The translations under genes and the position numbers were made by a program. The notes under the pieces are model-generated. The model was not told where the DNA came from. It did not search any database and saw only the letters and a list, made by a program, of their open reading frames with translations. From assembly GCF_013403915.1 (NCBI RefSeq), contig NZ_JABFDI010000010.1, forward strand, positions 62,001-126,000: a DNA stretch of 64,000 bases, written 5' to 3'. Of this stretch, positions 1 through 64,000 are shown one piece after another (position 1 is the stretch's first letter; each line of letters begins with the position of its first letter). This DNA comes from Winogradskyella pacifica (GTDB taxonomy: Bacteria > Bacteroidota > Bacteroidia > Flavobacteriales > Flavobacteriaceae).

Positions 1-265
1 TTATAATACAATTGATAAATAATGGTATTAAGCGCTCTTTGGTACTTTTTAGATAGATAGAATTAACCTTATTGATCGTTTTGAGTAGGAAGAATAAAAG
101 GATCGGTAAAATGATTGTAAGGATTACAATCGAAAATATTTTAGCATTTCTTATCGGCTCTGGAATGTAACGTGGAGTTTTAGAAAAGTAAAATAATATA
201 CCCAATAATGGCATTATTAATGGGTGAAAAACAAACGATATACCTTTTAAAATAAATTCTTTCAT
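1..265 (-). CDS. Integral membrane protein, N-terminal 88 residues only
   Basis: The reading frame opens at an ATG (complement of 263-265) and runs off the window edge without a stop, so only the first 88 codons are present. The translation starts MKEFILKGISFVFHPLIMPL and has two clear hydrophobic helices (about residues 8-28 and 43-61) separated by a short basic, proline-rich loop, followed by a charged stretch. It is divergent from the secreted protein starting at 357, with 91 bases between them. I recall similar short flavobacterial membrane proteins, some resembling PAP2-type phosphatases, but the diagnostic part would lie outside the window, so no function is assigned. Confidence 0.7.
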   Translation of the reverse strand, partial: MKEFILKGISFVFHPLIMPLLGILFYFSKTPRYIPEPIRNAKIFSIVILTIILPILLFFLLKTINKVNSIYLKSTKERLIPLFINCII

Positions 266-356
266 GTGTAATAACAAATGTAAAGTTTTATCTTCAAAAT
301 ATTGATGCTATAGTTTATAAGTAGATTATATATTTTACTTTTATAAAAAACAACGA

Positions 357-2249
357 ATGATTAAAAAATACATCACTCTAAGTTTACTCATTTTACTAAG
401 TCTAAATTATACCTTGGCTCAAGGTAATTATGGAATCATTTTCCCCAAATCGGAATCTGAAAGAAATCGAGCTTGTAGGAATTGTTTTTCGGCATTTCAG
501 CAAAAACCTAAAGAAGTAAATTTTACTATAAAAAATGACAATGGTAATTTGTACTTTCATACCAATGACAAATCGTGGTTCAATAGTTTATTTAAAAGTG
601 ATACGGATGGTATTGCTATTGATGTCGTTTCTAAGGATATGTATGATTGCGCCATAGAAACCATTAAAACGGATCAGATTAGGGGTGAATTGTTAAGACC
701 TGTCTATGCCTCTCGACTTAAAAGCGGCCTAAAATCTATTGGTGAAAATTCCTATCGTGTATTAGTGGGTAAATTACCAGATAACCTGAAGAATAAAGAA
801 CTAGAATACAATATGCTTTTCTTAGGTAATAAAACACTGTGTCGCTATCAAATTATCTATGATATTAAAGCCTATAAATGGGACTTGCTAGATATGGGCA
901 TGTATTTAAATTCTATAAGTTTTAAAAATGAAAAAGTTGCAGATACTGAAGATGAGTCATTTCAAATAAAGTACAAAACGCTTCGGTTTAAAATACCGTT
1001 TGAGAAGAATAAGACACAATACTCATCAGCGGATATAAAGCCAGTTTACGATTCATTGAACTTAACAAATTTCAATATAAAGACGATAAACATCAAAGCG
1101 TATTCATCTATTGAAGGTGGTTTAGAACGCAATATAGAATTGCAACAAGAAAGAGCTAATAGTATTGCCAAGGCCATTCAATCATATCAGAAACCCAATA
1201 TCAAAACAACTATATCTTCTTCAGAAAATTGGGTTGAATTTTTAAATGATATTGAAGGTACAAAACACGAGAACCTAAAGGCTCTAAGTAAGAGTGAATT
1301 AAAATCTAAGCTTGTAGGTGCTTTTTCTCAAGATATGGAGCCGTATTTAAAAAACCATAGAAAAGCGATTATTACGTTAGAATTGGAACGGAAAGATATC
1401 TATAAGGCAAAATCTACAACAGAGCTCGTGGGACTCTTTAATTCGTCCATAAAGGATGGTAAATTAGATGAAGCTGCCCAAATACAGAATTCAATTTTTG
1501 AAAAACTAAAGAATAAGGAAGTATCACCAAATATTTTAAAAAATATGGAAATTCCTGCACAGTTGAAATTCATTGATTTCTTAAATAACAATAGTGCCAT
1601 TAAATACCAATTAGACCAAAAGCAACTTATTATCGTAAGGAATGAACTAGAAGCTCTTAAAAAATTAGAAGCTAAGAATCCAAAAGTGCGTTATAATTTA
1701 GTTGCCTTGAAATTTTTAATTTGGCGTCACAATATTGAACCTGTAAATGATGATACGTTTAAATCAGAAATTTACGCTCTAAAAAGTTTTGGTATTGACC
1801 AGCAGCTTATCGATAGGATGATGATTAATTATCACATCATTAAAAGTGAAAAGTATATGCGCGAGCGCGATTACAAAAACAAAGATAAGTCGGTAAATTA
1901 CATTACTAATGCCTATAAGAAAGTATCCCTTTCTGATTTTGACTATTTTAGTTTAGCGCAGTATTTGGTGTATTATGCAAATACGGATAAAGCGGCTGAA
2001 TTATTAACTAAAAAGGCACGTTCTATAGATGTTGATGAAGATCTACTATTTTACTACTTAAACTTAACACTAACAGATAATGAGCTCACTAAGACTGATG
2101 CTTATAGAGCAATTATGTTAAACGCTATAAACCTTAACAGTAAAAGATATTGTAAAATATTTAATGCTGTTGAAAATGGAGGAGTCACGTTTCAGCTATT
2201 GGCAAACGATTATTTGCGCAGAAGTTATTGTGAAAGTTGTACTAATTAA
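357..2249 (+). CDS. Secreted protein with an OmpA-like segment, function unknown
   Basis: A 630-aa protein with a signal peptide (about residues 1-21, ending TLAQ), so it is exported to the periplasm or outer membrane. Residues about 205-280 look like an OmpA/MotB peptidoglycan-binding fold: a beta strand with IKAYSSIEGG, then a helix with ERNIELQQERANSIAKAI, matching the usual G-S-D..N..LS..RA..V pattern. The C-terminal half is helical and repeat-like, and the protein ends with a paired-cysteine motif (YCESC); another pair (CRNC) sits near residue 40. It is convergent with rpoN, only 4 bases from its stop, with no terminator between them. No named family is recognised beyond the OmpA resemblance. 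Confidence 0.8.
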   Translation: MIKKYITLSLLILLSLNYTLAQGNYGIIFPKSESERNRACRNCFSAFQQKPKEVNFTIKNDNGNLYFHTNDKSWFNSLFKSDTDGIAIDVVSKDMYDCAIETIKTDQIRGELLRPVYASRLKSGLKSIGENSYRVLVGKLPDNLKNKELEYNMLFLGNKTLCRYQIIYDIKAYKWDLLDMGMYLNSISFKNEKVADTEDESFQIKYKTLRFKIPFEKNKTQYSSADIKPVYDSLNLTNFNIKTINIKAYSSIEGGLERNIELQQERANSIAKAIQSYQKPNIKTTISSSENWVEFLNDIEGTKHENLKALSKSELKSKLVGAFSQDMEPYLKNHRKAIITLELERKDIYKAKSTTELVGLFNSSIKDGKLDEAAQIQNSIFEKLKNKEVSPNILKNMEIPAQLKFIDFLNNNSAIKYQLDQKQLIIVRNELEALKKLEAKNPKVRYNLVALKFLIWRHNIEPVNDDTFKSEIYALKSFGIDQQLIDRMMINYHIIKSEKYMRERDYKNKDKSVNYITNAYKKVSLSDFDYFSLAQYLVYYANTDKAAELLTKKARSIDVDEDLLFYYLNLTLTDNELTKTDAYRAIMLNAINLNSKRYCKIFNAVENGGVTFQLLANDYLRRSYCESCTN

Positions 2250-2253
2250 AAAC

Positions 2254-3720
2254 TTAAAGTTCCTTTCTCAATCGCGCCACAGGAATATCTAATTGCTCTC
2301 TATATTTAGCAACAGTCCGTCTTGCTATTGGATAACCTTTTTCTTTTAAGATTTTAGAAAGCGCTTCATCAGTTAAAGGTTTCTTTTTACTTTCTTCTTC
2401 TATAACCGTTTCTAGAATCTTTTTAATTTCTCTAGTTGAAACTTCTTCACCTTGATCGTTAGTCATCGATTCTGAGAAGAATTCTTTAATTAATTTTGTG
2501 CCGTATGGAGTGTCAACATACTTACTATTGGCAACTCTAGAAATGGTAGACACATCCATTTCAATTTCGTCAGCGATATCTTTTAATATCATAGGGCGCA
2601 AATTACGCTCATCACCAGATAAGAAGTATTCTTTTTGGTAATGCATAATCGAACTCATGGTAACAAATAAAGTTTGCTGGCGTTGTCTTACCGCTTCAAT
2701 AAACCACTTAGCAGCATCTAATTTTTGTTTTATAAACATTACTGCATCCTTTTGGGCTCTAGACTTTTCTTTAGTCTCTTTATAACCTTTAAGCATATTA
2801 TTGTATTCCCGAGAGACATGCAATTCTGGTGCATTTCTACCATTTAGAGTAAGTTCCAATTCTCCATCTACAATCTTTATAGCAAAGTCTGGTACAATAT
2901 GTTCTACGATTTTGTTATTACCAGCATAAGAACCACCAGGTTTAGGATTAAGTCTTTCGACCTCTTCTATAGCCTCTTTGAGTTGCTCTTCGTTAATATT
3001 AAATTTTTGCATTAACTTCTTATAGTGCTTTTTGGTAAATTGCTCAAAGCCTTTATCTATAATAGTTGTTGCCAATTCAACATCTGGATGCTGTTCTTTT
3101 CTATGTAACTGAATGCTTAAACATTCTTGAAGATTACGAGCGCCAACACCTGCAGGATCTAATAGATGCACAATATTTAGTACTTTTTCAACTTCCTCTT
3201 CTGTTGTATACACATTTTGTGTAAAAGCTAAATCATCTGTAATATCAGCTAGAGAACGACGTATGTAACCGCTTTCATCAACACTACCAACCAGGAAATA
3301 CGCAATTTCTTCTTCTTGTTCGGTTAATCTAAAGGTGTTTAACTGATTTATTAAATGTTGCGTAAATGAAGTCCCAGCAGCATAAGGCATCGTCTTATCT
3401 TCATCATCAGCACTGTAATTATTGGCTTGCGTACGGTATTCAGGGATTTCATCGTCGCTTAGGTATTCGTCGATATTAATATCATCAGCTTCAATCGTTT
3501 CATTGTCATCATAATCCGTTTCAGAATTATCAAATTCATCTACATTGTCTTCAGACGCTTCTGATTCTTTTCCGGTATCTAAGGCGGGGTTTTCTTCTAA
3601 CTCTTGCTTCAAACGTTGCTCAAAAGCCTGTGTAGGCAATTGAATCAACTTCATAAGTTGTATCTGCTGTGGAGATAACTTTTGAGATAGTTTAAATGAT
3701 AAAAACTGCTTTAGAGACAT
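2254..3720 (-). CDS. rpoN: RNA polymerase sigma-54 factor
   Basis: A 488-aa protein with the full sigma-54 architecture. Region I (about 1-50) is the activator-interaction segment with KLSQKLSPQQIQLMKLIQLP. Region II (about 50-110) is strongly acidic. A core-binding domain follows, then a helix-turn-helix near 385-410 (DIADEIEMDVSTISRVANSK). The RpoN box ARRTVAKYRE lies at 466-475 and reads the -24 promoter element. The factor directs RNA polymerase to -24/-12 promoters and needs AAA+ activators; none is visible in this window. Length is typical. It lies downstream of asnS on the same strand, but a strong terminator separates the two, so it probably has its own promoter in the short gap. Confidence 0.97.
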   Translation of the reverse strand: MSLKQFLSFKLSQKLSPQQIQLMKLIQLPTQAFEQRLKQELEENPALDTGKESEASEDNVDEFDNSETDYDDNETIEADDINIDEYLSDDEIPEYRTQANNYSADDEDKTMPYAAGTSFTQHLINQLNTFRLTEQEEEIAYFLVGSVDESGYIRRSLADITDDLAFTQNVYTTEEEVEKVLNIVHLLDPAGVGARNLQECLSIQLHRKEQHPDVELATTIIDKGFEQFTKKHYKKLMQKFNINEEQLKEAIEEVERLNPKPGGSYAGNNKIVEHIVPDFAIKIVDGELELTLNGRNAPELHVSREYNNMLKGYKETKEKSRAQKDAVMFIKQKLDAAKWFIEAVRQRQQTLFVTMSSIMHYQKEYFLSGDERNLRPMILKDIADEIEMDVSTISRVANSKYVDTPYGTKLIKEFFSESMTNDQGEEVSTREIKKILETVIEEESKKKPLTDEALSKILKEKGYPIARRTVAKYREQLDIPVARLRKEL

Positions 3721-3746
3721 AAAATTTCTGTTGATTATAAATGTAA

Positions 3747-3782
3747 TAAAAAAACCTGACAGGTTTTTGAAACCTATCAGGT
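3747..3782 (-). terminator. Rho-independent terminator of asnS
   Basis: Read on the minus strand this is a 13-bp stem with one mismatch (ACCTGAtAGGTTT / AAACCTgTCAGGT), a 3-base loop and a run of seven U. It begins 15 bases after the asnS stop. Confidence 0.88.
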
Positions 3783-3796
3783 ATATTATTTAGAAA

Positions 3797-5230
3797 TTAA
3801 AACTCTGCATTTTGTGGTGTTCTAGGAAAAGGAATAACATCTCTTATATTTCCCATTCCTGTAGCAAACATAACTAAGCGTTCAAATCCTAATCCGAAAC
3901 CAGAATGTACTGCCGAACCATATTTACGTAGATCTAAATACCACCATAACTCTTCTTCAGAAATATCTAAAGCTTTCATCTTTTCTTTTAAGACATCTAA
4001 GCGCTCTTCACGTTGCGATCCTCCAACCATTTCGCCAATACCGGGGAATAAAATATCCATAGCTCTTACCGTTTTTCCGTCTTCATTTAAACGCATGTAA
4101 AAGGCTTTAATGTTGGCTGGGTAATCAAATAATATTACTGGACATTTAAAATGCTTTTCTACTAAGAAACGTTCGTGCTCAGATTGTAAATCAGCTCCCC
4201 ATTCTTCAATAATATAATTGAATTTCTTCTTTTTATTTGGTTTAGAGTTTTTTAAGATATCTATAGCCTCTGTATAGCTTACACGTTTAAAGTTGTTATC
4301 TACAACAAACTTAATTTTTTCAATTAAGCTCATTTCGCTGCGTTCTGCCTGAGGTTTTGTTTTTTCTTCATCTAAAAGACGCTTGTCTAAAAACTCTAAA
4401 TCTTCTTTATTGTTTTCTAAAACATAGCTCAATACAGACTTCATGAAATCTTCAGCCAAATCCATATTACCAGCTAAGTCCATAAAAGCAACTTCTGGTT
4501 CTATCATCCAGAATTCAGCTAAGTGACGCGACGTATTAGAGTTTTCTGCTCTAAACGTTGGGCCAAACGTATACACTTTCCCTAAAGACATAGCGTAAGA
4601 TTCAGCTTCAAGCTGACCAGATACCGTTAAATTTGTTTCTTTTCCGAAGAAATCTTCTTTATAATTTACAGAACCATCTTCATTTAATGGCGGGTTTTTT
4701 GAATCTAAGTTGGTAACCTTAAACATTTCACCTGCACCTTCAGCATCACTTCCTGTAATAATAGGTGTGTGCATATAGTTAAAGCCATTTTCATTAAAGT
4801 ATTTATGAACAGCAAAAGATAATGAAGAACGTAAACGCATTACAGCACTAAACGTATTTGTTCTTGTACGTAAATGAGCGTTTTCTCTTAAAAATTCAAA
4901 CGAGTGTTTTTTGGGTTGAATAGGGTAGGTTTCTGGATCAGAATCGCCTAGAACCTCTAATGTTTTTACAACAATTTCAACCGATTGTCCTTTACCTTGA
5001 CTTTCTACTAACTCGCCTGTAATATGAATTGCAGCTCCCGTAGTAACACGCTTTAAAAGGGCTTCGTCAAAATTTTCAAAATCAACAACACATTGAATAT
5101 TATTTATGGTAGAACCATCATTTAAAGCTATAAATCGATTGGCTCTAAACGTTCTTACCCACCCTTTAATGCTAACGTCTTGTAAGGTGACATCTTGTGA
5201 TAATAATTGTGCTACAGTTTTTGAAGTCAT
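3797..5230 (-). CDS. asnS: Asparaginyl-tRNA synthetase
   Basis: A 477-aa class II aminoacyl-tRNA synthetase that charges tRNA-Asn in the cytoplasm. The N-terminal OB-fold (about residues 15-105) contains IKGWVRTFRANRFIALNDGS. The catalytic core has motif 2 (TFRAENSNTSRHLAEFWMIEPE region, arginine present) and motif 3 (GFGLGFERLVMFATG, near the C-terminus). The tripeptide following the motif 2 arginine and the overall length fit AsnRS rather than AspRS. The gene lies 40 bases downstream of the MMPL exporter on the same strand and is probably cotranscribed with it. It is followed by a strong terminator. Confidence 0.97.
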   Translation of the reverse strand: MTSKTVAQLLSQDVTLQDVSIKGWVRTFRANRFIALNDGSTINNIQCVVDFENFDEALLKRVTTGAAIHITGELVESQGKGQSVEIVVKTLEVLGDSDPETYPIQPKKHSFEFLRENAHLRTRTNTFSAVMRLRSSLSFAVHKYFNENGFNYMHTPIITGSDAEGAGEMFKVTNLDSKNPPLNEDGSVNYKEDFFGKETNLTVSGQLEAESYAMSLGKVYTFGPTFRAENSNTSRHLAEFWMIEPEVAFMDLAGNMDLAEDFMKSVLSYVLENNKEDLEFLDKRLLDEEKTKPQAERSEMSLIEKIKFVVDNNFKRVSYTEAIDILKNSKPNKKKKFNYIIEEWGADLQSEHERFLVEKHFKCPVILFDYPANIKAFYMRLNEDGKTVRAMDILFPGIGEMVGGSQREERLDVLKEKMKALDISEEELWWYLDLRKYGSAVHSGFGLGFERLVMFATGMGNIRDVIPFPRTPQNAEF

Positions 5231-5270
5231 TTTTTTAATAATTTTTTAAGGCTAAAATATAATGATATGC

Positions 5271-7673
5271 TTAGTTTGATTTGTCGTCTTCGTTATCATC
5301 TTCCAAAGCAATAACATTGATGGAAGGTTTTCTTAAGACTTCTTTATTGGCAATATTGCGCTCTAAAGATAGTAATAACGACGGTAACAAGAGTAAGTTA
5401 GACAGCATGGCAAATAGTAAGGTTATAGAAACTAAAGCTCCTAAAGCTACGGTGCCACCAAAGCTAGAAATGGTAAATACCGAGAACCCAAAGAATAATA
5501 CAATTGAAGTATAAATCATACTAACGCCGGTTTCTCTAAGTGCTGCATAAACAGATTTTTTAATTTTCCAATTGTTGGCTTGTAACTCTTGTCTGTATTT
5601 TGCTAAAAAGTGAATAGTATCATCTACCGAAATACCAAAAGCGATACTAAACACTAAAATAGTTGAAGGCTTTATAGGTACACCAATGTAACCCATGATT
5701 CCTGCTGTTACTAAAAGTGGTAGTAAATTAGGAATTAAGGATACAATTATCATTTTAAAAGAACGGAACAAATACGCCATAAATAGCGCAATAAGTACAA
5801 TGGCAAGTGTCAATGAAATGGCTAAGTTTTTAACCAAATATTTAGTTCCTTTTTGAAAAACTAAAGCTTTACCTGTAATGATTACATTATAACGTTCTTT
5901 AGGAAATAACTTGTCTATTTCAGCTTGAAGGTCTTCTTGAATACGCTCCATTTTATCAGTACCAATATCCTTCATAAACGTAGTAATACGTGCATATTGG
6001 CCTGTGCTATCTACAAAATTGCTAAGCATATCAACATTCGAGGTTGAGTTTTTAGCATACGATAAGATAAAACTATTTTCTTGACTTGTTGGTAATTGGT
6101 AATATTTAGGATTACCGTTGTAATAGGCTTGTTTGCTATATTTTACAAGACTTACCACCGAAATTGGTCGCGATAATTCTGGGATATCCGTAATTAATTC
6201 CTCAAGCTCATCCATACGTTTTAAAGTCGCTAATTTCATAACTCCTTTTTTACGCTTCGTATCTATCATTATTTCTAATGGCATAATACCATTAAATTCA
6301 GATTCGAAAAATCGAATATCCTTAAAAAATTCTGTGTTTTGAGGCATGTCTTCAATGAGACTACCCGAAATTTTAATTTGGTGAATACCAATAATACTAA
6401 CAACAATTAGAATAAGAGTAGTAATATAAATTGTTATCTTTTTATTCTTTACCATGGATTCCATCCAATTCACAAAGGCACCAATCCAACGTTTATTTAA
6501 ATGTTCTAAATGGCGTTCTTTAGGGTAAGGCAAGAACGTATACATTATAGGAATAATGAGTAAACACAATGTGAAAATGGCAAGAATGCTCAACGAAGCA
6601 ACAATACCAAACTCTTTAAGTAGTGTACTTTCTGTAAGTATAAATGTAGCAAAACCAGAAGCCGTTGTTACATTAGTCATTAAAGTAGCGTTACCAACTT
6701 TAGTAATTACACGTTGTAACGACTTTACTTTATTTCCGTGAGATTTTACTTCATGTTGAAATTTGTTGATTAAGAAAATACAATTTGGGATTCCGATAAC
6801 GATGATTAAAGGTGGAATTAAAGCCGTTAGTACTGTAATTTCATAACCTAGTATACCTAAGATTCCAAAGGTCCACATCACTCCAATACAAACTACCACC
6901 AGCGAAATAAAAGTCGCTCTAAAGGATCTAAAGAACAAGAAGAAAATTAATGAGGTTACAAATAGTGCTCCACCAATAAAAATAGGAATTTCATCTATAA
7001 TGCTCTGCGAACTTAAAGTTCGGATATAAGGCATTCCCGAAACTCTAACGTCGAGTCCGGTTTGGGCTTCAAAGGCATCAATTTTTTCCTGAAGGTTATT
7101 TAAAATAAATGCTTTTCTAGCAGGTGTATTAATAATATCTTTCTTTAAGTAGAGTGCCGTTCTTATAGTTTTGGTCTCTGCATTAAATAAGAAATTATCG
7201 TAAAAAGGATATTGATTAAAAAGTTCATCTTGAAGTTTGTTAACCTCTTCAATACTACTTATGGAATCCGTTATAAAAGGTTCTAATTCAAACTGTACCT
7301 TTTCAGTGTTTTTAACTAGTTTTTTTAGATCTTTTATAGATAAAACAGCTTCAACTTCATCATAGCCTTTAAAGGAATCTGCAAGTTTATTCCAAGCATT
7401 CAGTTGTTTTACAGAGAATAGTGTAGAATCTTTGACACCGAGTACAACAAGGTTGCCTTCTTCTCCAAAAATTTCTAAAAATTCGTTATAAACAAGGTTT
7501 ACTTCGTGGTCATCTGGTAGTAAATTCGCTTCCGTAGATGAAAAACGCATGTGTTTCCATTGGGAGCTGAAAAATATAGTTGCTAAGATAATAGCAATAA
7601 GAATAAAGATTTTATTACGAAGAATAAGTCTTGCAATAGCTTCCCAAAATCCTGTGGTAAAAAGTTTAAACAT
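5271..7673 (-). CDS. RND-superfamily exporter, MMPL type
   Basis: An 800-aa inner-membrane protein built as two homologous halves. Each half has one N-terminal helix (about 20-40 and 412-432), a large periplasmic loop, and a bundle of five helices (about 230-385 and 610-770). The conserved intramembrane segments ITVLTALIPPLIIVIGIPN and FSIAFGISVDDTIHFL are typical of MMPL/RND proteins, with acidic residues (DD) in the proton-relay position of the second half. Such proteins export lipids or hydrophobic compounds using the proton gradient; the substrate cannot be read here. It precedes asnS by 40 bases. A TACCTTTG promoter element lies about 115 bases upstream. Confidence 0.88.
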   Translation of the reverse strand: MFKLFTTGFWEAIARLILRNKIFILIAIILATIFFSSQWKHMRFSSTEANLLPDDHEVNLVYNEFLEIFGEEGNLVVLGVKDSTLFSVKQLNAWNKLADSFKGYDEVEAVLSIKDLKKLVKNTEKVQFELEPFITDSISSIEEVNKLQDELFNQYPFYDNFLFNAETKTIRTALYLKKDIINTPARKAFILNNLQEKIDAFEAQTGLDVRVSGMPYIRTLSSQSIIDEIPIFIGGALFVTSLIFFLFFRSFRATFISLVVVCIGVMWTFGILGILGYEITVLTALIPPLIIVIGIPNCIFLINKFQHEVKSHGNKVKSLQRVITKVGNATLMTNVTTASGFATFILTESTLLKEFGIVASLSILAIFTLCLLIIPIMYTFLPYPKERHLEHLNKRWIGAFVNWMESMVKNKKITIYITTLILIVVSIIGIHQIKISGSLIEDMPQNTEFFKDIRFFESEFNGIMPLEIMIDTKRKKGVMKLATLKRMDELEELITDIPELSRPISVVSLVKYSKQAYYNGNPKYYQLPTSQENSFILSYAKNSTSNVDMLSNFVDSTGQYARITTFMKDIGTDKMERIQEDLQAEIDKLFPKERYNVIITGKALVFQKGTKYLVKNLAISLTLAIVLIALFMAYLFRSFKMIIVSLIPNLLPLLVTAGIMGYIGVPIKPSTILVFSIAFGISVDDTIHFLAKYRQELQANNWKIKKSVYAALRETGVSMIYTSIVLFFGFSVFTISSFGGTVALGALVSITLLFAMLSNLLLLPSLLLSLERNIANKEVLRKPSINVIALEDDNEDDKSN

Positions 7674-7787
7674 GCTGTAGTAAAACTGCCTTAGAGCAAG
7701 CTCATAAGAAATTGATTGAAATAAACATTATTGTTTTGATGAAACCATCATTCTACATAAATCTCGTCTAGCGAGAGAAATGAGCGG

Positions 7788-7795
7788 CAAAGGTA
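7788..7795 (-). promoter_or_regulatory. Promoter -7 element for the MMPL exporter-asnS unit
   Basis: The minus strand reads TACCTTTG followed by C, an exact match to the Bacteroidota consensus TAnnTTTG. Predicted transcription start is near 7783, giving a leader of about 110 bases. No convincing TTTG is seen at the -33 position. Confidence 0.45.
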
Positions 7796-7796
7796 G

Positions 7797-7820
7797 AAAA
7801 AACCTAAGGATTTGTAGGTT
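7797..7820 (-). terminator. Terminator of the DUF5686-like gene
   Basis: On the minus strand the hairpin AACCTA / TAGGTT (8-base loop) is followed by a U-rich tract, 24 bases after the stop of the upstream gene. Confidence 0.6.
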
Positions 7821-7843
7821 AATTAACAGTAATATAATTTATA

Positions 7844-9124
7844 CTAAAGTGAAATATTGAAGGTAAACTTAAAGGCAATGTTATCTTCAAAATTAGGCAA
7901 GTGATAACCACCATATCTGTAGGCAAAACTGAGTCCAAAACCGAAGAGCAATTTGTTAATTTCAAAACCAGATTCAGAGTAGAGTTTATCGAGAGTACTG
8001 AACTCAATGCCTTGGTGTCTGCTAATATTATTCATGTTTCCGACAGCATAGCGCGATATTAAAACCAGTTGTGGTTTAAAACGATCCGAAATATTAAAAC
8101 GATTAAAAGTGTGCTTTAGTTGTAATGTTGAAAACCGATCGCTAAAAAACTCATTGAAATACATCGTCTCAAAACTATTTAAACCCGCAACAGAAAAACG
8201 CTGAAGTATGGTTTCTTTTCTAATGTTATTTGGATAAGCGTGATACAAATGTGTTATTGGAGTGTTGCCTTCTGCAATACCTGCAACAAGTGTAATACTT
8301 GTTATGGCATCATTTTTATGTTTAAATTGTTGTACGGTCCTAAAATCGAGTTTAGAAAAATTAAAATCACTACCTAAAATAGATCTGACGGCTTGTGTGT
8401 ATTGAAGTGTAAATTTTGGAAAACCATCCTTGGTCTCTTTCAACTTGTCATTTTCGGTGGTATAGGTGCTAAACGGACTCCATTGTAAACTTGCTTTAAC
8501 AGTACTTAAATCAAAGGTAGAGTAGGTTTTATCCTTTATGGCAAAATTGTAAAAATAGGTTGGCTCTATTTTAGAAGTCGCTAATTGCGTTTCTGAAAGT
8601 AAATGATTAGTTATTTTGTGTTGTATTGAAACCGATTTTGTAATGTGTTTATGAAACAAATCAATGTTTAGTAAACGTGGTTCAAAAAAGGTAAAAAAGC
8701 GCTTATCGGTTAAAAATTTTGAACTTCCTGTTTCTTGTAAATCATCAGTATAAGCAAGATTAATCCATGTGTCTGTTGCTTCATTAACTCTAAATCCGCC
8801 ACCGATTTTGTATTTAATTTCTTTATCTTTAAAACCATAAACCAAATAGCCATCGATGCGGTAACGTTCAGAAAATCGGTTATTAGTAACACCACCTAAT
8901 CCGCTTCTTACACCTTCGTATTGATTAAACTTAATAAGGTATTTTAAATCTAAATTGAAATAATTAAAAGGAAGAAATCCGTTACCAATATGATTTAAGA
9001 ATTCTGTTTTCTTAATGGAATCTTGAACTGTTTTTGTTGAGTCTTTTTTACTTACAAGTGTTTGCTGTGCATAACTGTAAGATGCAAGCGTTATAAGTAA
9101 AACGACAAACAGGTGCTTTCGCAT
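7844..9124 (-). CDS. DUF5686-like outer-membrane beta-barrel protein (short form)
   Basis: A 426-aa secreted protein with a signal peptide (about 1-19, ending SYAQ). The rest consists of alternating amphipathic strands typical of an outer-membrane barrel, ending with an aromatic/hydrophobic strand (FKFTFNISL). Segments such as EGVRSGLGGVTNNRFSERY, GYLVYGFKDKEIKYKIGGG and the FNEFFSDRFSTLQLKHTF region resemble the C-terminal barrel of DUF5686 proteins. Those are usually about 800 aa and begin with a carboxypeptidase-regulatory-like domain, which is missing here, so this looks like a barrel-only paralogue. The role of the family is unknown. It sits between frr and the MMPL gene, with terminators on both sides, so it is its own transcription unit. 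Confidence 0.75.
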   Translation of the reverse strand: MRKHLFVVLLITLASYSYAQQTLVSKKDSTKTVQDSIKKTEFLNHIGNGFLPFNYFNLDLKYLIKFNQYEGVRSGLGGVTNNRFSERYRIDGYLVYGFKDKEIKYKIGGGFRVNEATDTWINLAYTDDLQETGSSKFLTDKRFFTFFEPRLLNIDLFHKHITKSVSIQHKITNHLLSETQLATSKIEPTYFYNFAIKDKTYSTFDLSTVKASLQWSPFSTYTTENDKLKETKDGFPKFTLQYTQAVRSILGSDFNFSKLDFRTVQQFKHKNDAITSITLVAGIAEGNTPITHLYHAYPNNIRKETILQRFSVAGLNSFETMYFNEFFSDRFSTLQLKHTFNRFNISDRFKPQLVLISRYAVGNMNNISRHQGIEFSTLDKLYSESGFEINKLLFGFGLSFAYRYGGYHLPNFEDNIAFKFTFNISL

Positions 9125-9153
9125 TTAAAATGTTTAATTGTGATATTAAAAAA

Positions 9154-9178
9154 AACATCCCAATTGTAATGGGATGTT
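9154..9178 (-). terminator. Rho-independent terminator of frr
   Basis: Perfect 9-bp stem AACATCCCA / TGGGATGTT with a 7-base loop. On the minus strand it is followed by a run of U, and it starts 20 bases after the frr stop. Confidence 0.88.
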
Positions 9179-9198
9179 ATATTTTATGCGTGTTAAAA

Positions 9199-9753
9199 TT
9201 ACACGGTCATAATCTCTTTTTCCTTAAGCTCTAGAACTTCGTCTATTTTCTTAACATAAGTATCGGTAAGCTTTTGCACATCGGCTTCAGCATTTTTTTG
9301 TAAATCTTCAGATACATCCGAATCTTTAATGTCATGATTAGCATCCTTACGTGCGCTTCTTACCCCAATTTTAGCATCTTCAGCCTCTGATTTTGCTTGT
9401 TTTGCTAAATCGCGTCGTCTCTCTTCAGTTAGTGGTGGTACATTTATAATGATTGTATCACCATTATTCATGGGATTAAAACCAAGATTAGCAATCATAA
9501 TTCCACGTTCAATTTCTTGAAGCATATTTTTTTCCCAAGGCTGAACTGTTATTGTTCTTCCGTCTGGTGTATTTACATTTGCCACTTGACTCAACGGAGT
9601 TTGTGAGCCGTAATAATCTACCATGACGCTACCTAACATTGCAGGACTAGCTTTACCTGCTCTAATATTTGTGAATTGCTTAGCTAAATGCTTAAGAGCA
9701 GCATCCATAGCTTCTTTTGTGGTGTCTATTATAAATTGAATGTCTTCGTTCAT
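9199..9753 (-). CDS. frr: Ribosome recycling factor
   Basis: A 184-aa protein of standard length that, with EF-G, splits the post-termination ribosome. It shows the family hallmarks: KQFTNIRAGKASPAMLGSVMVDYYGS near residues 25-55, the TVQPWEKNMLQEIERGI segment, and PPLTEERRRDLAKQAKSEAE (about 106-125), followed by the long coiled-coil helices. It lies 45 bases downstream of pyrH on the same strand, the common bacterial order tsf-pyrH-frr, and is followed by a clear terminator, so pyrH-frr is one transcription unit. Confidence 0.98.
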   Translation of the reverse strand: MNEDIQFIIDTTKEAMDAALKHLAKQFTNIRAGKASPAMLGSVMVDYYGSQTPLSQVANVNTPDGRTITVQPWEKNMLQEIERGIMIANLGFNPMNNGDTIIINVPPLTEERRRDLAKQAKSEAEDAKIGVRSARKDANHDIKDSDVSEDLQKNAEADVQKLTDTYVKKIDEVLELKEKEIMTV

Positions 9754-9798
9754 TGTGTTAACTTTTTAATTGAGAGTTATCAAAGTTTAAGCCAAAGT

Positions 9799-10506
9799 TT
9801 AAACATTGACTTCTGTTCCTATATTTTCTCCAGAAACTACTTTTAGTAAGTTTCCTTTTTTATTCATATCAAAAACAATAATTGGCAATTCATTTTCTTG
9901 ACTTAGAGTAAATGCGGTTGTATCCATAACTTTTAAACCTTTAAGTAAGACATCTTTAAAAGAAATTTGATCAAACTTAACGGCTGTACTATCTTTTTCT
10001 GGATCGGCTGAATAAATACCATCAACACGCGTTCCTTTTAAGATTACATCAGCTTCTATTTCTATGGCACGTAATACGGCAGCAGAATCTGTTGTGAAAT
10101 AAGGATTTCCTGTTCCACCACCAAAAATTACAACACGACCTTTATTAAGATGACTCATTGCTTTTCGTCTTATAAACGGTTCAGCAACTTCATTAATTTT
10201 AATAGCAGTCTGTAAACGTGTTTTGATACCTTTATCTTCTAATGCGTTTTGTAAAGCTAAACCATTTATCACAGTGGCGAGCATACCCATATGATCACCT
10301 TGCACACGATCCATACCGTGCATAGCACCTGCGACACCTCTAAAAATGTTTCCACCACCTATAACTATAGCTACTTCTACACCTAATTCTGTTATTTCTT
10401 TAATATCTAGAGCATATTCTGAAAGTCGCTCAGGGTCTATACCATATTGACGATTTCCCATTAAGGCTTCTCCAGATAATTTTAGTAATATTCTTTTATA
10501 TTTCAT
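9799..10506 (-). CDS. pyrH: UMP kinase
   Basis: A 235-aa amino-acid-kinase-fold enzyme that phosphorylates UMP to UDP in pyrimidine nucleotide synthesis. The start [17 protein letters not shown] is the family N-terminus with the KLSGE phosphate-binding motif. Also seen are [10 protein letters not shown] (about 55-64), the [15 protein letters not shown] segment and [16 protein letters not shown]. An in-frame ATG 15 codons upstream exists, but the added residues are not family-like, so the internal ATG at 10504-10506 is preferred. It has its own promoter just upstream, after the tsf terminator, and is followed closely by frr. Confidence 0.96.
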
Positions 10507-10614
10507 TAGATAGTTTCTGTTGCTATTTTTAGTCTGTGTAAAATTTGCCAAGTACGTACTCTTTTAAAATTAGTATCATCCTGGCTCATTTCAATAGATG
10601 ATTTAAAAGTTGAG

Positions 10615-10645
10615 CAAAGCTACGTAATTATTAGCATCTGTAAAA
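10615..10645 (-). promoter_or_regulatory. Promoter of pyrH-frr
   Basis: On the minus strand TTTT (complement of 10642-10645) is followed after exactly 19 bases by TAGCTTTG (complement of 10615-10622), matching the Bacteroidota TTTG-N19-TAnnTTTG pattern except for one base. Transcription should start near 10610, about 105 bases before the pyrH start. Confidence 0.6.
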
Positions 10646-10664
10646 GTGAAAAAAACGCTAAAAA

Positions 10665-10699
10665 AAAAGTCATTATCCATATTTTGGATAATGACTTTT
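10665..10699 (-). terminator. Rho-independent terminator of tsf
   Basis: Perfect 14-bp stem AAAAGTCATTATCC / GGATAATGACTTTT with a 7-base loop. On the minus strand it continues into about nine U. It lies 37 bases after the tsf stop. Confidence 0.93.
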
Positions 10700-10735
10700 A
10701 AAAGATATGTAAATTCTGCTTTTGCAGTTACTTAA

Positions 10736-11710
10736 TTATCCTACTGTAGCACGTTTAAAACTAGTAACAGTAACGTCACCATAAGTTGCAACGTAATCAG
10801 AAACAGTTTGCTTATCATCTTTGATAAACTTTTGATCTAATAAACATTGTTCTTGGTCTAAAGTTGTGTTATCAGAAATGAAACGCTCCATTTTACCAGG
10901 TAAAATTCTATCCCAGATTTGTTCTGGTTTACCTTCAGCTTTTAATTCTGCTTTTGCAGCTTCTTCAGCTTCAGCAATAACTTCAGGAGTTAATTGAGCC
11001 ATAGAGATGTAACTTGGTACATTCTTTAAGGTTTTACCTAAACGTCCTAATTCGATATTGTCTTTTTCAATAACAGCGATACGCGCTTCAGTTTCAGATG
11101 CAATAAAAGCAGGGTCAAAATCTTTGTAAGATAATGATGATGCTCCCATAGAAGCAACTTGCATTGCAACATCTTTAACTAAAGTTTCAACGTTATCAAC
11201 TTTAGCAGATAAACCTACTAAAGCAGCAATTTTGTTGATGTGTACATATTGTCCAACATAAGGAGCATCTAATTTTTCGAAAGCAGTGATGTCTAATTTC
11301 TCACCGATAACTCCAGTTTGTTCTACTAATTTTTCTGCAACAGTCATACCACCAAAATCAGCAGCTAAAAAGGCTTCTTTTGTGTCATGATTTAATGCGA
11401 TATCAGCTAATTGGTTAGCTAATGCTACAAAAGTGTCGTTTTTACCAACGAAATCAGTTTCACAACCTAAAACGATAGCAACACCAGATGTATTATCTGC
11501 ATTTATTTTAGCAACAGCAGCACCTTCAGAAGAATCTCTGTCAGCTCTTTTTTCTGCAACTTTTTGTCCTTTTTTACGTAAAACGTCAATGGCTTTATCA
11601 AAATCTCCACCAGCTTCAACTAAGGCTTTTTTACAATCCATCATCCCAGCACCAGTTGCTTGTCTTAGCTTGTTTACGTCTGCTGCTGTAATTTTTACAG
11701 TATTTTCCAT
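10736..11710 (-). CDS. tsf: Elongation factor Ts
   Basis: A 324-aa guanine-nucleotide exchange factor for EF-Tu. The N-terminal UBA-like domain contains ITAADVNKLRQATGAGMMDCK (about 7-27). It is followed by the conserved CETDFVGKND motif (about 83-92), which contacts EF-Tu, and the two core subdomains. The length is slightly above the E. coli protein, as usual in Bacteroidota. It lies 81 bases downstream of rpsB on the same strand with a hairpin between them. The pairing rpsB-tsf is nearly universal. Confidence 0.98.
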   Translation of the reverse strand: MENTVKITAADVNKLRQATGAGMMDCKKALVEAGGDFDKAIDVLRKKGQKVAEKRADRDSSEGAAVAKINADNTSGVAIVLGCETDFVGKNDTFVALANQLADIALNHDTKEAFLAADFGGMTVAEKLVEQTGVIGEKLDITAFEKLDAPYVGQYVHINKIAALVGLSAKVDNVETLVKDVAMQVASMGASSLSYKDFDPAFIASETEARIAVIEKDNIELGRLGKTLKNVPSYISMAQLTPEVIAEAEEAAKAELKAEGKPEQIWDRILPGKMERFISDNTTLDQEQCLLDQKFIKDDKQTVSDYVATYGDVTVTSFKRATVG

Positions 11711-11724
11711 AATTTTTAAATTTA

Positions 11725-11772
11725 AAAAGTCATTTAATTAATTTTCAAAAAGAAAAGAACCAAATGACTTTT
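11725..11772 (-). promoter_or_regulatory. Hairpin between rpsB and tsf
   Basis: An 11-bp perfect inverted repeat, AAAAGTCATTT (11725-11735) and AAATGACTTTT (11762-11772), encloses 26 bases in the rpsB-tsf gap. On the minus strand it is followed by U and A/T-rich sequence. It shares the AAAAGTCATT arm with the tsf terminator 1 kb away. It may be a partial terminator or an RNA-stability element that sets the S2 to EF-Ts ratio. Confidence 0.5.
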
Positions 11773-11791
11773 AGTATTGTATAAATGTTAT

Positions 11792-12580
11792 TTATTCTTC
11801 TTCTTCAGATACAGCTGCTTTTTCTGCTTTTTGAGCAGGCTTAGCTTTAGCTTCTCCTTTTTGAGCTTTACCTTCTTTATCTGAACGTTCAGCTTTTCTT
11901 TCGTTTAAACCATCAGCAATAGCAGAAGTTACGATAGATAAGACTTTGTCTATAGATTTAGAAGCATCATCATTTGAAGGGATTAAATAATCTACTTCAC
12001 GTGGATCAGAGTTTGTATCTACCATTGCAAAAATTGGAATATTCAATTTTTGAGCTTCTTTTATTGCAATATGCTCACGCATAATATCTACAACAAAGAT
12101 AGCACCTGGCAAACGTGTCATATCAGAAATAGAACCTAAATTCTTTTCTAATTTTGCACGTAAACGATCTACTTGTAAACGCTCTTTTTTAGATAAAGAG
12201 TTGAATGTACCATCTTTCTTCATTCTATCAATAGAAGCCATTTTTTTAACGGCTTTTCTGATTGTAACAAAGTTAGTTAACATTCCACCAGGCCAACGCT
12301 CAGTAATATAAGGTTGGTTAACTGCACCAGCTTTTTCAGCTACGATGTCTTTAGCTTGTTTTTTTGTAGCAACGAATAAGATTTTCTTTCCTGATGCTGC
12401 TATTTTAGCTAAAGCTTCAGAAGTTTCTTCAATTTTTGCTGCTGTCTTATAAAGGTTGATAATATGGATACCGTTACGTTCCATATAGATGTAAGGAGCC
12501 ATGTTTGGGTTCCACTTACGTGTAAGGTGACCGAAGTGTACACCTGCTTCAAGTAATTCTTTTACTTCTACTTTTTCCAT
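11792..12580 (-). CDS. rpsB: 30S ribosomal protein S2
   Basis: A 262-aa small-subunit protein. Diagnostic segments are ELLEAGVHFGHLTRKWNPNMAPYIY near the N-terminus, IHIINLYKT, the GGMLTNFVTIRKAVK region and PGAIFVVDIMREHIAIKEA. The C-terminus (about residue 228 onward) is a lysine/alanine/glutamate-rich tail that extends beyond the E. coli protein and is common in this phylum. It is the first gene of rpsB-tsf and lies 215 bases downstream of rpsI, from which it is separated by a terminator and a likely promoter. Confidence 0.98.
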   Translation of the reverse strand: MEKVEVKELLEAGVHFGHLTRKWNPNMAPYIYMERNGIHIINLYKTAAKIEETSEALAKIAASGKKILFVATKKQAKDIVAEKAGAVNQPYITERWPGGMLTNFVTIRKAVKKMASIDRMKKDGTFNSLSKKERLQVDRLRAKLEKNLGSISDMTRLPGAIFVVDIMREHIAIKEAQKLNIPIFAMVDTNSDPREVDYLIPSNDDASKSIDKVLSIVTSAIADGLNERKAERSDKEGKAQKGEAKAKPAQKAEKAAVSEEEE

Positions 12581-12679
12581 TTTGTAATAGTTTACGTTCT
12601 GTTAAATTAGCAATGTTCCGTTGGGCTTTTAACTTTTAGCTATAGGCTGTTGGCTTCATTTAGATGCTAAACTTTATTT

Positions 12680-12715
12680 CAAATTTATTTTGAAATATTT
12701 TAAATTGATTCCAAA
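12680..12715 (-). promoter_or_regulatory. Probable promoter of rpsB-tsf
   Basis: On the minus strand TAAATTTG (complement of 12680-12687) matches TAnnTTTG exactly. A TTTG lies upstream (complement of 12712-12715), but the 24-base spacing is longer than the usual 19, so the -33 part is uncertain. The leader would be about 95 bases. Confidence 0.45.
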
Positions 12716-12747
12716 GTTGATTCAGAATCTTTTCAATAAAATAAAAT

Positions 12748-12779
12748 AATTCAGAACCTGAAAAATCAAGTTCTGAATT
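12748..12779 (-). terminator. Terminator of rplM-rpsI
   Basis: Perfect 10-bp stem AATTCAGAAC / GTTCTGAATT with a 12-base loop, followed on the minus strand by a U-rich tract, 17 bases after the rpsI stop. Confidence 0.8.
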
Positions 12780-12795
12780 AAGTGTTGTTTGGATA

Positions 12796-13182
12796 TTAAC
12801 GTTTCGAGAATTGGAATTTCTTTCGAGCTTTCTTTTGTCCGAATTTCTTTCTTTCTACCATTCTTGGGTCCCTCGTTAATAGACCTTCTGGCTTTAATAC
12901 TAATCTGTTTTCAGGATCTAACTCGCACATAACGCGAGAAAGGCCTAAACGTATTGCTTCTGCCTGGCCGGTGATACCACCTCCATATACGTTAACAGTA
13001 ATATCAAAGTTGCCATCATTGTTAGTCAAGGCTAAAGGTTGGTTTACTTTATACTGCAATGTTGCAGTAGTAAAATAATCCGCCATGTCTTTTTTGTTCA
13101 CTGTGATTTTGCCACTACCTTCGGCAACGTACACACGAGCAACAGCCGTCTTTCTACGGCCAATTTTGTGAATTACTTCCAT
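12796..13182 (-). CDS. rpsI: 30S ribosomal protein S9
   Basis: A 128-aa protein of normal length. It opens with HKIGRRKTAVARVYV, contains the conserved GGGITGQAEAIRLGLSRV segment, and ends with the basic tail KKFGQKKARKKFQFSKR whose terminal Lys-Arg reaches the P-site tRNA. It starts immediately after the rplM stop (no gap), so the two are translated from one message, the usual L13-S9 pairing. Confidence 0.98.
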   Translation of the reverse strand: MEVIHKIGRRKTAVARVYVAEGSGKITVNKKDMADYFTTATLQYKVNQPLALTNNDGNFDITVNVYGGGITGQAEAIRLGLSRVMCELDPENRLVLKPEGLLTRDPRMVERKKFGQKKARKKFQFSKR

Positions 13183-13638
13183 TTAGTTAATTTCGTTTAA
13201 TGTCATTGTTTTAGGTTTTTGAGCTGCATGAGCATGCTTTGTACCTGAAACAACAGTTAAATTTCTAAAAAGGGCTGCTCCTAATTTGTTTTTAGGCAAC
13301 ATTCCTTTCACTGACTTCTCTACTAATCTGCTTGGGTCTTTCTCAAACAATTCAGTAGCTGTCAGACTTTTTTGTCCACCTGGATAACCTGTGTGACGGA
13401 TGTAACTTTTTTCCGTCCATTTGTTACCAGTTAAGTTGATTTTTTCTGCATTAACAACAACTACGTTGTCACCGCAATCAACGTGTGGCGTGAAATTAGG
13501 CTTGTGCTTACCTCTTAAAAGTATTGCTACTCTCGAAGCTAAGCGACCTAAAGTTTGTCCTTCAGCGTCAACTAAAACCCACTCCTTATTAACGGTAGCT
13601 TTGTTTGCTGAAACTGTTTTGTAGCTTAATGTATCCAC
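13183..13638 (-). CDS. rplM: 50S ribosomal protein L13
   Basis: A 151-aa large-subunit protein. Recognised from WVLVDAEGQTLGRLASRVA, GKHKPNFTPHVDCGD, the YIRHTGYPGG motif and VKGMLPKNKLG. The start codon is GTG (complement of 13636-13638); the encoded N-terminus MDTLSYKTVSANKATV matches flavobacterial L13, so GTG is preferred. It is preceded by a 66-base leader holding two hairpins and a perfect promoter, which suggests regulated expression, as is known for L13 operons in other bacteria. Confidence 0.96.
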   Translation of the reverse strand: MDTLSYKTVSANKATVNKEWVLVDAEGQTLGRLASRVAILLRGKHKPNFTPHVDCGDNVVVVNAEKINLTGNKWTEKSYIRHTGYPGGQKSLTATELFEKDPSRLVEKSVKGMLPKNKLGAALFRNLTVVSGTKHAHAAQKPKTMTLNEIN

Positions 13639-13654
13639 ACTAATTTGATTTATA

Positions 13655-13704
13655 ATTGTGTCTTAAATGACACAATAGATTAAACATTTCTCTTTAAAAA
13701 AGAG
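13655..13704 (-). promoter_or_regulatory. Structured 5' leader of rplM-rpsI
   Basis: Two hairpins fill the leader. CTCTTT / AAAGAG with a 3-base loop (13690-13704) starts at the predicted transcription start. A perfect 8-bp stem ATTGTGTC / GACACAAT with a 6-base loop (13655-13676) ends 16 bases before the GTG start. This fits an autoregulatory ribosomal-protein leader; ligand binding is inferred, not shown. Confidence 0.55.
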
Positions 13705-13708
13705 TTTG

Positions 13709-13739
13709 CAAATTTACGATAAAGTATTGATTTACCAAA
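13709..13739 (-). promoter_or_regulatory. Promoter of rplM-rpsI
   Basis: On the minus strand TTTG (complement of 13736-13739), exactly 19 bases, then TAAATTTG (complement of 13709-13716): a perfect Bacteroidota TTTG-N19-TAnnTTTG promoter. Transcription start is expected near 13704. Confidence 0.85.
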
Positions 13740-13797
13740 CCTTGATTGAAATATTTTTGTGCTGAAAATCAGATGGTTTAGAAATGGACCGCAGACT

Positions 13798-14769
13798 TTA
13801 ACTTTTTGTAGCCCTTGTGAGTCTATCGTTTATAGATTTTCCTAAGCCGTAATCTGGGAATTCTTCAGCAATAATAATATCAAGATGCATCTTATCTAAC
13901 TGATGAAGCACATCATATAAATTTGAAGCCGATTCAACTAAATCACCAGATGTTGAAAGTGCTATTTGAACCTCAATATTAGGATGCTCAATTTCATACT
14001 GAAACGTTAATAGTCCAATACGTTTGTTTTTATGAAGATTTACTGCTTCTAAAATATTATTTGTTAAGATGGTTTTTGTTTTTGGTGCGTAGTGACGTTC
14101 TAACATGCCTGGTGCATCCGGAATAGCTTCCGTTTGACTTTTAACCGAATTTTTAATTTCAATCGTTCCAACTATGGCTTCAATATCTTCTAATGATTTT
14201 GAACCTAGTCTATATATAATAGGTTCGTCATTTTCGAAACCAATAATAGTAGATTCAATACCACTTGTGCACGCTCCACCATCTAAAACCATTCTAATAT
14301 CATCTTTAAAATACGTTTCTACATGTTGCGCTGTAGTTGGGCTAATACTACTAAAAGGATTGGCACTTGGTGCTGCTAATGGAAAGTCTAAGCGGTGTAA
14401 TAATTCTAACGTTGTTGGGTGATTAGGCACACGCACGGCAACGGTATCTTTTCCTCCTGTTATTAAATCTGGAATAATCGCTTTCTTTTTTAAAACCAAC
14501 GTTATTGGTCCTGGCCAAAAGGCTTCGGCTAGGAGTTGTGCTTTTGCTGGGATGTACTCCACAATACTAGAAAGCTCATCTATAGAAGGAATATGAACAA
14601 TAAGCGGATTAAAAAACGGACGCTTCTTGGTTTCAAAAATGGCTTTTATGGCCTTTTCGCTATAGATATTTCCTGCTAAACCATATACTGTTTCTGTTGG
14701 AATAGCAACAATATCCTCAGCTGTTAAAAGTTGAATCGCTTTTGATATGTCTTTTGAAATAATACTCAT
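13798..14769 (-). CDS. L-threonylcarbamoyladenylate synthase, Sua5 type
   Basis: A 323-aa two-domain protein. The N-terminal YrdC domain (about 1-200) has the substrate motif IPTETVYGLAGNIYS, the K-R-P-FFNPLIVHI segment, PGPITLVL and the SANPFSS motif. The C-terminal Sua5 extension (about 210-323) begins after the PGMLERHYAPKT linker. The enzyme makes threonylcarbamoyl-AMP from threonine, bicarbonate and ATP for the t6A37 modification of ANN-decoding tRNAs. The length identifies the Sua5 rather than the short TsaC form. It follows the small ORF at 14815-14964 on the same strand by 45 bases. Confidence 0.95.
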   Translation of the reverse strand: MSIISKDISKAIQLLTAEDIVAIPTETVYGLAGNIYSEKAIKAIFETKKRPFFNPLIVHIPSIDELSSIVEYIPAKAQLLAEAFWPGPITLVLKKKAIIPDLITGGKDTVAVRVPNHPTTLELLHRLDFPLAAPSANPFSSISPTTAQHVETYFKDDIRMVLDGGACTSGIESTIIGFENDEPIIYRLGSKSLEDIEAIVGTIEIKNSVKSQTEAIPDAPGMLERHYAPKTKTILTNNILEAVNLHKNKRIGLLTFQYEIEHPNIEVQIALSTSGDLVESASNLYDVLHQLDKMHLDIIIAEEFPDYGLGKSINDRLTRATKS

Positions 14770-14814
14770 AATCTTAAAAATCCTACTACAAAATTACTTC
14801 AAAAACTCATACGA

Positions 14815-14964
14815 CTAAGATTTAAGGCGCTTATTTTTCTTTTCCTGATTTTGTTGGTAAAGTGCATAGCCTAATACGGCCATCTCTAGACCTAAAATGG
14901 CAATTTTGGCTTTTTTACTTCTAGTGAGTGCACTTGTTAATCCTAATACTTTGGTGATAATCAT
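14815..14964 (-). CDS. Small predicted membrane-associated protein, 49 aa
   Basis: An open frame of 49 codons plus stop, starting at the ATG complementary to 14962-14964. The translation starts MIITKVLGLTSALTRSKKAK, has one hydrophobic segment (IAILGLEMAVLGYALY, about residues 21-36) and ends in a very basic tail (QEKKNKRLKS). The pattern of one transmembrane-like helix flanked by lysines, and its position just upstream of the Sua5 gene on the same strand, support a real gene. I recall similar short flavobacterial proteins but no function is known. Confidence 0.6.
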   Translation of the reverse strand: MIITKVLGLTSALTRSKKAKIAILGLEMAVLGYALYQQNQEKKNKRLKS

Positions 14965-15109
14965 ATGGGTTTATTTATTGTTAGTGTAAAATCTTTTATA
15001 AAATTAAATGATTGTGAGTTGTGTACTTGACGTAATTACTATTAGAATTAGCTGAAAAGCCTATTCATATTATTTTATGCACAATTAAAGATATTGACTT
15101 TCCATTTAG

Positions 15110-15117
15110 TAGTTTTG
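15110..15117 (+). promoter_or_regulatory. Promoter -7 element for the ABC-F gene
   Basis: TAGTTTTG followed by C matches TAnnTTTG exactly, 19 bases before the ATG, giving a leader of about 15 bases. The only upstream TTG is closer than usual, so the -33 element is not assigned. Confidence 0.5.
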
Positions 15118-15136
15118 CAGCTTCAAAATTTTGATT

Positions 15137-16768
15137 ATGATTTCAGTAGATAATTTGGCGGTAGAATTTAGTGGACACACCCTTTTTAGCGATGTGTCGT
15201 TTACTATTAATGCCAACGATAAGATTGCCTTAATGGGCAAAAATGGAGCAGGAAAATCTACCATGATGAAAATTATTGCTGGTGTTCAGAGTGGAACGCG
15301 TGGTAATGTGAGGTGTCCTAAAGATGCTGTTATTGCGTATTTACCGCAGCATTTATTAACGGAAGATAATACTACGGTTTTTGATGAAGCGTCCAAAGCA
15401 TTTAAGCATGTGTATGAAATGCGTGACGAAATGGAAGGTCTCAACAAGCAATTGGAAACGCGAACCGATTACGAATCTGACGAGTACATGAAAATCATTG
15501 AGCGTGTTTCTGATTTGGGTGAGAAATACTACGCTTTAGAAGATGTGAATTATGATGCGGAAGTGGAGAAAGCATTAAAAGGGTTAGGGTTTAAACAAGA
15601 GGATTTTACAAGGCAAACTAATGAGTTTTCTGGTGGTTACCGTATGCGAATTGAATTGGCTAAGATTTTATTACAAAAACCTGATTTAATTTTACTAGAT
15701 GAGCCGACCAACCATATTGATATAGAATCGGTTATTTGGTTAGAAGATTTTTTATTGAATAAAGCGAATGCTGTTGTGGTTATTTCTCACGATCGCGCCT
15801 TTGTAGATAATATTACCAATAGAACTATAGAGGTGACGATGGGTCGTATTTACGATTATAAAGCAAACTATACGCACTACTTACAATTACGAGAAGACAG
15901 ACGTGCGCATCAGGTAAAGGCTTACCAAGAACAGCAGAAGTTTATTGCAGATAATATGCAGTTTATTGAACGTTTTAAAGGGACGTATTCTAAAACCAAT
16001 CAAGTAACATCTCGTGAGCGTATGCTTGAGAAATTACAGATCATTGAGATTGATGATGTAGATACATCAGCCTTAAAATTACGTTTCCCAGCTACGCAGC
16101 GTTCTGGGGATTACCCAGTGACGGTTAAAGAGGTTTCTAAATCATATGATGATCATGTGGTGTTTAACAATGCTAATATGTCTATAGCTAGAGGTGAGAA
16201 GGTTTGTTTTGTAGGTCGAAATGGTGAAGGGAAGTCTACCATGATAAAAGCCATTTTAGGTGAGATTGATGTAGAAGGGACGTGTAGCTTAGGCCATAAT
16301 GTAAAGGTTGGCTATTTTGCGCAGAACCAAGCAGCTTTGTTAGATGAGAGTTTAACGATTTTTCAAACGGTTGATGAAGTAGCTCAAGGCGACGTAAGAA
16401 CTCAGATTAAAAGTATTTTAGGTGGTTTTATGTTTAGAGGGGACGATATTGATAAGAAAGTAAGCGTGTTGTCTGGTGGTGAAAAAACCAGATTAGCTAT
16501 GGTGAAACTCTTACTAGAACCTGTAAACTTATTAATTCTCGATGAGCCTACGAATCACTTAGATTTAAAATCGAAAGATGTATTAAAAGAAGCGCTTCAG
16601 AATTTTGATGGTACTTTGATTTTAGTGTCTCACGATCGTGATTTCTTACAAGGCTTGTCTAAGAAAGTCTTTGAGTTTAAAGAAAAACGCGTGATTGAGC
16701 ATTTTGAAACCATTGATGATTTCTTAATTAGAAACCGTGTAGAGAGCTTAAAAGGTTTAGATTTATAA
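15137..16768 (+). CDS. ABC-F family ATPase (translation factor type)
   Basis: A 543-aa soluble protein with two ABC domains and no membrane segments. Walker A motifs are GKNGAGKST (about residue 34) and GRNGEGKST (about 361). The signatures are FSGGYRMRIELA and LSGGEKTRLAMV. Walker B plus the catalytic region read LDEPTNHIDIESV and LDEPTNHLDLKS. The inter-domain linker (about 235-315) is charged and helical, as in EttA/Uup/YbiT-type proteins that act on the ribosome E site. A TTG two codons upstream also opens the frame, but the ATG at 15137 is preferred. Resistance activity cannot be inferred; the length suits a housekeeping ABC-F. Confidence 0.92.
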   Translation: MISVDNLAVEFSGHTLFSDVSFTINANDKIALMGKNGAGKSTMMKIIAGVQSGTRGNVRCPKDAVIAYLPQHLLTEDNTTVFDEASKAFKHVYEMRDEMEGLNKQLETRTDYESDEYMKIIERVSDLGEKYYALEDVNYDAEVEKALKGLGFKQEDFTRQTNEFSGGYRMRIELAKILLQKPDLILLDEPTNHIDIESVIWLEDFLLNKANAVVVISHDRAFVDNITNRTIEVTMGRIYDYKANYTHYLQLREDRRAHQVKAYQEQQKFIADNMQFIERFKGTYSKTNQVTSRERMLEKLQIIEIDDVDTSALKLRFPATQRSGDYPVTVKEVSKSYDDHVVFNNANMSIARGEKVCFVGRNGEGKSTMIKAILGEIDVEGTCSLGHNVKVGYFAQNQAALLDESLTIFQTVDEVAQGDVRTQIKSILGGFMFRGDDIDKKVSVLSGGEKTRLAMVKLLLEPVNLLILDEPTNHLDLKSKDVLKEALQNFDGTLILVSHDRDFLQGLSKKVFEFKEKRVIEHFETIDDFLIRNRVESLKGLDL

Positions 16769-16789
16769 GTAAACTATAGCTTTGTACTT

Positions 16790-16915
16790 AGTCTCGGACG
16801 CGGGCAAATACGCCTGCGTTAGTGATTGAGGCATTTGTTGAAGCTCTTTTTGTGTTGTTGCGTATATGCAACACAAAAAAGCGACTGCCGAAAGCACGAC
16901 CCCTGGGTAACGCCC
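16790..16915. repeat. GC-richer structured intergenic element between the ABC-F gene and ygiQ
   Basis: About 125 bases of clearly higher GC than the flanks. The core is an 11-bp perfect stem, TTTTTGTGTTG (16847-16857) with CAACACAAAAA (16869-16879), with an 11-base loop that can itself pair (TTGC / GCAA). It is flanked by the conserved-looking blocks TTAGTGATTGAGGCAT (upstream) and GACTGCCGAAAGCACGACCC (downstream). The stem with its T-run can act as a terminator for the ABC-F gene. From memory, similar blocks recur between genes in other Flavobacteriaceae, so this may be a dispersed repeat or RNA element. Confidence 0.6.
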
Positions 16916-16964
16916 AAATTATACACCTTAACTTTTTGTACTGCCTAAGCGGCAATATTTTAAC

Positions 16965-16972
16965 TACTTTTG
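16965..16972 (+). promoter_or_regulatory. Promoter -7 element immediately before ygiQ
   Basis: TACTTTTG matches TAnnTTTG and ends 4 bases before the GTG start codon, so the message would be leaderless or nearly so. No TTTG at the normal spacing; the nearest one is 26 bases upstream. Confidence 0.45.
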
Positions 16973-16976
16973 CAAC

Positions 16977-18950
16977 GTGAAGAACGAATTACAACTTTCA
17001 GATTGGTTACCTACCACAAACAAAGAGGTGAAAATTCGCGGATGGGAAGCACTCGATGTGATTCTGTTTAGCGGAGATGCTTATGTAGATCATCCAACGT
17101 TTGGTCCTGCAGTAATAGGACGTATGTTAGAAAGTTTTGGGTTACGTGTCGCTATTGTGCCGCAACCTAATGTGAATGATAATCTTCAGGATTTTGTAAA
17201 ACTTGGTGCCCCAAAATTATTTTTTGGTGTAACAGGTGGCTGTATGGATCCTATGATTAGCAATTATAACGCGAATAAGAAACGTAGAGATAAGGATGCT
17301 TATACTCCGAATGGAGATATTGGGTTTAGACCAGATTATGCGACTACTGTTTATACTAATATTCTAAAAGAGAAATGGCCAGATACTCCGGTTTTAATCG
17401 GTGGTATTGAAGCATCATTGCGTCGTGTAACGCACTACGATTTTTGGAGTGATAAGTTAATGCCGTCTATTTTAGAAACCTCTAAAGCAGACATGTTGGT
17501 TTATGGTATGGGTGAGCAGCCTTTGCGTGAAGTGGTACGTTTGTTAGAAAAAGGAGTGCCTTTTAATAGCATCAATACGGTTTTACAAACAGCAGTTCTT
17601 TTAAAAGAAGATGAAAAAATACCGAAGAATAGTAATTGGGAAGATATTGAGATTTCTTCGCATGAAGTTTGTTTAAAAGACAAGAAGAAGTATGCTTCTA
17701 ATTTTAAGGTCATTGAGCAGGAATCTAATAAGTTAGCGGCACGACGAATTTTTCAGAAAATAGGGAATAAGACTTTGATGATTAATCCACCGTACCCAAC
17801 CATGACGGAAGCAGAAATTGATGCCTCTTTCGATTATCCTTATACCCGATTACCACATCCTAAATATAATAAACGAGGACCAATCCCTGCGTTTGAAATG
17901 ATTAAGTTCTCTATCAACATTCACCGTGGGTGTTTTGGTGGTTGTAGCTTTTGTACTATTTCTGCTCACCAAGGGAAATTTATTGCGTCTCGTAGTCAGG
18001 AATCTATTTTAAAAGAAGTAGATACAGTGGCAAATATGCCAGATTTTAAAGGCTATTTATCTGATATTGGTGGGCCAAGTGCCAATATGTATCAGATGAA
18101 AGGGAAAGTACAATCTATTTGCGACAAGTGTGTGGCACCTAGTTGTATTTCGCCCGTGATTTGTAGTAATTTAGATACCTCTCATAAGCCGTTAACGGAA
18201 TTGTACCAAGCGGTAGATAAGCATCCAAAGGTGAAGAAATCATTTATTGGTTCAGGGATTAGACATGATATGTTGGTGCCAGAATTTAATAAAAATGCCG
18301 ATCCTAAAGAGTTAGATGATTATACCGAAGAAGTGATGACCAAGCATGTTTCTGGCCGATTGAAAGTGGCTCCAGAACATACAAGTGACCCGGTTTTGAA
18401 ATTGATGCGTAAACCGTCGTTTAAATACTTCCATAAGTTTAAAGAACGTTTTGATAAGATAAACATTAAGAAAGGCTTGAAGCTTCAATTGATCCCTTAT
18501 TTTATATCGAATCACCCAGCTTGTGAAGTGGAAGATATGGCTAATCTAGCTGCCGAAACTAAAGATATGGGTTTCCAGTTAGAGCAAGTACAAGGCTTTA
18601 CACCAACACCAATGACGGTTGCTACGGTAATTTATTACAGTGGGTACCATCCTTACACCTTAAAGAAAGTAAACACGCCGATTACTAAAAAGGAAAAGGA
18701 CGAACAACACCGTTTTTTCTTCTGGTACAAGGATGAAAATAAAGCGTGGATTAAGAAGACCTTAAATAAATTGGGTCGTGAGGATTTACTAAGCGTTTTA
18801 TTGCCTGAGAAAACTGAAAAATGGCGTAAAAACAAACCTACAGGTGACGCTAAAAACACCTTTAATGATGCGGTGCCTTTTAATCAGCGTACGGCTGAGG
18901 ATAAGGTGCGATTTAAAGGTAAGAAGCGAAATAAGAAGAAGCGACGTTAG
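16977..18950 (+). CDS. YgiQ family radical SAM protein
   Basis: A 657-aa cytoplasmic protein. The N-terminus (QLSDWLPTTNKEVKIRGW, then VILFSGDAYVDHPTFGPAVIGR) is the YgiQ hallmark. The [4Fe-4S]/SAM motif CFGGCSFC lies near residue 320, followed by the radical SAM barrel and an extra four-cysteine cluster region (CDKCVAPSCISPVIC, about 380-395). The C-terminus is basic (KGKKRNKKKRR). The biochemical role of YgiQ proteins is not established. GTG is used as the start; the next methionine is far inside the conserved domain. The gene stands alone between two repeat-bearing intergenic regions. Confidence 0.93.
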   Translation: MKNELQLSDWLPTTNKEVKIRGWEALDVILFSGDAYVDHPTFGPAVIGRMLESFGLRVAIVPQPNVNDNLQDFVKLGAPKLFFGVTGGCMDPMISNYNANKKRRDKDAYTPNGDIGFRPDYATTVYTNILKEKWPDTPVLIGGIEASLRRVTHYDFWSDKLMPSILETSKADMLVYGMGEQPLREVVRLLEKGVPFNSINTVLQTAVLLKEDEKIPKNSNWEDIEISSHEVCLKDKKKYASNFKVIEQESNKLAARRIFQKIGNKTLMINPPYPTMTEAEIDASFDYPYTRLPHPKYNKRGPIPAFEMIKFSINIHRGCFGGCSFCTISAHQGKFIASRSQESILKEVDTVANMPDFKGYLSDIGGPSANMYQMKGKVQSICDKCVAPSCISPVICSNLDTSHKPLTELYQAVDKHPKVKKSFIGSGIRHDMLVPEFNKNADPKELDDYTEEVMTKHVSGRLKVAPEHTSDPVLKLMRKPSFKYFHKFKERFDKINIKKGLKLQLIPYFISNHPACEVEDMANLAAETKDMGFQLEQVQGFTPTPMTVATVIYYSGYHPYTLKKVNTPITKKEKDEQHRFFFWYKDENKAWIKKTLNKLGREDLLSVLLPEKTEKWRKNKPTGDAKNTFNDAVPFNQRTAEDKVRFKGKKRNKKKRR

Positions 18951-19300
18951 TCTTAGTTCGTTTACTTCAATCTCATTAGTTTATTGTATGGTTAAGACTT
19001 AGGGTTACAGCTAAGGCTTGGTTGGTATATACCCGAGGATGATCCGACTTAGATACGGAGTACATACGGAGGAGATATGGAGTAACTACGGGTGAACCCT
19101 TGCAATAGTCCGTTCTTAAATAGCTAGTGATTCTTGCTTTATTACTGTGAAAACGTATTAGCGTTCTTACTTTCTTAAATCTTAAAAAGTATAGGTGTCA
19201 GAAACTCAATTGACTACTGAATTGTGGCTTTTTCAAGTGTTAATTATTTCGTTTCTCCATTGTGTTTATATTAATTTTATTGCTCTAAACAACAAATAAA
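18951..19300. other. 350-base intergenic region with a short tandem repeat
   Basis: No open frame of coding character is seen on either strand. The only structured part is a GC-richer block at about 19030-19105 containing the 11-bp tandem repeat annotated separately. The rest is AT-rich and holds the presumed promoter of the type IX secreted protein, for which no exact TAnnTTTG was found. Confidence 0.7.
19053..19096. repeat. 11-bp imperfect tandem repeat, four units
   Basis: Successive 11-base units read ATACGGAGTAC, ATACGGAGGAG, ATATGGAGTAA and CTACGGGTGAA, a decaying array with the core TACGGAG. The preceding CCGAGGATGATCCGACTTAG is also GC-rich relative to its surroundings. Confidence 0.75.
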
Positions 19301-20227
19301 ATGATAAAAAACTACACAATTGCCTTCATGTTATTACTTACCGGAGGTGTCTTTAGTCAGGAAACAATTTCCTTTGAAACCAGTGAATCTTATAATTTAG
19401 GAACACTAAACAACCAAAATGGTTGGGAAGTTTCGGTAGATAGCGAAGGTGTCTTTCTTCAGAATCAAGTGGTATCTGATGAGGGAGCTACTGATGGCAT
19501 TTATGCCTTTAAAAATTCTTATGAGCCGAGTTTTAATCCTCAATTTTACTCAATTTTTGGTGCTGCAAAAAACTTTAACGCTCCAAAATCATTTGAAGAT
19601 TTTACATTTTCGTATGATGTTATGGTAACAGAAAGTGATGGATCTGATTTTGAAATGACCCTTTTTGGTATTGATGCCAATGATGATTTTGTTCCTGTTG
19701 CAGGGGTTATTATGGAATATGGAGAATCTATTTATGTCATAGATGATATAAATTATGGAACTGTTGATCTTGAAGGTGCCGATTGGACACCAAACACATG
19801 GTTAAATATTAAAATTGAAGTCACTGCCACAGAATTAAAGTATTATTTGAATGATGTTTTAGCACACACACGTAGCAATTTTACGTCTGTGGATATTGTA
19901 GGTTTTAATATGTTACATAACAATTATGGTGGTGATGCTTTTTACGATAATTTTAGTTTTGAAAGCGGCACCTTAGGTACTGAAGACTTTGCGGATGCAT
20001 CAGTGTTGCACATTTATCCAAATCCGGTTGCTGATGAATTAAAAATTACAGGTATTCAGAACGAACAGATTGCACAGGTGTCTATTTATAATTTAAATGG
20101 ACAGCAATTGATGGAACGCACTTCTGTAGATGCATTAGATGTTAGTAGTCTTGCTGCAGGAGTTTACATGTTAAATGTTGTAACAGTAGATGGTAAAACG
20201 CATACAGATAAGCTTTTGAAAAAATAG
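19301..20227 (+). CDS. Type IX secretion system substrate, surface or secreted
   Basis: A 308-aa protein with a signal peptide (about 1-19, ending GVFSQ). A central beta-rich region (about 22-225) has the look of a concanavalin/LamG-like jelly roll (VSYDVMV-type strands, WLNIKIEV, LKYYLNDVLAHT, AFYDNFSFE). The C-terminal type A sorting domain (about 235-308) has the motifs IYPNPVADELKI, IYNLNGQQL, SSLAAGVYML and the basic end KLLKK. The sorting domain sends the protein through the outer membrane and is then removed. Substrate or ligand is unknown. It is monocistronic, with a terminator 25 bases downstream, and lies at the edge of the repeat/defence island. Confidence 0.9.
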   Translation: MIKNYTIAFMLLLTGGVFSQETISFETSESYNLGTLNNQNGWEVSVDSEGVFLQNQVVSDEGATDGIYAFKNSYEPSFNPQFYSIFGAAKNFNAPKSFEDFTFSYDVMVTESDGSDFEMTLFGIDANDDFVPVAGVIMEYGESIYVIDDINYGTVDLEGADWTPNTWLNIKIEVTATELKYYLNDVLAHTRSNFTSVDIVGFNMLHNNYGGDAFYDNFSFESGTLGTEDFADASVLHIYPNPVADELKITGIQNEQIAQVSIYNLNGQQLMERTSVDALDVSSLAAGVYMLNVVTVDGKTHTDKLLKK

Positions 20228-20251
20228 CGTTACGTAAATCTTATTTAAATG

Positions 20252-20284
20252 GCCTTGATTATTTTATAATTGAGGCTTTTTTTT
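20252..20284 (+). terminator. Rho-independent terminator of the type IX secreted protein gene
   Basis: The stem GCCTTGATTAT / ATAATTGAGGC (11 bp with two G-U pairs) has a 3-base loop and is followed by a run of eight T. Confidence 0.88.
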
Positions 20285-20354
20285 GGTTTGATGTTTTTGC
20301 TAAATTAGTGTGTTGTTTAATCTTGAAGAGAATGTTAGGGGGATTGGTTGGGTA

Positions 20355-20547
20355 ACACCCTTAAGGAGTTACGCTCGGTATTTTTGATAAAAGAATTCTT
20401 TTACCTTAATAATCCTCAAGGGGAAATTTGTTTAAGGAAAACATGTTATTCATAAAATTGTATATTATGAATGGTAACAATAAAAACTAATTTTTACACA
20501 AAAGTTTCTTGGTCTATATTGTCCCCTAGAGGGGACTTTAGGGGTGT
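20355..20547. repeat. Left 193-bp palindromic flank of the DUF559 unit
   Basis: A MITE-like element. The left end is ACACCCTTAAGG (degenerate), the right end CTTTAGGGGTGT. Inside are CTCGGTATTTTTG, a perfect 16-base palindrome TAAAAGAATTCTTTTA (20388-20403), AATAATCCTCAAGGGGA (20409-20425), an AT-rich middle, and TTGTCCCCTAGAGGGGACTTT near the right end as overlapping inverted arms. It is in direct orientation with the element at 20970-21163, has almost the same length, and shares the order of every block. It ends 26 bases before the DUF559 start. Confidence 0.8.
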
Positions 20548-20573
20548 AAAAAGAAGAGTGATAAATTAGTGAA

Positions 20574-20940
20574 ATGAAAAACAAAATCATTCCATACAAT
20601 CCAGAACTAAAGCAACTCGCCAGACAACTAAGAAAAAAATAGTACTTTACCTGAAGTATTACTTTGGCAACATATAAAACAACGTGCTTACGATGTTCAG
20701 TTTCATAGGCAAGTACCAATGCTAAATTACATCGCAGATTTTTATTGCCACGAAATAGGTTTAGTTATTGAAATTGATGGTGACAGTCACGAGCATCGTT
20801 TTTTATATGATACTAAACGGCAAACGGAGTTAGAGGCTTATGGAGTTGCTTTTTTGAGGTTTTCTAATGAAGACGTTAAAAAGAATATGTTTAGTGTGTT
20901 GTTGGTTATTGAGGCGAAGGTTGGGGAATTGCGTGATTAA
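20574..20940 (+). pseudogene. DUF559 endonuclease-like gene with a one-base frameshift
   Basis: The ATG at 20574 opens MKNKIIPYNPELKQLARQL, the usual start of DUF559 proteins. The frame then hits TAG at 20640-20642, right after a run of seven A. Removing one A restores LRKNSTLPEVLLWQHIKQRAY and joins the rest of the gene, including the PD-(D/E)XK-like core LVIEIDGDSH and the tail AFLRFSNEDVKKN. The repaired product would be 121 aa, the normal family length. DUF559 proteins are related to the Vsr-type nuclease fold; their role is unknown. The shift could be a recent inactivating mutation, a homopolymer sequencing error, or a site tolerated by transcriptional slippage. It lies between two direct 194-bp repeats. 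Confidence 0.85.
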
Positions 20941-20969
20941 CTAGGGGGAACATCTCAAAATATTCCTAA

Positions 20970-21163
20970 ACACCCCTAAAGAGCTACGCTCGGTATCTTC
21001 AATGAAAATATATTTTCATCTCAATAATCCTCAAGGGGACATTTGATAAAGGAAAAAAACATACTCATAGGATTTTTAGATTGTGTATTGGGTACACAAA
21101 ATTCATTTTTTGTGCTTATGTTTCTTGGTTAGGATTGTCCCCTTGAGGGGACTTTAGGGGTGT
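20970..21163. repeat. Right 194-bp palindromic flank of the DUF559 unit
   Basis: The ends are perfect 12-base terminal inverted repeats, ACACCCCTAAAG (20970-20981) and CTTTAGGGGTGT (21152-21163). Inside are GCTACGCTCGGTATCTT, a perfect 18-base palindrome ATGAAAATATATTTTCAT (21002-21019), AATAATCCTCAAGGGGAC, an AT-rich middle, and GGATTGTCCCCTTGAGGGGA. The block order matches the left copy in the same orientation, while the central palindromes differ in sequence but keep their self-complementarity. Confidence 0.82.
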
Positions 21164-21240
21164 GGAAGGGAATTCATATTTATATTAGAAACGATAACAG
21201 TCATTATAGTAGTGATAATACTTTCTATAACATAAGTAAG

Positions 21241-21432
21241 TTAATAATGAATGTTTTTCAATGCAATTCTCGCCCGATAAAGGGATGCAAACTCTAAATC
21301 AGTTGATAATTCATTAAATAATGCTGCTATCAAATATTTTTTAATGGCATCGTTTTCATCTTTTCCTCTTTCATTTCCTAAATGTTTTCCATGCTTATAA
21401 ATGGCAAATAAAGTTTTTCTAGATCTTTTCAT
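21241..21432 (-). CDS. Small protein divergent from the McrBC regulator, 63 aa
   Basis: The frame starting MKRSRKTLFAIYKHGKHLGN and ending ARIALKNIHY has balanced, protein-like composition: a basic N-terminus, then the acidic helix ERGKDENDAIKKYLIAALFNEL. Longer starts exist upstream (to 21528), but an exact TATATTTG promoter element lies at 21453-21460 on this strand, predicting transcription from about 21448, so the ATG at 21430-21432 is chosen. I recall similar short Bacteroidota proteins with a GNERG and KNIHY-like pattern, but no function. It shares its control region with the Xre regulator of the restriction module and may belong to it. Confidence 0.55.
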   Translation of the reverse strand: MKRSRKTLFAIYKHGKHLGNERGKDENDAIKKYLIAALFNELSTDLEFASLYRARIALKNIHY

Positions 21433-21452
21433 TCTGAGTAAATTATTTACAT

Positions 21453-21460
21453 CAAATATA
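21453..21460 (-). promoter_or_regulatory. Promoter -7 element of the 63-aa divergent ORF
   Basis: The minus strand reads TATATTTG, an exact TAnnTTTG match. It is 20 bases before the chosen ATG, giving a leader of about 16 bases. No -33 TTTG is seen; the operator arm sits there instead, suggesting activator-dependent or repressed transcription. Confidence 0.5.
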
Positions 21461-21468
21461 ATAGAATG

Positions 21469-21506
21469 ATACATATTGTATGTTGATTGCTGCATACAAT
21501 ATGTAT
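21469..21506. promoter_or_regulatory. C-protein-like operator: 14-bp inverted repeat
   Basis: A perfect inverted repeat, ATACATATTGTATG (21469-21482) and CATACAATATGTAT (21493-21506), with a 10-base spacer. Each arm is itself partly palindromic, as in restriction-modification controller operators. The right arm overlaps the -7 region of the Xre gene promoter and the left arm lies just upstream of its -33 region, the classic layout for activation at low and repression at high regulator concentration. It also covers the upstream region of the divergent ORF. Confidence 0.78.
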
Positions 21507-21512
21507 AGATTC
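21482..21512 (+). promoter_or_regulatory. Promoter of the Xre-mcrBC operon, likely leaderless
   Basis: GTTG (21482-21485), exactly 19 bases, then TAGATTCG (21505-21512): one mismatch from consensus in each element. The predicted start (about 21517) coincides with the ATG at 21518, so the regulator message would be leaderless, as known for several restriction-modification controller genes. Confidence 0.55.
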
Positions 21513-21517
21513 GGTGT

Positions 21518-21781
21518 ATGGTAAACAAGTTTCTATTAAAAGAATTTGGTACACGAATTCGAAAATTAAGAACTCAACAAAATTTGAGTCAAGAACAGCT
21601 TTCTTTTAAAACGGGATTTCATCGTACCTATATTGGAATGATAGAAAGGGGTGAGAGAAATATATCCTTAACCAATATGGCGATTTTTGCTAAAGCATTC
21701 AATTTAACAGTTGATGGATTGTTGAAGTTTGATAACTCAGAAAAGTTATTTAAACAATACAAACTAAAAACTGAAGATTAA
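21518..21781 (+). CDS. Xre-family HTH regulator, C-protein type
   Basis: An 87-aa DNA-binding protein. The helix-turn-helix spans about residues 9-65, with FGTRIRKLRTQQNLSQEQLSFKTGFHRTYIGMIERGERNISLTN showing the SQE..A..TG..R.YI..IERG pattern of restriction-modification controller (C) proteins. Size and sequence suit a dimeric autoregulator. It is first in an operon with the mcrB- and mcrC-like genes (45-base gap, then a 4-base overlap). A strong inverted repeat lies 11 bases upstream of its start, presumably its own operator. No DNA methyltransferase is nearby, which is unusual for a C protein but suits a type IV-like enzyme. Confidence 0.9.
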   Translation: MVNKFLLKEFGTRIRKLRTQQNLSQEQLSFKTGFHRTYIGMIERGERNISLTNMAIFAKAFNLTVDGLLKFDNSEKLFKQYKLKTED

Positions 21782-21826
21782 AACTTTTGTTTCTAGAGAT
21801 TATTATACGACACTTAAATATAACAC

Positions 21827-23263
21827 ATGAGTATAGAAAATATTAGAGAATTCATAAAAGCAAAAGCGGAACAATTCGGAGCTAAGACAGATAACGAATT
21901 TAACAAGCCGTATGTTGAAAGAAACAACACTGGGCAGGAAGCACTCAAAGACAATGGTGCATATTTTGGTTTTATTCATCCAGAAGAAGAAGTATCTGGA
22001 CCATTTCATGACTTTTCATTAACAATATTTCCCAACGACCAGAATAAACCTTGGTTAATTTGTCTCGGTATTGGTTCCAGTGGTTTTAAAAATGATTACG
22101 AGCTCGCAACCTATCCAGGACTTAGAAGATTGTTTACAAAGCTTACCGACGAAAGAGGCTTTTGTAAATCCGATTTTTCAGATATAGAAACTGGTTTACC
22201 AAAATCAATAGTAGGAAGCTCAGAATTGCAGCACATAAAAAACACAATTAAGACTTATACTAAAGTTTTACCCACGTGCCAAATTGTTGAAGACCCAGAA
22301 AGTGAAGAGGGAAAACAGGTTATTTCAGCTTTTGTCGCAGGCTATGCTAAACTCAGAGATTGGCCTTCTAATAAAGGCCACCGTAAAGAAATTTCAGAAG
22401 CCCTAGAGCCTTTTCTTAAGACGGAAACTAAAAACGAAGAAATAGAAATAGAAAATCTTCTAAGCGAGAGAAAGTATATTGTACTTCAAGGGCCTCCTGG
22501 TACGGGAAAAACAAGAATGGCAAAAAGTGTTGCAGACAAAATTGGTAAAAGGACATTTTTTACACAATTTCATGCAGAGACTAGTTTCTCAGATTTCATT
22601 TTCGGAATTAGACCTGACAATGCAAACGAAAAACTGCGGTATAAGGAATATTTGGGCCACTTCACCAAAGCATTGAAGTATGCAGTTGAAAATAGCAGAG
22701 AGAAAGTCATTTTAATCATTGACGAAATAAATAGAGCTAACCTCTCAAATGTTTTAGGACCAATTTTTTATTTATTCGAGCACAAGATGAATGTCTCAAA
22801 TGTAGAAATTGAGATTTCACCAAATTTCAAAGTAAATAAACTGCCAAACAATTTTTATGTAATCGCAACTATGAACACAGCTGATAGAAGTCTGGCCGTC
22901 GTTGATTTTGCATTAAGAAGAAGGTTTGCTTGGTATACTATGACTCCTAAAATTATTGAAGGCTCAAGCAAAAGGCTTCAGAATGTATCTGTTAATAAAA
23001 TAATAGAGGGAGAGTTTTTCTTTAAAGAAGATTTTGCTGCAATTGAAGAAATTTTTAATTGGTATGCATCAAGCACTGAATTAAACCTTCAGCCGGGAGA
23101 GGGTTATTTTATTGCTGGAAGTGAAATCGAAATGCTAAAGAGAATCAAATACGAAATATTCCCGTTAATTAAAGAATATTTGCAGGAAGGACTCTTGCGT
23201 AACGCCAAAGAAGAATTCAATAACTACTTCTCATCGCGAATAAATTTATCCCTTTTCGAATGA
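21827..23263 (+). CDS. McrB-like AAA+ GTPase of a type IV restriction module
   Basis: A 478-aa protein. The C-terminal two thirds form an McrB-type AAA+ motor: Walker A GPPGTGKT (about 221-228), Walker B LIIDEINRAN (about 293-302), the McrB nucleotide-specificity signature MNTADRS (about 348-354) and the arginine segment LRRRFAW (about 363-369). The N-terminal 200 residues are a separate domain with LTIFPNDQNKPWLICLGIG, DYELATYPGLRRLF and FCKSDFSDIETGLP. It is not the E. coli McrB methylcytosine domain as I know it and probably sets substrate specificity. The motor translocates DNA and activates the McrC nuclease encoded next, whose start overlaps this stop by 4 bases (ATGA). Confidence 0.9.
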   Translation: MSIENIREFIKAKAEQFGAKTDNEFNKPYVERNNTGQEALKDNGAYFGFIHPEEEVSGPFHDFSLTIFPNDQNKPWLICLGIGSSGFKNDYELATYPGLRRLFTKLTDERGFCKSDFSDIETGLPKSIVGSSELQHIKNTIKTYTKVLPTCQIVEDPESEEGKQVISAFVAGYAKLRDWPSNKGHRKEISEALEPFLKTETKNEEIEIENLLSERKYIVLQGPPGTGKTRMAKSVADKIGKRTFFTQFHAETSFSDFIFGIRPDNANEKLRYKEYLGHFTKALKYAVENSREKVILIIDEINRANLSNVLGPIFYLFEHKMNVSNVEIEISPNFKVNKLPNNFYVIATMNTADRSLAVVDFALRRRFAWYTMTPKIIEGSSKRLQNVSVNKIIEGEFFFKEDFAAIEEIFNWYASSTELNLQPGEGYFIAGSEIEMLKRIKYEIFPLIKEYLQEGLLRNAKEEFNNYFSSRINLSLFE

Positions 23264-24639
23264 CAAAACTATTAGATGTGTTTTGTGAAATCCCTTGTTT
23301 AACTGAACAATCACGGCAGTTAGGAGGAATTATATTGCAAAAAAAATGGTTTAAATCAGCAGATAAAAGAGTTATTGGGCAATATCTTCAAAAATTTATT
23401 GATTATAATTCAGAGCAATTTAAATTCTTGGGTGTTCAACCTTATATAATTGGCACAGACAAAAGTACCGCACTAACGTTTCGTTCATCTGGTTTTATTG
23501 GTTCTATTCCACTACGAGCATCTGATACTGGAAAGCAAATAGGCGACTTTGTGGTAATGCCGAGATTTACCGGTCGTGATAGATTTGAAGATTATATTGA
23601 AATTCTAAACTTGCTAGGAACAGAAATTAGCCCTGAAGTAGTTGACAGTTTGCCATTAGCATCAGGTAAGAACTTTAGGCCGCCATTGTACTTAGAAGCT
23701 GTAAAATTCATTTCGTCCCTTGAAACACTAGCAATGAGACCATGGCGTAAGTTTGATAATATTGAAAAAGTTTCAAACCAACCAACTGGACAAATAAATT
23801 GGAATAAATATATTAATTCGGAATATAAAGTTGAAAACCGTTTAAAGTTTCCATCTAGAATCAATGTATTAAGTGAATTTCATAGCGAATATGCTGAAGT
23901 TAGATATGTTTTTGATATTTGTAAAAGCGAACTCTTATCGGCAAATACGCCGCAAAGAATAAAAAATACACTTCGAAATAAGTTAAACTTTCTTGAAAAA
24001 CGATTACATCATCACAATTCAAAAGCAACTAATAAAATGGTTATTCGGTTTTCAGACAGTCCAATAGTCAAAAACTGTAAGGAGCAAGCTAATAAAATTT
24101 TAAACTATAACCTTGTTGATAGTACATCTTGGCGTGTTGATTTCTCAGATGTATTTGAGAAATTTATACAACATATCTTTAGGGAAGTCGCAAAAGAAAC
24201 TGGTGGGCGACTTTATACAAATTTTAAATTCCAATCTAGTACAAAAAAGCATTACTCTTGGGAATTGAAACATATTGAACCGGATGCTATTTTTCAGAAA
24301 GAAAATTTATTAGTGTTTATTGACGCCAAATACAAATCAAACCTTTATAATAAGTTTGGTCAGAGCGAAATATTGAAGGCTGACCATCGTCACGACTTAC
24401 ATCAAATAATGGCCTACTCATCTTTTAGTAACACTAATTTAAAATATGGATTTCTTTGTTACCCTTCAAACGAAATGGAAATAAAAAGCATACAGTTTAA
24501 AAATGGTATAAACGAAGTAAAAAATACAATATTAATTTTTGGAGTACCTCTAAGAAAAGATAGTATATGGGAAGCAAAAAGATTATTGACGAGTAAACTA
24601 AATGAAATTGAAAGAAGACAAAGAGAAAGTCACGTTTAG
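23260..24639 (+). CDS. McrC-like nuclease subunit
   Basis: A 459-aa protein, the partner of the McrB-like motor. The C-terminal nuclease domain shows the family helix DFSDVFEKFIQHIF (about 294-307) and a PD-(D/E)XK core: PDAIF (about 341-345), with the acidic/lysine pair in FIDAKYK (about 353-359). The N-terminal half (about 1-280) is the McrB-binding region with beta-strand-rich sequence and GRDRFEDYIEILNLLG. It overlaps the mcrB-like gene by 4 bases, indicating translational coupling. It is the last gene of the operon; no clear terminator is seen in the 141 AT-rich bases before polA, which is convergent. Confidence 0.88.
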   Translation: MTKLLDVFCEIPCLTEQSRQLGGIILQKKWFKSADKRVIGQYLQKFIDYNSEQFKFLGVQPYIIGTDKSTALTFRSSGFIGSIPLRASDTGKQIGDFVVMPRFTGRDRFEDYIEILNLLGTEISPEVVDSLPLASGKNFRPPLYLEAVKFISSLETLAMRPWRKFDNIEKVSNQPTGQINWNKYINSEYKVENRLKFPSRINVLSEFHSEYAEVRYVFDICKSELLSANTPQRIKNTLRNKLNFLEKRLHHHNSKATNKMVIRFSDSPIVKNCKEQANKILNYNLVDSTSWRVDFSDVFEKFIQHIFREVAKETGGRLYTNFKFQSSTKKHYSWELKHIEPDAIFQKENLLVFIDAKYKSNLYNKFGQSEILKADHRHDLHQIMAYSSFSNTNLKYGFLCYPSNEMEIKSIQFKNGINEVKNTILIFGVPLRKDSIWEAKRLLTSKLNEIERRQRESHV

Positions 24640-24780
24640 CGATAACAACTTTAGCTTAAATAATTAATAAGGTTAAGTGTTTAACTGAATATATATTAAT
24701 TTGCTAATCCTTATATATTCTTAAAAAAAACTTACTAATTCTTCAAACCTTTATAAAAATCCCTTTGAGAATCATTCTCT

Positions 24781-27612
24781 TTAATGCGCCTCCAACCAAT
24801 TCAACCCCGTATCCACCTCAACATCAAGCGGCACATCCATAATAAATGCACTTTCCATTTCGGTTTTAATTAAGGTAGTGAGTTCTTTGAGTTCTGGTTT
24901 GTAGATGTCAAAGACCAATTCATCATGTACTTGTAAGAGCATCTTCGATTTATAATGTCCAGCTTCTAGCTTGTTGAAAATATTAATCATCGCTATTTTA
25001 ATAATATCGGCAGCACTTCCTTGTATGGGTGCGTTAACGGCATTTCGTTCTGCAGCACCTCTGACTACAGCGTTACGCGAGTTGATATCTTTTAAATAAC
25101 GACGACGTCCCAAAACGGTAGAGACATAGCCGTGATCTCTTGCAAAATCGACTTGCTTACTCATGTAAGCCTTTAATTTTGGATAGGTTTCGTAATAGGT
25201 GTCAATAAGTTCTTTGGCTTCACCACGCGATAAATCGGTTTGGTTACTTAACCCAAAGGCAGACACACCATAGATGATTCCGAAATTAACAGTTTTGGCA
25301 TTGCTACGTTGTTCTCTGGTGACTTTAGCCAATGGCACATTAAATACTTTGGATGCGGTTGAAGCATGAATATCCTCACCGTTTTTAAAGGCTTCAATCA
25401 TGGTTTCTTCTTCACTTAAAGCAGCAATGATTCGTAATTCTATTTGCGAATAATCGGCAGCGAGTAAGATGTACTCTTCGTTTCTTGGCACAAAGGCTTT
25501 ACGCACTTGACGACCACGTTCGGTACGAATTGGAATATTCTGTAAATTAGGATTGTTACTACTTAAACGTCCAGTTGCTGCAACAGTTTGCATGTAATCC
25601 GTATGCACACGACCTGTAGAGGATTCTACTTGTAAAGGCAACGCATCTACATAGGTGCTCTTTAATTTTGAAAGGCCTCTAAAATCTAAAATTTTCTGAA
25701 TGATATCATGGTCTTTTGCTAAATAGGATAAGATATCTTCGCCAGTCGCATATTGCCCTGTTTTCGTTTTCTTAGGTTTATCAACGAGTTTCATGTTTTC
25801 AAACAGCACAATACCTAACTGCTTTGGAGAGGCAATGTTGAATTCCTCGCCTGCTGTGGCATAAATTTCTTGTTCGAGCGTTGCGATGTCGTTATTCAAA
25901 TCTTCGGATAAGGAGTCTAGAAATTCTTTATCGAGATTAATGCCTTCTAATTCCATGGCTGCTAGGACACGCAGTAGCGGAATTTCAATCTCATCGAATA
26001 ATTTTTGAGTATTAGCTTCGCCTAATTCCGTTGTGAAATGTTCTTTTAATTGTAAGGTAATATCGGCATCTTCTACGGCGTATTCGGTTAGTTTTTCTAA
26101 CGGCACATCGCGCATAGACAATTGATTCTTTCCTTTTTTACCAATGAGGTCTGTAATAGAAATTGGTGTATAGTTTAAGTAGGTTTCTGCTAAGATGTCC
26201 ATATTGTGACGCATATCGGCATTAATTAAATAATGCGCTAACATGGTATCGAAGAGTTTGCCTTTAACCTCGATATTGTATTTGGCTAATACTTTGATGT
26301 CGTATTTTAAGTTCTGACCGATTTTTTCGATGGTTTCATTTTCGAAAAATGGTCTGAAGGTTTCAATTAATTCTTGCGCTTCATTTCTATCTTCTGGAAA
26401 TGGGACATAAAATCCTTTGCCAACTTCCCAAGAAAATGCAATCCCGACTAATTCTGCGGTTAATGCATTTAAGCCTGTGGTTTCGGTATCAAAGCACACA
26501 GACGTTTGATTCATTAAGTTCTTAACAAACAGTTTGGTTGCCATACCAGGCGCGACGCTTTGGTAAAAATGAGAATAGGTTGCTGACGTTTTTCTAGTAT
26601 TTTCGGAAATAGTTTCAGTTGCTGAAGGTTCTCCACCTCCAAATAATGAGAATTGACCTTCGCCTGCGCCAGAAGTTGAAGTTGAACTCGAAGTTGAACT
26701 CGAGCTTGAATTTGTTGTGTTTTCTGTTTTGGGTGCAAAGGTTTTATTAAAATTATCAATGAGACGTCTAAATTCTAATTCTTGAAAAATTTCAGTCACT
26801 TTTGGAATATCAGGTTCTGACATTTCAAAATCTTCTGCATTAAACTCTACAGGGACGTCGAGCATAATGGTCGCCAATTGTTTAGATAATAAACCGAGTT
26901 CTTGATTAGCTTCAATCTTCTCTTTCATTTTCCCTTTTAGCTCGTGTGAATTTGCAAAAAGGTTTTCCATACTGCCATAAGCCGCTAAAAATTTCTTTGC
27001 TGTTTTTTCACCAACGCCTGGCAATCCAGGAATATTATCAGAGGCATCTCCCATCATTCCTAAAAAGTCAATGACTTGCAGAGGATCGGTAACTTCAAAT
27101 TTCTTTTGTACTTCTGGGATGCCCCAAGTTTCGTAACCACCTCCAAAAACAGGTCGGTACATAAAGATGTTTTCTGAAACGAGTTGTGCAAAATCCTTAT
27201 CCGGAGTTACCATAAAGGTTTTGTAACCTTCTTTTTCGGCTTTTTTAGCTAAGGTACCAATGACATCATCGGCCTCATAACCTTCTTTCACCATGATTGG
27301 AATGTGCATGGCTTCAAGAATATTACAAATATGCGGAATGGCCGTTTTAATGCCTTCTGGTGTTGCGTCTCTGTTGGCTTTGTAAGCTTCGAACATTTCC
27401 ACGCGGTCTACACTACCTCCTTTGTCAAAACAAACGGCTAAATGATCTGGTCGTTCGCGTTTAATCACATCTAAAAGCGAATTCATAAAGCCCATAATGG
27501 CTGAGGTGTCTTCCCCTTTAGAATTGATTCTTGGATTTTTTATAAAAGCATAATACCCGCGGAAAATTAAAGCGTAAGCATCAACTAGAAATAGGCGTTT
27601 TTGATCTGACAT
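24781..27612 (-). CDS. polA: DNA polymerase I
   Basis: A 943-aa three-domain polymerase for Okazaki-fragment processing and repair. The N-terminal 5'-3' exonuclease (about 1-295) has LFLVDAYALIFRGYYA and DNIPGLPGVGEKTAKK. A linker rich in serine and threonine (about 296-330) follows. The 3'-5' exonuclease (about 350-540) keeps the first proofreading motif FDTETTGL. The polymerase domain has TGRLSSNNPNLQNIPIRT, DYSQIELRI, RSNAKTVNFGIIYG and the final LQVHDELVFD. All motifs look intact. The gene is convergent with mcrC and preceded by a 350-base region. The low-complexity linker is encoded by a 12-bp tandem repeat. Confidence 0.97.
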   Translation of the reverse strand: MSDQKRLFLVDAYALIFRGYYAFIKNPRINSKGEDTSAIMGFMNSLLDVIKRERPDHLAVCFDKGGSVDRVEMFEAYKANRDATPEGIKTAIPHICNILEAMHIPIMVKEGYEADDVIGTLAKKAEKEGYKTFMVTPDKDFAQLVSENIFMYRPVFGGGYETWGIPEVQKKFEVTDPLQVIDFLGMMGDASDNIPGLPGVGEKTAKKFLAAYGSMENLFANSHELKGKMKEKIEANQELGLLSKQLATIMLDVPVEFNAEDFEMSEPDIPKVTEIFQELEFRRLIDNFNKTFAPKTENTTNSSSSSTSSSTSTSGAGEGQFSLFGGGEPSATETISENTRKTSATYSHFYQSVAPGMATKLFVKNLMNQTSVCFDTETTGLNALTAELVGIAFSWEVGKGFYVPFPEDRNEAQELIETFRPFFENETIEKIGQNLKYDIKVLAKYNIEVKGKLFDTMLAHYLINADMRHNMDILAETYLNYTPISITDLIGKKGKNQLSMRDVPLEKLTEYAVEDADITLQLKEHFTTELGEANTQKLFDEIEIPLLRVLAAMELEGINLDKEFLDSLSEDLNNDIATLEQEIYATAGEEFNIASPKQLGIVLFENMKLVDKPKKTKTGQYATGEDILSYLAKDHDIIQKILDFRGLSKLKSTYVDALPLQVESSTGRVHTDYMQTVAATGRLSSNNPNLQNIPIRTERGRQVRKAFVPRNEEYILLAADYSQIELRIIAALSEEETMIEAFKNGEDIHASTASKVFNVPLAKVTREQRSNAKTVNFGIIYGVSAFGLSNQTDLSRGEAKELIDTYYETYPKLKAYMSKQVDFARDHGYVSTVLGRRRYLKDINSRNAVVRGAAERNAVNAPIQGSAADIIKIAMINIFNKLEAGHYKSKMLLQVHDELVFDIYKPELKELTTLIKTEMESAFIMDVPLDVEVDTGLNWLEAH
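26672..26713 (-). repeat. 12-bp tandem repeat inside polA
   Basis: Units GAAGTTGAACTC (26678-26689 and 26690-26701), a half unit before and a diverged unit after encode the Ser/Thr-rich linker between the two exonuclease domains. The array keeps the frame, so changes in copy number would only lengthen or shorten the linker. Confidence 0.7.
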
Positions 27613-27977
27613 GTTATATCATATTTTATTTAAGTGAGCTTCAAAAAACACCCTTTTTTCATTTCTGCTTCAAAATAAAAATGAAACGTAGCTATGGCTA
27701 TGTTTAATTTTTCTTTCTCGCATCATCTAAAAAAATCATCATTTTTTGTGTCAGCTAACCTAAACAAAAAATGATATTGCGTTAATTTGAAAATGAATGT
27801 CACATTGAGCGCAGTCGAAATGCTTACGTACTATAGCTTTTGACATTTCTCAAATGTGCTTAAAACTAATAGTGTAAAATGTTTTTGATTGTGCTAATGA
27901 GAACAGCCTGCAAATTACAAAAACTAAAGCGTTTATTTAAAAAGCAATTTGTAATTTTCCAAACTTAAATGATACCC
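27613..27977. other. Intergenic region between polA and the isoaspartyl peptidase gene
   Basis: No coding frame is seen. It holds a 9-bp hairpin AAACGTAGC / GCTATGTTT with a TATG loop (near 27680-27702) and a TGTCA-type repeat at 27798-27858 (annotated separately). Promoters for the divergent polA and isoaspartyl peptidase genes must lie here; the best candidate for the latter is TAATTTTC about 20 bases before its start, one base off consensus. Confidence 0.6.
27798..27858. repeat. TGTCA...GAGCGCAGTCGAA dispersed-type repeat
   Basis: The block TGTCACATTGAGCGCAGTCG (27798-27817) continues with AAATG and has a partner arm GACATTTCTCAAATGTG (27842-27858), so CACATTGAG / CTCAAATGTG can pair. It resembles the block at 60568-60593 (TGTCATTCAGAGTGAAGCGA). 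Such blocks recur in many flavobacterial genomes, from general knowledge. Confidence 0.6.
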
Positions 27978-28907
27978 ATGAAAACATTCTCAATAGCCAT
28001 TCACGGAGGCGCAGGAACTTTAGTAAAAGGGATGATGACTCCTGAATTGGAAGCACAGTATAAATCGGCATTACAGTCGGCTTTAAATGAAGGTTATAAA
28101 CTATTAGACGATGGAAAATCGGCAGTTGAAGCTGTTGAAGAAGCCGTAAAATTATTAGAGAATTCGCATTTATTCAATGCCGGAAAAGGCTCTGTGTTTA
28201 CAGCTACCGAAACGCATGAAATGGATGCTTCTATCATGGATGGTAAAACTTTGAATGCTGGAGGCGTGAGTTTAATAACAGGAATTAAAAATCCGGTGTC
28301 TTTGGCTCGTGATGTCATGGAAAAAAGCGAACATGTGTTTTTAGCCGGTGACGGAGCGATGCAGTTTGCTAAAGAACTCGATTATAAATTAGAAGATGCA
28401 TCTTATTTTTATGATGAGTTTCGACACAAACAATGGTTAGACATTAAGGATACTGATGGTTTTCAGTTAGATCATGCTACAAAAAAAGATTCCAAATTCG
28501 GAACCGTTGGCGCGGTAGCCTGCGACCAAGATGGTAACATTGCTGCAGCAACATCTACTGGAGGTATGACCAATAAAAAATGGGGACGTGTTGGAGATAG
28601 CCCGATGATTGGAGCGGGAAATTATGCCAACAATAAAACCTGCGCCATTAGTTGTACAGGAAGTGGTGAGTTTTTTATTAGAGGTGTTGTAGCTTACGAT
28701 GTAGCGTGTTTAATGGAGCACAAAGGCATGTCGGTAAAAGACGCTTCAAGTGAAGTCATCCATAAAAGAATCTTAGAAATTGGAGGTGATGGTGGCTTAA
28801 TTGCTGTGGATACTAACGGGAACATTGCGATGCCATTTAATACGGAAGGGATGTATCGTGGACAGAAATCTTCTGATGGGGTTGATGATGTTTCTATTTA
28901 TGGATAG
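27978..28907 (+). CDS. Isoaspartyl peptidase / L-asparaginase, plant type
   Basis: A 309-aa Ntn-hydrolase. The N-terminus MKTFSIAIHGGAGTL is characteristic. The GTVGAVACD motif places the autocatalytic nucleophile at Thr176, where the precursor is cut into alpha and beta chains. Substrate-binding segments NAGKGSVF, DASIMDG and the GRVGDSPMIGAGNYA region are intact. The family hydrolyses beta-aspartyl dipeptides and asparagine. No signal peptide, so cytoplasmic. An ATG three codons upstream is less family-like. Its position 0.3 kb from cphB suggests it cleaves the beta-Asp-Arg dipeptides released from cyanophycin; this is inferred from context. Confidence 0.93.
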   Translation: MKTFSIAIHGGAGTLVKGMMTPELEAQYKSALQSALNEGYKLLDDGKSAVEAVEEAVKLLENSHLFNAGKGSVFTATETHEMDASIMDGKTLNAGGVSLITGIKNPVSLARDVMEKSEHVFLAGDGAMQFAKELDYKLEDASYFYDEFRHKQWLDIKDTDGFQLDHATKKDSKFGTVGAVACDQDGNIAAATSTGGMTNKKWGRVGDSPMIGAGNYANNKTCAISCTGSGEFFIRGVVAYDVACLMEHKGMSVKDASSEVIHKRILEIGGDGGLIAVDTNGNIAMPFNTEGMYRGQKSSDGVDDVSIYG

Positions 28908-29238
28908 GTTTGTGAGGTTCTAAAGTCTCAAAGTCTCAGAGTTTCAAAGTTGAAAACGATTAAGATATTGCTTCCAATGGGTGTTTGTGCAATTTTCTCG
29001 CAAAGGCGCAAAGTTTGGTTGTGCAACAGGTTTTTGAAAATTGATATTTAGTTATTTGTTAATTTGTTTGTTCTTAAGATCTTTCTCTCTGCGCATCTCC
29101 GTGAAACCTCTGAGCATCTCTGTGTAATATTCTCGCAAAGGCGCTAAGACGCGAAGTGTGATTTTGGGAAACGTTTATAAAAATCAGTAAAATCTAGTAT
29201 ATAGTAATGAGATCCCTTTTTTCAAAGGGATGTTAGTG
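28908..29238. other. Repeat-rich intergenic region before cphB
   Basis: No coding frame. It contains a short periodic stretch AAAGTCTCAAAGTCTCAGAG (28923-28942), two copies of TTCTCGCAAAGGCGC (28995-29009 and 29130-29144), a 21-bp imperfect tandem (CTCTGCGCATCTC / CTCTGAGCATCTC, 29087-29128, 17 of 21 bases identical), and a hairpin next to the cphB stop. The blocks resemble widespread environmental intergenic repeats. Confidence 0.65.
29212..29231. terminator. Hairpin between two converging genes
   Basis: A perfect 8-bp stem ATCCCTTT / AAAGGGAT with a 4-base loop, 7 bases after the cphB stop. It lacks a T-run on either strand, so it may be a weak or Rho-assisted terminator or an RNA 3'-end stabiliser. 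Confidence 0.45.
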
Positions 29239-30102
29239 TTAGATGAAAGGAGCTTCAATAGGCAATACTTTTACTTTTCGAGTTTTAATACTGTACTCAT
29301 CACCATTAGATAATACATGAATCGTAAGGTTTGCCATAGTCATTGGCGTCCCTTCTTCTAGTATTTTTTCATTATTATGCGTTAATGTGCTTCCATCAAA
29401 AACAATGACCATTCCAGACCCAATTACGGTACAATCATTTCCATTTCTAATAATCATACCTGTATCTTCAGCGAGTCCAAACCCTATTAAATTCGGGAAT
29501 TTAGCAACAGCTTCCGATTGTCTTCCAAAGCGACCACGACGTATAAAGTGGGTGTCTATAATCAATTCAGGAATCAACCCTAAACCTTTATACATATTCA
29601 CAGCGCCTTTAATAAACGATTCCGAAGCACTTCCGCCAGCAATCATTTCGTTGGCCATTGCCATTGCACCTGCACTTGTGCCTGCAATAACAAAACCAGC
29701 TTCATTAACGAAGCGTTCCGCTAGAATGGTGTGTATTATCGTTCCACCAATTTTATCGGTAATCTTAGATTGATCACCACCAGAAAACATAACGCAGTTA
29801 GCACTTTTTATAAGTTCAATAGCATGTTCCGTTTCAGAATCTTCTTTAGAGCGAATGTCTAAAACTTCAACGTTTTTACAACCTAAAGTTGAAAAAGCAG
29901 TTAGATAATTTTCGCCAACTTCAACAGGAATACTAGATGCTGTTGGTATCACCACAATTTTGGCGTCAACTCCTCCAGCTTCTTTAACGACGTGGTACAA
30001 AATACCTTCGTCAATAAACTCTAGTGTGTAGATTTCGCTTTCTTCAATCCCTTTATCTTCATTTCCTCCAATAGGTATTAAAGTTCCCTTTATCTTCTGC
30101 AT
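29239..30102 (-). CDS. cphB: Cyanophycinase
   Basis: A 287-aa serine exopeptidase of the S51 family that releases beta-Asp-Arg dipeptides from cyanophycin. The nucleophile is Ser143 in GTSAGAM, preceded by FSGGDQSKI (about 106-114). The DTHFIRRGRFGR segment (about 183-194) is the family signature for polymer binding, and GLAEDTG follows. No signal peptide, so it acts on intracellular polymer. It is transcribed divergently from cphA across a 97-base gap containing promoters for both, the usual synthesis/degradation pair. Confidence 0.93.
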   Translation of the reverse strand: MQKIKGTLIPIGGNEDKGIEESEIYTLEFIDEGILYHVVKEAGGVDAKIVVIPTASSIPVEVGENYLTAFSTLGCKNVEVLDIRSKEDSETEHAIELIKSANCVMFSGGDQSKITDKIGGTIIHTILAERFVNEAGFVIAGTSAGAMAMANEMIAGGSASESFIKGAVNMYKGLGLIPELIIDTHFIRRGRFGRQSEAVAKFPNLIGFGLAEDTGMIIRNGNDCTVIGSGMVIVFDGSTLTHNNEKILEEGTPMTMANLTIHVLSNGDEYSIKTRKVKVLPIEAPFI

Positions 30103-30125
30103 AATTTGTATCTAAAAATATTGCC

Positions 30126-30165
30126 CAAAAATAAGCCATTTTTTTTAGTGAAAAATACTATATTT
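30126..30165. promoter_or_regulatory. Divergent cphB/cphA promoter region
   Basis: On the minus strand TATTTTTG (complement of 30126-30133) matches TAnnTTTG exactly, with A/T-rich sequence at -33. On the plus strand TATATTTA (near 30158-30165) matches in seven of eight positions, with T-runs at -33. The two promoters lie back to back in the 97-base gap, so synthesis and breakdown of the polymer could be co-regulated. Confidence 0.45.
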
Positions 30166-30199
30166 AGAATCTTTCAATAACTAAAACAAACCAACGAAC

Positions 30200-32842
30200 A
30201 TGAAAATACGCGAAATTAATGCGATGAGAGGACCTAATTACTGGTCTGTAAGACGACATAAATTAATTGTAATGGTTCTCGATCTTGAAGAGATGGAAGA
30301 ATTACCTTCTAATAAAATTGAAGGTTTCCCGGAGCGATTAAAAGCTATGTTTCCTACAATGTATTCACACCGTTGTTCTGAAGGTTGTGAAGGTGGTTTT
30401 TTTATACGCGTTGATGATGGGACTTGGATGGGGCATATTATAGAGCATATTGCTTTAGAGATTCAAACCCTTGCTGGTATGGATACTGGCTTTGGAAGAA
30501 CTAGAGGTTACGGAGAGCATGGCGTTTATAGTGTGGTTTTTTCTTATATGGAAGAGTCCGTTGGGCGTTTTGCTGCAAAGTCTGCAGTGAGAATATGTGA
30601 AGCCTTAATTGCAGGTGAAGCTTACGACTTGACTGATGATATTCAGGAAATGAGAGAATTGCGTGAAGCCGATCGTTTAGGACCAAGTACAGGGTCTATT
30701 GTTGAAGAAGCGGAAGCACGAGGTATCCCTTGGATACGACTAAATAAATATTCATTGTGCCAGTTGGGTTATGGGGCGAATCAGAAACGAATTCAAGCCA
30801 CCGTAACTTCAGAAACGAGTAGTATTGGAGTAGAATTGGCTTGCGATAAAGAAGACACTAAATTTTTATTAGAACAAGCTGAGGTTGAAGTACCTCGTGG
30901 AGATATTATTCGTCGTGAACGCAGTTTACAAGAGGCTTGTGATTATGTTGGTTATCCTTTGGTAATTAAGCCAATTGATGGTAATCATGGTCGTGGGATT
31001 ACTGTAGATATTCAAAATTATGAGGATGCACTAGAGGCTTTTCACCATGCGAAAGAAAGTTCTAAAAGTGGAGCCATTATCATTGAAAAGTTTATTGTCG
31101 GTCAAGATTATAGATTACTAGTTATTAATAATAGGTTAGTCGCTGGAGCGATTAGAACTCCGGCACATGTGATTGGAGATGGGACATCTACAGTTCAAGA
31201 ATTAATAGATAAAGTGAATAGCGATCCACGTCGTGGGTTTGGTCATGAAAATGTATTGACAAAAATCACTACGAACGAATTAACGCTAACTATTATAAAA
31301 GATGCGGGTTATACTTTAGAATCTGTTATTGCAGAAGGTGAACGTCTAATATTAAAAGACACCGCCAATTTAAGTACAGGAGGAACCGCAGAAGATATTA
31401 CAGATATTATACATCCTGCAAACGTAAGTATGGCAGAGCGTATTTCTAAAATTATTGATTTAGATATTTGTGGAATTGATATTATGACCACTGATATTTC
31501 ACAGCCCTTATCCGAAACCGGCGGAGCTGTTTTAGAAGTTAATGCTGGTCCTGGATTTAGAATGCACTTAGCACCAACATCCGGATTACCAAGAAATGTA
31601 GCCGCTCCGGTAATTGATAAATTATTTCCGAACAAAGGAGACACAGGGCGTATTCCAATTATAGCTATTACAGGAACTAACGGAAAAACAACGACGTCTA
31701 GATTAATGGCTCATATTGCCAAAATGAATGGCTATCGTGTGGGTTATACCACTAGTGATGGTGTTTATATTCAGAACCGTTTATTAATGACGGGGGATTG
31801 TACGGGGCCTGCAAGTGCAGAATTTGTATTGAAAGACCCGACAGTGAATTTTGCCGTTTTAGAATGTGCAAGAGGTGGCTTACTGAGAGCTGGTTTAGGC
31901 TTTAAAAAATGTGATGTCGCTATTGTAACTAATGTGGCTGCAGATCATTTAGGCTTAAAAGGGATTCATACAATAGAGCAATTAGCAAAAGTAAAAGGAG
32001 TAGTGCCAGAAACGGTTTTACCAGATGGCTATGCGATTTTAAATGCTGATGATGATTTGGTTTACGATATGCGACGCAGTTTAGATTGTAATGTTGCTTT
32101 GTTTTCAATGGATGAAAACAATCCGCATATTAAAGCTTTACAACGCTTAAATGGTATAACAGCAGTTTATGAAAATGGTTACGTAACCATATGTAGAGGA
32201 GAATGGAAAATGCGCTTAATGAAGGCTGAAAATATTCCGTTGACTTATGGTGGGAAAGCAAAATTCATGATTCAGAACGTGCTAGCAGCCGTTTTAGGAG
32301 CACATGTACAAGGTATTAGTATTGAAGACATGAAAGCAGGCTTGGAAACGTTTATCCCTTCTGCATCACAAACACCTGGACGCTTAAATTTATTTGAATT
32401 TAAAGACTTTACTATTTTACTCGATTATGCTCATAATCCAGCAGGAATGAGAGCCTTACAAGCGTTTACTAATGAACTTGAAGCGACCGTAAAAGTTGGT
32501 ATTATTGCAGGTATTGGAGATAGACGTGTAGAAGATAATAATGAAATGGGAGCGATTGCGGCTGATATGTTTGATGAGATTATTATTAGACAAGACAAGC
32601 GTTTAAGAGGTAAAACAGAGCAAGAATTAATTAAGATGCTAGATGATGGGATTAAGAGGCGCGATCCAAATAAGAAAACGACTATAATTCCATCAGAAAA
32701 AGAAGCGATTAAATTTGCCGTTAGAAATGCTGTAAAAGGTTCATTGATTATATTATGTAGTGATGTGATACCTGATGCTTTAGAATTGGTAAAGAAATTT
32801 AAAGAGCAAGAAGCGAATGGTGAATTAAACTATGCAGATTAA
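30200..32842 (+). CDS. cphA: Cyanophycin synthetase
   Basis: An 880-aa enzyme that polymerises aspartate and arginine into cyanophycin using ATP. Three parts are visible: an N-terminal domain (about 1-160), an ATP-grasp domain that adds Asp (about 215-475, with VIKPIDGNHGRGITVD and the magnesium/ATP segment LEVNAGPGFRMH), and a Mur-ligase-like domain that adds Arg (about 485-880, with the P-loop GTNGKTTTSRL near 492 and DYAHNPAGM). The length equals the cyanobacterial CphA1 class. It is divergent from cphB and followed by a strong terminator, so it is monocistronic. Confidence 0.96.
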   Translation: MKIREINAMRGPNYWSVRRHKLIVMVLDLEEMEELPSNKIEGFPERLKAMFPTMYSHRCSEGCEGGFFIRVDDGTWMGHIIEHIALEIQTLAGMDTGFGRTRGYGEHGVYSVVFSYMEESVGRFAAKSAVRICEALIAGEAYDLTDDIQEMRELREADRLGPSTGSIVEEAEARGIPWIRLNKYSLCQLGYGANQKRIQATVTSETSSIGVELACDKEDTKFLLEQAEVEVPRGDIIRRERSLQEACDYVGYPLVIKPIDGNHGRGITVDIQNYEDALEAFHHAKESSKSGAIIIEKFIVGQDYRLLVINNRLVAGAIRTPAHVIGDGTSTVQELIDKVNSDPRRGFGHENVLTKITTNELTLTIIKDAGYTLESVIAEGERLILKDTANLSTGGTAEDITDIIHPANVSMAERISKIIDLDICGIDIMTTDISQPLSETGGAVLEVNAGPGFRMHLAPTSGLPRNVAAPVIDKLFPNKGDTGRIPIIAITGTNGKTTTSRLMAHIAKMNGYRVGYTTSDGVYIQNRLLMTGDCTGPASAEFVLKDPTVNFAVLECARGGLLRAGLGFKKCDVAIVTNVAADHLGLKGIHTIEQLAKVKGVVPETVLPDGYAILNADDDLVYDMRRSLDCNVALFSMDENNPHIKALQRLNGITAVYENGYVTICRGEWKMRLMKAENIPLTYGGKAKFMIQNVLAAVLGAHVQGISIEDMKAGLETFIPSASQTPGRLNLFEFKDFTILLDYAHNPAGMRALQAFTNELEATVKVGIIAGIGDRRVEDNNEMGAIAADMFDEIIIRQDKRLRGKTEQELIKMLDDGIKRRDPNKKTTIIPSEKEAIKFAVRNAVKGSLIILCSDVIPDALELVKKFKEQEANGELNYAD

Positions 32843-32865
32843 TCCATTAGGAATTCTATAAACAT

Positions 32866-32897
32866 AAAAAAGCCGAAACGTGAGTTTCGGCTTTTTT
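32866..32897. terminator. Bidirectional terminator after cphA
   Basis: A perfect 9-bp stem AGCCGAAAC / GTTTCGGCT with a GTGA loop, flanked by six A and six T, so it can end transcription of cphA and of the minus-strand gene at 32928-33188. Confidence 0.93.
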
Positions 32898-32927
32898 AAT
32901 ATGGTTAATAGCGTTTTTTATAATGGT

Positions 32928-33188
32928 TTAACAAAGCTTTATAGTCTTTACTCTAATTTGAAGACTTTTTCTGAAAGATTTGATACTGATGATTTCGTTA
33001 TTCTTTTTACGATTCATTTTTAAAACTTTAGCTTTAATTTCTGGAGAAATAGCAGCTTCATTAGTTTCAGGCTTTTCCGTTTTAGTAGTTTCAACAATTG
33101 TAGTTTCGTTAGTCGTTTTTACATCTTGTTGTGCAAAACTTGTAAGAGACATTGTTAAAAATAATATGATGAATAAACCTTTTTTCAT
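32928..33188 (-). CDS. Small secreted protein, 86 aa
   Basis: It starts with a clean signal peptide (MKKGLFIILFLTMSLTSFAQ). The next 30 residues are rich in threonine and glutamate, and the C-terminal 35 residues are basic (KMNRKKNNEIISIKSFRKSL, ending KTIKLC). The signal peptide and the convergent terminator 30 bases downstream support this frame over the overlapping opposite-strand frame. Similar short flavobacterial proteins ending in a KVKT-K-C-like tail come to mind, but no function is known. Confidence 0.7.
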   Translation of the reverse strand: MKKGLFIILFLTMSLTSFAQQDVKTTNETTIVETTKTEKPETNEAAISPEIKAKVLKMNRKKNNEIISIKSFRKSLQIRVKTIKLC

Positions 33189-33303
33189 AATTGTAGGAAG
33201 CTATATTTGTTTTAACTTCGAGTCAAAGAAACGCAACATATTCAACGTGATTGAAAGTTTTAGATGAAATAGGTCGATAAACTGTTAAGTGGAAAACGCT
33301 CGT

Positions 33304-33350
33304 AAAAAATACCGATGAAATGCACTATATGCGCTTGTAGCCCTTTAAAT
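33304..33350 (+). repeat. 47-base direct repeat, copy 1
   Basis: AAAAAATACCGATGAAATGC at the left end and CCCTTTAAAT at the right end match the copy at 33406-33453 in about 37 of 48 aligned positions. Both lie in the 276-base region upstream of the aldehyde dehydrogenase gene. Confidence 0.6.
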
Positions 33351-33405
33351 GCGTTGCGTTTTAAGTTAAATGATATGATTTGTTAGATTAAATACACTTC
33401 TAAAT

Positions 33406-33453
33406 AAAAAATATCGACGAAGTGCTCAAAATGAGCTTGAAGTACCTGTAAAT
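33406..33453 (+). repeat. 48-base direct repeat, copy 2
   Basis: AAAAAATATCGACGAAGTGC at the left end, then a small hairpin GCTC / GAGC, then ACCTGTAAAT, ending 11 bases before the aldehyde dehydrogenase ATG. It could be a duplicated regulator site in the leader. Confidence 0.6.
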
Positions 33454-33464
33454 AAACAATTATT

Positions 33465-34877
33465 ATGAATGATTTTAGGAATAACCCGTATTATGAATTG
33501 TTTTCAAAACAAAGTATCAATCAATATGCTGTAGGTAATCGTAGTTATAAGGAAAGGCTTAAAACTTTAAACAAACTTCAACACGCTATTGAGGTTATAT
33601 ATAGGACTCAAATTCAAGACGCCTTACAAAAAGATTTAGGAAAGCCCATTGTAGAAACAGAGCTCACAGAAATCTATGCTATTATTGGTGATATAAAATT
33701 TGCTAAGCAGAATTTGCATAGATGGATGCGAAAACAAAGGGTGGACACACCTATAGCGATGTTGGGCTCTAGTTCTTATATAAAGTACCAGCCTAAAGGG
33801 GTGTGTTTAATTATTTCGCCATGGAATTTTCCTTTCAATCTCACCTTTGGGCCTTTAGTCTCTGCAATTTCAGCTGGTAATACCGTTATTATTAAACCTT
33901 CTGAGATGACACCAAATTCATCTCATCTCATGGCTAAGATTGTTTCAGATGTTTTTTCTGAAGATGAAGTTGCAGTGCTTCAAGGTGAAGTTGAGGTCTC
34001 TACACAATTATTAAAGCTACCTTTTAATCATATCTTTTTTACAGGCTCTCCAAATGTGGGGAAGATTGTAATGAAAGCCGCATCGGAACATTTAGCATCT
34101 GTAACCTTAGAATTGGGTGGGAAATCACCAACTATAATAGATAAAACAGCTAACATAGATAAAGCCGCAAAGAAAATAATGTGGGCTAAGTTTCTGAACT
34201 GTGGACAAATTTGTGTATCTCCAGATTATGTGTTGATTGATGCAGGTGTAAAAACTCAATTTATAGAGGCGTGTAAAAAGTGGCTTGATACGTTTTACAG
34301 CGATAATCCAAAAGCATCCGGTTCTTATGGAAGGATAGTCACCGATAAACATTTTGAGCGCTTAAGTTCTTATCTCGAAAATGCAAAAACGCTACATGCT
34401 AAATTTGAAGTCGGTGGACAAACCGATAGTGCTTCAAAATATATAGAACCAACTATAATTTCAGATTTAAAACCAGAAGCTAAATTGCTCGAAGACGAAA
34501 TTTTTGGACCCATTTTACCGATTGTTACTTATGATAGTTTGGATATGGCCATTGCGTACATTAATTCTAAACCACGACCATTAGCACTTTATATATATAG
34601 TAACAGTAAAGCCAATACGAATACGATTTTAAATAACACCAGGGCAGGAGGTACGTGTATTAATAATAGTGTATTGCATTATACCAACCATAATCTACCT
34701 TTTGGAGGAGTTAATAATAGTGGTATTGGTAAGAGTCATGGGTTTTTCGGGTTTAAAGCGTTTAGTAATGAACGCTCCGTAATGAAACAACATACGTTTG
34801 GAGTCACTGAATTGTTATTTCCTCCTTATACAGGATTTAAGGAGATATTAGCAGGGTTAACTATTAAGTGGTTTTAG
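33465..34877 (+). CDS. Aldehyde dehydrogenase, class 3-like
   Basis: A 470-aa NAD(P)-dependent enzyme. Seen are SPWNFPFNLTFGPLVSAISAGN (cofactor-domain entry), KPSEMTPNSS, FTGSPNVGK, the general base in LELGGKSP (about 213-220) and the catalytic cysteine Cys250 in NCGQICVSPDYV. The end, with PFGGVNNSGIGKSHG and a hydrophobic C-terminal segment (FKEILAGLTIKWF), fits class 3 fatty-aldehyde dehydrogenases that may associate with membrane. Its stop overlaps the convergent asparaginase-like gene by 4 bases. The substrate is unknown; long-chain aldehydes are likely by family. Confidence 0.93.
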   Translation: MNDFRNNPYYELFSKQSINQYAVGNRSYKERLKTLNKLQHAIEVIYRTQIQDALQKDLGKPIVETELTEIYAIIGDIKFAKQNLHRWMRKQRVDTPIAMLGSSSYIKYQPKGVCLIISPWNFPFNLTFGPLVSAISAGNTVIIKPSEMTPNSSHLMAKIVSDVFSEDEVAVLQGEVEVSTQLLKLPFNHIFFTGSPNVGKIVMKAASEHLASVTLELGGKSPTIIDKTANIDKAAKKIMWAKFLNCGQICVSPDYVLIDAGVKTQFIEACKKWLDTFYSDNPKASGSYGRIVTDKHFERLSSYLENAKTLHAKFEVGGQTDSASKYIEPTIISDLKPEAKLLEDEIFGPILPIVTYDSLDMAIAYINSKPRPLALYIYSNSKANTNTILNNTRAGGTCINNSVLHYTNHNLPFGGVNNSGIGKSHGFFGFKAFSNERSVMKQHTFGVTELLFPPYTGFKEILAGLTIKWF

Positions 34878-35884
34878 GATTTATTAAAGTAATCGGATTG
34901 AATTTGCGCGTTCACCCCATCTTGAAATTTAGTCATGCTGAACCATTGGTGAATGGAGTAGCACCCAGATTCGCCTTTTTTATTAATGGCTATATAACCC
35001 ACTTGAAAATCCATAAAATTACTATTCGGTTTCTTCACAATTCTATGAATCGCTTCTTCACAGGCTTGTTGAGGTGATCTACCTTGGCGCATCAATTCTA
35101 CGACTAAAAAGCTTCCAACAGTTTTTATAACCTCTTCTCCCAAACCTGTAGCTACACAACCGCCAATGTCATTATCTATAAATAATCCGGAGCCAATAAT
35201 AGCAGAATCACCAACACGCCCTCCGAGCTTATAAGCTAGGCCGCTAGTAGTGCAAGCACCAGAAATGTCTCCATTTTTATCTAGGGCGAGTAATCCGATG
35301 GTGTCGTGATTTTCTATATTAATGATGGGTTTGTATTGGGCTTCAACCTTCCATTTTTCCCAAGCTTTTTTTGAGGCTTCTGTCAACAAATCTTCGGGTT
35401 CAAAACCTTTGGAAAGGGCAAATTGTTTGGCACCTTCACCAGCAAGAATGACGTGTGGAGTATCTTCCATCACTTTTCTAGCTACTGAAACGGCATGTGT
35501 AATATTTTGAAGATATACTACAGACCCACAATTGCCATGTTTGTCCATTATAGAAGCATCTAAGGTGACCTTGCCATCCCTATCAGGTAATCCGCCTTTG
35601 CCAACAGTTTGATTTTTTTTATCAGCTTCTTCAACTCTGCAACCTTGTTCTACTGCATCTAGAGCGTTTCCGCCAGTTTGGAGAATCTCCATTGCTTTCG
35701 CTGTAGCCGCTTTAACATGCCATGTCGCAACAACTAATGGTAATCCTTTTAAATCCGCGATAGCTTCTTCGTTTTGTTCTTTTGATTCTTTAGAAACTGC
35801 TTCATTACAACTCATCAAAGAACCGCCTACAGCCAAACCAACACTCGTTAAAGATGCTGCTTTTATAAACTTTCTACGCTTCAT
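34874..35884 (-). CDS. N4-(beta-N-acetylglucosaminyl)-L-asparaginase-like lipoprotein
   Basis: A 336-aa Ntn-hydrolase. The start MKRRKFIKAASLTSVGLAVG combines a twin-arginine motif with a lipobox (LMSC, Cys26), so it is probably exported folded and lipid-anchored; an ATG ten codons upstream would bury the signal and is rejected. The nucleophile Thr195 lies in HDTIGLLALD, with WHVKAA, DASIMDKHGNCG and the GRVGDSAIIGSGL region intact. The family removes asparagine from glycoasparagine or cleaves beta-aspartyl bonds. It ends by overlapping the aldehyde dehydrogenase stop by 4 bases (convergent). It is the second Ntn asparaginase fold near the cph genes but in a different compartment. Confidence 0.92.
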   Translation of the reverse strand: MKRRKFIKAASLTSVGLAVGGSLMSCNEAVSKESKEQNEEAIADLKGLPLVVATWHVKAATAKAMEILQTGGNALDAVEQGCRVEEADKKNQTVGKGGLPDRDGKVTLDASIMDKHGNCGSVVYLQNITHAVSVARKVMEDTPHVILAGEGAKQFALSKGFEPEDLLTEASKKAWEKWKVEAQYKPIINIENHDTIGLLALDKNGDISGACTTSGLAYKLGGRVGDSAIIGSGLFIDNDIGGCVATGLGEEVIKTVGSFLVVELMRQGRSPQQACEEAIHRIVKKPNSNFMDFQVGYIAINKKGESGCYSIHQWFSMTKFQDGVNAQIQSDYFNKS

Positions 35885-36199
35885 ATATGAATCTTTTAGA
35901 ATTCTTATAGCCATAACAAAGGATATAACTATGACAAGCTATTACGAAAATGAAAGCATATAAAAAGGCGTTTAGTTTAAAGTTCATCAAAAAAAATCTT
36001 ATTTCAATGCCTCTAATATAGTAAAATACAGGCCAAGAACGTTCTTACAATATTCCTTTTTACATTATAGATCTTGTTAGTGTAAATTTAAAATAGCAAA
36101 GTTTAGATGACTTTAAAGTCCTTAAAGAAAAACCTTTAACACTTTCATAAGATAAGTAGTATCGCATATCCTTAATTTTGTAAATTCAAAAAGAACAAA
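35885..36199. other. Intergenic region before the membrane phosphoesterase
   Basis: AT-rich, no coding frame. It holds a perfect 12-base palindrome AAGAACGTTCTT (36035-36046), which could be a regulator site, and the TAATTTTG promoter element before 36200. Otherwise nothing is seen. Confidence 0.55.
36173..36180 (+). promoter_or_regulatory. Promoter -7 element of the phosphoesterase gene
   Basis: TAATTTTG matches TAnnTTTG, 19 bases before the ATG. No TTTG at the expected -33 spacing. Confidence 0.45.
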
Positions 36200-37429
36200 A
36201 TGATTCGCTGGCTACTATTTGCTATTTTATTTATAATACTTACGGTTTATGGTTTTCAAGCTATAAAAACAGTAACAAAACAAACTTGGGTTTATTATCT
36301 GTTTTTGGGTGTCGCTATTGTCGTGGTTGGGAATTTTATTTTTCAATTTACTGCGACTAGTGAAGGTCGTGTGTTAACAACCGCCAAAAGTTTTGCCTTC
36401 GGATTTTTATTGGCATTTATGGCTTTTAATATGGTGTTGTTGCCGTTTTTAATAGGTGAAGATTTTATTAGAGGAGCTATTAGTGTGTACGATAAGTTTG
36501 TAACTAAAAACGATACGTTTTATTTACCATCTCGACGAAAATTTGTGAGTCAAGTTGCCTTAGGCTTAGCGGCAATACCATTGTCTTCGTTGTTGTATGG
36601 TATGTTTAAAGGAAAATACAATTTTAGAGTTCTTAGTTATACGCTTCATTTTGAAGATTTGCCTGACGCTTTTGATGGGTATAGAATAACGCAGATTAGT
36701 GATATTCATTCAGGTAGTTTTGATAATCATGAAAAGGTAGAATATGCCGTAGACCTAATCAATGAACAAAAATCTGATGTGTTATTATTTACAGGTGATA
36801 TGGTGAATAATAAAGCCTCTGAAATGTTGCCTTGGTTGGAAACTTTTGGAAGATTGAAAGCCAAGGATGGGAAATTTTCTGTTTTAGGAAATCATGATTA
36901 TGGGGATTATGTTGATTGGAATTCACCTGAAGAAAAAGCTCAAAATCTTGAAGATTTAAAAACGATACAAAAAGATATAGGTTTCGATTTATTGTTAAAC
37001 GAAAGTCGCTATCTTGAAAAAGATGGTCAACGTATTGCATTAGTTGGAGTAGAGAATTGGGGAAAGGGAGGTTTTATAAAAGTAGGAGACTTAAATAAAG
37101 CGGCATCTCAAATTCAGGCAGATGACTTTAAAATATTAATGTCACACGATCCAAGTCATTGGGAAGCGAAAGTGCTAAAAGATCCTTACCACTACCATTT
37201 AACCTTAAGTGGTCATACACATGGTATGCAGTTTGGGATTGAAATTCCGGGCTGGATAAAATGGAGTCCCGCAAAATGGCGTTATAAACAATGGGCAGGA
37301 ATTTATACAGAATTAGGTCAGCATATCAATGTCAATAGAGGTTTTGGTTATCTAGGATATCCTGGTCGCGTTGGTATTTGGCCAGAAATCACAGTGATTG
37401 AGCTCAAAAAAGGCTCGAAAAGTGCGTAA
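36200..37429 (+). CDS. Membrane-anchored calcineurin-like metallophosphoesterase
   Basis: A 409-aa protein. Three N-terminal transmembrane helices (about 1-20, 25-48, 62-90) are followed by a basic linker and a fourth hydrophobic stretch near 115-130. The phosphoesterase domain has all metal ligands: ISDIHSGS (D.H), FTGDMVNN (GD), LGNHDYGDY (GNHD), MSHDPSHW (H) and SGHTHGMQFG (GH.H). The architecture resembles YkuE-type enzymes that act on phosphorylated lipid heads at the membrane. It has its own promoter and is followed 110 bases later by the thioredoxin-fold gene. Confidence 0.92.
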   Translation: MIRWLLFAILFIILTVYGFQAIKTVTKQTWVYYLFLGVAIVVVGNFIFQFTATSEGRVLTTAKSFAFGFLLAFMAFNMVLLPFLIGEDFIRGAISVYDKFVTKNDTFYLPSRRKFVSQVALGLAAIPLSSLLYGMFKGKYNFRVLSYTLHFEDLPDAFDGYRITQISDIHSGSFDNHEKVEYAVDLINEQKSDVLLFTGDMVNNKASEMLPWLETFGRLKAKDGKFSVLGNHDYGDYVDWNSPEEKAQNLEDLKTIQKDIGFDLLLNESRYLEKDGQRIALVGVENWGKGGFIKVGDLNKAASQIQADDFKILMSHDPSHWEAKVLKDPYHYHLTLSGHTHGMQFGIEIPGWIKWSPAKWRYKQWAGIYTELGQHINVNRGFGYLGYPGRVGIWPEITVIELKKGSKSA

Positions 37430-37515
37430 TTGTAAAGAATTGCTTATTTTTATGATATGAGTATCTTACTTGCAGTGTTCACTTATTAAGAGTATATGCA
37501 AGTTTGAAGTACTTA

Positions 37516-37523
37516 TATATTTG
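37516..37523 (+). promoter_or_regulatory. Promoter -7 element of the thioredoxin-fold gene
   Basis: TATATTTG matches TAnnTTTG, 16 bases before the ATG; leader about 12 bases. Confidence 0.45.
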
Positions 37524-37539
37524 ACTAAAACTAAAACGT

Positions 37540-37836
37540 ATGTCAAAATTTGGGGAATTAATAGATGTTGAGATTCCAGTACTACTGGATTTTTACACCG
37601 AACGAGAAGATCAATCTTTAGCTATGCATCCTATACTTAGAGATGTCGCTGCTGCATTAGGTGATAAAGCTAAAGTGATTAAGATTGATGTAGAGAAAAA
37701 TAGAGAGCTTGCAGAAGCATTGCGAGTTAAAGGTTTACCAACTTTAATCATCTACAAAAATGGTGAAATGAAATGGAGACATAGTGGTGAACAAGATGCT
37801 AATACCTTAATTAATATAATACAAGAGTATATTTAG
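37540..37836 (+). CDS. Thioredoxin-fold protein without active-site cysteines
   Basis: A 98-aa cytoplasmic protein. The fold is clear: VPVLLDFYTE (strand before the active site), helix LAMHPILRDVAAALGDKAKV, IKIDVEKNRELAEALRVKGLPTLIIYKNGE with the cis-proline in GLPT, and a C-terminal helix. The WCGPC motif is replaced by TEREDQSLAM, and the whole protein contains no cysteine, so it cannot act as a redox thioredoxin. It may be a chaperone-like or binding domain. It is monocistronic, with its own promoter element, convergent with the deacetylase gene. Confidence 0.88.
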   Translation: MSKFGELIDVEIPVLLDFYTEREDQSLAMHPILRDVAAALGDKAKVIKIDVEKNRELAEALRVKGLPTLIIYKNGEMKWRHSGEQDANTLINIIQEYI

Positions 37837-37874
37837 TCGGATCTTAGTTTTTTGAAGATACAACAAGACAGATT

Positions 37875-38540
37875 TTAATTTATACTTTTAAATTCAAAAC
37901 CACGCTCACTGTAATATTCTAAAACCTTAGGGAGCACATATTTTAAATTTCGGGAGGCCTTTACGCTGTCATGAAATACAATTATACTACCTTCCTCAGC
38001 AGCAGAGGTTACATTTTTAAGGCAAGTTTCCTCCGTTACTGAACTGTCCCAGTCATAAGACAAAACATCCCATAAAACAATCTTATAGCCTAATTCTTGA
38101 AGTTGTTTGCTTTGCTTAGATTTAAATTTACCGTATGGAGGTCTAAAAAGAGGTGAGATTGACGACTTCTGATTAGCGACTTCTAAATTTACAATTGTAG
38201 AATCTATTAAGGATTGCGTTAATGCAACATCGTTAATATAGTCCTTGGCTTTATGTTTCCAACCTTTTAAATGGTTGTAAGTGTGGTTGCCAATGGTATG
38301 CCCTTCATTAATAATAGTTTGAAACATCTCTGGATGTTTTTCAATATTATTACCAATACAAAAAAAGGTGGCTTTTGCGTTGTAAACTTTTAATGTTGAA
38401 AGTACCCAATCTGTAATTTCAGGAGTTGGGCCATCATCAAACGTTAAATAGAGTTCTTTGTTTTTTGTATTGATATTCCAGATAAAATTTGGGAACACTA
38501 CTTTTACAAAGTCTGGCGTTTTAGCTGGAATAATCTGCAT
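37875..38540 (-). CDS. Polysaccharide deacetylase (NodB domain)
   Basis: A 221-aa carbohydrate esterase family 4 protein. Motif 1 LTFDDGPTPE (about 32-41) supplies the catalytic base and metal ligand, motif 2 HTIGNHTYNH (H..H, about 84-93) the other ligands, and motif 3 RPPYGKFKSKQ the groove. Further motifs are VLWDVLSYDWD and IIVFHDSVKA. No convincing signal peptide, so location is uncertain. The family removes N-acetyl groups from peptidoglycan or chitin-like sugars. It follows the large DUF2723 membrane gene by 6 bases on the same strand, so the two form an operon. Confidence 0.93.
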   Translation of the reverse strand: MQIIPAKTPDFVKVVFPNFIWNINTKNKELYLTFDDGPTPEITDWVLSTLKVYNAKATFFCIGNNIEKHPEMFQTIINEGHTIGNHTYNHLKGWKHKAKDYINDVALTQSLIDSTIVNLEVANQKSSISPLFRPPYGKFKSKQSKQLQELGYKIVLWDVLSYDWDSSVTEETCLKNVTSAAEEGSIIVFHDSVKASRNLKYVLPKVLEYYSERGFEFKSIN

Positions 38541-38546
38541 ACCTTA

Positions 38547-41500
38547 TTAATTCTCTGGAGCTGTTAAATCTACAGTGTCCTTAATAGTTTCATTAAAATC
38601 TAAATCACTTGGTATTTCTGGAAGCTCATCTTGGCTATAACGATTCATAAGTTCATCAAACAAGCTCAAATAACTATTAAATGTTTTTGTTTCTTGTAAG
38701 GCAAATTCTTTATCGTTGTAGATGACTAAAATATCGATTAAGGCTCTGTAGCGCTGTATGTCTACGTAAATATCTTCTCCAACAATACGATCTTGATCCT
38801 CAATTGAAAGACTGCTGTAATACACTAAATTCTCTTGATATTTCTTCGCAACATCTTTGTAGAGTGCACGACCTTTTTCAACATTTCCTACTTCATAGTA
38901 TGCACTAACATACGGTTCTAGTAACGAGTAAAAACCAAATTTGTCTACTGGCATTTTTTCCATAGCGATATCTGCTATTTCTTCGGCTTTATCTAGTTGA
39001 TCTTCATTAATAAGACTTTCAATTAAACGTGCTAAATTTCCTCTGTAGGTGATACCATTTCTCCTCGTTTCAATATCATAGTACATCTCTTCTCCACTGC
39101 CTCCCCATTCCCAGTTCTTAACCATATCGTACATAAGGTCTGGATCTACACGACCCATATCATATGGGTTTGCTTTGTTTACAGGAGTTTTAATTGGTAC
39201 TAATTTGTAGCACATACCATCGAGCTGTAAATAATCTTTTAGCCAAATGTAGTCTTCCGATCCAAATGCACCTCCTGTAAAATAAATAGGACGCTCCCAA
39301 TTATTATTAGCGATAATATCTAACATTAAAAGACGGTTTTTATAGATGTAACTACCTTCAATTTGAGTGTACAAGTTATCTTCTATTTTATCGGCATCCT
39401 TTGGTTTAACGACACCATTTTTTAGAACCATTTCCTTATTTACAGGAATACTGATACTGCGCGTAGGAAAATAATTAGAATTCAATAAATGCTTTGGATA
39501 CTGACTAGAATCTTCACCTTGTTTTTCGGCTACAAACTTAAATTTAGTACTAGGTTTTTCACTAGAAACAAAATCCATAAAGTCTTTAATAGGTAAAGTG
39601 TCCTTGGTGATTTCTCTTCTAATAATAACATCTCTTGTGCCACCTCTATATTGATTGTGCGTAAGCTGTGAAGGAATCGGATCACTTTCATAAGCTTTAC
39701 GTTTCATTTGGTCAATGTACCAATCTGTTTGAAATAGACTCGTATTAACAACACGTACGTCTGTACGAACACCTTCTATCTCTTGCAAATACCACAAAGG
39801 GAATGTATCGTTATCTCCAATGGTAAATAGAATAGCGTTTGGTGCGCAAGATTCTAAATACTTACGAGCCATAGAATTTGTAGTGTACTTACCAGAGCGA
39901 TCATGATCGTCCCAATTATTTGCTGCTAAAACTCCAGGAACAATAACAAGACAAGCTAATGTGACTACAGGAGCTAAAAGTTTTGTTTTGAAGCGCGATT
40001 GTAAAAGGTCATAAATAGCGTACACTCCAAAACCAATCCAGATAGCAAACACATAAAATGAGCCGACAACGGAGTAATCACGTTCTCTAGGTTCAAATGG
40101 CCTAACGTTGGTGTAAAACTGAATAGCTAAACCGGTCAATAAAAAGAATACTAATAGTACCCAGAAACGTTTTAAATCAGAATACATTAAGAAAAAGAAA
40201 CCTGCTAATCCTAATAATAAGGGTAAGAAATAATAGGTGTTTCTCGCCTTGTTGTCTAGCACATCTGTTGGTAAATTATCTTGAGACATGCCTATATGCC
40301 ATGAATCTATAAAGTTAATTCCTGAAATCCAATTTCCGTTTTTGTGTGTGTATCTTCCTTGAATATCATCTTGTCGTCCTGTGAAATTCCACATAAAATA
40401 ACGCCAATACATGTAGCCAAATTGGTATTGAAACATGTACATAATATTATCCATGAAGGTAGGTTTCTCTATAATCAGATACTGTTGCCCATAACGTTTT
40501 AGAAATTGATTATAACCATCGTAGTCCACTTCTCCATTGGCAACACTTCTTCTAAATTCATTGACTAGTTGGTCAAATTGTTGTTTTTCTCCAAGGGCAT
40601 ATTGTGCAGATTGCTCTTCTGTTAAACCAGCATTAAGTGCTTCATTGTACGCGCGTGTTTGTAAACTAGGGTCAACTTTAAAATCAATTAAGCCTGTAAA
40701 CATCATGTAGTTTTCAGCATGTTCTGAGCTCCACATTCTTGGAAGTATAGACGCATGCTCATGGTTGTAATTCTGCTTGCTCTTTTCCCAGTCGTTTATA
40801 ATAACATATTTCCCAGCCTCATCATCGCGTTCATAATTCTTTTTATCGTCAATAAATGGTTCGTCTTTATCTGCTCCAGAATATATTTCCGTAAAAAATG
40901 GCCCATAGAATAAATGTGTTTCAGGATATTGTTCTAAGTTGTAATAGGCTAAAAGTTCTCTCGCATCCGATGGGTTATTTTCATTAATAACAACTTGGGC
41001 ATTCGCACGAATAGGAAGCATCATCCAAGAAGAGAAACCTATAAAAATAAACATTAGACATAACACTAAAGTGTTGGTGTGCTTCATGCCATTTTTTCGC
41101 GTATAATTCAGACCAAAATAAAATAAGGCGATAACCATTAGGCCTGTAATAATAGTTCCTGAATTAAACGGTAAGCCAATAGAATTTACAAAAAACACCT
41201 CTAAATAACCAAAAAGCTTTAAGGTTGAAGGCAATAGTAATTTAAATATAAAAAGTAAAATTGCGGCCGAAGCAATATTTGCAATAATGAAATTCTTTAC
41301 CGTAATGGTTTTATAATTTTTAAAATAATAGAGTAATCCAATTGCAGGAATCGTTAATAATCCCATAAAGTGAACTCCAAAGGATAAACCAATAACAAAA
41401 GCGATGAGTATTAACCAACGGTTACCTCGAGGTTCGTTCATGTCTTGTTCCCAACGTAGTCCTAAATAAAATAAAACAGCCATTATTAGTGTAGCCATGG

Positions 41501-41945
41501 CGTACACTTCTGTTTCTACAGCATTAAACCAAAAAGAATCGGTAAATGTAAAAGCTAAACTGCCTACTAAAGCACTTCCTAAAATAGCATAAGCTTTGCT
41601 CGTGTTTTTGTCTTCGTTGTATTTGGTAAGTTTTACAAGCAATAGAGTAATTGTCCAAAACATAAAAAGAATGGTAAATGCACTTGCAACGCCACTCATC
41701 ATATTCATTATGGCTCCAATCTGCGAAGGTTCTAAAGCAAACATGGAGAAAAAGGCACCAAACATTTGAAATAATGGTGCTCCTGGTGGATGTCCTACCT
41801 GTAATTTAGATGAGGTTAAAATATACTCCCCTGCATCCCAAAAACTAACGGTTGGTTCTATAGTAAGTCCGTAAACTACAACTGCTATGGTAAAAACAGA
41901 CCATCCTAAGATGTTATTCCACTTTTTAAAGTTAAAATCTTTCAT
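38547..41945 (-). CDS. DUF2723 family large membrane protein
   Basis: A 1132-aa protein. The N-terminal part (about 15-330) has eight to nine transmembrane helices with the family start YGLTIEPTVSFWDAGEYILT and GHPPGAPLFQMFG, a pattern shared with membrane glycosyltransferases of the GT-C type (acidic residue in the first loop). A second helix group lies at about 590-680. The C-terminal soluble part (about 690-1132) contains FTIGDNDTFPLWYLQE and tetratricopeptide-like helices. DUF2723 proteins are abundant in Bacteroidota and are suspected to transfer sugars to proteins; the substrate is unknown. The deacetylase encoded next may act on the same glycan (inference). Confidence 0.88.
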   Translation of the reverse strand: MKDFNFKKWNNILGWSVFTIAVVVYGLTIEPTVSFWDAGEYILTSSKLQVGHPPGAPLFQMFGAFFSMFALEPSQIGAIMNMMSGVASAFTILFMFWTITLLLVKLTKYNEDKNTSKAYAILGSALVGSLAFTFTDSFWFNAVETEVYAMATLIMAVLFYLGLRWEQDMNEPRGNRWLILIAFVIGLSFGVHFMGLLTIPAIGLLYYFKNYKTITVKNFIIANIASAAILLFIFKLLLPSTLKLFGYLEVFFVNSIGLPFNSGTIITGLMVIALFYFGLNYTRKNGMKHTNTLVLCLMFIFIGFSSWMMLPIRANAQVVINENNPSDARELLAYYNLEQYPETHLFYGPFFTEIYSGADKDEPFIDDKKNYERDDEAGKYVIINDWEKSKQNYNHEHASILPRMWSSEHAENYMMFTGLIDFKVDPSLQTRAYNEALNAGLTEEQSAQYALGEKQQFDQLVNEFRRSVANGEVDYDGYNQFLKRYGQQYLIIEKPTFMDNIMYMFQYQFGYMYWRYFMWNFTGRQDDIQGRYTHKNGNWISGINFIDSWHIGMSQDNLPTDVLDNKARNTYYFLPLLLGLAGFFFLMYSDLKRFWVLLVFFLLTGLAIQFYTNVRPFEPRERDYSVVGSFYVFAIWIGFGVYAIYDLLQSRFKTKLLAPVVTLACLVIVPGVLAANNWDDHDRSGKYTTNSMARKYLESCAPNAILFTIGDNDTFPLWYLQEIEGVRTDVRVVNTSLFQTDWYIDQMKRKAYESDPIPSQLTHNQYRGGTRDVIIRREITKDTLPIKDFMDFVSSEKPSTKFKFVAEKQGEDSSQYPKHLLNSNYFPTRSISIPVNKEMVLKNGVVKPKDADKIEDNLYTQIEGSYIYKNRLLMLDIIANNNWERPIYFTGGAFGSEDYIWLKDYLQLDGMCYKLVPIKTPVNKANPYDMGRVDPDLMYDMVKNWEWGGSGEEMYYDIETRRNGITYRGNLARLIESLINEDQLDKAEEIADIAMEKMPVDKFGFYSLLEPYVSAYYEVGNVEKGRALYKDVAKKYQENLVYYSSLSIEDQDRIVGEDIYVDIQRYRALIDILVIYNDKEFALQETKTFNSYLSLFDELMNRYSQDELPEIPSDLDFNETIKDTVDLTAPEN

Positions 41946-42046
41946 GAAAACGTTGCTTATTAATGCTGGCGAATTTACTAATTATTACCTAAACGTGCTC
42001 ATTTTTAAGGTAACGTTAAGTATTTTTAAAAATTTTCTTGTTTTAT

Positions 42047-42077
42047 TTTGCAAAAGTAAAACTTTGTATTAAATTTG
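42047..42077 (+). promoter_or_regulatory. Promoter of tRNA-Gln
   Basis: TTTG (42047-42050), exactly 19 bases, then TAAATTTG (42070-42077): a perfect Bacteroidota promoter. Start expected near 42082, 15 bases before the tRNA. Confidence 0.88.
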
Positions 42078-42096
42078 CACCCTCAAAATAAGAGAT

Positions 42097-42173
42097 TGGC
42101 CTATGGTGTAACTGGCTAACACATCTGTTTTTGGTACAGAAGAGTCTAGGTTCGAAACCTAGTAGGCCAACCA
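42097..42173 (+). tRNA. tRNA-Gln (anticodon UUG)
   Basis: A complete cloverleaf of 77 bases. The acceptor stem is TGGCCTA / TAGGCCA, the D arm GTGTAACTGGCTAACAC, the anticodon stem TCTGT / ACAGA with loop TTTTGGT (anticodon TTG, 42131-42133), and the T arm CTAGG-TTCGAAA-CCTAG. The discriminator is A and CCA is encoded. It reads CAA codons (and CAG by wobble). It is flanked by its own promoter and terminator. Confidence 0.97.
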
Positions 42174-42177
42174 AAAG

Positions 42178-42211
42178 AAAAAAATCCTAATCGTATTGAT
42201 TAGGATTTTTT
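42178..42211. terminator. Terminator of tRNA-Gln, bidirectional
   Basis: A perfect stem AATCCTAATC / GATTAGGATT with a 5-base loop, flanked by A-run and T-run on both sides. It can also end the convergent universal stress gene. Confidence 0.92.
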
Positions 42212-42268
42212 CGTTTTTATAATATTCGATAAGGCTTAATGTTTTAGATCGCAGCGATTTGCTGTTGT

Positions 42269-43093
42269 TTATATCTTAAAAGTGATCACGGGTCGCTTTG
42301 CATGATTGACTAAATCTTCACTTATACTGCCATTAAAAAAATGAGCAATACCTTGTCTGCCATGTGTGCTTATTCCAATAAGATCGGCATCTAAGTCTTT
42401 AGAAACATTTAATATGCCTTGCTCAACCGTGTTGTCATTATGTATGGTAATGGTGTAATTATCAAATGATTGTCCTGCTATAAAATCGTTGATTCTTGTG
42501 TTGGCTTCGTAAGATGTCATAAAATTACTAGAGGTAATAACCAATAATAAATGAATTTTTGATCCGAAAGCTTGCGCAAATTTAACGGCTTGCTTGTAAG
42601 TTTCTTTATTGTCATTTTTAAAATCTGATGCAAAAACAAAGTTAGATACATTGAAACTTTTGTGTTCGTTTTTTATGACCAATACAGGTACATCAGAAAA
42701 ACGAACCACTTTTTCAGCATTAGAACCTACAAACATTTCTTTGATTCCTGTAGCTCCATGAGATCCCATAACAATTAGATCAATATCGTATTCTTTACAA
42801 GAGTTTTTAATTTCGTTAAAAGTGATGTCTGCTTTTACGGTTTCATGAACAGGAATATTTTCTAAATAGTCTTGTGCCATCAAATTTTCAAATCTTTTTC
42901 TCGCTAACTTCATAAAAAATAAAGTTTCTGGAATATCACTTTGTGCATGACCGGGATCAGTTTGTTGCATCGGAATCTCCATCATGTGCAATAAATAGAT
43001 CTCTGCATTGTGAGCTTTGGCAAGCATAGCCGCTACTTTTAAAGCGTTTTCTGCTTGCTCAGAGAAATCTGTTGGGACGAGTATTCTATTCAT
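42269..43093 (-). CDS. Tandem universal stress protein (UspA)
   Basis: A 274-aa cytoplasmic protein made of two UspA domains (about 1-142 and 150-274). The first has the start ILVPTDFSEQAENAL and the ATP-binding pattern VMGSHGATGIKEMFVGSNAE; the second has FASDFK, GISTHGRQGIAHFFNGSISE, also with G-2x-G-9x-GS spacing. Such tandem Usp proteins bind ATP and are induced under stress or growth arrest. It is divergent from rimP with a 108-base gap to the rimP upstream ORF and convergent with tRNA-Gln. Confidence 0.94.
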   Translation of the reverse strand: MNRILVPTDFSEQAENALKVAAMLAKAHNAEIYLLHMMEIPMQQTDPGHAQSDIPETLFFMKLARKRFENLMAQDYLENIPVHETVKADITFNEIKNSCKEYDIDLIVMGSHGATGIKEMFVGSNAEKVVRFSDVPVLVIKNEHKSFNVSNFVFASDFKNDNKETYKQAVKFAQAFGSKIHLLLVITSSNFMTSYEANTRINDFIAGQSFDNYTITIHNDNTVEQGILNVSKDLDADLIGISTHGRQGIAHFFNGSISEDLVNHAKRPVITFKI

Positions 43094-43151
43094 ATTTGTT
43101 GGTTTATGTTAGTCTTTCTAAATTTAAGGAAATAAATCCATATTACATAGC

Positions 43152-43183
43152 TTGGGTGATTTAATATAAATTACGTATATTTG
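43152..43183 (+). promoter_or_regulatory. Promoter of rimP-nusA-infB
   Basis: TTG (43152-43154), 21 bases, then TATATTTG (43176-43183), an exact -7 element followed by C. Transcription should start near 43188, leaving a leader of about 60 bases before rimP. Confidence 0.65.
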
Positions 43184-43201
43184 CACCGTTATTTACTAAA
43201 A

Positions 43202-43255
43202 ATGAATAAGCGAGAGGACGAAAAGTCCTCTCTTTTTATATCAACAAATGTTTAA
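43202..43255 (+). CDS. Upstream ORF of 17 codons in the rimP leader
   Basis: An ATG 14 bases after the predicted transcription start opens a short frame, MNKREDEKSSLFISTNV, whose stop TAA (43253-43255) overlaps the rimP start (43248) by 8 bases in a different frame. Its codons 4-10 form the terminator-like hairpin, so translating it would melt the hairpin and deliver ribosomes to the rimP start. This is a leader-peptide arrangement; expression is inferred, not proven. Confidence 0.4.
   Translation: MNKREDEKSSLFISTNV
43212..43237 (+). promoter_or_regulatory. Terminator-like hairpin in the rimP leader (attenuator candidate)
   Basis: A perfect 8-bp GC-rich stem GAGAGGAC / GTCCTCTC with a 5-base loop (GAAAA), directly followed by five T. 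It lies between the promoter and the rimP start, where a terminator is only useful if it is regulated. rimP leaders in other bacteria are known attenuation sites. Confidence 0.75.
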
Positions 43256-43712
43256 GAAAATAGTAGAAGACTTATTACAAAACGCATTAGAAGAAAGGCA
43301 AGATCTGTTCTTAATAGATTTTTCTTTGTCTGGGGATAATGCAGTCAAAATCATAATAGATGGTGATAATGGCGTGTTAGTAGAAGACTGTATGTTTATA
43401 AGTCGGGCAATTGAACACGACATAGACAGAGAAGAACACGATTTTTCTTTAGAAGTTTTATCATCTGGTGCAGCAACTCCATTAATTTTGCCAAGGCAGT
43501 ACAATAAGCACATTGGCCGAAATTTAGAAGTAAAAACTTTAGATCATCAAGATTTAGAAGGTGAACTTACAGAAGTGAACGAAGATGGGGTGGTTTTAAG
43601 CTGGAAAGCGAGAGAACCTAAGCCAGTAGGGAAAGGAAAAGTAACAGTCGCTAAAACAGCAGCTATTGCTTTTGATAATATTAAAGAAGCGAAAGTTAAA
43701 ATAAAATTTTAA
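43248..43712 (+). CDS. rimP: Ribosome maturation factor RimP
   Basis: A 154-aa protein needed for 30S subunit maturation. The two-domain structure is visible: an N-terminal alpha-beta domain with LFLIDFSLSGDNAVKIIIDGDNGVLVEDC and VSRAIEH-type segment (ISRAIEHDID), then a C-terminal SH3-like barrel (LEVKTLDHQDLEGELTEVNEDGVVLSW). The usual rimP LEVSSPG motif appears as LEVLSSGAATPL. It is the first full gene of the rimP-nusA-infB operon, 13 bases before nusA. Confidence 0.95.
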   Translation: MFKKIVEDLLQNALEERQDLFLIDFSLSGDNAVKIIIDGDNGVLVEDCMFISRAIEHDIDREEHDFSLEVLSSGAATPLILPRQYNKHIGRNLEVKTLDHQDLEGELTEVNEDGVVLSWKAREPKPVGKGKVTVAKTAAIAFDNIKEAKVKIKF

Positions 43713-43725
43713 TTCATATCAATAT

Positions 43726-44958
43726 ATGGAAAATATAGCATTAATTGAGTCATTTTCAGAATTTAAAGACGACAAATTAATAGATAGAGTTACGCTAATG
43801 GCAATTCTTGAAGATGTATTACGTAATGCATTGAAGAAGAAATATGGTGATGACGATAACTTTGATATCATTATAAACCCAGATAAAGGTGATTTAGAAA
43901 TTTGGAGAAACCGTATTGTCGTTGCAGATGGTGAGGTAGAAGAACCAAATCAAGAAATCGAATTATCAGAAGCTCAGAAAATAGAGCCTGATTTCGAAGT
44001 TGGTGAAGATGTTGCAGAAGAAGTAAAATTAATTGACCTTGGAAGACGTTCGATTTTAGCTTTAAGACAAAATTTAATTTCTAAGATTCACGAACACGAT
44101 AATACAAACATCTATAAGCACTTTAAAGAGCTAGAAGGTGAGATTTATACAGCAGAAGTACATCACATCCGTCACAGAGCAATTATTTTGTTAGATGACG
44201 ACGGTAATGAAATTATACTTCCAAAGGACAAACAAATTCCTTCAGATTTCTTCAGAAAAGGAGAAAATGTAAGAGGGATTATTGAAAGCGTTGAATTAAA
44301 GGGTAGTAAACCGGCAATTGTAATGTCTAGAACATCTCCAGTATTTCTTGAGAAATTATTTGAACAAGAAATACCAGAAGTTTTTGATGGTTTAATTACA
44401 GTTAAAAAGGTGGTGCGTATTCCTGGAGAAAAAGCGAAAGTTGCAGTAGATTCTTATGATGATAGAATTGACCCAGTTGGTGCTTGTGTTGGTATGAAAG
44501 GTTCAAGAATTCACGGTATTGTACGTGAGTTAGGGAATGAAAACATTGACGTTATTAACTATACTAACAATATTCAACTTTTTGTAACAAGAGCATTAAG
44601 CCCAGCAAGAGTAACATCTTTAAAATTAGATGAAGAAAACATGCGTGCAGAAGTGTTATTGAAACCAGAAGAAGTGTCAAAAGCTATTGGTAGAGGTGGT
44701 CACAACATTCGTTTGGCTGGTCAACTAACAGGTTACGAAATTGACGTATTTAGAGAAGGTGCAGAAGAAGATGTGGAATTAAAAGAATTCTCCGACGAAA
44801 TTGAAGGTTGGGTAATTTCAGAATTTAGCAAAGCTGGCTTAGATACTGCAAAAAGTATTTTAGAACAGGATATTGTTGATTTAGTGAAGCGTACAGATTT
44901 AGAAGAAGAAACAATCTTAGATGTCATTAGAATTCTAAGAGAGGAATTTGAAGAATAA
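43726..44958 (+). CDS. nusA: Transcription termination/antitermination factor NusA
   Basis: A 410-aa RNA polymerase-binding protein. The N-terminal domain (about 1-130) is followed by an S1 domain (about 135-200, GEIYTAEVHHIRHRAIILLDD), KH1 (about 230-300, DPVGACVGMKGSRIHGIVREL) and KH2 (about 305-370, EVSKAIGRGGHNIRLAGQLTG). The C-terminal acidic repeats of the enterobacterial protein are reduced to one helical acidic segment, as is usual outside Proteobacteria. It lies between rimP and infB. As a NusA gene downstream of a leader hairpin, feedback on its own operon is plausible. Confidence 0.97.
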   Translation: MENIALIESFSEFKDDKLIDRVTLMAILEDVLRNALKKKYGDDDNFDIIINPDKGDLEIWRNRIVVADGEVEEPNQEIELSEAQKIEPDFEVGEDVAEEVKLIDLGRRSILALRQNLISKIHEHDNTNIYKHFKELEGEIYTAEVHHIRHRAIILLDDDGNEIILPKDKQIPSDFFRKGENVRGIIESVELKGSKPAIVMSRTSPVFLEKLFEQEIPEVFDGLITVKKVVRIPGEKAKVAVDSYDDRIDPVGACVGMKGSRIHGIVRELGNENIDVINYTNNIQLFVTRALSPARVTSLKLDEENMRAEVLLKPEEVSKAIGRGGHNIRLAGQLTGYEIDVFREGAEEDVELKEFSDEIEGWVISEFSKAGLDTAKSILEQDIVDLVKRTDLEEETILDVIRILREEFEE

Positions 44959-45043
44959 TATCCATTTACTTTGGAATGAATTTTGTAATTCATTTTGAAG
45001 TTGAATTGGTATAACATATATTTAAGTATTTTACAGGCAATTT

Positions 45044-47860
45044 ATGGCTCAAACAACAAGATTAAATAAAGTATTAAGGGAATTGAATATCTCAATAGAT
45101 CGTGCTGTGGATTTTTTAGAATCCAAAGGTGTGGAAATTGAGAAAAGCCCTAATACTAAAATTTCGGCAGAGGTTTACAAAACGCTTTCAGATGGATTTC
45201 AGACAGATGCATCTAAGCGTGAAAAAGCTCAAGAGGTAAGTGAAGCAAAACTCAAAGAAAAAGAGGAGCTTCGCGAACAAAGAGAACGCGAAATTGAAGA
45301 GAAGCAAAAGCAAAAAGCAGAACGAGAATCTGTAGTTAAGGCTAAAGCTGAGTTAAGTGGCCCAAAACAAGTCGGTAAAATTGACTTAGATACAAAGCCT
45401 AAAACCGAAAAGAAGGTAGAACCTAAAGCTCCAGAAGTTAAGGAAGAACCTAAAGCAGAAAAACCTGAGGTAAAGTCTGAAACACCTAAGGAAGAACCAA
45501 AAGTTGCTGAGAAACCGAAAGAAGCTGAGAAACCGAAGGCGACTGAAAAAGTTGAAAAGGTAGAGAAAGTTGAAAAGGTTAAAAAAGTTGCGGAGGTTAG
45601 CAAAATTGAAAAAGAGGTTGAAGCTAATAAACCAAAACCTAAAGTAGATTCTAAAAAAGAGGAAGCTCAAACGACTCCAAGTGCTCCTGTAGAAGAGACA
45701 CTAAAAACACAATATAAAAAACTTACTGGTCCAGTTACTACAGGTAAAAAGATTGATTTATCTCAATTTAATAAGCCTAAGAAGAAAAAAGTAGAAACGG
45801 CTAAACCTGGTGATGCTAACAAGCGTAAGAGACGTAGAATTAGCAAAACGGGTACTGATACACCTGGTAAACCAAACTTTGATAATAAAAGAGGTGCACC
45901 AAGAGGTCGCGGTGGTAATAATGCTGCAAGACCAAAAGTGGTTAAGGAAGAGCCAACTGAAGAAGATGTTCAAAAACAAATCCGTGAAACTTTAGAAAAG
46001 CTTCAAGGAAAATCTAATAAAGGTAAAGGAGCCAAATATCGTAGAGATAAGAGAGATCAACACCGTCAACAATCTGAAATCGACCAAGAGATTGCAGCAG
46101 CAGAAAGTAAAACTATTAAGGTTACTGAGTTTGTTACTGTAAGCGAAATGGCTACGATGATGGAAGTTGGAGTAACACAAGTTATTTCAGCATGTATGTC
46201 TTTAGGTATGATGGTAACCATGAACCAAAGATTAGATGCAGAAACATTAACTATTGTTGCAGAAGAGTTTGGTTTTGATGTAGAATTTATCAAAGCAGAT
46301 ATTGAAGAATCCATTGTAGTTGTTGAAGACGATCCTAAGGATTTAGTTGAAAGAGCACCAATTGTTACCGTAATGGGTCACGTTGATCATGGTAAAACTT
46401 CATTATTAGATTACATACGTAAAGAGAATGTAATTGCTGGTGAATCTGGTGGTATTACACAGCACATTGGTGCTTATGGGGTACAGTTAGAAAACGGTCA
46501 AAAAATAGCATTTTTAGATACACCAGGTCACGAAGCCTTTACAGCGATGCGTGCGCGTGGTGCTCAAGTTACAGATATTGCTATTATTGTTGTTGCTGCG
46601 GATGATGCTATAATGCCTCAAACAAAAGAAGCGATTTCTCATGCACAAGCTGCGGGAGTTCCAATCGTATTTGCGATTAACAAAATTGATAAACCAGATG
46701 CAAATCCTGAAAAAGTAAAAGAAGGTTTAGCACAAATGAATCTTTTAGTAGAAGATTGGGGTGGTAAAATTCAATCTCATGACATCTCTGCTAAAGTAGG
46801 AACTGGTGTAAAAGAATTATTAGAAAAAGTATTATTAGAGGCAGAACTTTTAGAGTTGAAAGCGAACCCTAATAAAGCAGCAAGCGGAACAGTTGTAGAA
46901 GCATATTTAGATAAAGGTAGAGGTTATGTATCAACAATTTTAGTACAAGCAGGTACATTAAAAGTTGGTGACTACGTTTTAGCTGGTAAGAATAGTGGTA
47001 AAGTAAAAGCCATGCAAGATGAGCGAGGACATGATGTTAAAGAAGCTGGTCCTGCAACCCCTGTATCTATTTTAGGTTTAGATGGCGCGCCACAAGCAGG
47101 TGACAAGTTTAATGTCTTCTCTGATGAACGTGAAGCGAAACAAATTGCTACTAAACGTGCACAGTTACAACGTGAGCAATCCGTTAGAACGCAACGTCAT
47201 ATTACACTTGATGAAATTGGAAGACGTATCGCTCTTGGTGATTTCCAAGAATTGAATATTATCCTTAAAGGTGATGTTGATGGTTCTGTGGAAGCATTAA
47301 CAGATTCATTCCAGAAATTATCTACTGAAGAAATTCAAGTCAATATTATACATAAAGGTGTTGGTGCCATTACAGAAAGTGATGTGTTATTAGCAACAGC
47401 GTCTGACGCTATTATCGTCGGATTTAATGTAAGACCTGTTGGAAATGCAAGAATGATTGCTGATAAGGAAGAAATTGATATCAGAACATACTCAATTATC
47501 TATGCAGCCATTAATGATCTTAAAGATGCTATGGAAGGTATGTTATCTCCTGAAGTTAAAGAAGAGGTGACAGGTACTGCTGAAATTAGAGAAATATTTA
47601 AAGTATCTAAAATTGGAAACATTGCAGGTTGTATGGTTATGAATGGTAAAATCTATAGAAACTCTGGAATCAGAATTATTAGAGATGGTGTTGTTGTCCA
47701 TACAGGTACATTAGAGGCTTTAAGACGTTTTAAAGATGATGTTAGAGAAGTATCTAAAGGTTACGACTGTGGTATGCAAATTAAAGGTTATAACGACATC
47801 TCAGAAGGTGATGTTATTGAAGCATTCCAAGAAGTAGAAGTTAAGAAAAAGTTGAAATAA
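45044..47860 (+). CDS. infB: Translation initiation factor IF-2
   Basis: A 938-aa GTPase that places initiator tRNA on the 30S subunit. The N-terminus has a small helical domain (about 1-55) and a very long charged linker rich in Lys, Glu and Pro (about 60-340) with PKAEKPE-like repeats. The G domain starts near 440: GHVDHGKTS (about 444), the switch II motif [15 protein letters not shown] (about 492) and [13 protein letters not shown] (about 546). Domains II-IV follow, with the fMet-tRNA-binding C2 domain at the end ([21 protein letters not shown]). It is the last gene of the operon and is followed by a strong terminator. Confidence 0.98.
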
Positions 47861-47882
47861 CAACTTCATAAGTTATAAAAAC

Positions 47883-47914
47883 AAAAAAACCGACAAGTGA
47901 TTGTCGGTTTTTTT
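47883..47914. terminator. Bidirectional terminator after infB
   Basis: A perfect 9-bp stem AACCGACAA / TTGTCGGTT with a GTGA loop, flanked by A- and T-runs. It serves infB and the convergent SPOR gene. Confidence 0.93.
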
Positions 47915-47935
47915 ATGCAGTTAAATGAAATCTTA

Positions 47936-48313
47936 TTAGTCCGTTTTAGGCTGAAAAATAATAGCGTTCATATATTCCTTTTTAATTTTTGCCCATGCAC
48001 GATCGGCTTCTAAACGATTAACAAAGTTACCTACCCAAACTTTATAATTTGGAGTGTTCCAAACAATTTCCGCTGGCCATTCATCAAATAAGTTTAGGAA
48101 GTTTTGTTTTTCGCGTTGCGCCATATCAATATCGACATTTTGATATACTTGGATTCTAAATACCTTAGTAGTTTTAATATCCTTCTTGTATTCTAGTAAT
48201 TTATCAATATCACTATCTTGGCTTACATTGACTACACCTTCTTGTGCAGGCAACGCAAAGGTTAGGCTTAAACCTAAAATTATAAGCGCAAAAGTTTTAT
48301 TTTTTAATTTCAT
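47936..48313 (-). CDS. Secreted SPOR-domain protein
   Basis: A 125-aa protein with a signal peptide (about 1-23, ending LPAQ). The C-terminal about 75 residues form a SPOR domain: FRIQVYQNVDIDMAQREKQNFLNLF, then YKVWVGNFVNRLEADRAWAKIKKEY and NAIIFQPK. SPOR domains bind denuded peptidoglycan glycans at the division site. The short form without a membrane anchor is common in flavobacteria. It has its own promoter and shares a terminator with infB. Confidence 0.85.
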   Translation of the reverse strand: MKLKNKTFALIILGLSLTFALPAQEGVVNVSQDSDIDKLLEYKKDIKTTKVFRIQVYQNVDIDMAQREKQNFLNLFDEWPAEIVWNTPNYKVWVGNFVNRLEADRAWAKIKKEYMNAIIFQPKTD

Positions 48314-48330
48314 AAGTTAAATTTATTAGG

Positions 48331-48338
48331 CAAAGGTA
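48331..48338 (-). promoter_or_regulatory. Promoter -7 element of the SPOR gene
   Basis: The minus strand reads TACCTTTG followed by C, an exact match, 18 bases before the ATG. It forms an 8-bp inverted repeat GCAAAGGT / ACCTTTGC with the sequence at 48353-48360. Confidence 0.5.
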
Positions 48339-48498
48339 AAATTTTCAATGTAACCTTTGCTATTTTTTTTATTGTCATTTCAATGGTAATCAATTGCGAT
48401 TCAAGCTGTCGATATTTAAGGAACGAATATTCACACATAAAATTTTAAAATAGTTTATTTAGAATTAGTATAAATTATCTATTAACACTTCTCTAAGA

Positions 48499-48529
48499 TT
48501 TTCAAAATCGACTTTAAATGTTACTTTTG
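48499..48529 (+). promoter_or_regulatory. Promoter of the act-cox operon
   Basis: TTTT (48499-48502), exactly 19 bases, then TACTTTTG (48522-48529) followed by C: one base from the ideal TTTG-N19-TAnnTTTG. Start near 48534, 33 bases before the first ATG. Confidence 0.7.
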
Positions 48530-48566
48530 CCTGAGTTTTTTACAAACATCTTTTTTCACTTTTTTA

Positions 48567-49901
48567 ATGAAAAAACCGTACCAAAGTTTAGAAGATAATC
48601 CAACTTATAATATGAAACAGGTGATTTACTGTAGTTTAACCTCGAAGATTTTTAGTCTTTGTCTTGTTCTATTGCTTTCTTTTTCAACCTCCCTTATAGC
48701 TCAAGAAGGTGATCCGGTGAACGGAAAATCGCTCTTTAATTCTAATTGTGCAGCATGTCATAAATTAGATAAGCCTATGACAGGTCCCGCTTTACGTAAT
48801 GTTGAGGCTAGATTGGCTGATGAGCAAGGTTTAGATAGAGCATGGCTTAACGCATGGATTAGAAATAGTTCATCATTAATTAAAAGTGGTGATGCATACG
48901 CTGTAAAGATTTACAACGAATACAACCAAACAGCAATGACTGCTTTTCCTCAGTTAAGCGATCAGGATATTTCTGATATGTTAGCTTATACTGCTGCGCC
49001 GGCCCCTGAGCCTGTTGTTGTATCTGCGACGGAAGGTGGTCCTGTGCAAGAGGGTGGTGTGTCAAATGATTTAATTCTTGGAGCATTGGCATTGTTATTT
49101 GCATTATTAGCAATGGCATTGGTTTTAGTGAATCGTACATTAAATCGTTTTGCAGAAGCTAAAGATATTAAAGTTGTTACTGAGCAAGAAAAAAGAACAC
49201 CGTTATGGAAAGCTTTTGTTCAAAATCAATTTTTAGTATTGGTTACGGCTATTATCTTTTTACTAGCTAGTGGTTATTTTGTGTATGGTTACTTTATGCA
49301 GGTAGGTGTAGATCAAGGTTACGAGCCTGTTCAACCTATTCATTATTCACATAGAATTCATGCTGGTGATAATGGTATCGACTGTAAGTACTGTCACTCG
49401 TCTGCTAGAGTGAGTAAAACTTCTGGTATTCCTTCATTGAATGTTTGTATGAATTGTCATAAGTCAATCTCAGAAGTAGCGCCAGAAACGTTAGCTGAGG
49501 GTATGGATGAGTACAGTGTTGATTATAATGGTGAAATCCAAAAGTTATATGATGCTGTCGGATGGGATGGTACTGGTTATACTGGTGAGTCTAAACCAGT
49601 GAAATGGATACGAATCCATAACTTACCTGATTTTGCGTATTTTAATCACTCACAACACGTTGAAGTTGGAGGTATAGAATGTCAGACATGTCATGGTCCT
49701 GTTGAAGAAATGGAAATCATGTATCAGCATTCTCCATTAACTATGGGATGGTGTATTAACTGTCACAGAGAAACTAACGTAAAAGTTAAGGATAACGACT
49801 ATTATACTAAGATTCACGAAGAACTATCTAAAAAATATGGTGTTGATCAGTTAACTGTAGCACAAATGGGTGGTTTAGAATGTGGTAAATGTCATTACTA
49901 A
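48567..49901 (+). CDS. actA: Alternative complex III multiheme cytochrome subunit ActA
   Basis: A 444-aa c-type cytochrome of the quinol:electron acceptor oxidoreductase called alternative complex III. A signal segment (about 20-46, ending SLIAQ) is followed by an N-terminal mono-heme domain (CAACH near 61, axial Met likely in TAFPQ/TAMTAF region), a transmembrane helix (about 170-190), a second one (about 222-245), and a C-terminal domain with five more heme motifs: CKYCH, CMNCH, CQTCH, CINCH and CGKCH. That gives six hemes, one more than the pentaheme core, through the fused N-terminal cytochrome. An internal ATG at 48612 is an alternative start closer to the signal peptide. First gene of the operon. 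Confidence 0.92.
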   Translation: MKKPYQSLEDNPTYNMKQVIYCSLTSKIFSLCLVLLLSFSTSLIAQEGDPVNGKSLFNSNCAACHKLDKPMTGPALRNVEARLADEQGLDRAWLNAWIRNSSSLIKSGDAYAVKIYNEYNQTAMTAFPQLSDQDISDMLAYTAAPAPEPVVVSATEGGPVQEGGVSNDLILGALALLFALLAMALVLVNRTLNRFAEAKDIKVVTEQEKRTPLWKAFVQNQFLVLVTAIIFLLASGYFVYGYFMQVGVDQGYEPVQPIHYSHRIHAGDNGIDCKYCHSSARVSKTSGIPSLNVCMNCHKSISEVAPETLAEGMDEYSVDYNGEIQKLYDAVGWDGTGYTGESKPVKWIRIHNLPDFAYFNHSQHVEVGGIECQTCHGPVEEMEIMYQHSPLTMGWCINCHRETNVKVKDNDYYTKIHEELSKKYGVDQLTVAQMGGLECGKCHY

Positions 49902-50050
49902 AACTCGTTTTTTGTAATTCTTAAGAGATTAGGGATTGTATTAAAGAGAAAAAAATAAAATTTAAAGAGTTAAATATTTAGATGGAATTGATTGAAGTTT
50001 TTAAAAGCTTAAATCTTAAATTCGCAAATCGAAAATTATAAATAAACACT

Positions 50051-53000
50051 ATGTCATCAAACAAGAAATACTGGAAAAGTGTTGAAGAGCTAAACGAGAA
50101 TAGCTCTATTGTTGAGGCGCTTCAACAAAATGAATTTGTGGAAGAGATTCCTACAGATGAATTTTTGGGTGATAAAGATTCCTTAGAATCTTCATCTACA
50201 TCGCGTCGTGATTTCTTAAAATACGTTGGTTTTAGTACTGCAGCAGCTTCTTTAGCCGCGTGTGAAGGTCCAGTGATTAAGTCAATTCCTTATATAGTGC
50301 AACCAACGGAAATTATTCCTGGTGTTGCTAACTATTATGCAACTACAATTGCAGATGGTTTTGATTTTGCCAGTGTTTTAGTTAAAACAAGAGAAGGAAG
50401 ACCTATTAAGATTGAAAATAATACGGATGCATCTTCTAACGGTATAGCAAATGCTAGAGTTAATGCATCAGTTTTAGGATTGTATGATAACCTTAGGGTT
50501 AAGTCACCAATGAAAGGTGAGTCTGCAATATCTTGGGATACTTTTATGTCTGAAACGACTTCGAAATTAAATGGACTTAATGGTAAACAAATTGTGTTAT
50601 TAACGCAATCGATGCCAAGTCCTTCAACAAATAAATTAATTGCAACTTTTAAATCTAAGTATGGTAACGTGAATCACGTTGCTTATGATGCGGTTTCAGA
50701 GTCTGCAACTTTAGACGCATATCAAGCTAAGTACGGTACAAGAGGAATGGCTAATTACGATTTCTCAAAAGCCATGACCATTGTAGCTATTGGTGCTGAT
50801 TTCTTAGGAGATTGGCAAGGTGGTGGTTTTGAGTCTGCTTATGCTAAAAAGCGTATTCCTGCTAATGGTAAAATGTCTAGACATATTCAGTTTGAATCGA
50901 ACATGTCTTTATCAGGTGCCAATGCCGATAAGCGTGTACCATTAACACCGAGTCAACAAAAATTAGCACTTGCTAAATTATATAGTTATGTAACAGGTGT
51001 TGCATTGCCTGGATCTTTACCAGAGGCTTTAGATAAAGCGGTAAAAGATGCAGCAAAAGAATTAAGTCAAGCTGGTAGTAATGGTGTTGTTGTTTCTGGG
51101 ATTCAGGATGTGAATGCTCAAACAACGGTTTTAGAAATTAATGAGCACTTAAGAAGTCAAGCTTTTGATCCTAAAACAACTATTAAAACGAGACTTGGAA
51201 GTAATAAAGCAGTTACACAATTAGTAGCTGATATGAAGGCAGGTAAAGTTGGTGCAATCATCATGAATGGTGTAAACCCAATGTATACATTACCAAATGC
51301 TTCAGATTTTAAAGAAGGATTAGCAAAGACAGATTTATCGGTTGCGTTTTCAATGAAGCAAGGCGAAACATCATCGAACTGTCAATATATTGCTGCAACT
51401 CCTCACAATTTAGAATCTTGGGGTGATTTCGAATTTAAATCTGGTCATTATTCAATGATGCAGCCTACAATTCGTCCTTTATTTGATACGAAGCAATTTC
51501 AAGAAGTATTAATGAGCTGGACAGAAACGTCTGGGTCTTATAGAGATTATTTAAAATCTGTTTGGACGGAAAGTGTGTTAAATGGTTCTTCATTTAATAA
51601 AGCTGTTCAAGATGGTGTTTTTGTAACAGGTACTTCGGTAAGTGGTTCTAATGGATCAACTACAACGACTTCTACAACAACAGAATTAGAAGATAAAAAA
51701 GATAGAACATTCTTAGGCGGGGTTATTCATGATGTTGCTGTAGGTGTTGGAATAAAGGAAGAAGACAAAGACGGATATAAGACAACAACGTCTACTACCA
51801 CTGTAAATAACGGTAATAACGTTGATACGGCATCTGTTTTAACAGGTGGTACTGCAGCAAGAGCTCTAGCAGCTTCTGCAAAAGATGGTAACTTAGAATT
51901 GTCACTTTATACCAAAGTAGGTATGGGAGACGGACAACAAGCTAACAATCCATGGTTACAAGAATTTCCTGATCCAATTACAAGAACATCTTGGGATAAT
52001 TATATTACAGTATCACAAGCTGATGCTAAAGCTTATGGTTTAATTAACGAGAATGTCGCTAATGGTGGTCTTAACGGAAGCTATGTAGATGTTACCGTAA
52101 ACGGTGTTACTGTACCTAAGGTGCCCGTATTAATTCAACCAGGTCAAGCTAAAGGATCGGTTGGTATGGCATTTGGTTTTGGAAGAACTTCCAAAGCACT
52201 AAAAGATGAAATGAAGACAGGTGTTAATGCTTACCCATTATACCAAGGCTTTAATTCAGTTCAAGAAGTAACAATTAGTAAAGTAGCTGGTGAGCATGAA
52301 TTTGCTTGTGTACAGTTGCATAATACTTTAATGGGTCGTGGTGATATCATCAAGGAAACCACATTAGAGATATTTAATACAAAAGATAAGAAACATTGGA
52401 ATTCTGTTCCTCAAGTGTCTCTTAATCATATAGAAACTCCCGTAACATCTCCTGATGTTGATTTATGGGATGAATTTGATCGTTCTATTGGACATCACTT
52501 TAATTTATCTATTGACTTAAACGCTTGTACAGGTTGTGGAGCATGTGTAATTGCATGTCACGCTGAAAACAATGTACCAGTAGTTGGAAAATCTGAAATG
52601 AGACGTAGTAGAGATATGCACTGGTTGCGTATTGACCGTTATTACTCTTCTGAAGATTCTTTCAAAGATGACTTAGATAAGAAAAATAACATTTCAGGAT
52701 TAGGTAGTTCATTAAGTGAGTTTGCTGAATTAGAAAATCCAGCAGAAAGCCCTCAAGTGGTATTCCAACCGGTAATGTGTCAACATTGTAATCATGCTCC
52801 TTGTGAAACTGTTTGTCCTGTTGCTGCAACAGCACATGGTCGTCAAGGTCAAAATCACATGGCTTATAACCGTTGTGTAGGAACAAGATATTGTGCAAAC
52901 AACTGTCCTTATAAAGTTCGTCGTTTCAACTGGTTCTTATATAACAAGAATGATGAGTTTGATTACTACATGAATGACGATTTAGGTCGTATGGTATTAA

Positions 53001-53302
53001 ATCCAGATGTTGTAGTAAGATCTCGTGGTGTAATGGAAAAATGTTCTATGTGTATTCAAAAAACACAAAAAACAATTCTAGATGCTAAGCGTGATGGACG
53101 TCTTGTTAAAGATGGCGAATTCCAAACAGCTTGTTCTGCAGCCTGTGGAAATGGAGCTATGGTATTCGGTGATATCAATGACAAAGAGAGTGAGATTACT
53201 GCATTGAAAGATGGAGATCGTATGTATCATTTATTAGAGTACGTAGGTACAAAACCTAACGTCATCTATCAGACAAAAGTGAGAAATACATCAAAAGCGT
53301 AA
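50051..53302 (+). CDS. actB: Alternative complex III iron-sulfur/molybdopterin-like subunit ActB
   Basis: A 1083-aa peripheral subunit. A twin-arginine motif SRRDFLKYVG (about 52-61) leads into a large molybdopterin-oxidoreductase-like region (about 65-790), which in this family has lost its cofactor. The C-terminal ferredoxin-like part (about 815-1060) has the cluster ligands CTGCGACVIAC (about 827), CQHCNHAPCETVC (about 910), CVGTRYCANNC (about 942), CSMC (about 998) and CSAACGNG (about 1028), consistent with three [4Fe-4S] and one [3Fe-4S]. A Thr/Ser-rich insertion lies at about 526-594. It relays electrons between the quinol site and the hemes. It follows actA by 149 bases. Confidence 0.95.
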   Translation: MSSNKKYWKSVEELNENSSIVEALQQNEFVEEIPTDEFLGDKDSLESSSTSRRDFLKYVGFSTAAASLAACEGPVIKSIPYIVQPTEIIPGVANYYATTIADGFDFASVLVKTREGRPIKIENNTDASSNGIANARVNASVLGLYDNLRVKSPMKGESAISWDTFMSETTSKLNGLNGKQIVLLTQSMPSPSTNKLIATFKSKYGNVNHVAYDAVSESATLDAYQAKYGTRGMANYDFSKAMTIVAIGADFLGDWQGGGFESAYAKKRIPANGKMSRHIQFESNMSLSGANADKRVPLTPSQQKLALAKLYSYVTGVALPGSLPEALDKAVKDAAKELSQAGSNGVVVSGIQDVNAQTTVLEINEHLRSQAFDPKTTIKTRLGSNKAVTQLVADMKAGKVGAIIMNGVNPMYTLPNASDFKEGLAKTDLSVAFSMKQGETSSNCQYIAATPHNLESWGDFEFKSGHYSMMQPTIRPLFDTKQFQEVLMSWTETSGSYRDYLKSVWTESVLNGSSFNKAVQDGVFVTGTSVSGSNGSTTTTSTTTELEDKKDRTFLGGVIHDVAVGVGIKEEDKDGYKTTTSTTTVNNGNNVDTASVLTGGTAARALAASAKDGNLELSLYTKVGMGDGQQANNPWLQEFPDPITRTSWDNYITVSQADAKAYGLINENVANGGLNGSYVDVTVNGVTVPKVPVLIQPGQAKGSVGMAFGFGRTSKALKDEMKTGVNAYPLYQGFNSVQEVTISKVAGEHEFACVQLHNTLMGRGDIIKETTLEIFNTKDKKHWNSVPQVSLNHIETPVTSPDVDLWDEFDRSIGHHFNLSIDLNACTGCGACVIACHAENNVPVVGKSEMRRSRDMHWLRIDRYYSSEDSFKDDLDKKNNISGLGSSLSEFAELENPAESPQVVFQPVMCQHCNHAPCETVCPVAATAHGRQGQNHMAYNRCVGTRYCANNCPYKVRRFNWFLYNKNDEFDYYMNDDLGRMVLNPDVVVRSRGVMEKCSMCIQKTQKTILDAKRDGRLVKDGEFQTACSAACGNGAMVFGDINDKESEITALKDGDRMYHLLEYVGTKPNVIYQTKVRNTSKA

Positions 53303-53329
53303 ATTAAATTAAGAAACAAGTATATAATT

Positions 53330-55063
53330 ATGGCGTCTCATTACGAAGCACCTATTAGAAGACCTTTAGTAACTGGAGAAAAATCGTATCACGATGTTAC
53401 AGTTGATGTCGCAAGACCTGTTGAAGGCAAAGCCAACCGTGCATGGTGGATTGTTTTCAGTATAGCTTTGGTCGCATTCCTTTGGGGAATAGGTTGTATT
53501 ATTTATACAGTATCTACGGGTATTGGAGTTTGGGGTCTTAACAAGACTGTAAACTGGGCTTGGGATATTACTAACTTCGTTTGGTGGGTTGGTATTGGTC
53601 ACGCAGGAACATTGATTTCTGCGGTACTATTATTATTCCGTCAAAAATGGAGAATGGCAATTAACCGTTCTGCGGAAGCTATGACAATCTTCGCGGTTTT
53701 TCAAGCAGGTTTGTTTCCAATTATTCACATGGGTCGTCCATGGTTAGCGTATTGGGTATTACCAATTCCAAACCAATTCGGATCGCTATGGGTAAATTTT
53801 AACTCACCTTTACTTTGGGATGTATTTGCAATCTCTACGTATTTATCGGTATCATTAGTATTCTGGTGGACAGGTTTATTACCAGATTTCGCAATGTTAA
53901 GAGATAGAGCTGTTCGTCCTTTCCAAAAGAAAATCTACGCTTTAGTAAGTTTTGGTTGGTCGGGTCGCGCAAAAGATTGGCAACGTTTTGAAGAAGTATC
54001 TTTAGTACTTGCTGGTTTAGCTACACCTTTAGTACTTTCTGTACACACTATTGTATCTTTTGATTTCGCTACATCGATTGTTCCAGGATGGCATACTACC
54101 ATTTTCCCTCCGTATTTCGTAGCAGGTGCAATTTTCTCAGGATTTGCAATGGTAAACACGCTTCTTATTATTATGAGAAAAGTGTGTAACCTTGAAGATT
54201 ATATTACAGTACAACACATCGAGTTAATGAACATTGTAATTATGCTTACAGGTTCTATCGTTGGTGTGGCATATATTACAGAATTATTTATTGCTTGGTA
54301 CTCTGGTGTAGAGTATGAACAGTTTGCATTCTTAAACAGAGCAACTGGTCCTTACTGGTGGGCATACTGGTGTATGATGAGTTTTAACGTTTTCTCACCA
54401 CAATTTATGTGGTTCAAGAAACTTAGAACAAGTATTATGTTCTCATTCTTTATCTCTATTGTAGTAAACATAGGTATGTGGTTTGAACGTTTTGTAATTA
54501 TAGTAACATCATTACATAGAGATTACTTACCATCATCTTGGACAATGTTTTCACCGACGTTTGTTGATATAGGAATTTTCATCGGAACTATTGGTTTCTT
54601 CTTTGTACTGTTTTTATTATATGCACGTACATTCCCTGTAATTGCACAGGCTGAGATTAAAACCATATTAAAGTCTTCAGGTGAGCGTTATAAACGTATA
54701 AGAGAGAATGGAGAAACACTTGCGGGTACTGGTGCTGATTCTAGAACGTCTAACTTTAAGATTCCAGAAGAAACGACGGCTTCAAAACCACTTCAAGATA
54801 CTACTGAGAAACTAGGTAATTTGTTGGAAGGTGTTGGTAGATTCGATGCTTCAATTCAAAAGGCTGATGATTTAAAAGTTATTAATGGAATTGGTCCAAA
54901 AATGGAAGATGTACTTAATAACATTGGTATCTTTACTTATGCGCAAGTAAGTAAAATGACAAAAAGAGAATATGACTTGTTAGACGAAATTACAGGTTCT
55001 TTCCCAGGAAGAGCTGAACGTGATGATTGGTCAGGACAAGCAAAAAACTTAATAAACAACTAA
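53330..55063 (+). CDS. actC: Alternative complex III NrfD-like membrane subunit ActC, with C-terminal HhH domain
   Basis: A 577-aa membrane protein. About ten transmembrane helices (from about residue 37 to 450) form two four-helix bundles of the NrfD/polysulfide reductase type, with FVWWVGIGHAGTLISAVLLLFRQKWR and HMGRPW near the quinol site. After the last helix there is a linker and then, at about 515-577, a separate soluble domain with LKVINGIGPKMEDVLNNIGI, TYAQVSKMTKRE and ERDDWSGQAKNL. This is a helix-hairpin-helix-like module of the kind found on some Nuo subunits. It starts 27 bases after actB and ends 8 bases before actD. Confidence 0.94.
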   Translation: MASHYEAPIRRPLVTGEKSYHDVTVDVARPVEGKANRAWWIVFSIALVAFLWGIGCIIYTVSTGIGVWGLNKTVNWAWDITNFVWWVGIGHAGTLISAVLLLFRQKWRMAINRSAEAMTIFAVFQAGLFPIIHMGRPWLAYWVLPIPNQFGSLWVNFNSPLLWDVFAISTYLSVSLVFWWTGLLPDFAMLRDRAVRPFQKKIYALVSFGWSGRAKDWQRFEEVSLVLAGLATPLVLSVHTIVSFDFATSIVPGWHTTIFPPYFVAGAIFSGFAMVNTLLIIMRKVCNLEDYITVQHIELMNIVIMLTGSIVGVAYITELFIAWYSGVEYEQFAFLNRATGPYWWAYWCMMSFNVFSPQFMWFKKLRTSIMFSFFISIVVNIGMWFERFVIIVTSLHRDYLPSSWTMFSPTFVDIGIFIGTIGFFFVLFLLYARTFPVIAQAEIKTILKSSGERYKRIRENGETLAGTGADSRTSNFKIPEETTASKPLQDTTEKLGNLLEGVGRFDASIQKADDLKVINGIGPKMEDVLNNIGIFTYAQVSKMTKREYDLLDEITGSFPGRAERDDWSGQAKNLINN

Positions 55064-55071
55064 TATAGTCT

Positions 55072-55611
55072 ATGGAAGCTTCGAAAGTAATTCATGCTAT
55101 TTATACCGATGATGATGTTTTAATGTCAGCCGTTAAAACGGTGAAGGCAGAAAAATATCACATTGAAGATGTATTCACACCTTTTCCAGTTCATGGACTA
55201 GATAAGGCAATGGGATTAGCACCAACGCGTTTAGCTATTACAGCATTTTTATATGGTGCTGTTGGTTTAGCAGTTGCCACTGTAATGATGAACTATATAA
55301 TGATTCAAGATTGGCCGCAAGATATTGGTGGTAAACCAAGTTTTAGTTTTTTAGAAAACATGCCAGCCTTTGTACCTATTATGTTTGAACTTACGGTGTT
55401 CTTTTCAGCGCATTTAATGGTGATTACTTTTTATATGAGAAGTAAAATATGGCCATTTAAGAAAGCTGAAAATCCAGATCCAAGAACTACAGATGACCAT
55501 TTCTTAATGGAAATTGCAGTTCATAATAACGAAGAATCATTAACTAATCTGTTGAAAGATACAGGTGCAGTTGAGATAAACATTGTTAATAAAGATGAAG
55601 ATGCACATTAA
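55072..55611 (+). CDS. actD: Alternative complex III subunit ActD (DUF3341)
   Basis: A 179-aa membrane protein. The N-terminus (KVIHAIYTDDDVLMSAVKTV, then IEDVFTPFPVHGLDKAMGL) is the DUF3341 signature. Two transmembrane helices follow (about 62-82 and 100-122) and a short cytoplasmic tail ends with KDEDAH. It is a structural subunit of the complex. It starts 8 bases after actC, and its stop is one base before the actE ATG. Confidence 0.94.
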   Translation: MEASKVIHAIYTDDDVLMSAVKTVKAEKYHIEDVFTPFPVHGLDKAMGLAPTRLAITAFLYGAVGLAVATVMMNYIMIQDWPQDIGGKPSFSFLENMPAFVPIMFELTVFFSAHLMVITFYMRSKIWPFKKAENPDPRTTDDHFLMEIAVHNNEESLTNLLKDTGAVEINIVNKDEDAH

Positions 55612-55612
55612 T

Positions 55613-56173
55613 ATGAAGAAAGCCACAAAATATAGCGTTGTATTAGCAGTGTTGGTTAGCTTTATGTCTTGCCAAGAGAACTCAAGACCAAACTACCAGT
55701 ATATGCCTAACATGTACGAGTCAATTGGTTATGAAACCTATCAAGAATCTGATGCATTCGCAAACGGTGTTGAAGCACAATTACCGGCTGAAGGTTCTAT
55801 ACCAAGAGGAGATTTTATGCCTTTTGAGATTGAAAACACAAATGAAGGATATGCTTTTGCAAAAGCAAACTTAACTAGTCCATTAGATTCTACTCAAATT
55901 GATTATGATAGAGCAGGTCCATTATATGGTATTTACTGTGGAATTTGCCACGGTAATAAAGGTGATGGAAAAGGTAAATTGGTACAGCGTGAAAAGATCT
56001 TAGGTGTACCTAGTTATGCAGATATAGGAAGAGCAATTACTGAGGGTAGTATTTATCATACGCTTTATTATGGTAAAAATACAATGGGTTCTTATGCTAA
56101 CCAATTGAACGAAGAAGAGCGTTGGCAAGTTGTTGCTTATGTTCAGAAGCTTAAGGCAGATTTAGAAAAGTAA
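55613..56173 (+). CDS. actE: Alternative complex III mono-heme cytochrome subunit ActE
   Basis: A 186-aa lipoprotein cytochrome. The start MKKATKYSVVLAVLVSFMSC carries a lipobox (FMSC), so the ATG at 55613 is chosen over an in-frame one 10 codons upstream that would overlap actD. One heme motif, CGICHGNKGDGKG (about 113-125), and a likely axial methionine in NTMGSYANQL. The segment RPNYQYMPNMYESIGYE is a family feature. It carries electrons out of the complex toward the oxidase. Confidence 0.94.
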   Translation: MKKATKYSVVLAVLVSFMSCQENSRPNYQYMPNMYESIGYETYQESDAFANGVEAQLPAEGSIPRGDFMPFEIENTNEGYAFAKANLTSPLDSTQIDYDRAGPLYGIYCGICHGNKGDGKGKLVQREKILGVPSYADIGRAITEGSIYHTLYYGKNTMGSYANQLNEEERWQVVAYVQKLKADLEK

Positions 56174-56195
56174 GATTTAGATAAAGATTATATAA

Positions 56196-57563
56196 ATGGA
56201 ATATAAAATTTCAAATCGATTAAGAACAGGAGCTATCATTTTAATGGTCTTAGGAGTATTAGGTGTTGGTTATGGCTTTATGGATGCGTACAGTGTTAAT
56301 GAAGACAATATAACAGAGTATCTAGCAAAAGAGGATCATCACGGTGATGAACATGCTACCGAATCACATGGTGAAGAGCACAATGTGTCAGCGGCACATT
56401 CTGAAGAAGGTCATGCTGACGAAGCACATGGGGCAGAAGCAGAAGCTGAAGGTCATAAAATGACTCATGAAGAACATGTTTTACACCAATTACATAACAG
56501 ACCTTATGCAGCACTATATGTTGCGGCATTCTTTTTCTTTATGATCTCATTGGGTGTTTTAGCATTCTATGCAATTCAATATGCTGCGCAAGCAGGATGG
56601 TCACCAGTACTATTTAGAGTGATGGAAGGTATTACATCTTACGTTTTACCTGGGGGTGCACTTGTATTACTAATTGCATTTTTTGCAGATAGTCATATAT
56701 TTATTTGGATGGATGAGAATGTGGTAGCACATGATGCCATAATCCAAAACAAATCAGGTTGGTTAGATAAAACTTGGTTTATGATTAGAGGATTAATCTT
56801 CTTAGGTGGTTGGTCAGCGTACCGTCATTTCTCAAGAAAGTTTTCTGTAGCACAAGACCTTGCTGATGTTAACGATAATAGTAACTTTAAAAAGAATTTC
56901 AGAATATCTGCAGCATTCTTAGTATTCTACATCTATACAGAATCAATTATGTCTTGGGATTGGATTATGAGTGTAGATCCACACTGGTTTAGTACCTTGT
57001 TTGGATGGTATGTATTCGCAAGTATGTTTGTAAGTGGTATTACAGTTATTGCCTTGATTACTATTTTCTTAAAATCTAAAGGATTATTACCATTTGTGAA
57101 TGATAGTCATATTCATGATTTAGCTAAATTTATGTTTGGGATCAGTATTTTCTGGACGTACTTATGGTTCTCTCAATTTATGCTTATCTGGTATGCTAAT
57201 ATCCCAGAAGAAGTTACTTATTTTGTAACACGTATTGAGGGTTATAATTTACCGTTCTTTGGTATGGTAGCATTAAACTTTTTATTCCCATTATTACTGT
57301 TAATGAATAGCGATTACAAACGTATTCCTTGGTTTGTAGTGATGACAGGTGTTGTTATACTATTTGGACATTATCTAGATATTTTCAATATGATTATGCC
57401 TGCGACTGTTGGAGATAGATGGTTTATTGGTATTCCTGAGATAGGATCAATATTGTTTTTCGGTGGGTTATTTATGCTTATCGTATTTACATCACTTGGT
57501 AAATATCCATTATTAGCAAAAGGGAATCCTTTTATGAAGGAAAGTGAACATTTCCATTATTAA
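56196..57563 (+). CDS. actF: Alternative complex III NrfD-like membrane subunit ActF
   Basis: A 455-aa membrane protein paralogous to ActC in fold. After the first helix (about 12-30) there is a strongly histidine- and glutamate-rich periplasmic insertion (about 43-95, about 20 histidines, e.g. EDHHGDEHATESHGEEH). Eight or nine further transmembrane helices follow, including WSPVLFRVMEGITSYV, ESIMSWDWIMSVDPHWFSTLFG and PATVGDRWFIGIPEIGSIL. It gives the second membrane half of the complex. It starts 22 bases after actE and is 24 bases from coxB. Confidence 0.93.
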   Translation: MEYKISNRLRTGAIILMVLGVLGVGYGFMDAYSVNEDNITEYLAKEDHHGDEHATESHGEEHNVSAAHSEEGHADEAHGAEAEAEGHKMTHEEHVLHQLHNRPYAALYVAAFFFFMISLGVLAFYAIQYAAQAGWSPVLFRVMEGITSYVLPGGALVLLIAFFADSHIFIWMDENVVAHDAIIQNKSGWLDKTWFMIRGLIFLGGWSAYRHFSRKFSVAQDLADVNDNSNFKKNFRISAAFLVFYIYTESIMSWDWIMSVDPHWFSTLFGWYVFASMFVSGITVIALITIFLKSKGLLPFVNDSHIHDLAKFMFGISIFWTYLWFSQFMLIWYANIPEEVTYFVTRIEGYNLPFFGMVALNFLFPLLLLMNSDYKRIPWFVVMTGVVILFGHYLDIFNMIMPATVGDRWFIGIPEIGSILFFGGLFMLIVFTSLGKYPLLAKGNPFMKESEHFHY

Positions 57564-57587
57564 TATTAAATAAGAAAAGAAACGATA

Positions 57588-58646
57588 ATGACGGCTTTAT
57601 TAACGATAATAATTGTAATTTTTGTAGCGGTTGCCATTTGGCAAATGGTAAAGATTTTTGATCTAGCTCAAGTAGGTACAACAAATACACAAGTTGCAGA
57701 CGATCAAGATAACAAGATCAACGGTTACCTAATGATGGGGTTTTTAGTATTCATCTATGTGATTACTATACTTTGTTTTTGGTACATTGGTGATTTACCT
57801 TTAATGTCTAATGCAGCATCAGAACATGGTTCTGAAGTAGATAATCTTATGATTATCTCTATGGTTGTTATTTTTGTAGTACAAACCATTACACAGTTTT
57901 TATTACACTATTTTGCTTTTAAATATAAAGGTGAAAAAGGTAAGAAAGCATTTTTCTACGCTGATAACAATACCTTAGAATTTATATGGACAATTATTCC
58001 TGTTATTGTATTGGCCGGATTAATCATCTACGGTTTATTCACTTGGAACGATATTATGAATATCGATGAAGATGAAGATCCAATGGTTATTGAATTATAT
58101 GCACAACAGTTTAGCTGGAAAGCTAGATATAGTGGAGGTGATAATGTTTTAGGTAAAGCTAACGTAAGATTAATCGATATAGATCGTGCTAATGTCTTAG
58201 GTGTAGATGAAGAGGATCCTAATGCTCAGGATGATGTTATTGTCTCAGAACTTCATTTACCAGTTGGACAACAGGTGGTATTTAAAATGCGTTCTCAAGA
58301 TGTATTACACTCAGCTTATATGCCTCATTTTAGAGCGCAAATGAACTGTGTTCCTGGTATGGTAACGCAATTTGCTTTTACTCCAACAGTGACTACCGCT
58401 GATATGCGCCAAAATCCAGACATTGTAGAGAAAGTTAAAAACATTAATGACCTTAGGAAAGAGAGAAAAGCTGAGATTGAAGAATCGGGTCAAGAATTAT
58501 TATACGAATTTGATTACCTTTTATTATGTAATAAAATTTGTGGAAAGTCGCACTACAATATGCAAATGAAGATTATTGTAGAAACTCAAGAAGAATTTGA
58601 TGCATGGATGAAAGAACAAACTACATTCCCAAATTCGTTAAATTAA
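57588..58646 (+). CDS. coxB: Cytochrome c oxidase subunit II
   Basis: A 352-aa inner-membrane protein. Three hydrophobic helices (about 1-20, 45-65 and 80-105, then 130-152 of the classic hairpin) precede the periplasmic cupredoxin domain with the CuA site: His in VLHSAYMPHF, and Cys-3x-Cys-3x-His-2x-Met in CNKICGKSHYNM (about 315-326). The QQFSWKARYSG segment is typical. There is no fused C-terminal cytochrome c, consistent with direct electron delivery from the alternative complex III. It is longer than usual at both ends of the cupredoxin core. Confidence 0.96.
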   Translation: MTALLTIIIVIFVAVAIWQMVKIFDLAQVGTTNTQVADDQDNKINGYLMMGFLVFIYVITILCFWYIGDLPLMSNAASEHGSEVDNLMIISMVVIFVVQTITQFLLHYFAFKYKGEKGKKAFFYADNNTLEFIWTIIPVIVLAGLIIYGLFTWNDIMNIDEDEDPMVIELYAQQFSWKARYSGGDNVLGKANVRLIDIDRANVLGVDEEDPNAQDDVIVSELHLPVGQQVVFKMRSQDVLHSAYMPHFRAQMNCVPGMVTQFAFTPTVTTADMRQNPDIVEKVKNINDLRKERKAEIEESGQELLYEFDYLLLCNKICGKSHYNMQMKIIVETQEEFDAWMKEQTTFPNSLN

Positions 58647-58676
58647 CTAAGGTTTTAAGAAAAAGATAAACAGATT

Positions 58677-60470
58677 ATGTCAGCAATATTAGATACACAC
58701 GGTCACGACGATCACGACGTACATCACCACAAAGAAACGTTTGTAACCAAGTACATCTTTAGTCAAGATCATAAAATGATTGCTAAGCAGTACCTAGTTA
58801 CTGGTACGCTTATGGGTGTTATTGGTGTTTTAATGTCTATAATGTTTCGTATGCAAATTGCATGGCCAGAAGAGCCAAATGTATTGTTTGAAGCGTTATT
58901 AGGTAAATGGGCTCCTGATGGGGTTATGGATGCTGATGTTTACTTAGCATTGGTAACTATCCATGGTACTATCATGGTATTCTTCGTTCTTACTGCAGGA
59001 TTGAGTGGTACGTTTAGTAACCTCTTAATTCCATTGCAAATTGGTGCACGAGATATGGCCTCAGGATTTCTTAATATGGTATCGTATTGGTTATTCTTCA
59101 TATCATGTGTTATAATGATATGCTCACTATTTGTTGAAGCTGGTCCTGCTGCTGCAGGTTGGACAATCTATCCTCCACTATCTGCATTGCCAATGGCTTC
59201 AGGTGGTTCTGGTATGGGGATGACCTTATGGTTAGTATCAATGGCTATTTTCATTGCATCATCGTTATTAGGTTCATTAAACTATATTGTTACCGTAATC
59301 AACTTAAGAACTAAGGGGATGTCTATGACAAGACTACCACTTACAATTTGGGCATTCTTTGTAACAGCTGTAATTGGTGTTGTATCATTCCCAGTATTAT
59401 TATCTGCTGCATTATTATTAATAATGGATAGAAGTTTTGGAACATCATTCTTCTTATCAGATATATTTATTCAAGGTGAAGTATTACATTACCAAGGTGG
59501 ATCTCCGGTATTATTCGAACACTTATTTTGGTTCTTAGGTCACCCAGAGGTTTATATTGTTATTTTACCAGCAATGGGATTAGTATCAGAGATTATGGCA
59601 TCAAGTTCGCGTAAGCCAATTTTTGGTTACCGTGCGATGATTGCTTCGATATTAGCAATTGCATTCTTATCAACAATTGTTTGGGGTCACCATATGTTTA
59701 TTTCTGGTATGAATCCTTTCTTAGGATCTGTATTTACATTTACAACATTATTAATTGCGATTCCTTCAGCTGTAAAAGCGTTTAACTGGATAACAACACT
59801 CTGGAAAGGAAATCTACAAATGAATCCGGCCATGCTGTTTTCTATTGGTTTCGTTTCTACATTTATTACAGGTGGTTTAACAGGAATTATTTTAGGTGAT
59901 AGTGCTTTAGATATTAACGTTCACGATACATATTTTGTAATTGCTCACTTCCACTTAGTAATGGGTATTTCTGCTCTTTATGGAATGTTTGCAGGTATTT
60001 ACCATTGGTACCCAAAAATGTTTGGTCGTATGCTAAACAAGAACTTAGGATATTTACATTTCTGGATCACGGCAGTTTGTGCTTACGGAGTATTCTTCCC
60101 AATGCACTTTATTGGAATGGCTGGTTTACCAAGACGTTATTATACCAATTCAAACTTCCCATTATTTGATGATTTAGCAAACACTAATGTTATCATTACG
60201 ATATTTGCTATCATCGGTGGTTTAGCACAAATTATTTATTTATATAACTTCTTTGTGAGTATGTTCTATGGTAAGAAAGCGGTTCAGAACCCATGGAGAT
60301 CTACAACTTTAGAGTGGACAACACCAGTTGAACACATACATGGTAACTGGCCAGGTGCTATTCCTCACGTATACCGTTGGTCTTATGATTATAGTAAGCC
60401 AGGACATGATGTAGATTTTGTACCTCAGAATGTTCCTTTAATGGAAGGTGAAGAAGAATTACAACACTAA
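58677..60470 (+). CDS. coxA: Cytochrome c oxidase subunit I
   Basis: A 597-aa haem-copper oxidase catalytic subunit with twelve transmembrane helices. The CuB/haem ligands are present: HGTIMVFFVLTAG, HPEVYIVILPAMG (His-Tyr cross-link and proton path), VWGHHMFISGMNP, and HDTYFVIAHFHLVMG. The N-terminus is histidine-rich (HGHDDHDVHHHKE). It reduces oxygen to water while pumping protons. Subunits III and IV are not next to it in this window. Last gene of the act-cox operon, followed by a terminator. Confidence 0.97.
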   Translation: MSAILDTHGHDDHDVHHHKETFVTKYIFSQDHKMIAKQYLVTGTLMGVIGVLMSIMFRMQIAWPEEPNVLFEALLGKWAPDGVMDADVYLALVTIHGTIMVFFVLTAGLSGTFSNLLIPLQIGARDMASGFLNMVSYWLFFISCVIMICSLFVEAGPAAAGWTIYPPLSALPMASGGSGMGMTLWLVSMAIFIASSLLGSLNYIVTVINLRTKGMSMTRLPLTIWAFFVTAVIGVVSFPVLLSAALLLIMDRSFGTSFFLSDIFIQGEVLHYQGGSPVLFEHLFWFLGHPEVYIVILPAMGLVSEIMASSSRKPIFGYRAMIASILAIAFLSTIVWGHHMFISGMNPFLGSVFTFTTLLIAIPSAVKAFNWITTLWKGNLQMNPAMLFSIGFVSTFITGGLTGIILGDSALDINVHDTYFVIAHFHLVMGISALYGMFAGIYHWYPKMFGRMLNKNLGYLHFWITAVCAYGVFFPMHFIGMAGLPRRYYTNSNFPLFDDLANTNVIITIFAIIGGLAQIIYLYNFFVSMFYGKKAVQNPWRSTTLEWTTPVEHIHGNWPGAIPHVYRWSYDYSKPGHDVDFVPQNVPLMEGEEELQH

Positions 60471-60509
60471 ACAAATTTCTGCGAAGGCAGGAAACTTATA
60501 ATAGATTAG

Positions 60510-60544
60510 AAAAGACCTCTGGATAGCTATCCAAAGGTCTTTTT
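60510..60544 (+). terminator. Terminator of the act-cox operon
   Basis: A bulged hairpin: AAAGACCT-ct-GGATAG pairs with CTATCC-aa-AGGTCTTT, followed by more T. It begins 40 bases after the coxA stop. Confidence 0.88.
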
Positions 60545-60567
60545 CTTTATATTTGTTTTGACTTTGT

Positions 60568-60644
60568 TGTCATTCAGAGTGAAGCGAAGAACCTATATTT
60601 CTAAGCTCAGTGTAACTTAATAAGATTCCCGTTTTCTCGGGAAG
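60568..60644. repeat. TGTCATTCAGAG dispersed-type repeat abutting ruvB
   Basis: The block TGTCATTCAGAGTGAAGCGA (60568-60587) is followed about 40 bases later by a hairpin TTCCCG / CGGGAA (60626-60643) that ends 5 bases before the ruvB ATG. The first block resembles that at 27798. Both parts look like the two arms of a dispersed flavobacterial intergenic repeat. Confidence 0.6.
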
Positions 60645-60648
60645 TACT

Positions 60649-61671
60649 ATGAACGAAAACCTAAATCCAAACAGCGATAATTTCAGTCCAGAAGAACTAG
60701 ATGTCGAAAAGAAATTAAGACCCTTAACGTTCGAAGACTTTACAGGTCAGGATCAGGTGCTCGAAAATTTGCTAGTTTTTGTTCAAGCAGCAAACCTTAG
60801 GGAAGAAGCTTTAGATCACACCTTGTTTCATGGACCTCCAGGTCTTGGAAAAACAACCTTAGCACACATTTTGGCCAATGAGTTAGATGTGGGGATTAAA
60901 GTCACTTCTGGACCTGTTTTAGACAAGCCAGGCGACTTAGCAGGGTTGTTAACGAACCTCGATGAACGCGATGTGCTTTTTATTGATGAAATCCATCGAT
61001 TAAGTCCAATTGTAGAAGAGTATTTATATTCTGCAATGGAAGATTATAAAATTGATATCATGATTGAATCTGGCCCAAATGCCAGAACGGTTCAATTAAG
61101 TTTAAACCCATTTACTTTAATTGGTGCAACAACGCGTTCAGGATTATTGACAGCTCCAATGCGCGCGAGATTCGGAATTCAAAGTCGTTTACAATATTAT
61201 AATACAGAATTACTAACCACAATTGTTCAGCGTAGCGCTTCAATATTAAACATGCCAATCTCTATGGAAGCCGCGATAGAAATCGCTGGTAGAAGTAGAG
61301 GAACACCTCGTATTGCCAATGCGTTGTTACGACGTGTTAGAGATTTCGCGCAAATAAAAGGGAATGGTAAAATTGATATTTCAATTGCCAAATTCGCTTT
61401 AAAAGCATTAAATGTAGATGCCTATGGATTGGATGAAATGGATAACAAGATATTAACCACTATCATCGAAAAATTTAAAGGTGGACCAGTTGGTATTAGT
61501 ACCATTGCAACCGCGGTGAGTGAAAGTACCGAAACGATAGAAGAAGTCTATGAACCTTTTTTAATTCAACAAGGTTTTATAATGCGAACGCCTCGTGGAC
61601 GTGAAGTTACAGAACAAGCTTATAAACATTTGGGCAAGGTAAAAGGACCAACACAAGGAGGTTTATTTTAA
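60649..61671 (+). CDS. ruvB: Holliday junction branch-migration ATPase RuvB
   Basis: A 340-aa AAA+ protein of standard length. [18 protein letters not shown] is the family start, Walker A is [12 protein letters not shown] (about 64), Walker [12 protein letters not shown], sensor 1 [12 protein letters not shown], and the winged-helix C-terminus has [15 protein letters not shown] and the RTPRGR motif. It forms hexamers that drive branch migration with RuvA. It stands alone from ruvA and ruvC. Its start codon is immediately downstream of a repeat hairpin. Confidence 0.98.
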
Positions 61672-61733
61672 AAACGGATAGATTTTTATAAGCTACTTGT
61701 TTTAAACTTAATTTAAATACCATTAGTTATATA

Positions 61734-63065
61734 TTGAAATCAGAGCGCAACATACCAACAGTTCCTTTAAGTCGATTCTTTAAACATTCTTTAGAGATTT
61801 TAAAAAACCCGCTACCATTTCATCATCAAAATTTTGAAGAGCAAGGCGATGTTTTCAGATTAAAGATCGGATTTAAAAATAGTGTTGTTTTTGTTCGCGA
61901 TGCTGCATTTGCAGAATATGTGCTTCAAAAGAATCAGAAAAACTACACCAAATCTAAAATCCAGACCGAAGATTTAGTAAAATATGTAGGTACCGGATTA
62001 TTAACAGCAGAAGGAGAGCATTGGAAAAAACAGCGTAAACTTATTCAGCCCGCTTTTCATAAAAAGCAATTAGCAAACCTTTTAGGCAGTATCAAAAACG
62101 CTATTCTTTTGGAGTATGGCAAGATTACACCGAATGAGGTGATTGATATATTTCCCATTTTAAATGATTTGGCATTTCAAGCCGTAGTAAAATCTTTGTT
62201 TAGTAGTGCAGCCAATCAAGAAGACATTAATAGGCTACAATATATTACAGAAGCAGCACAAAAAATGTTGGTAAAAGAGTTGCGCCAACCGTATTTGGGC
62301 TGGTGGTTCAACGTTAGTGGCGAAATTAAAAAGCATGTTGATTTAACAGGTGAAGCTAGACAAATATTAAAGCGTATTGTCAACGAACGACGAACATCAG
62401 GAGTAACGGAGAATGATTTGTTAGATATGTTGTTAGATGCCAGATATGAGGATGGCAACCCAATGGAAGAAGAACAACTGATTGATGAGATCTTAATTTT
62501 ATTTACTGCAGGTCATGAAACCACGTCTAATGCACTCACTTTTATAACACAACTTTTAGCGTTACATCCTGAATGGCAACAAAAAATCTTAAACGAGCGC
62601 ATTGCAATTCTAGCAGATAGTGATGATTTAATGGACTTGGTAACCCAATCTAAAATTTGTCAGCAAGTGATAGAGGAAGGCATGCGATTGTATCCTCCTG
62701 TATATTTTATAGACCGTGTAAACAAAGACGCAGATACTTTTAATGACATGGATTTTGAAGCGGGATGTAATCTTCTATTTTCCGTTTATGAAATGCATCG
62801 TCATCCTAAATTATGGGAACAACCAGATGCGTTTTTACCCGAACGCTTTAATGAAGGTGGGCGTAAATTTTCATCACACTATTTTCCTTTTGGAGCAGGT
62901 CCGAGAAAATGTATAGGAAATAACTTCGCCATGTTCGAAATGATTATTGCCGTTTCAGAATTGGTTTCTAGTTTTAAAATAACTCCAGATTTTGACGCCA
63001 TTGATATCACACCATTAATTACGCTAAAGCCTAAAAATGCTTTTTTAACGTTTGAAATACGATAG
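61734..63065 (+). CDS. Cytochrome P450
   Basis: A 443-aa soluble haem monooxygenase. The I-helix oxygen-activation motif is [12 protein letters not shown] (about 259-270), the K-helix ExxR motif is EEGMRLYPP, and the haem loop [14 protein letters not shown] places the axial cysteine near residue 392. No membrane anchor, as in bacterial P450s; general sequence resembles the CYP102/CYP4-like, fatty-acid-oxidising branch (inference). The start is TTG at 61734; no ATG lies near the family start and the TTG-initiated sequence [15 protein letters not shown] looks natural. No ferredoxin or reductase gene is nearby. It sits between ruvB and queG on the same strand. Confidence 0.93.
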
Positions 63066-63067
63066 TC

Positions 63068-63991
63068 GTGTTAAACCATAAAGCGAAATACAGTGAGATT
63101 ATTAAAGCAGAGGCCAAACGCCTCGGATTTTTGTCATGCGGTATCAGTAAAGCAGAATTCTTAGAAACCGAAGCTCCGAGATTGGAAGCTTGGCTTAATA
63201 AGAACATGAATGGCGAAATGCAGTACATGGAAAACCATTTTGATAAGCGTTTAGATCCAACATTGCTTGTTGAAGGTTCAAAAAGTGTGATTTCATTATT
63301 ATTGAATTATTATCCTTCAGAAATTCAAAAGGATGATTCTTATAAGCTATCGAAATATGCCTATGGTAACGACTATCATCATGTCATAAAACACAAGCTT
63401 AAATCATTGTTGTATTTTATTCAAGATGAAATAGGAGAAGTGGGTGGACGTGCCTTTGTAGATTCGGCGCCCGTTTTAGATAAAGCATGGGCTGCAAAAT
63501 CAGGATTAGGTTGGATTGGGAAACATTCAAACTTATTAACGCAGCAAGTAGGTTCGTTTTATTTTATTGCTGATTTAATTATTGATTTAGAGTTAGAATA
63601 CGACCACGCCACAACCGATCATTGTGGTACGTGTACGGCCTGTATAGATGCTTGTCCAACCGAAGCCATTACAGAGCCTTATGTCGTTGATGGTAGTAAG
63701 TGTATTTCTTACTTCACTATAGAACTTAAAGAAAATTTACCCACAGAATTTAAAGGCAAATTTGACGATTGGATGTTTGGTTGTGATGTTTGCCAAGATG
63801 TTTGTCCATGGAATAAGTTTTCAAAACCACATAATGAACCTTTATTTAATCCACACCCAGAATTATTGGATATGACTAAAAAGGATTGGGAAGAAATTAC
63901 AGAAGATACCTTTAAAAAAGTGTTTCAGAAATCGGCTGTAAAACGGACTAAGTTTTCTGGTTTAGAGCGGAATATCAAGTTCTTAAAATAA
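63068..63991 (+). CDS. queG: Epoxyqueuosine reductase
   Basis: A 307-aa cobalamin- and iron-sulfur-dependent enzyme that converts epoxyqueuosine to queuosine in tRNA. Two [4Fe-4S] motif groups are visible: [16 protein letters not shown] (about 193-208) and [12 protein letters not shown] (about 238-249). The N-terminal part has [12 protein letters not shown] and the cobalamin-binding region with [28 protein letters not shown]. The start codon is GTG (63068), 2 bases after the P450 stop, so the genes are likely cotranscribed. This form lacks the C-terminal HEAT-like extension of longer QueG proteins. Confidence 0.95.
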
Positions 63992-64000
63992 TCAATATGA

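Follow-up and report, generated by a model that had tools for sequence, protein, structure and literature searches.

DUF559 nuclease genes of Bacteroidota lie between palindromic repeats far more often than other ORFs do, and within one genus the class of the repeat tracks the relatedness of the nuclease. Some of these genes also sit in frame inside conserved enzymes, for three of which relatives carry filled and empty alleles. Our best reading is a system resembling REP/RAYT, in which a homing nuclease of the EDxHD type, and not an HUH transposase, serves palindromes of its own; the cutting and the movement are what we infer from these patterns. Bacterial genomes abound in short palindromic repeats, many families of which still lack a known mobilizing enzyme. 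No earlier report of a link between DUF559 and palindromes was found in the open-licence literature.

The window, a 64,000-nt stretch of the Winogradskyella pacifica genome, carries one such locus. Two long-form palindromic elements, of 193 bp (20355..20547, + strand) and 194 bp (20970..21163, + strand), lie in the same orientation on either side of one DUF559 gene and are 75% identical across their full length. The terminal inverted repeats match at 12/12 positions in the right copy and at 90% over 10 nt in the left. Each element starts with ACACCC(C/T)TAA, ends with TTTAGGGGTGT and carries, in this order, GCTCGGTAT, a central palindrome, AATAATCCTCAAGGGGA and GTCCCCTnGAGGGGACTTT, the central palindromes being TAAAAGAA/TTCTTTTA and ATGAAAATA/TATTTTCAT. 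Sequence counts place the GCTCGGTAT block at 20373..20381 and 20988..20996 (both + strand), AATAATCCTCAAGGGGA at 20408 and 21023, and GAGGGGACTTT at 20529 and 21145, each exactly twice in the window, once per element, with zero occurrences on the opposite strand. The first-pass annotation, which had described same-orientation elements with the same ordered blocks and perfect terminal inverted repeats in the right copy, is thus borne out by coordinates, identity and block counts alike. The part that is repeated genome-wide is a half-unit core, TCCCCTAGAGGGGACTTTAGGGGTGT, consisting of a hairpin with a tail toward the DUF559 gene (20522..20547, + strand); a second copy forms the right end of the right element (21138..21163, + strand).

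The gene between the elements (20574..20940, + strand) was assigned to clade 1 of the DUF559 (Vsr/EDxHD-like) nucleases from Pfam, intact relatives and fold, and it scores 88.3 bits to Pfam PF04480 over its open part (20644-20937). Its frame is interrupted: the frame beginning at the ATG at 20574 ends after 22 codons at a stop located behind an A run (20640..20642, + strand), and the remainder of DUF559 is open in another frame, while an intact relative is present in genome G031 (L085). The locus falls in a variable interval between a convergent ygiQ-like gene and polA (18950..24781) that spans 5.8 kb in the window and ~11 bp in relative G009. A DUF559 unit occupies the same neighbourhood in G031 and G033, and in G015 as far as the contig end allows it to be traced; in G032 it lies beside polA, without ygiQ. 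The 92% match between G031 and the window extends to 21182, ~20 bp beyond the right element; from there to polA the two differ. Because the unit is shared with relatives and the match to G031 ends just past the right element, the unit looks to have been inherited for some time, with the DNA encoding the HTH regulator and McrB-like ATPase gained or lost alongside. On balance, we consider the window locus a probable decayed member of a nuclease-plus-palindrome mobile system, with the nuclease broken and the repeats remaining. Directly to the right of the right element, 21518-24639 holds the HTH regulator, the McrB-like AAA_5 ATPase and, after it, an unassigned 459-aa ORF, and G031 has other DNA at this place in the interval. 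A perfect 14-bp inverted repeat (ATACATATTGTATG/CATACAATATGTAT, 21469-21506) just ahead of the HTH gene is perhaps an operator.

Searching the window's genome for the core AGGGGACTTTAGGGGTG gave 31 places with ≤2 mismatches (19 exact). At ≤3 mismatches it is found at 38 places versus five for a reversed control, and its abundance is therefore not due to chance. The copies take the form of half-units (hairpin plus tail), inverted pairs and a rarer 190-bp form; by eye, most copies are half-units or inverted pairs and a minority have the 190-bp GCTCGGTAT form. Inverted pairs have the arrangement ACACCCC-hairpin-spacer-hairpin-GGGGTGT and fold into long stems (z -10.3 and -8.9 for the two that were folded). 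Among the 60 genomes searched, the core was detected in 25, including the window's own, all from a single genus and with zero control matches, so the further copies in relatives that the annotation had led one to expect are present. When nine element sites were compared with the orthologous places in the close relative G031, the element was absent from five and present at three (one rearranged), with no clear call for the remaining site; the element is polymorphic between close relatives. Neither a target-site duplication nor movement was seen, the flanks of orthologous empty sites being too diverged for exact junctions.

By our own count, 26 of the 31 core copies in the window's genome are not adjacent to a DUF559 gene. 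The genome has four DUF559 matches, of which three are strong: the window gene, a gene on C8 located between inverted cores, and a gene on C66 located between copies of a different palindromic repeat. For the genus as a whole, genomes with a clade-1 gene carry 4-33 cores (n=12) versus 0-42 in those without one (n=25; p 1.2e-4, from a statistic that ignores shared ancestry). No clade-1 DUF559 was found in the repeat-rich genomes G017 (42 cores) and G006 (29 cores).

Bracketing was scored in two samples. The near loci derive from the 60-genome search, where 13 of 56 DUF559 rows were left out (11 below 35 bits and two at 78-80 bits); of the resulting 43 loci, two lie too close to a contig end for the homology test, leaving 41. 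The wider sample of named Bacteroidota genomes consists of the best 80 of at least 557 loci, fetched with clade-2 proteins and bearing 46 different first-word labels, some of them not genera; 75 loci are usable, the other five being too close to a contig end. Hairpins were present in both flanks of 26/43 near DUF559 loci versus 5/227 other ORFs, and of 46/75 wider loci versus 6/122 other ORFs. Left-right flank homology was likewise detected for 23/41 near loci versus 14/232 other ORFs and for 48/75 wider loci versus 8/126 other ORFs. Neither this linkage test nor the search for further copies, both named in the first-pass annotation, refuted its interpretation. The 18/41 near and 27/75 wider loci where left-right homology was not detected are genuine misses. 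Best hits for the 71 bracketed loci are direct in 49 and inverted in 22. Single linkage divides these loci into nine repeat groups, one with 52 members and a second, the window's class, with 11, so that there are fewer independent pairings than loci. One duplicate locus (L193, identical to L067) is included in the bracketing and GTCATT counts and excluded from the repeat-group and class-versus-identity counts.

These comparisons bear on a passive explanation, in which palindromes gather in variable intergenic spots, or serve as terminators, and the same spots also receive small dispensable genes. In its favor, the ygiQ-polA interval is one such hot spot of variation, relatives carry other palindromes at the corresponding intergenic sites (judged by eye), and a GIY-YIG ORF and an ORF that we take to be four-helix-bundle-like are bracketed as well. 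We nevertheless consider passive bracketing improbable, given that similar-size ORFs of the same loci show left-right homology in just 10/124 cases, that the in-frame units in recG, metH, leuS and ileS are neither terminators nor intergenic, and that the matching of repeat class to nuclease clade is left without an explanation. Chance flanking of a passenger gene by a pair of ordinary MITE copies belonging to some unseen DDE transposon would suit the terminal inverted repeats and the MITE-like solo pairs, yet the passenger would have to be DUF559 repeatedly, across many genera and several phyla, and we regard this as very improbable. The bracketed GIY-YIG ORF encodes a small nuclease (L266:5639-5962), lies between 214-bp direct repeats in a DUF559-like layout and is a possible parallel system. 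The other bracketed ORF, of 118 aa (L344:953-1309), lies between other inverted repeats, with similar DNA in L345 and L347, at the intergenic spot where the window's genome has a palindromic pair.

The correspondence between repeat and nuclease was examined in pairs of DUF559 loci without similarity in their outer flanks. Within the genus, repeat class tracks nuclease relatedness: a flank repeat was shared by 0/466 pairs below 50% protein identity, 9/59 pairs at 50-65%, 38/44 at 65-75% and 24/24 above 75%, or 62/68 at ≥65%. The corresponding numbers within single genomes were 0/19 below 50%, 0/1 at 50-65% and 2/2 at 65-75%, and those between genera were 3/2847, 90/3065, 60/571 and, above 75%, 10/25. 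For the window's class, an inverted core (≤4 mismatches, ≤200 bp) was present on both sides of 10/14 clade-1 loci and at 0/23 other DUF559 loci of the genus. Two of the remaining clade-1 loci have the inverted core on the right only, one at a contig end has no core on its other side, and the window has it on the left only, its right element starting with the long form. The tails of the half-units point inward at stand-alone clade-1 genes and outward in solo pairs and in-gene units, and one excision scheme therefore does not fit both.

This correspondence also counts against the main rival, that DUF559 is a homing nuclease gene landing on pre-existing palindromes that something else moves. Such a lander would be expected beside several repeat classes per genome, and instead the class follows nuclease relatedness. 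An ordinary Y1 transposase element was considered and rejected, given that the single Y1_Tnp match in the window's genome is on C14, another contig than the window's; no other mover was identified in that search. The landing explanation does account for the central position of the gene within a palindromic element in metH, ileS and recG, which gives the impression that the element was split, as well as for the many repeat copies, and some repeat-rich genomes, without a matching DUF559, and for the short in-frame leuS inserts that exist without DUF559. We consider it unlikely, though it is the rival that we take most seriously, and favor the reading in which the nuclease serves its own palindromes.

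Insertion into coding sequence was found for 15/43 near loci, where DUF559 is in frame inside a host enzyme (recG 8, metH 3, leuS 3 and ileS 1; host names were read from the sequences and, for a Raineya metH, also by Pfam). The host reading frame is continuous through the insert. Palindromic borders with C-runs and G-runs were recognisable in all 11 of the 15 units that were inspected, some of them worn, and the stem finder scored both flanks in 8/15. At the recG site, eight of 33 loci are filled and 23 are empty, with a 17-aa insert consisting of the palindrome alone in G013 and a short other extension in G042; three of the 33 had been added as known filled, and among the other 30, five are filled. 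At the metH site, two of the 29 loci that parsed (of 30) are filled and 27 are empty. The leuS site has DUF559 in two of 30 loci, other short in-frame inserts in 15 and neither in 13. The filled and empty recG, metH and leuS alleles support the first-pass proposal of a mobile or homing-like unit, while for the window's own gene and flanks travel as one unit would be an extrapolation from these cases.

Many of the non-DUF559 leuS inserts look, by eye, like GTCATT-type palindromes. DUF559 was rejected as a mover of such repeats, as a narrow GTCATT-type pattern was matched at 0/123 DUF559 loci within 400-bp flanks. Together with the non-DUF559 leuS inserts, this indicates that in-frame palindromes can arise without DUF559. 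In the leuS loci (L133-L162), short in-frame inserts other than DUF559 concentrate at the edge of the LeuRS editing domain, a hot spot that holds one in 15/30, and L249:1251-1595 contains an ORF that appears by eye to be Y1 transposase-like, with an apparent in-frame palindrome.

In G042, which belongs to another family, the metH DUF559 lies between two in-frame direct repeats of ~110 bp, with the layout seen in the window. Of the 10 matches to this repeat in G042, two are at metH, five are in frame without DUF559 and three are elsewhere; the in-frame solo matches are in ileS (two pieces of one copy), in hutU twice and in leuS at the same site, with host names as read. No solo copy of the window's own repeat class was shown to be in frame. 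At the same metH linker, a Raineya MAG has a DUF559 of another clade together with other palindromes. An intein was rejected for this case, as a scan of the whole Raineya MetH gave no Pfam family above cut-off other than DUF559 in the stretch between its two B12-binding domains. For six clade-1 genes, the open frame continues into a threonine dehydratase-like gene immediately downstream, and L230 and L260 show the same kind of fusion of DUF559 with an rRNA methyltransferase-like gene.

The recG-borne DUF559 copies look to be under purifying selection, with dN/dS of 0.03-0.17 in 26/28 pairs (the other two were not computable) and of 0.03-0.08 for the host; the copy in G016 has an altered EVDG motif. 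In G001/G027, third positions differ less in the insert (8/148) than in the host (129/697, p 2e-5), and in G030/G003 the insert is the more divergent (54/148 versus 166/697, p 0.002). No difference between insert and host was observed for the other three of five recG pairs tested; exchange of the insert apart from the host gene is thus consistent with two of the five.

Bracketed DUF559 genes are not limited to Bacteroidota. Left-right homologous repeats were detected at 6/8 loci from a plasmid collection (Picosynechococcus, two Pseudanabaena, Deinococcus, Sphingomonas and Azospirillum), and none were detected at two Synechocystis plasmid loci. The DUF559-repeat association that the first-pass annotation had suggested for other Flavobacteriaceae is therefore real and extends to other Bacteroidota and to plasmids of cyanobacteria, Deinococcus and alphaproteobacteria. 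With annotated CDS borders in the plasmid records, 4/5 DUF559 genes versus 6/87 other CDS show left-right homology, and three of the six positive other CDS adjoin DUF559; the Sphingomonas gene gave no homology with whole-CDS borders and did so with domain borders. A search with a clade-2 protein returned four phage and 43 plasmid records. On a Pseudanabaena galeata plasmid (L397), DUF559 and its palindromes are in frame inside a large methyltransferase-like protein, with the function read from the sequence. The E. coli DUF559 gene, presumably ycjD, has no left-right repeat flanks.

Several of the plasmid copies adjoin DUF1156, BREX-type or helicase genes and the window unit adjoins the McrB-like ATPase gene, which, with the apparent purifying selection on the recG inserts, could point to a cellular role for DUF559 in repair or defence, the palindromes being regulatory hairpins kept alongside. 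The patchy presence of DUF559 (29/60 genomes), the copies with internal stops or a broken frame (the window, G005, G015 and G017) and the scatter of repeats far from the gene argue against such a role, which we judge to be rather improbable, slightly more so than passive bracketing. A defence role was also rejected from PADLOC, which gave just one weak partial match for DUF559. Other collections returned weak matches in PHROGs, one of them to a family called HNH endonuclease, and, in NCBIfam, nothing beyond PRK09767, itself below cut-off, and, for one protein, two weak anti-phage models. Pfam still labels the widespread DUF559 family as of unknown function.

DUF559 does match the homing endonuclease I-Bth0305I significantly in both sequence and fold, and we found homology to its catalytic domain. 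The residues invariant in DUF559 include D45, E56, D58, H62 and D69; I-Bth0305I keeps some of the invariant residues in the alignment and lacks several others. A DUF559 gene has already been called an EDxHD family member in a passage of one paper (PMC9403480). Like these homing endonucleases, the DUF559 units occupy conserved genes whose alleles in relatives can be empty. Unlike I-Bth0305I, they have palindromic borders and a host frame that continues across the insert, with no intein domain in the one case scanned, and the DUF559 protein is ~100-120 aa in length without the long DNA-binding regions that a passage of PMC3943268 describes for I-Bth0305I.

The closest likeness is to REP/RAYT systems (REPtrons) and BIME/REPIN, which also have a nuclease gene between inverted palindromic repeats whose further copies are scattered over the genome, singly and as inverted pairs (31 places here). 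Enzyme and repeat evolve together in REP/RAYT, according to passages of PMC2817692 and PMC3733652. The layout part of the REP/RAYT analogy drawn by the first-pass annotation holds up, as half-units flank most clade-1 genes in inverted orientation with their tails inward, whereas the part in which the nuclease acts on the repeats would follow only if DUF559 cuts them. There are also clear differences: the enzyme here is a Vsr/EDxHD-type DUF559 and that of REP/RAYT an HUH tyrosine (Y1) transposase, the hairpin has no GTAG tag (inspected copies carry TTTAGGGGTGT or a near variant, by eye), units of other DUF559 clades lie in frame inside essential genes, and many brackets are direct and not inverted (49 versus 22). 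Rickettsia palindromic elements are inserted in frame in genes (passages of PMC10969869), as is another DUF559-linked repeat class in G042 ileS, hutU and leuS. Both these elements and the CGTC-tagged REPs, for which the moving enzyme is unknown according to a passage of PMC3733652, differ from the repeats described here in sequence class and in that the latter are tied to a nuclease gene. The Thiomargarita hupL MITEs, a family suggested to stem from a PD-(D/E)XK nuclease element (passages of PMC4853749), involve another nuclease family (PF12784, YhgA type, PD-(D/E)XK_2) in one organism, and those passages carry no test of repeat class against nuclease clade.

In the mechanism that we envisage, DUF559, as a Vsr-fold nuclease, would recognise its cognate palindrome as a cruciform, a single-stranded hairpin or a sequence, and would cut or nick at the palindrome or cut an empty target. 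Repair of the break could then copy the repeat into it, with or without the nuclease gene, and spread the repeat. Repeats lacking the gene would represent a non-autonomous version that depends on the nuclease in trans, the role proposed for RAYTs toward REPs, and insertions into coding sequence might survive if they preserve the reading frame and hit a loop that tolerates them. Against this mechanism weigh the missing target duplication, the repeat-rich genomes that lack a matching nuclease, the unbracketed loci (the E. coli gene included), the limited number of independent repeat groups and the opposite half-unit orientations. As a wider and more tentative proposal, in which our confidence is well below even, DUF559 proteins may be what mobilizes a large class of bacterial palindromic repeats spanning several phyla, acting as hydrolytic homing-type nucleases through break repair; units with and without the gene would enter intergenic DNA as well as loops of essential enzymes (MetH, RecG, LeuRS and IleRS), where they would stay in frame and unspliced. 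GIY-YIG genes, and possibly further small genes, may form parallel systems of their own. With the narrow GTCATT-type pattern, no link to DUF559 was seen here for the Rickettsia-type class itself. If true, the proposal would supply a mechanism for in-frame palindromes in essential genes, long seen in Rickettsia, and the match of repeat class to nuclease clade makes both the role of DUF559 and the identity of the repeat mover testable with a 100-aa protein and a 30-bp DNA element.
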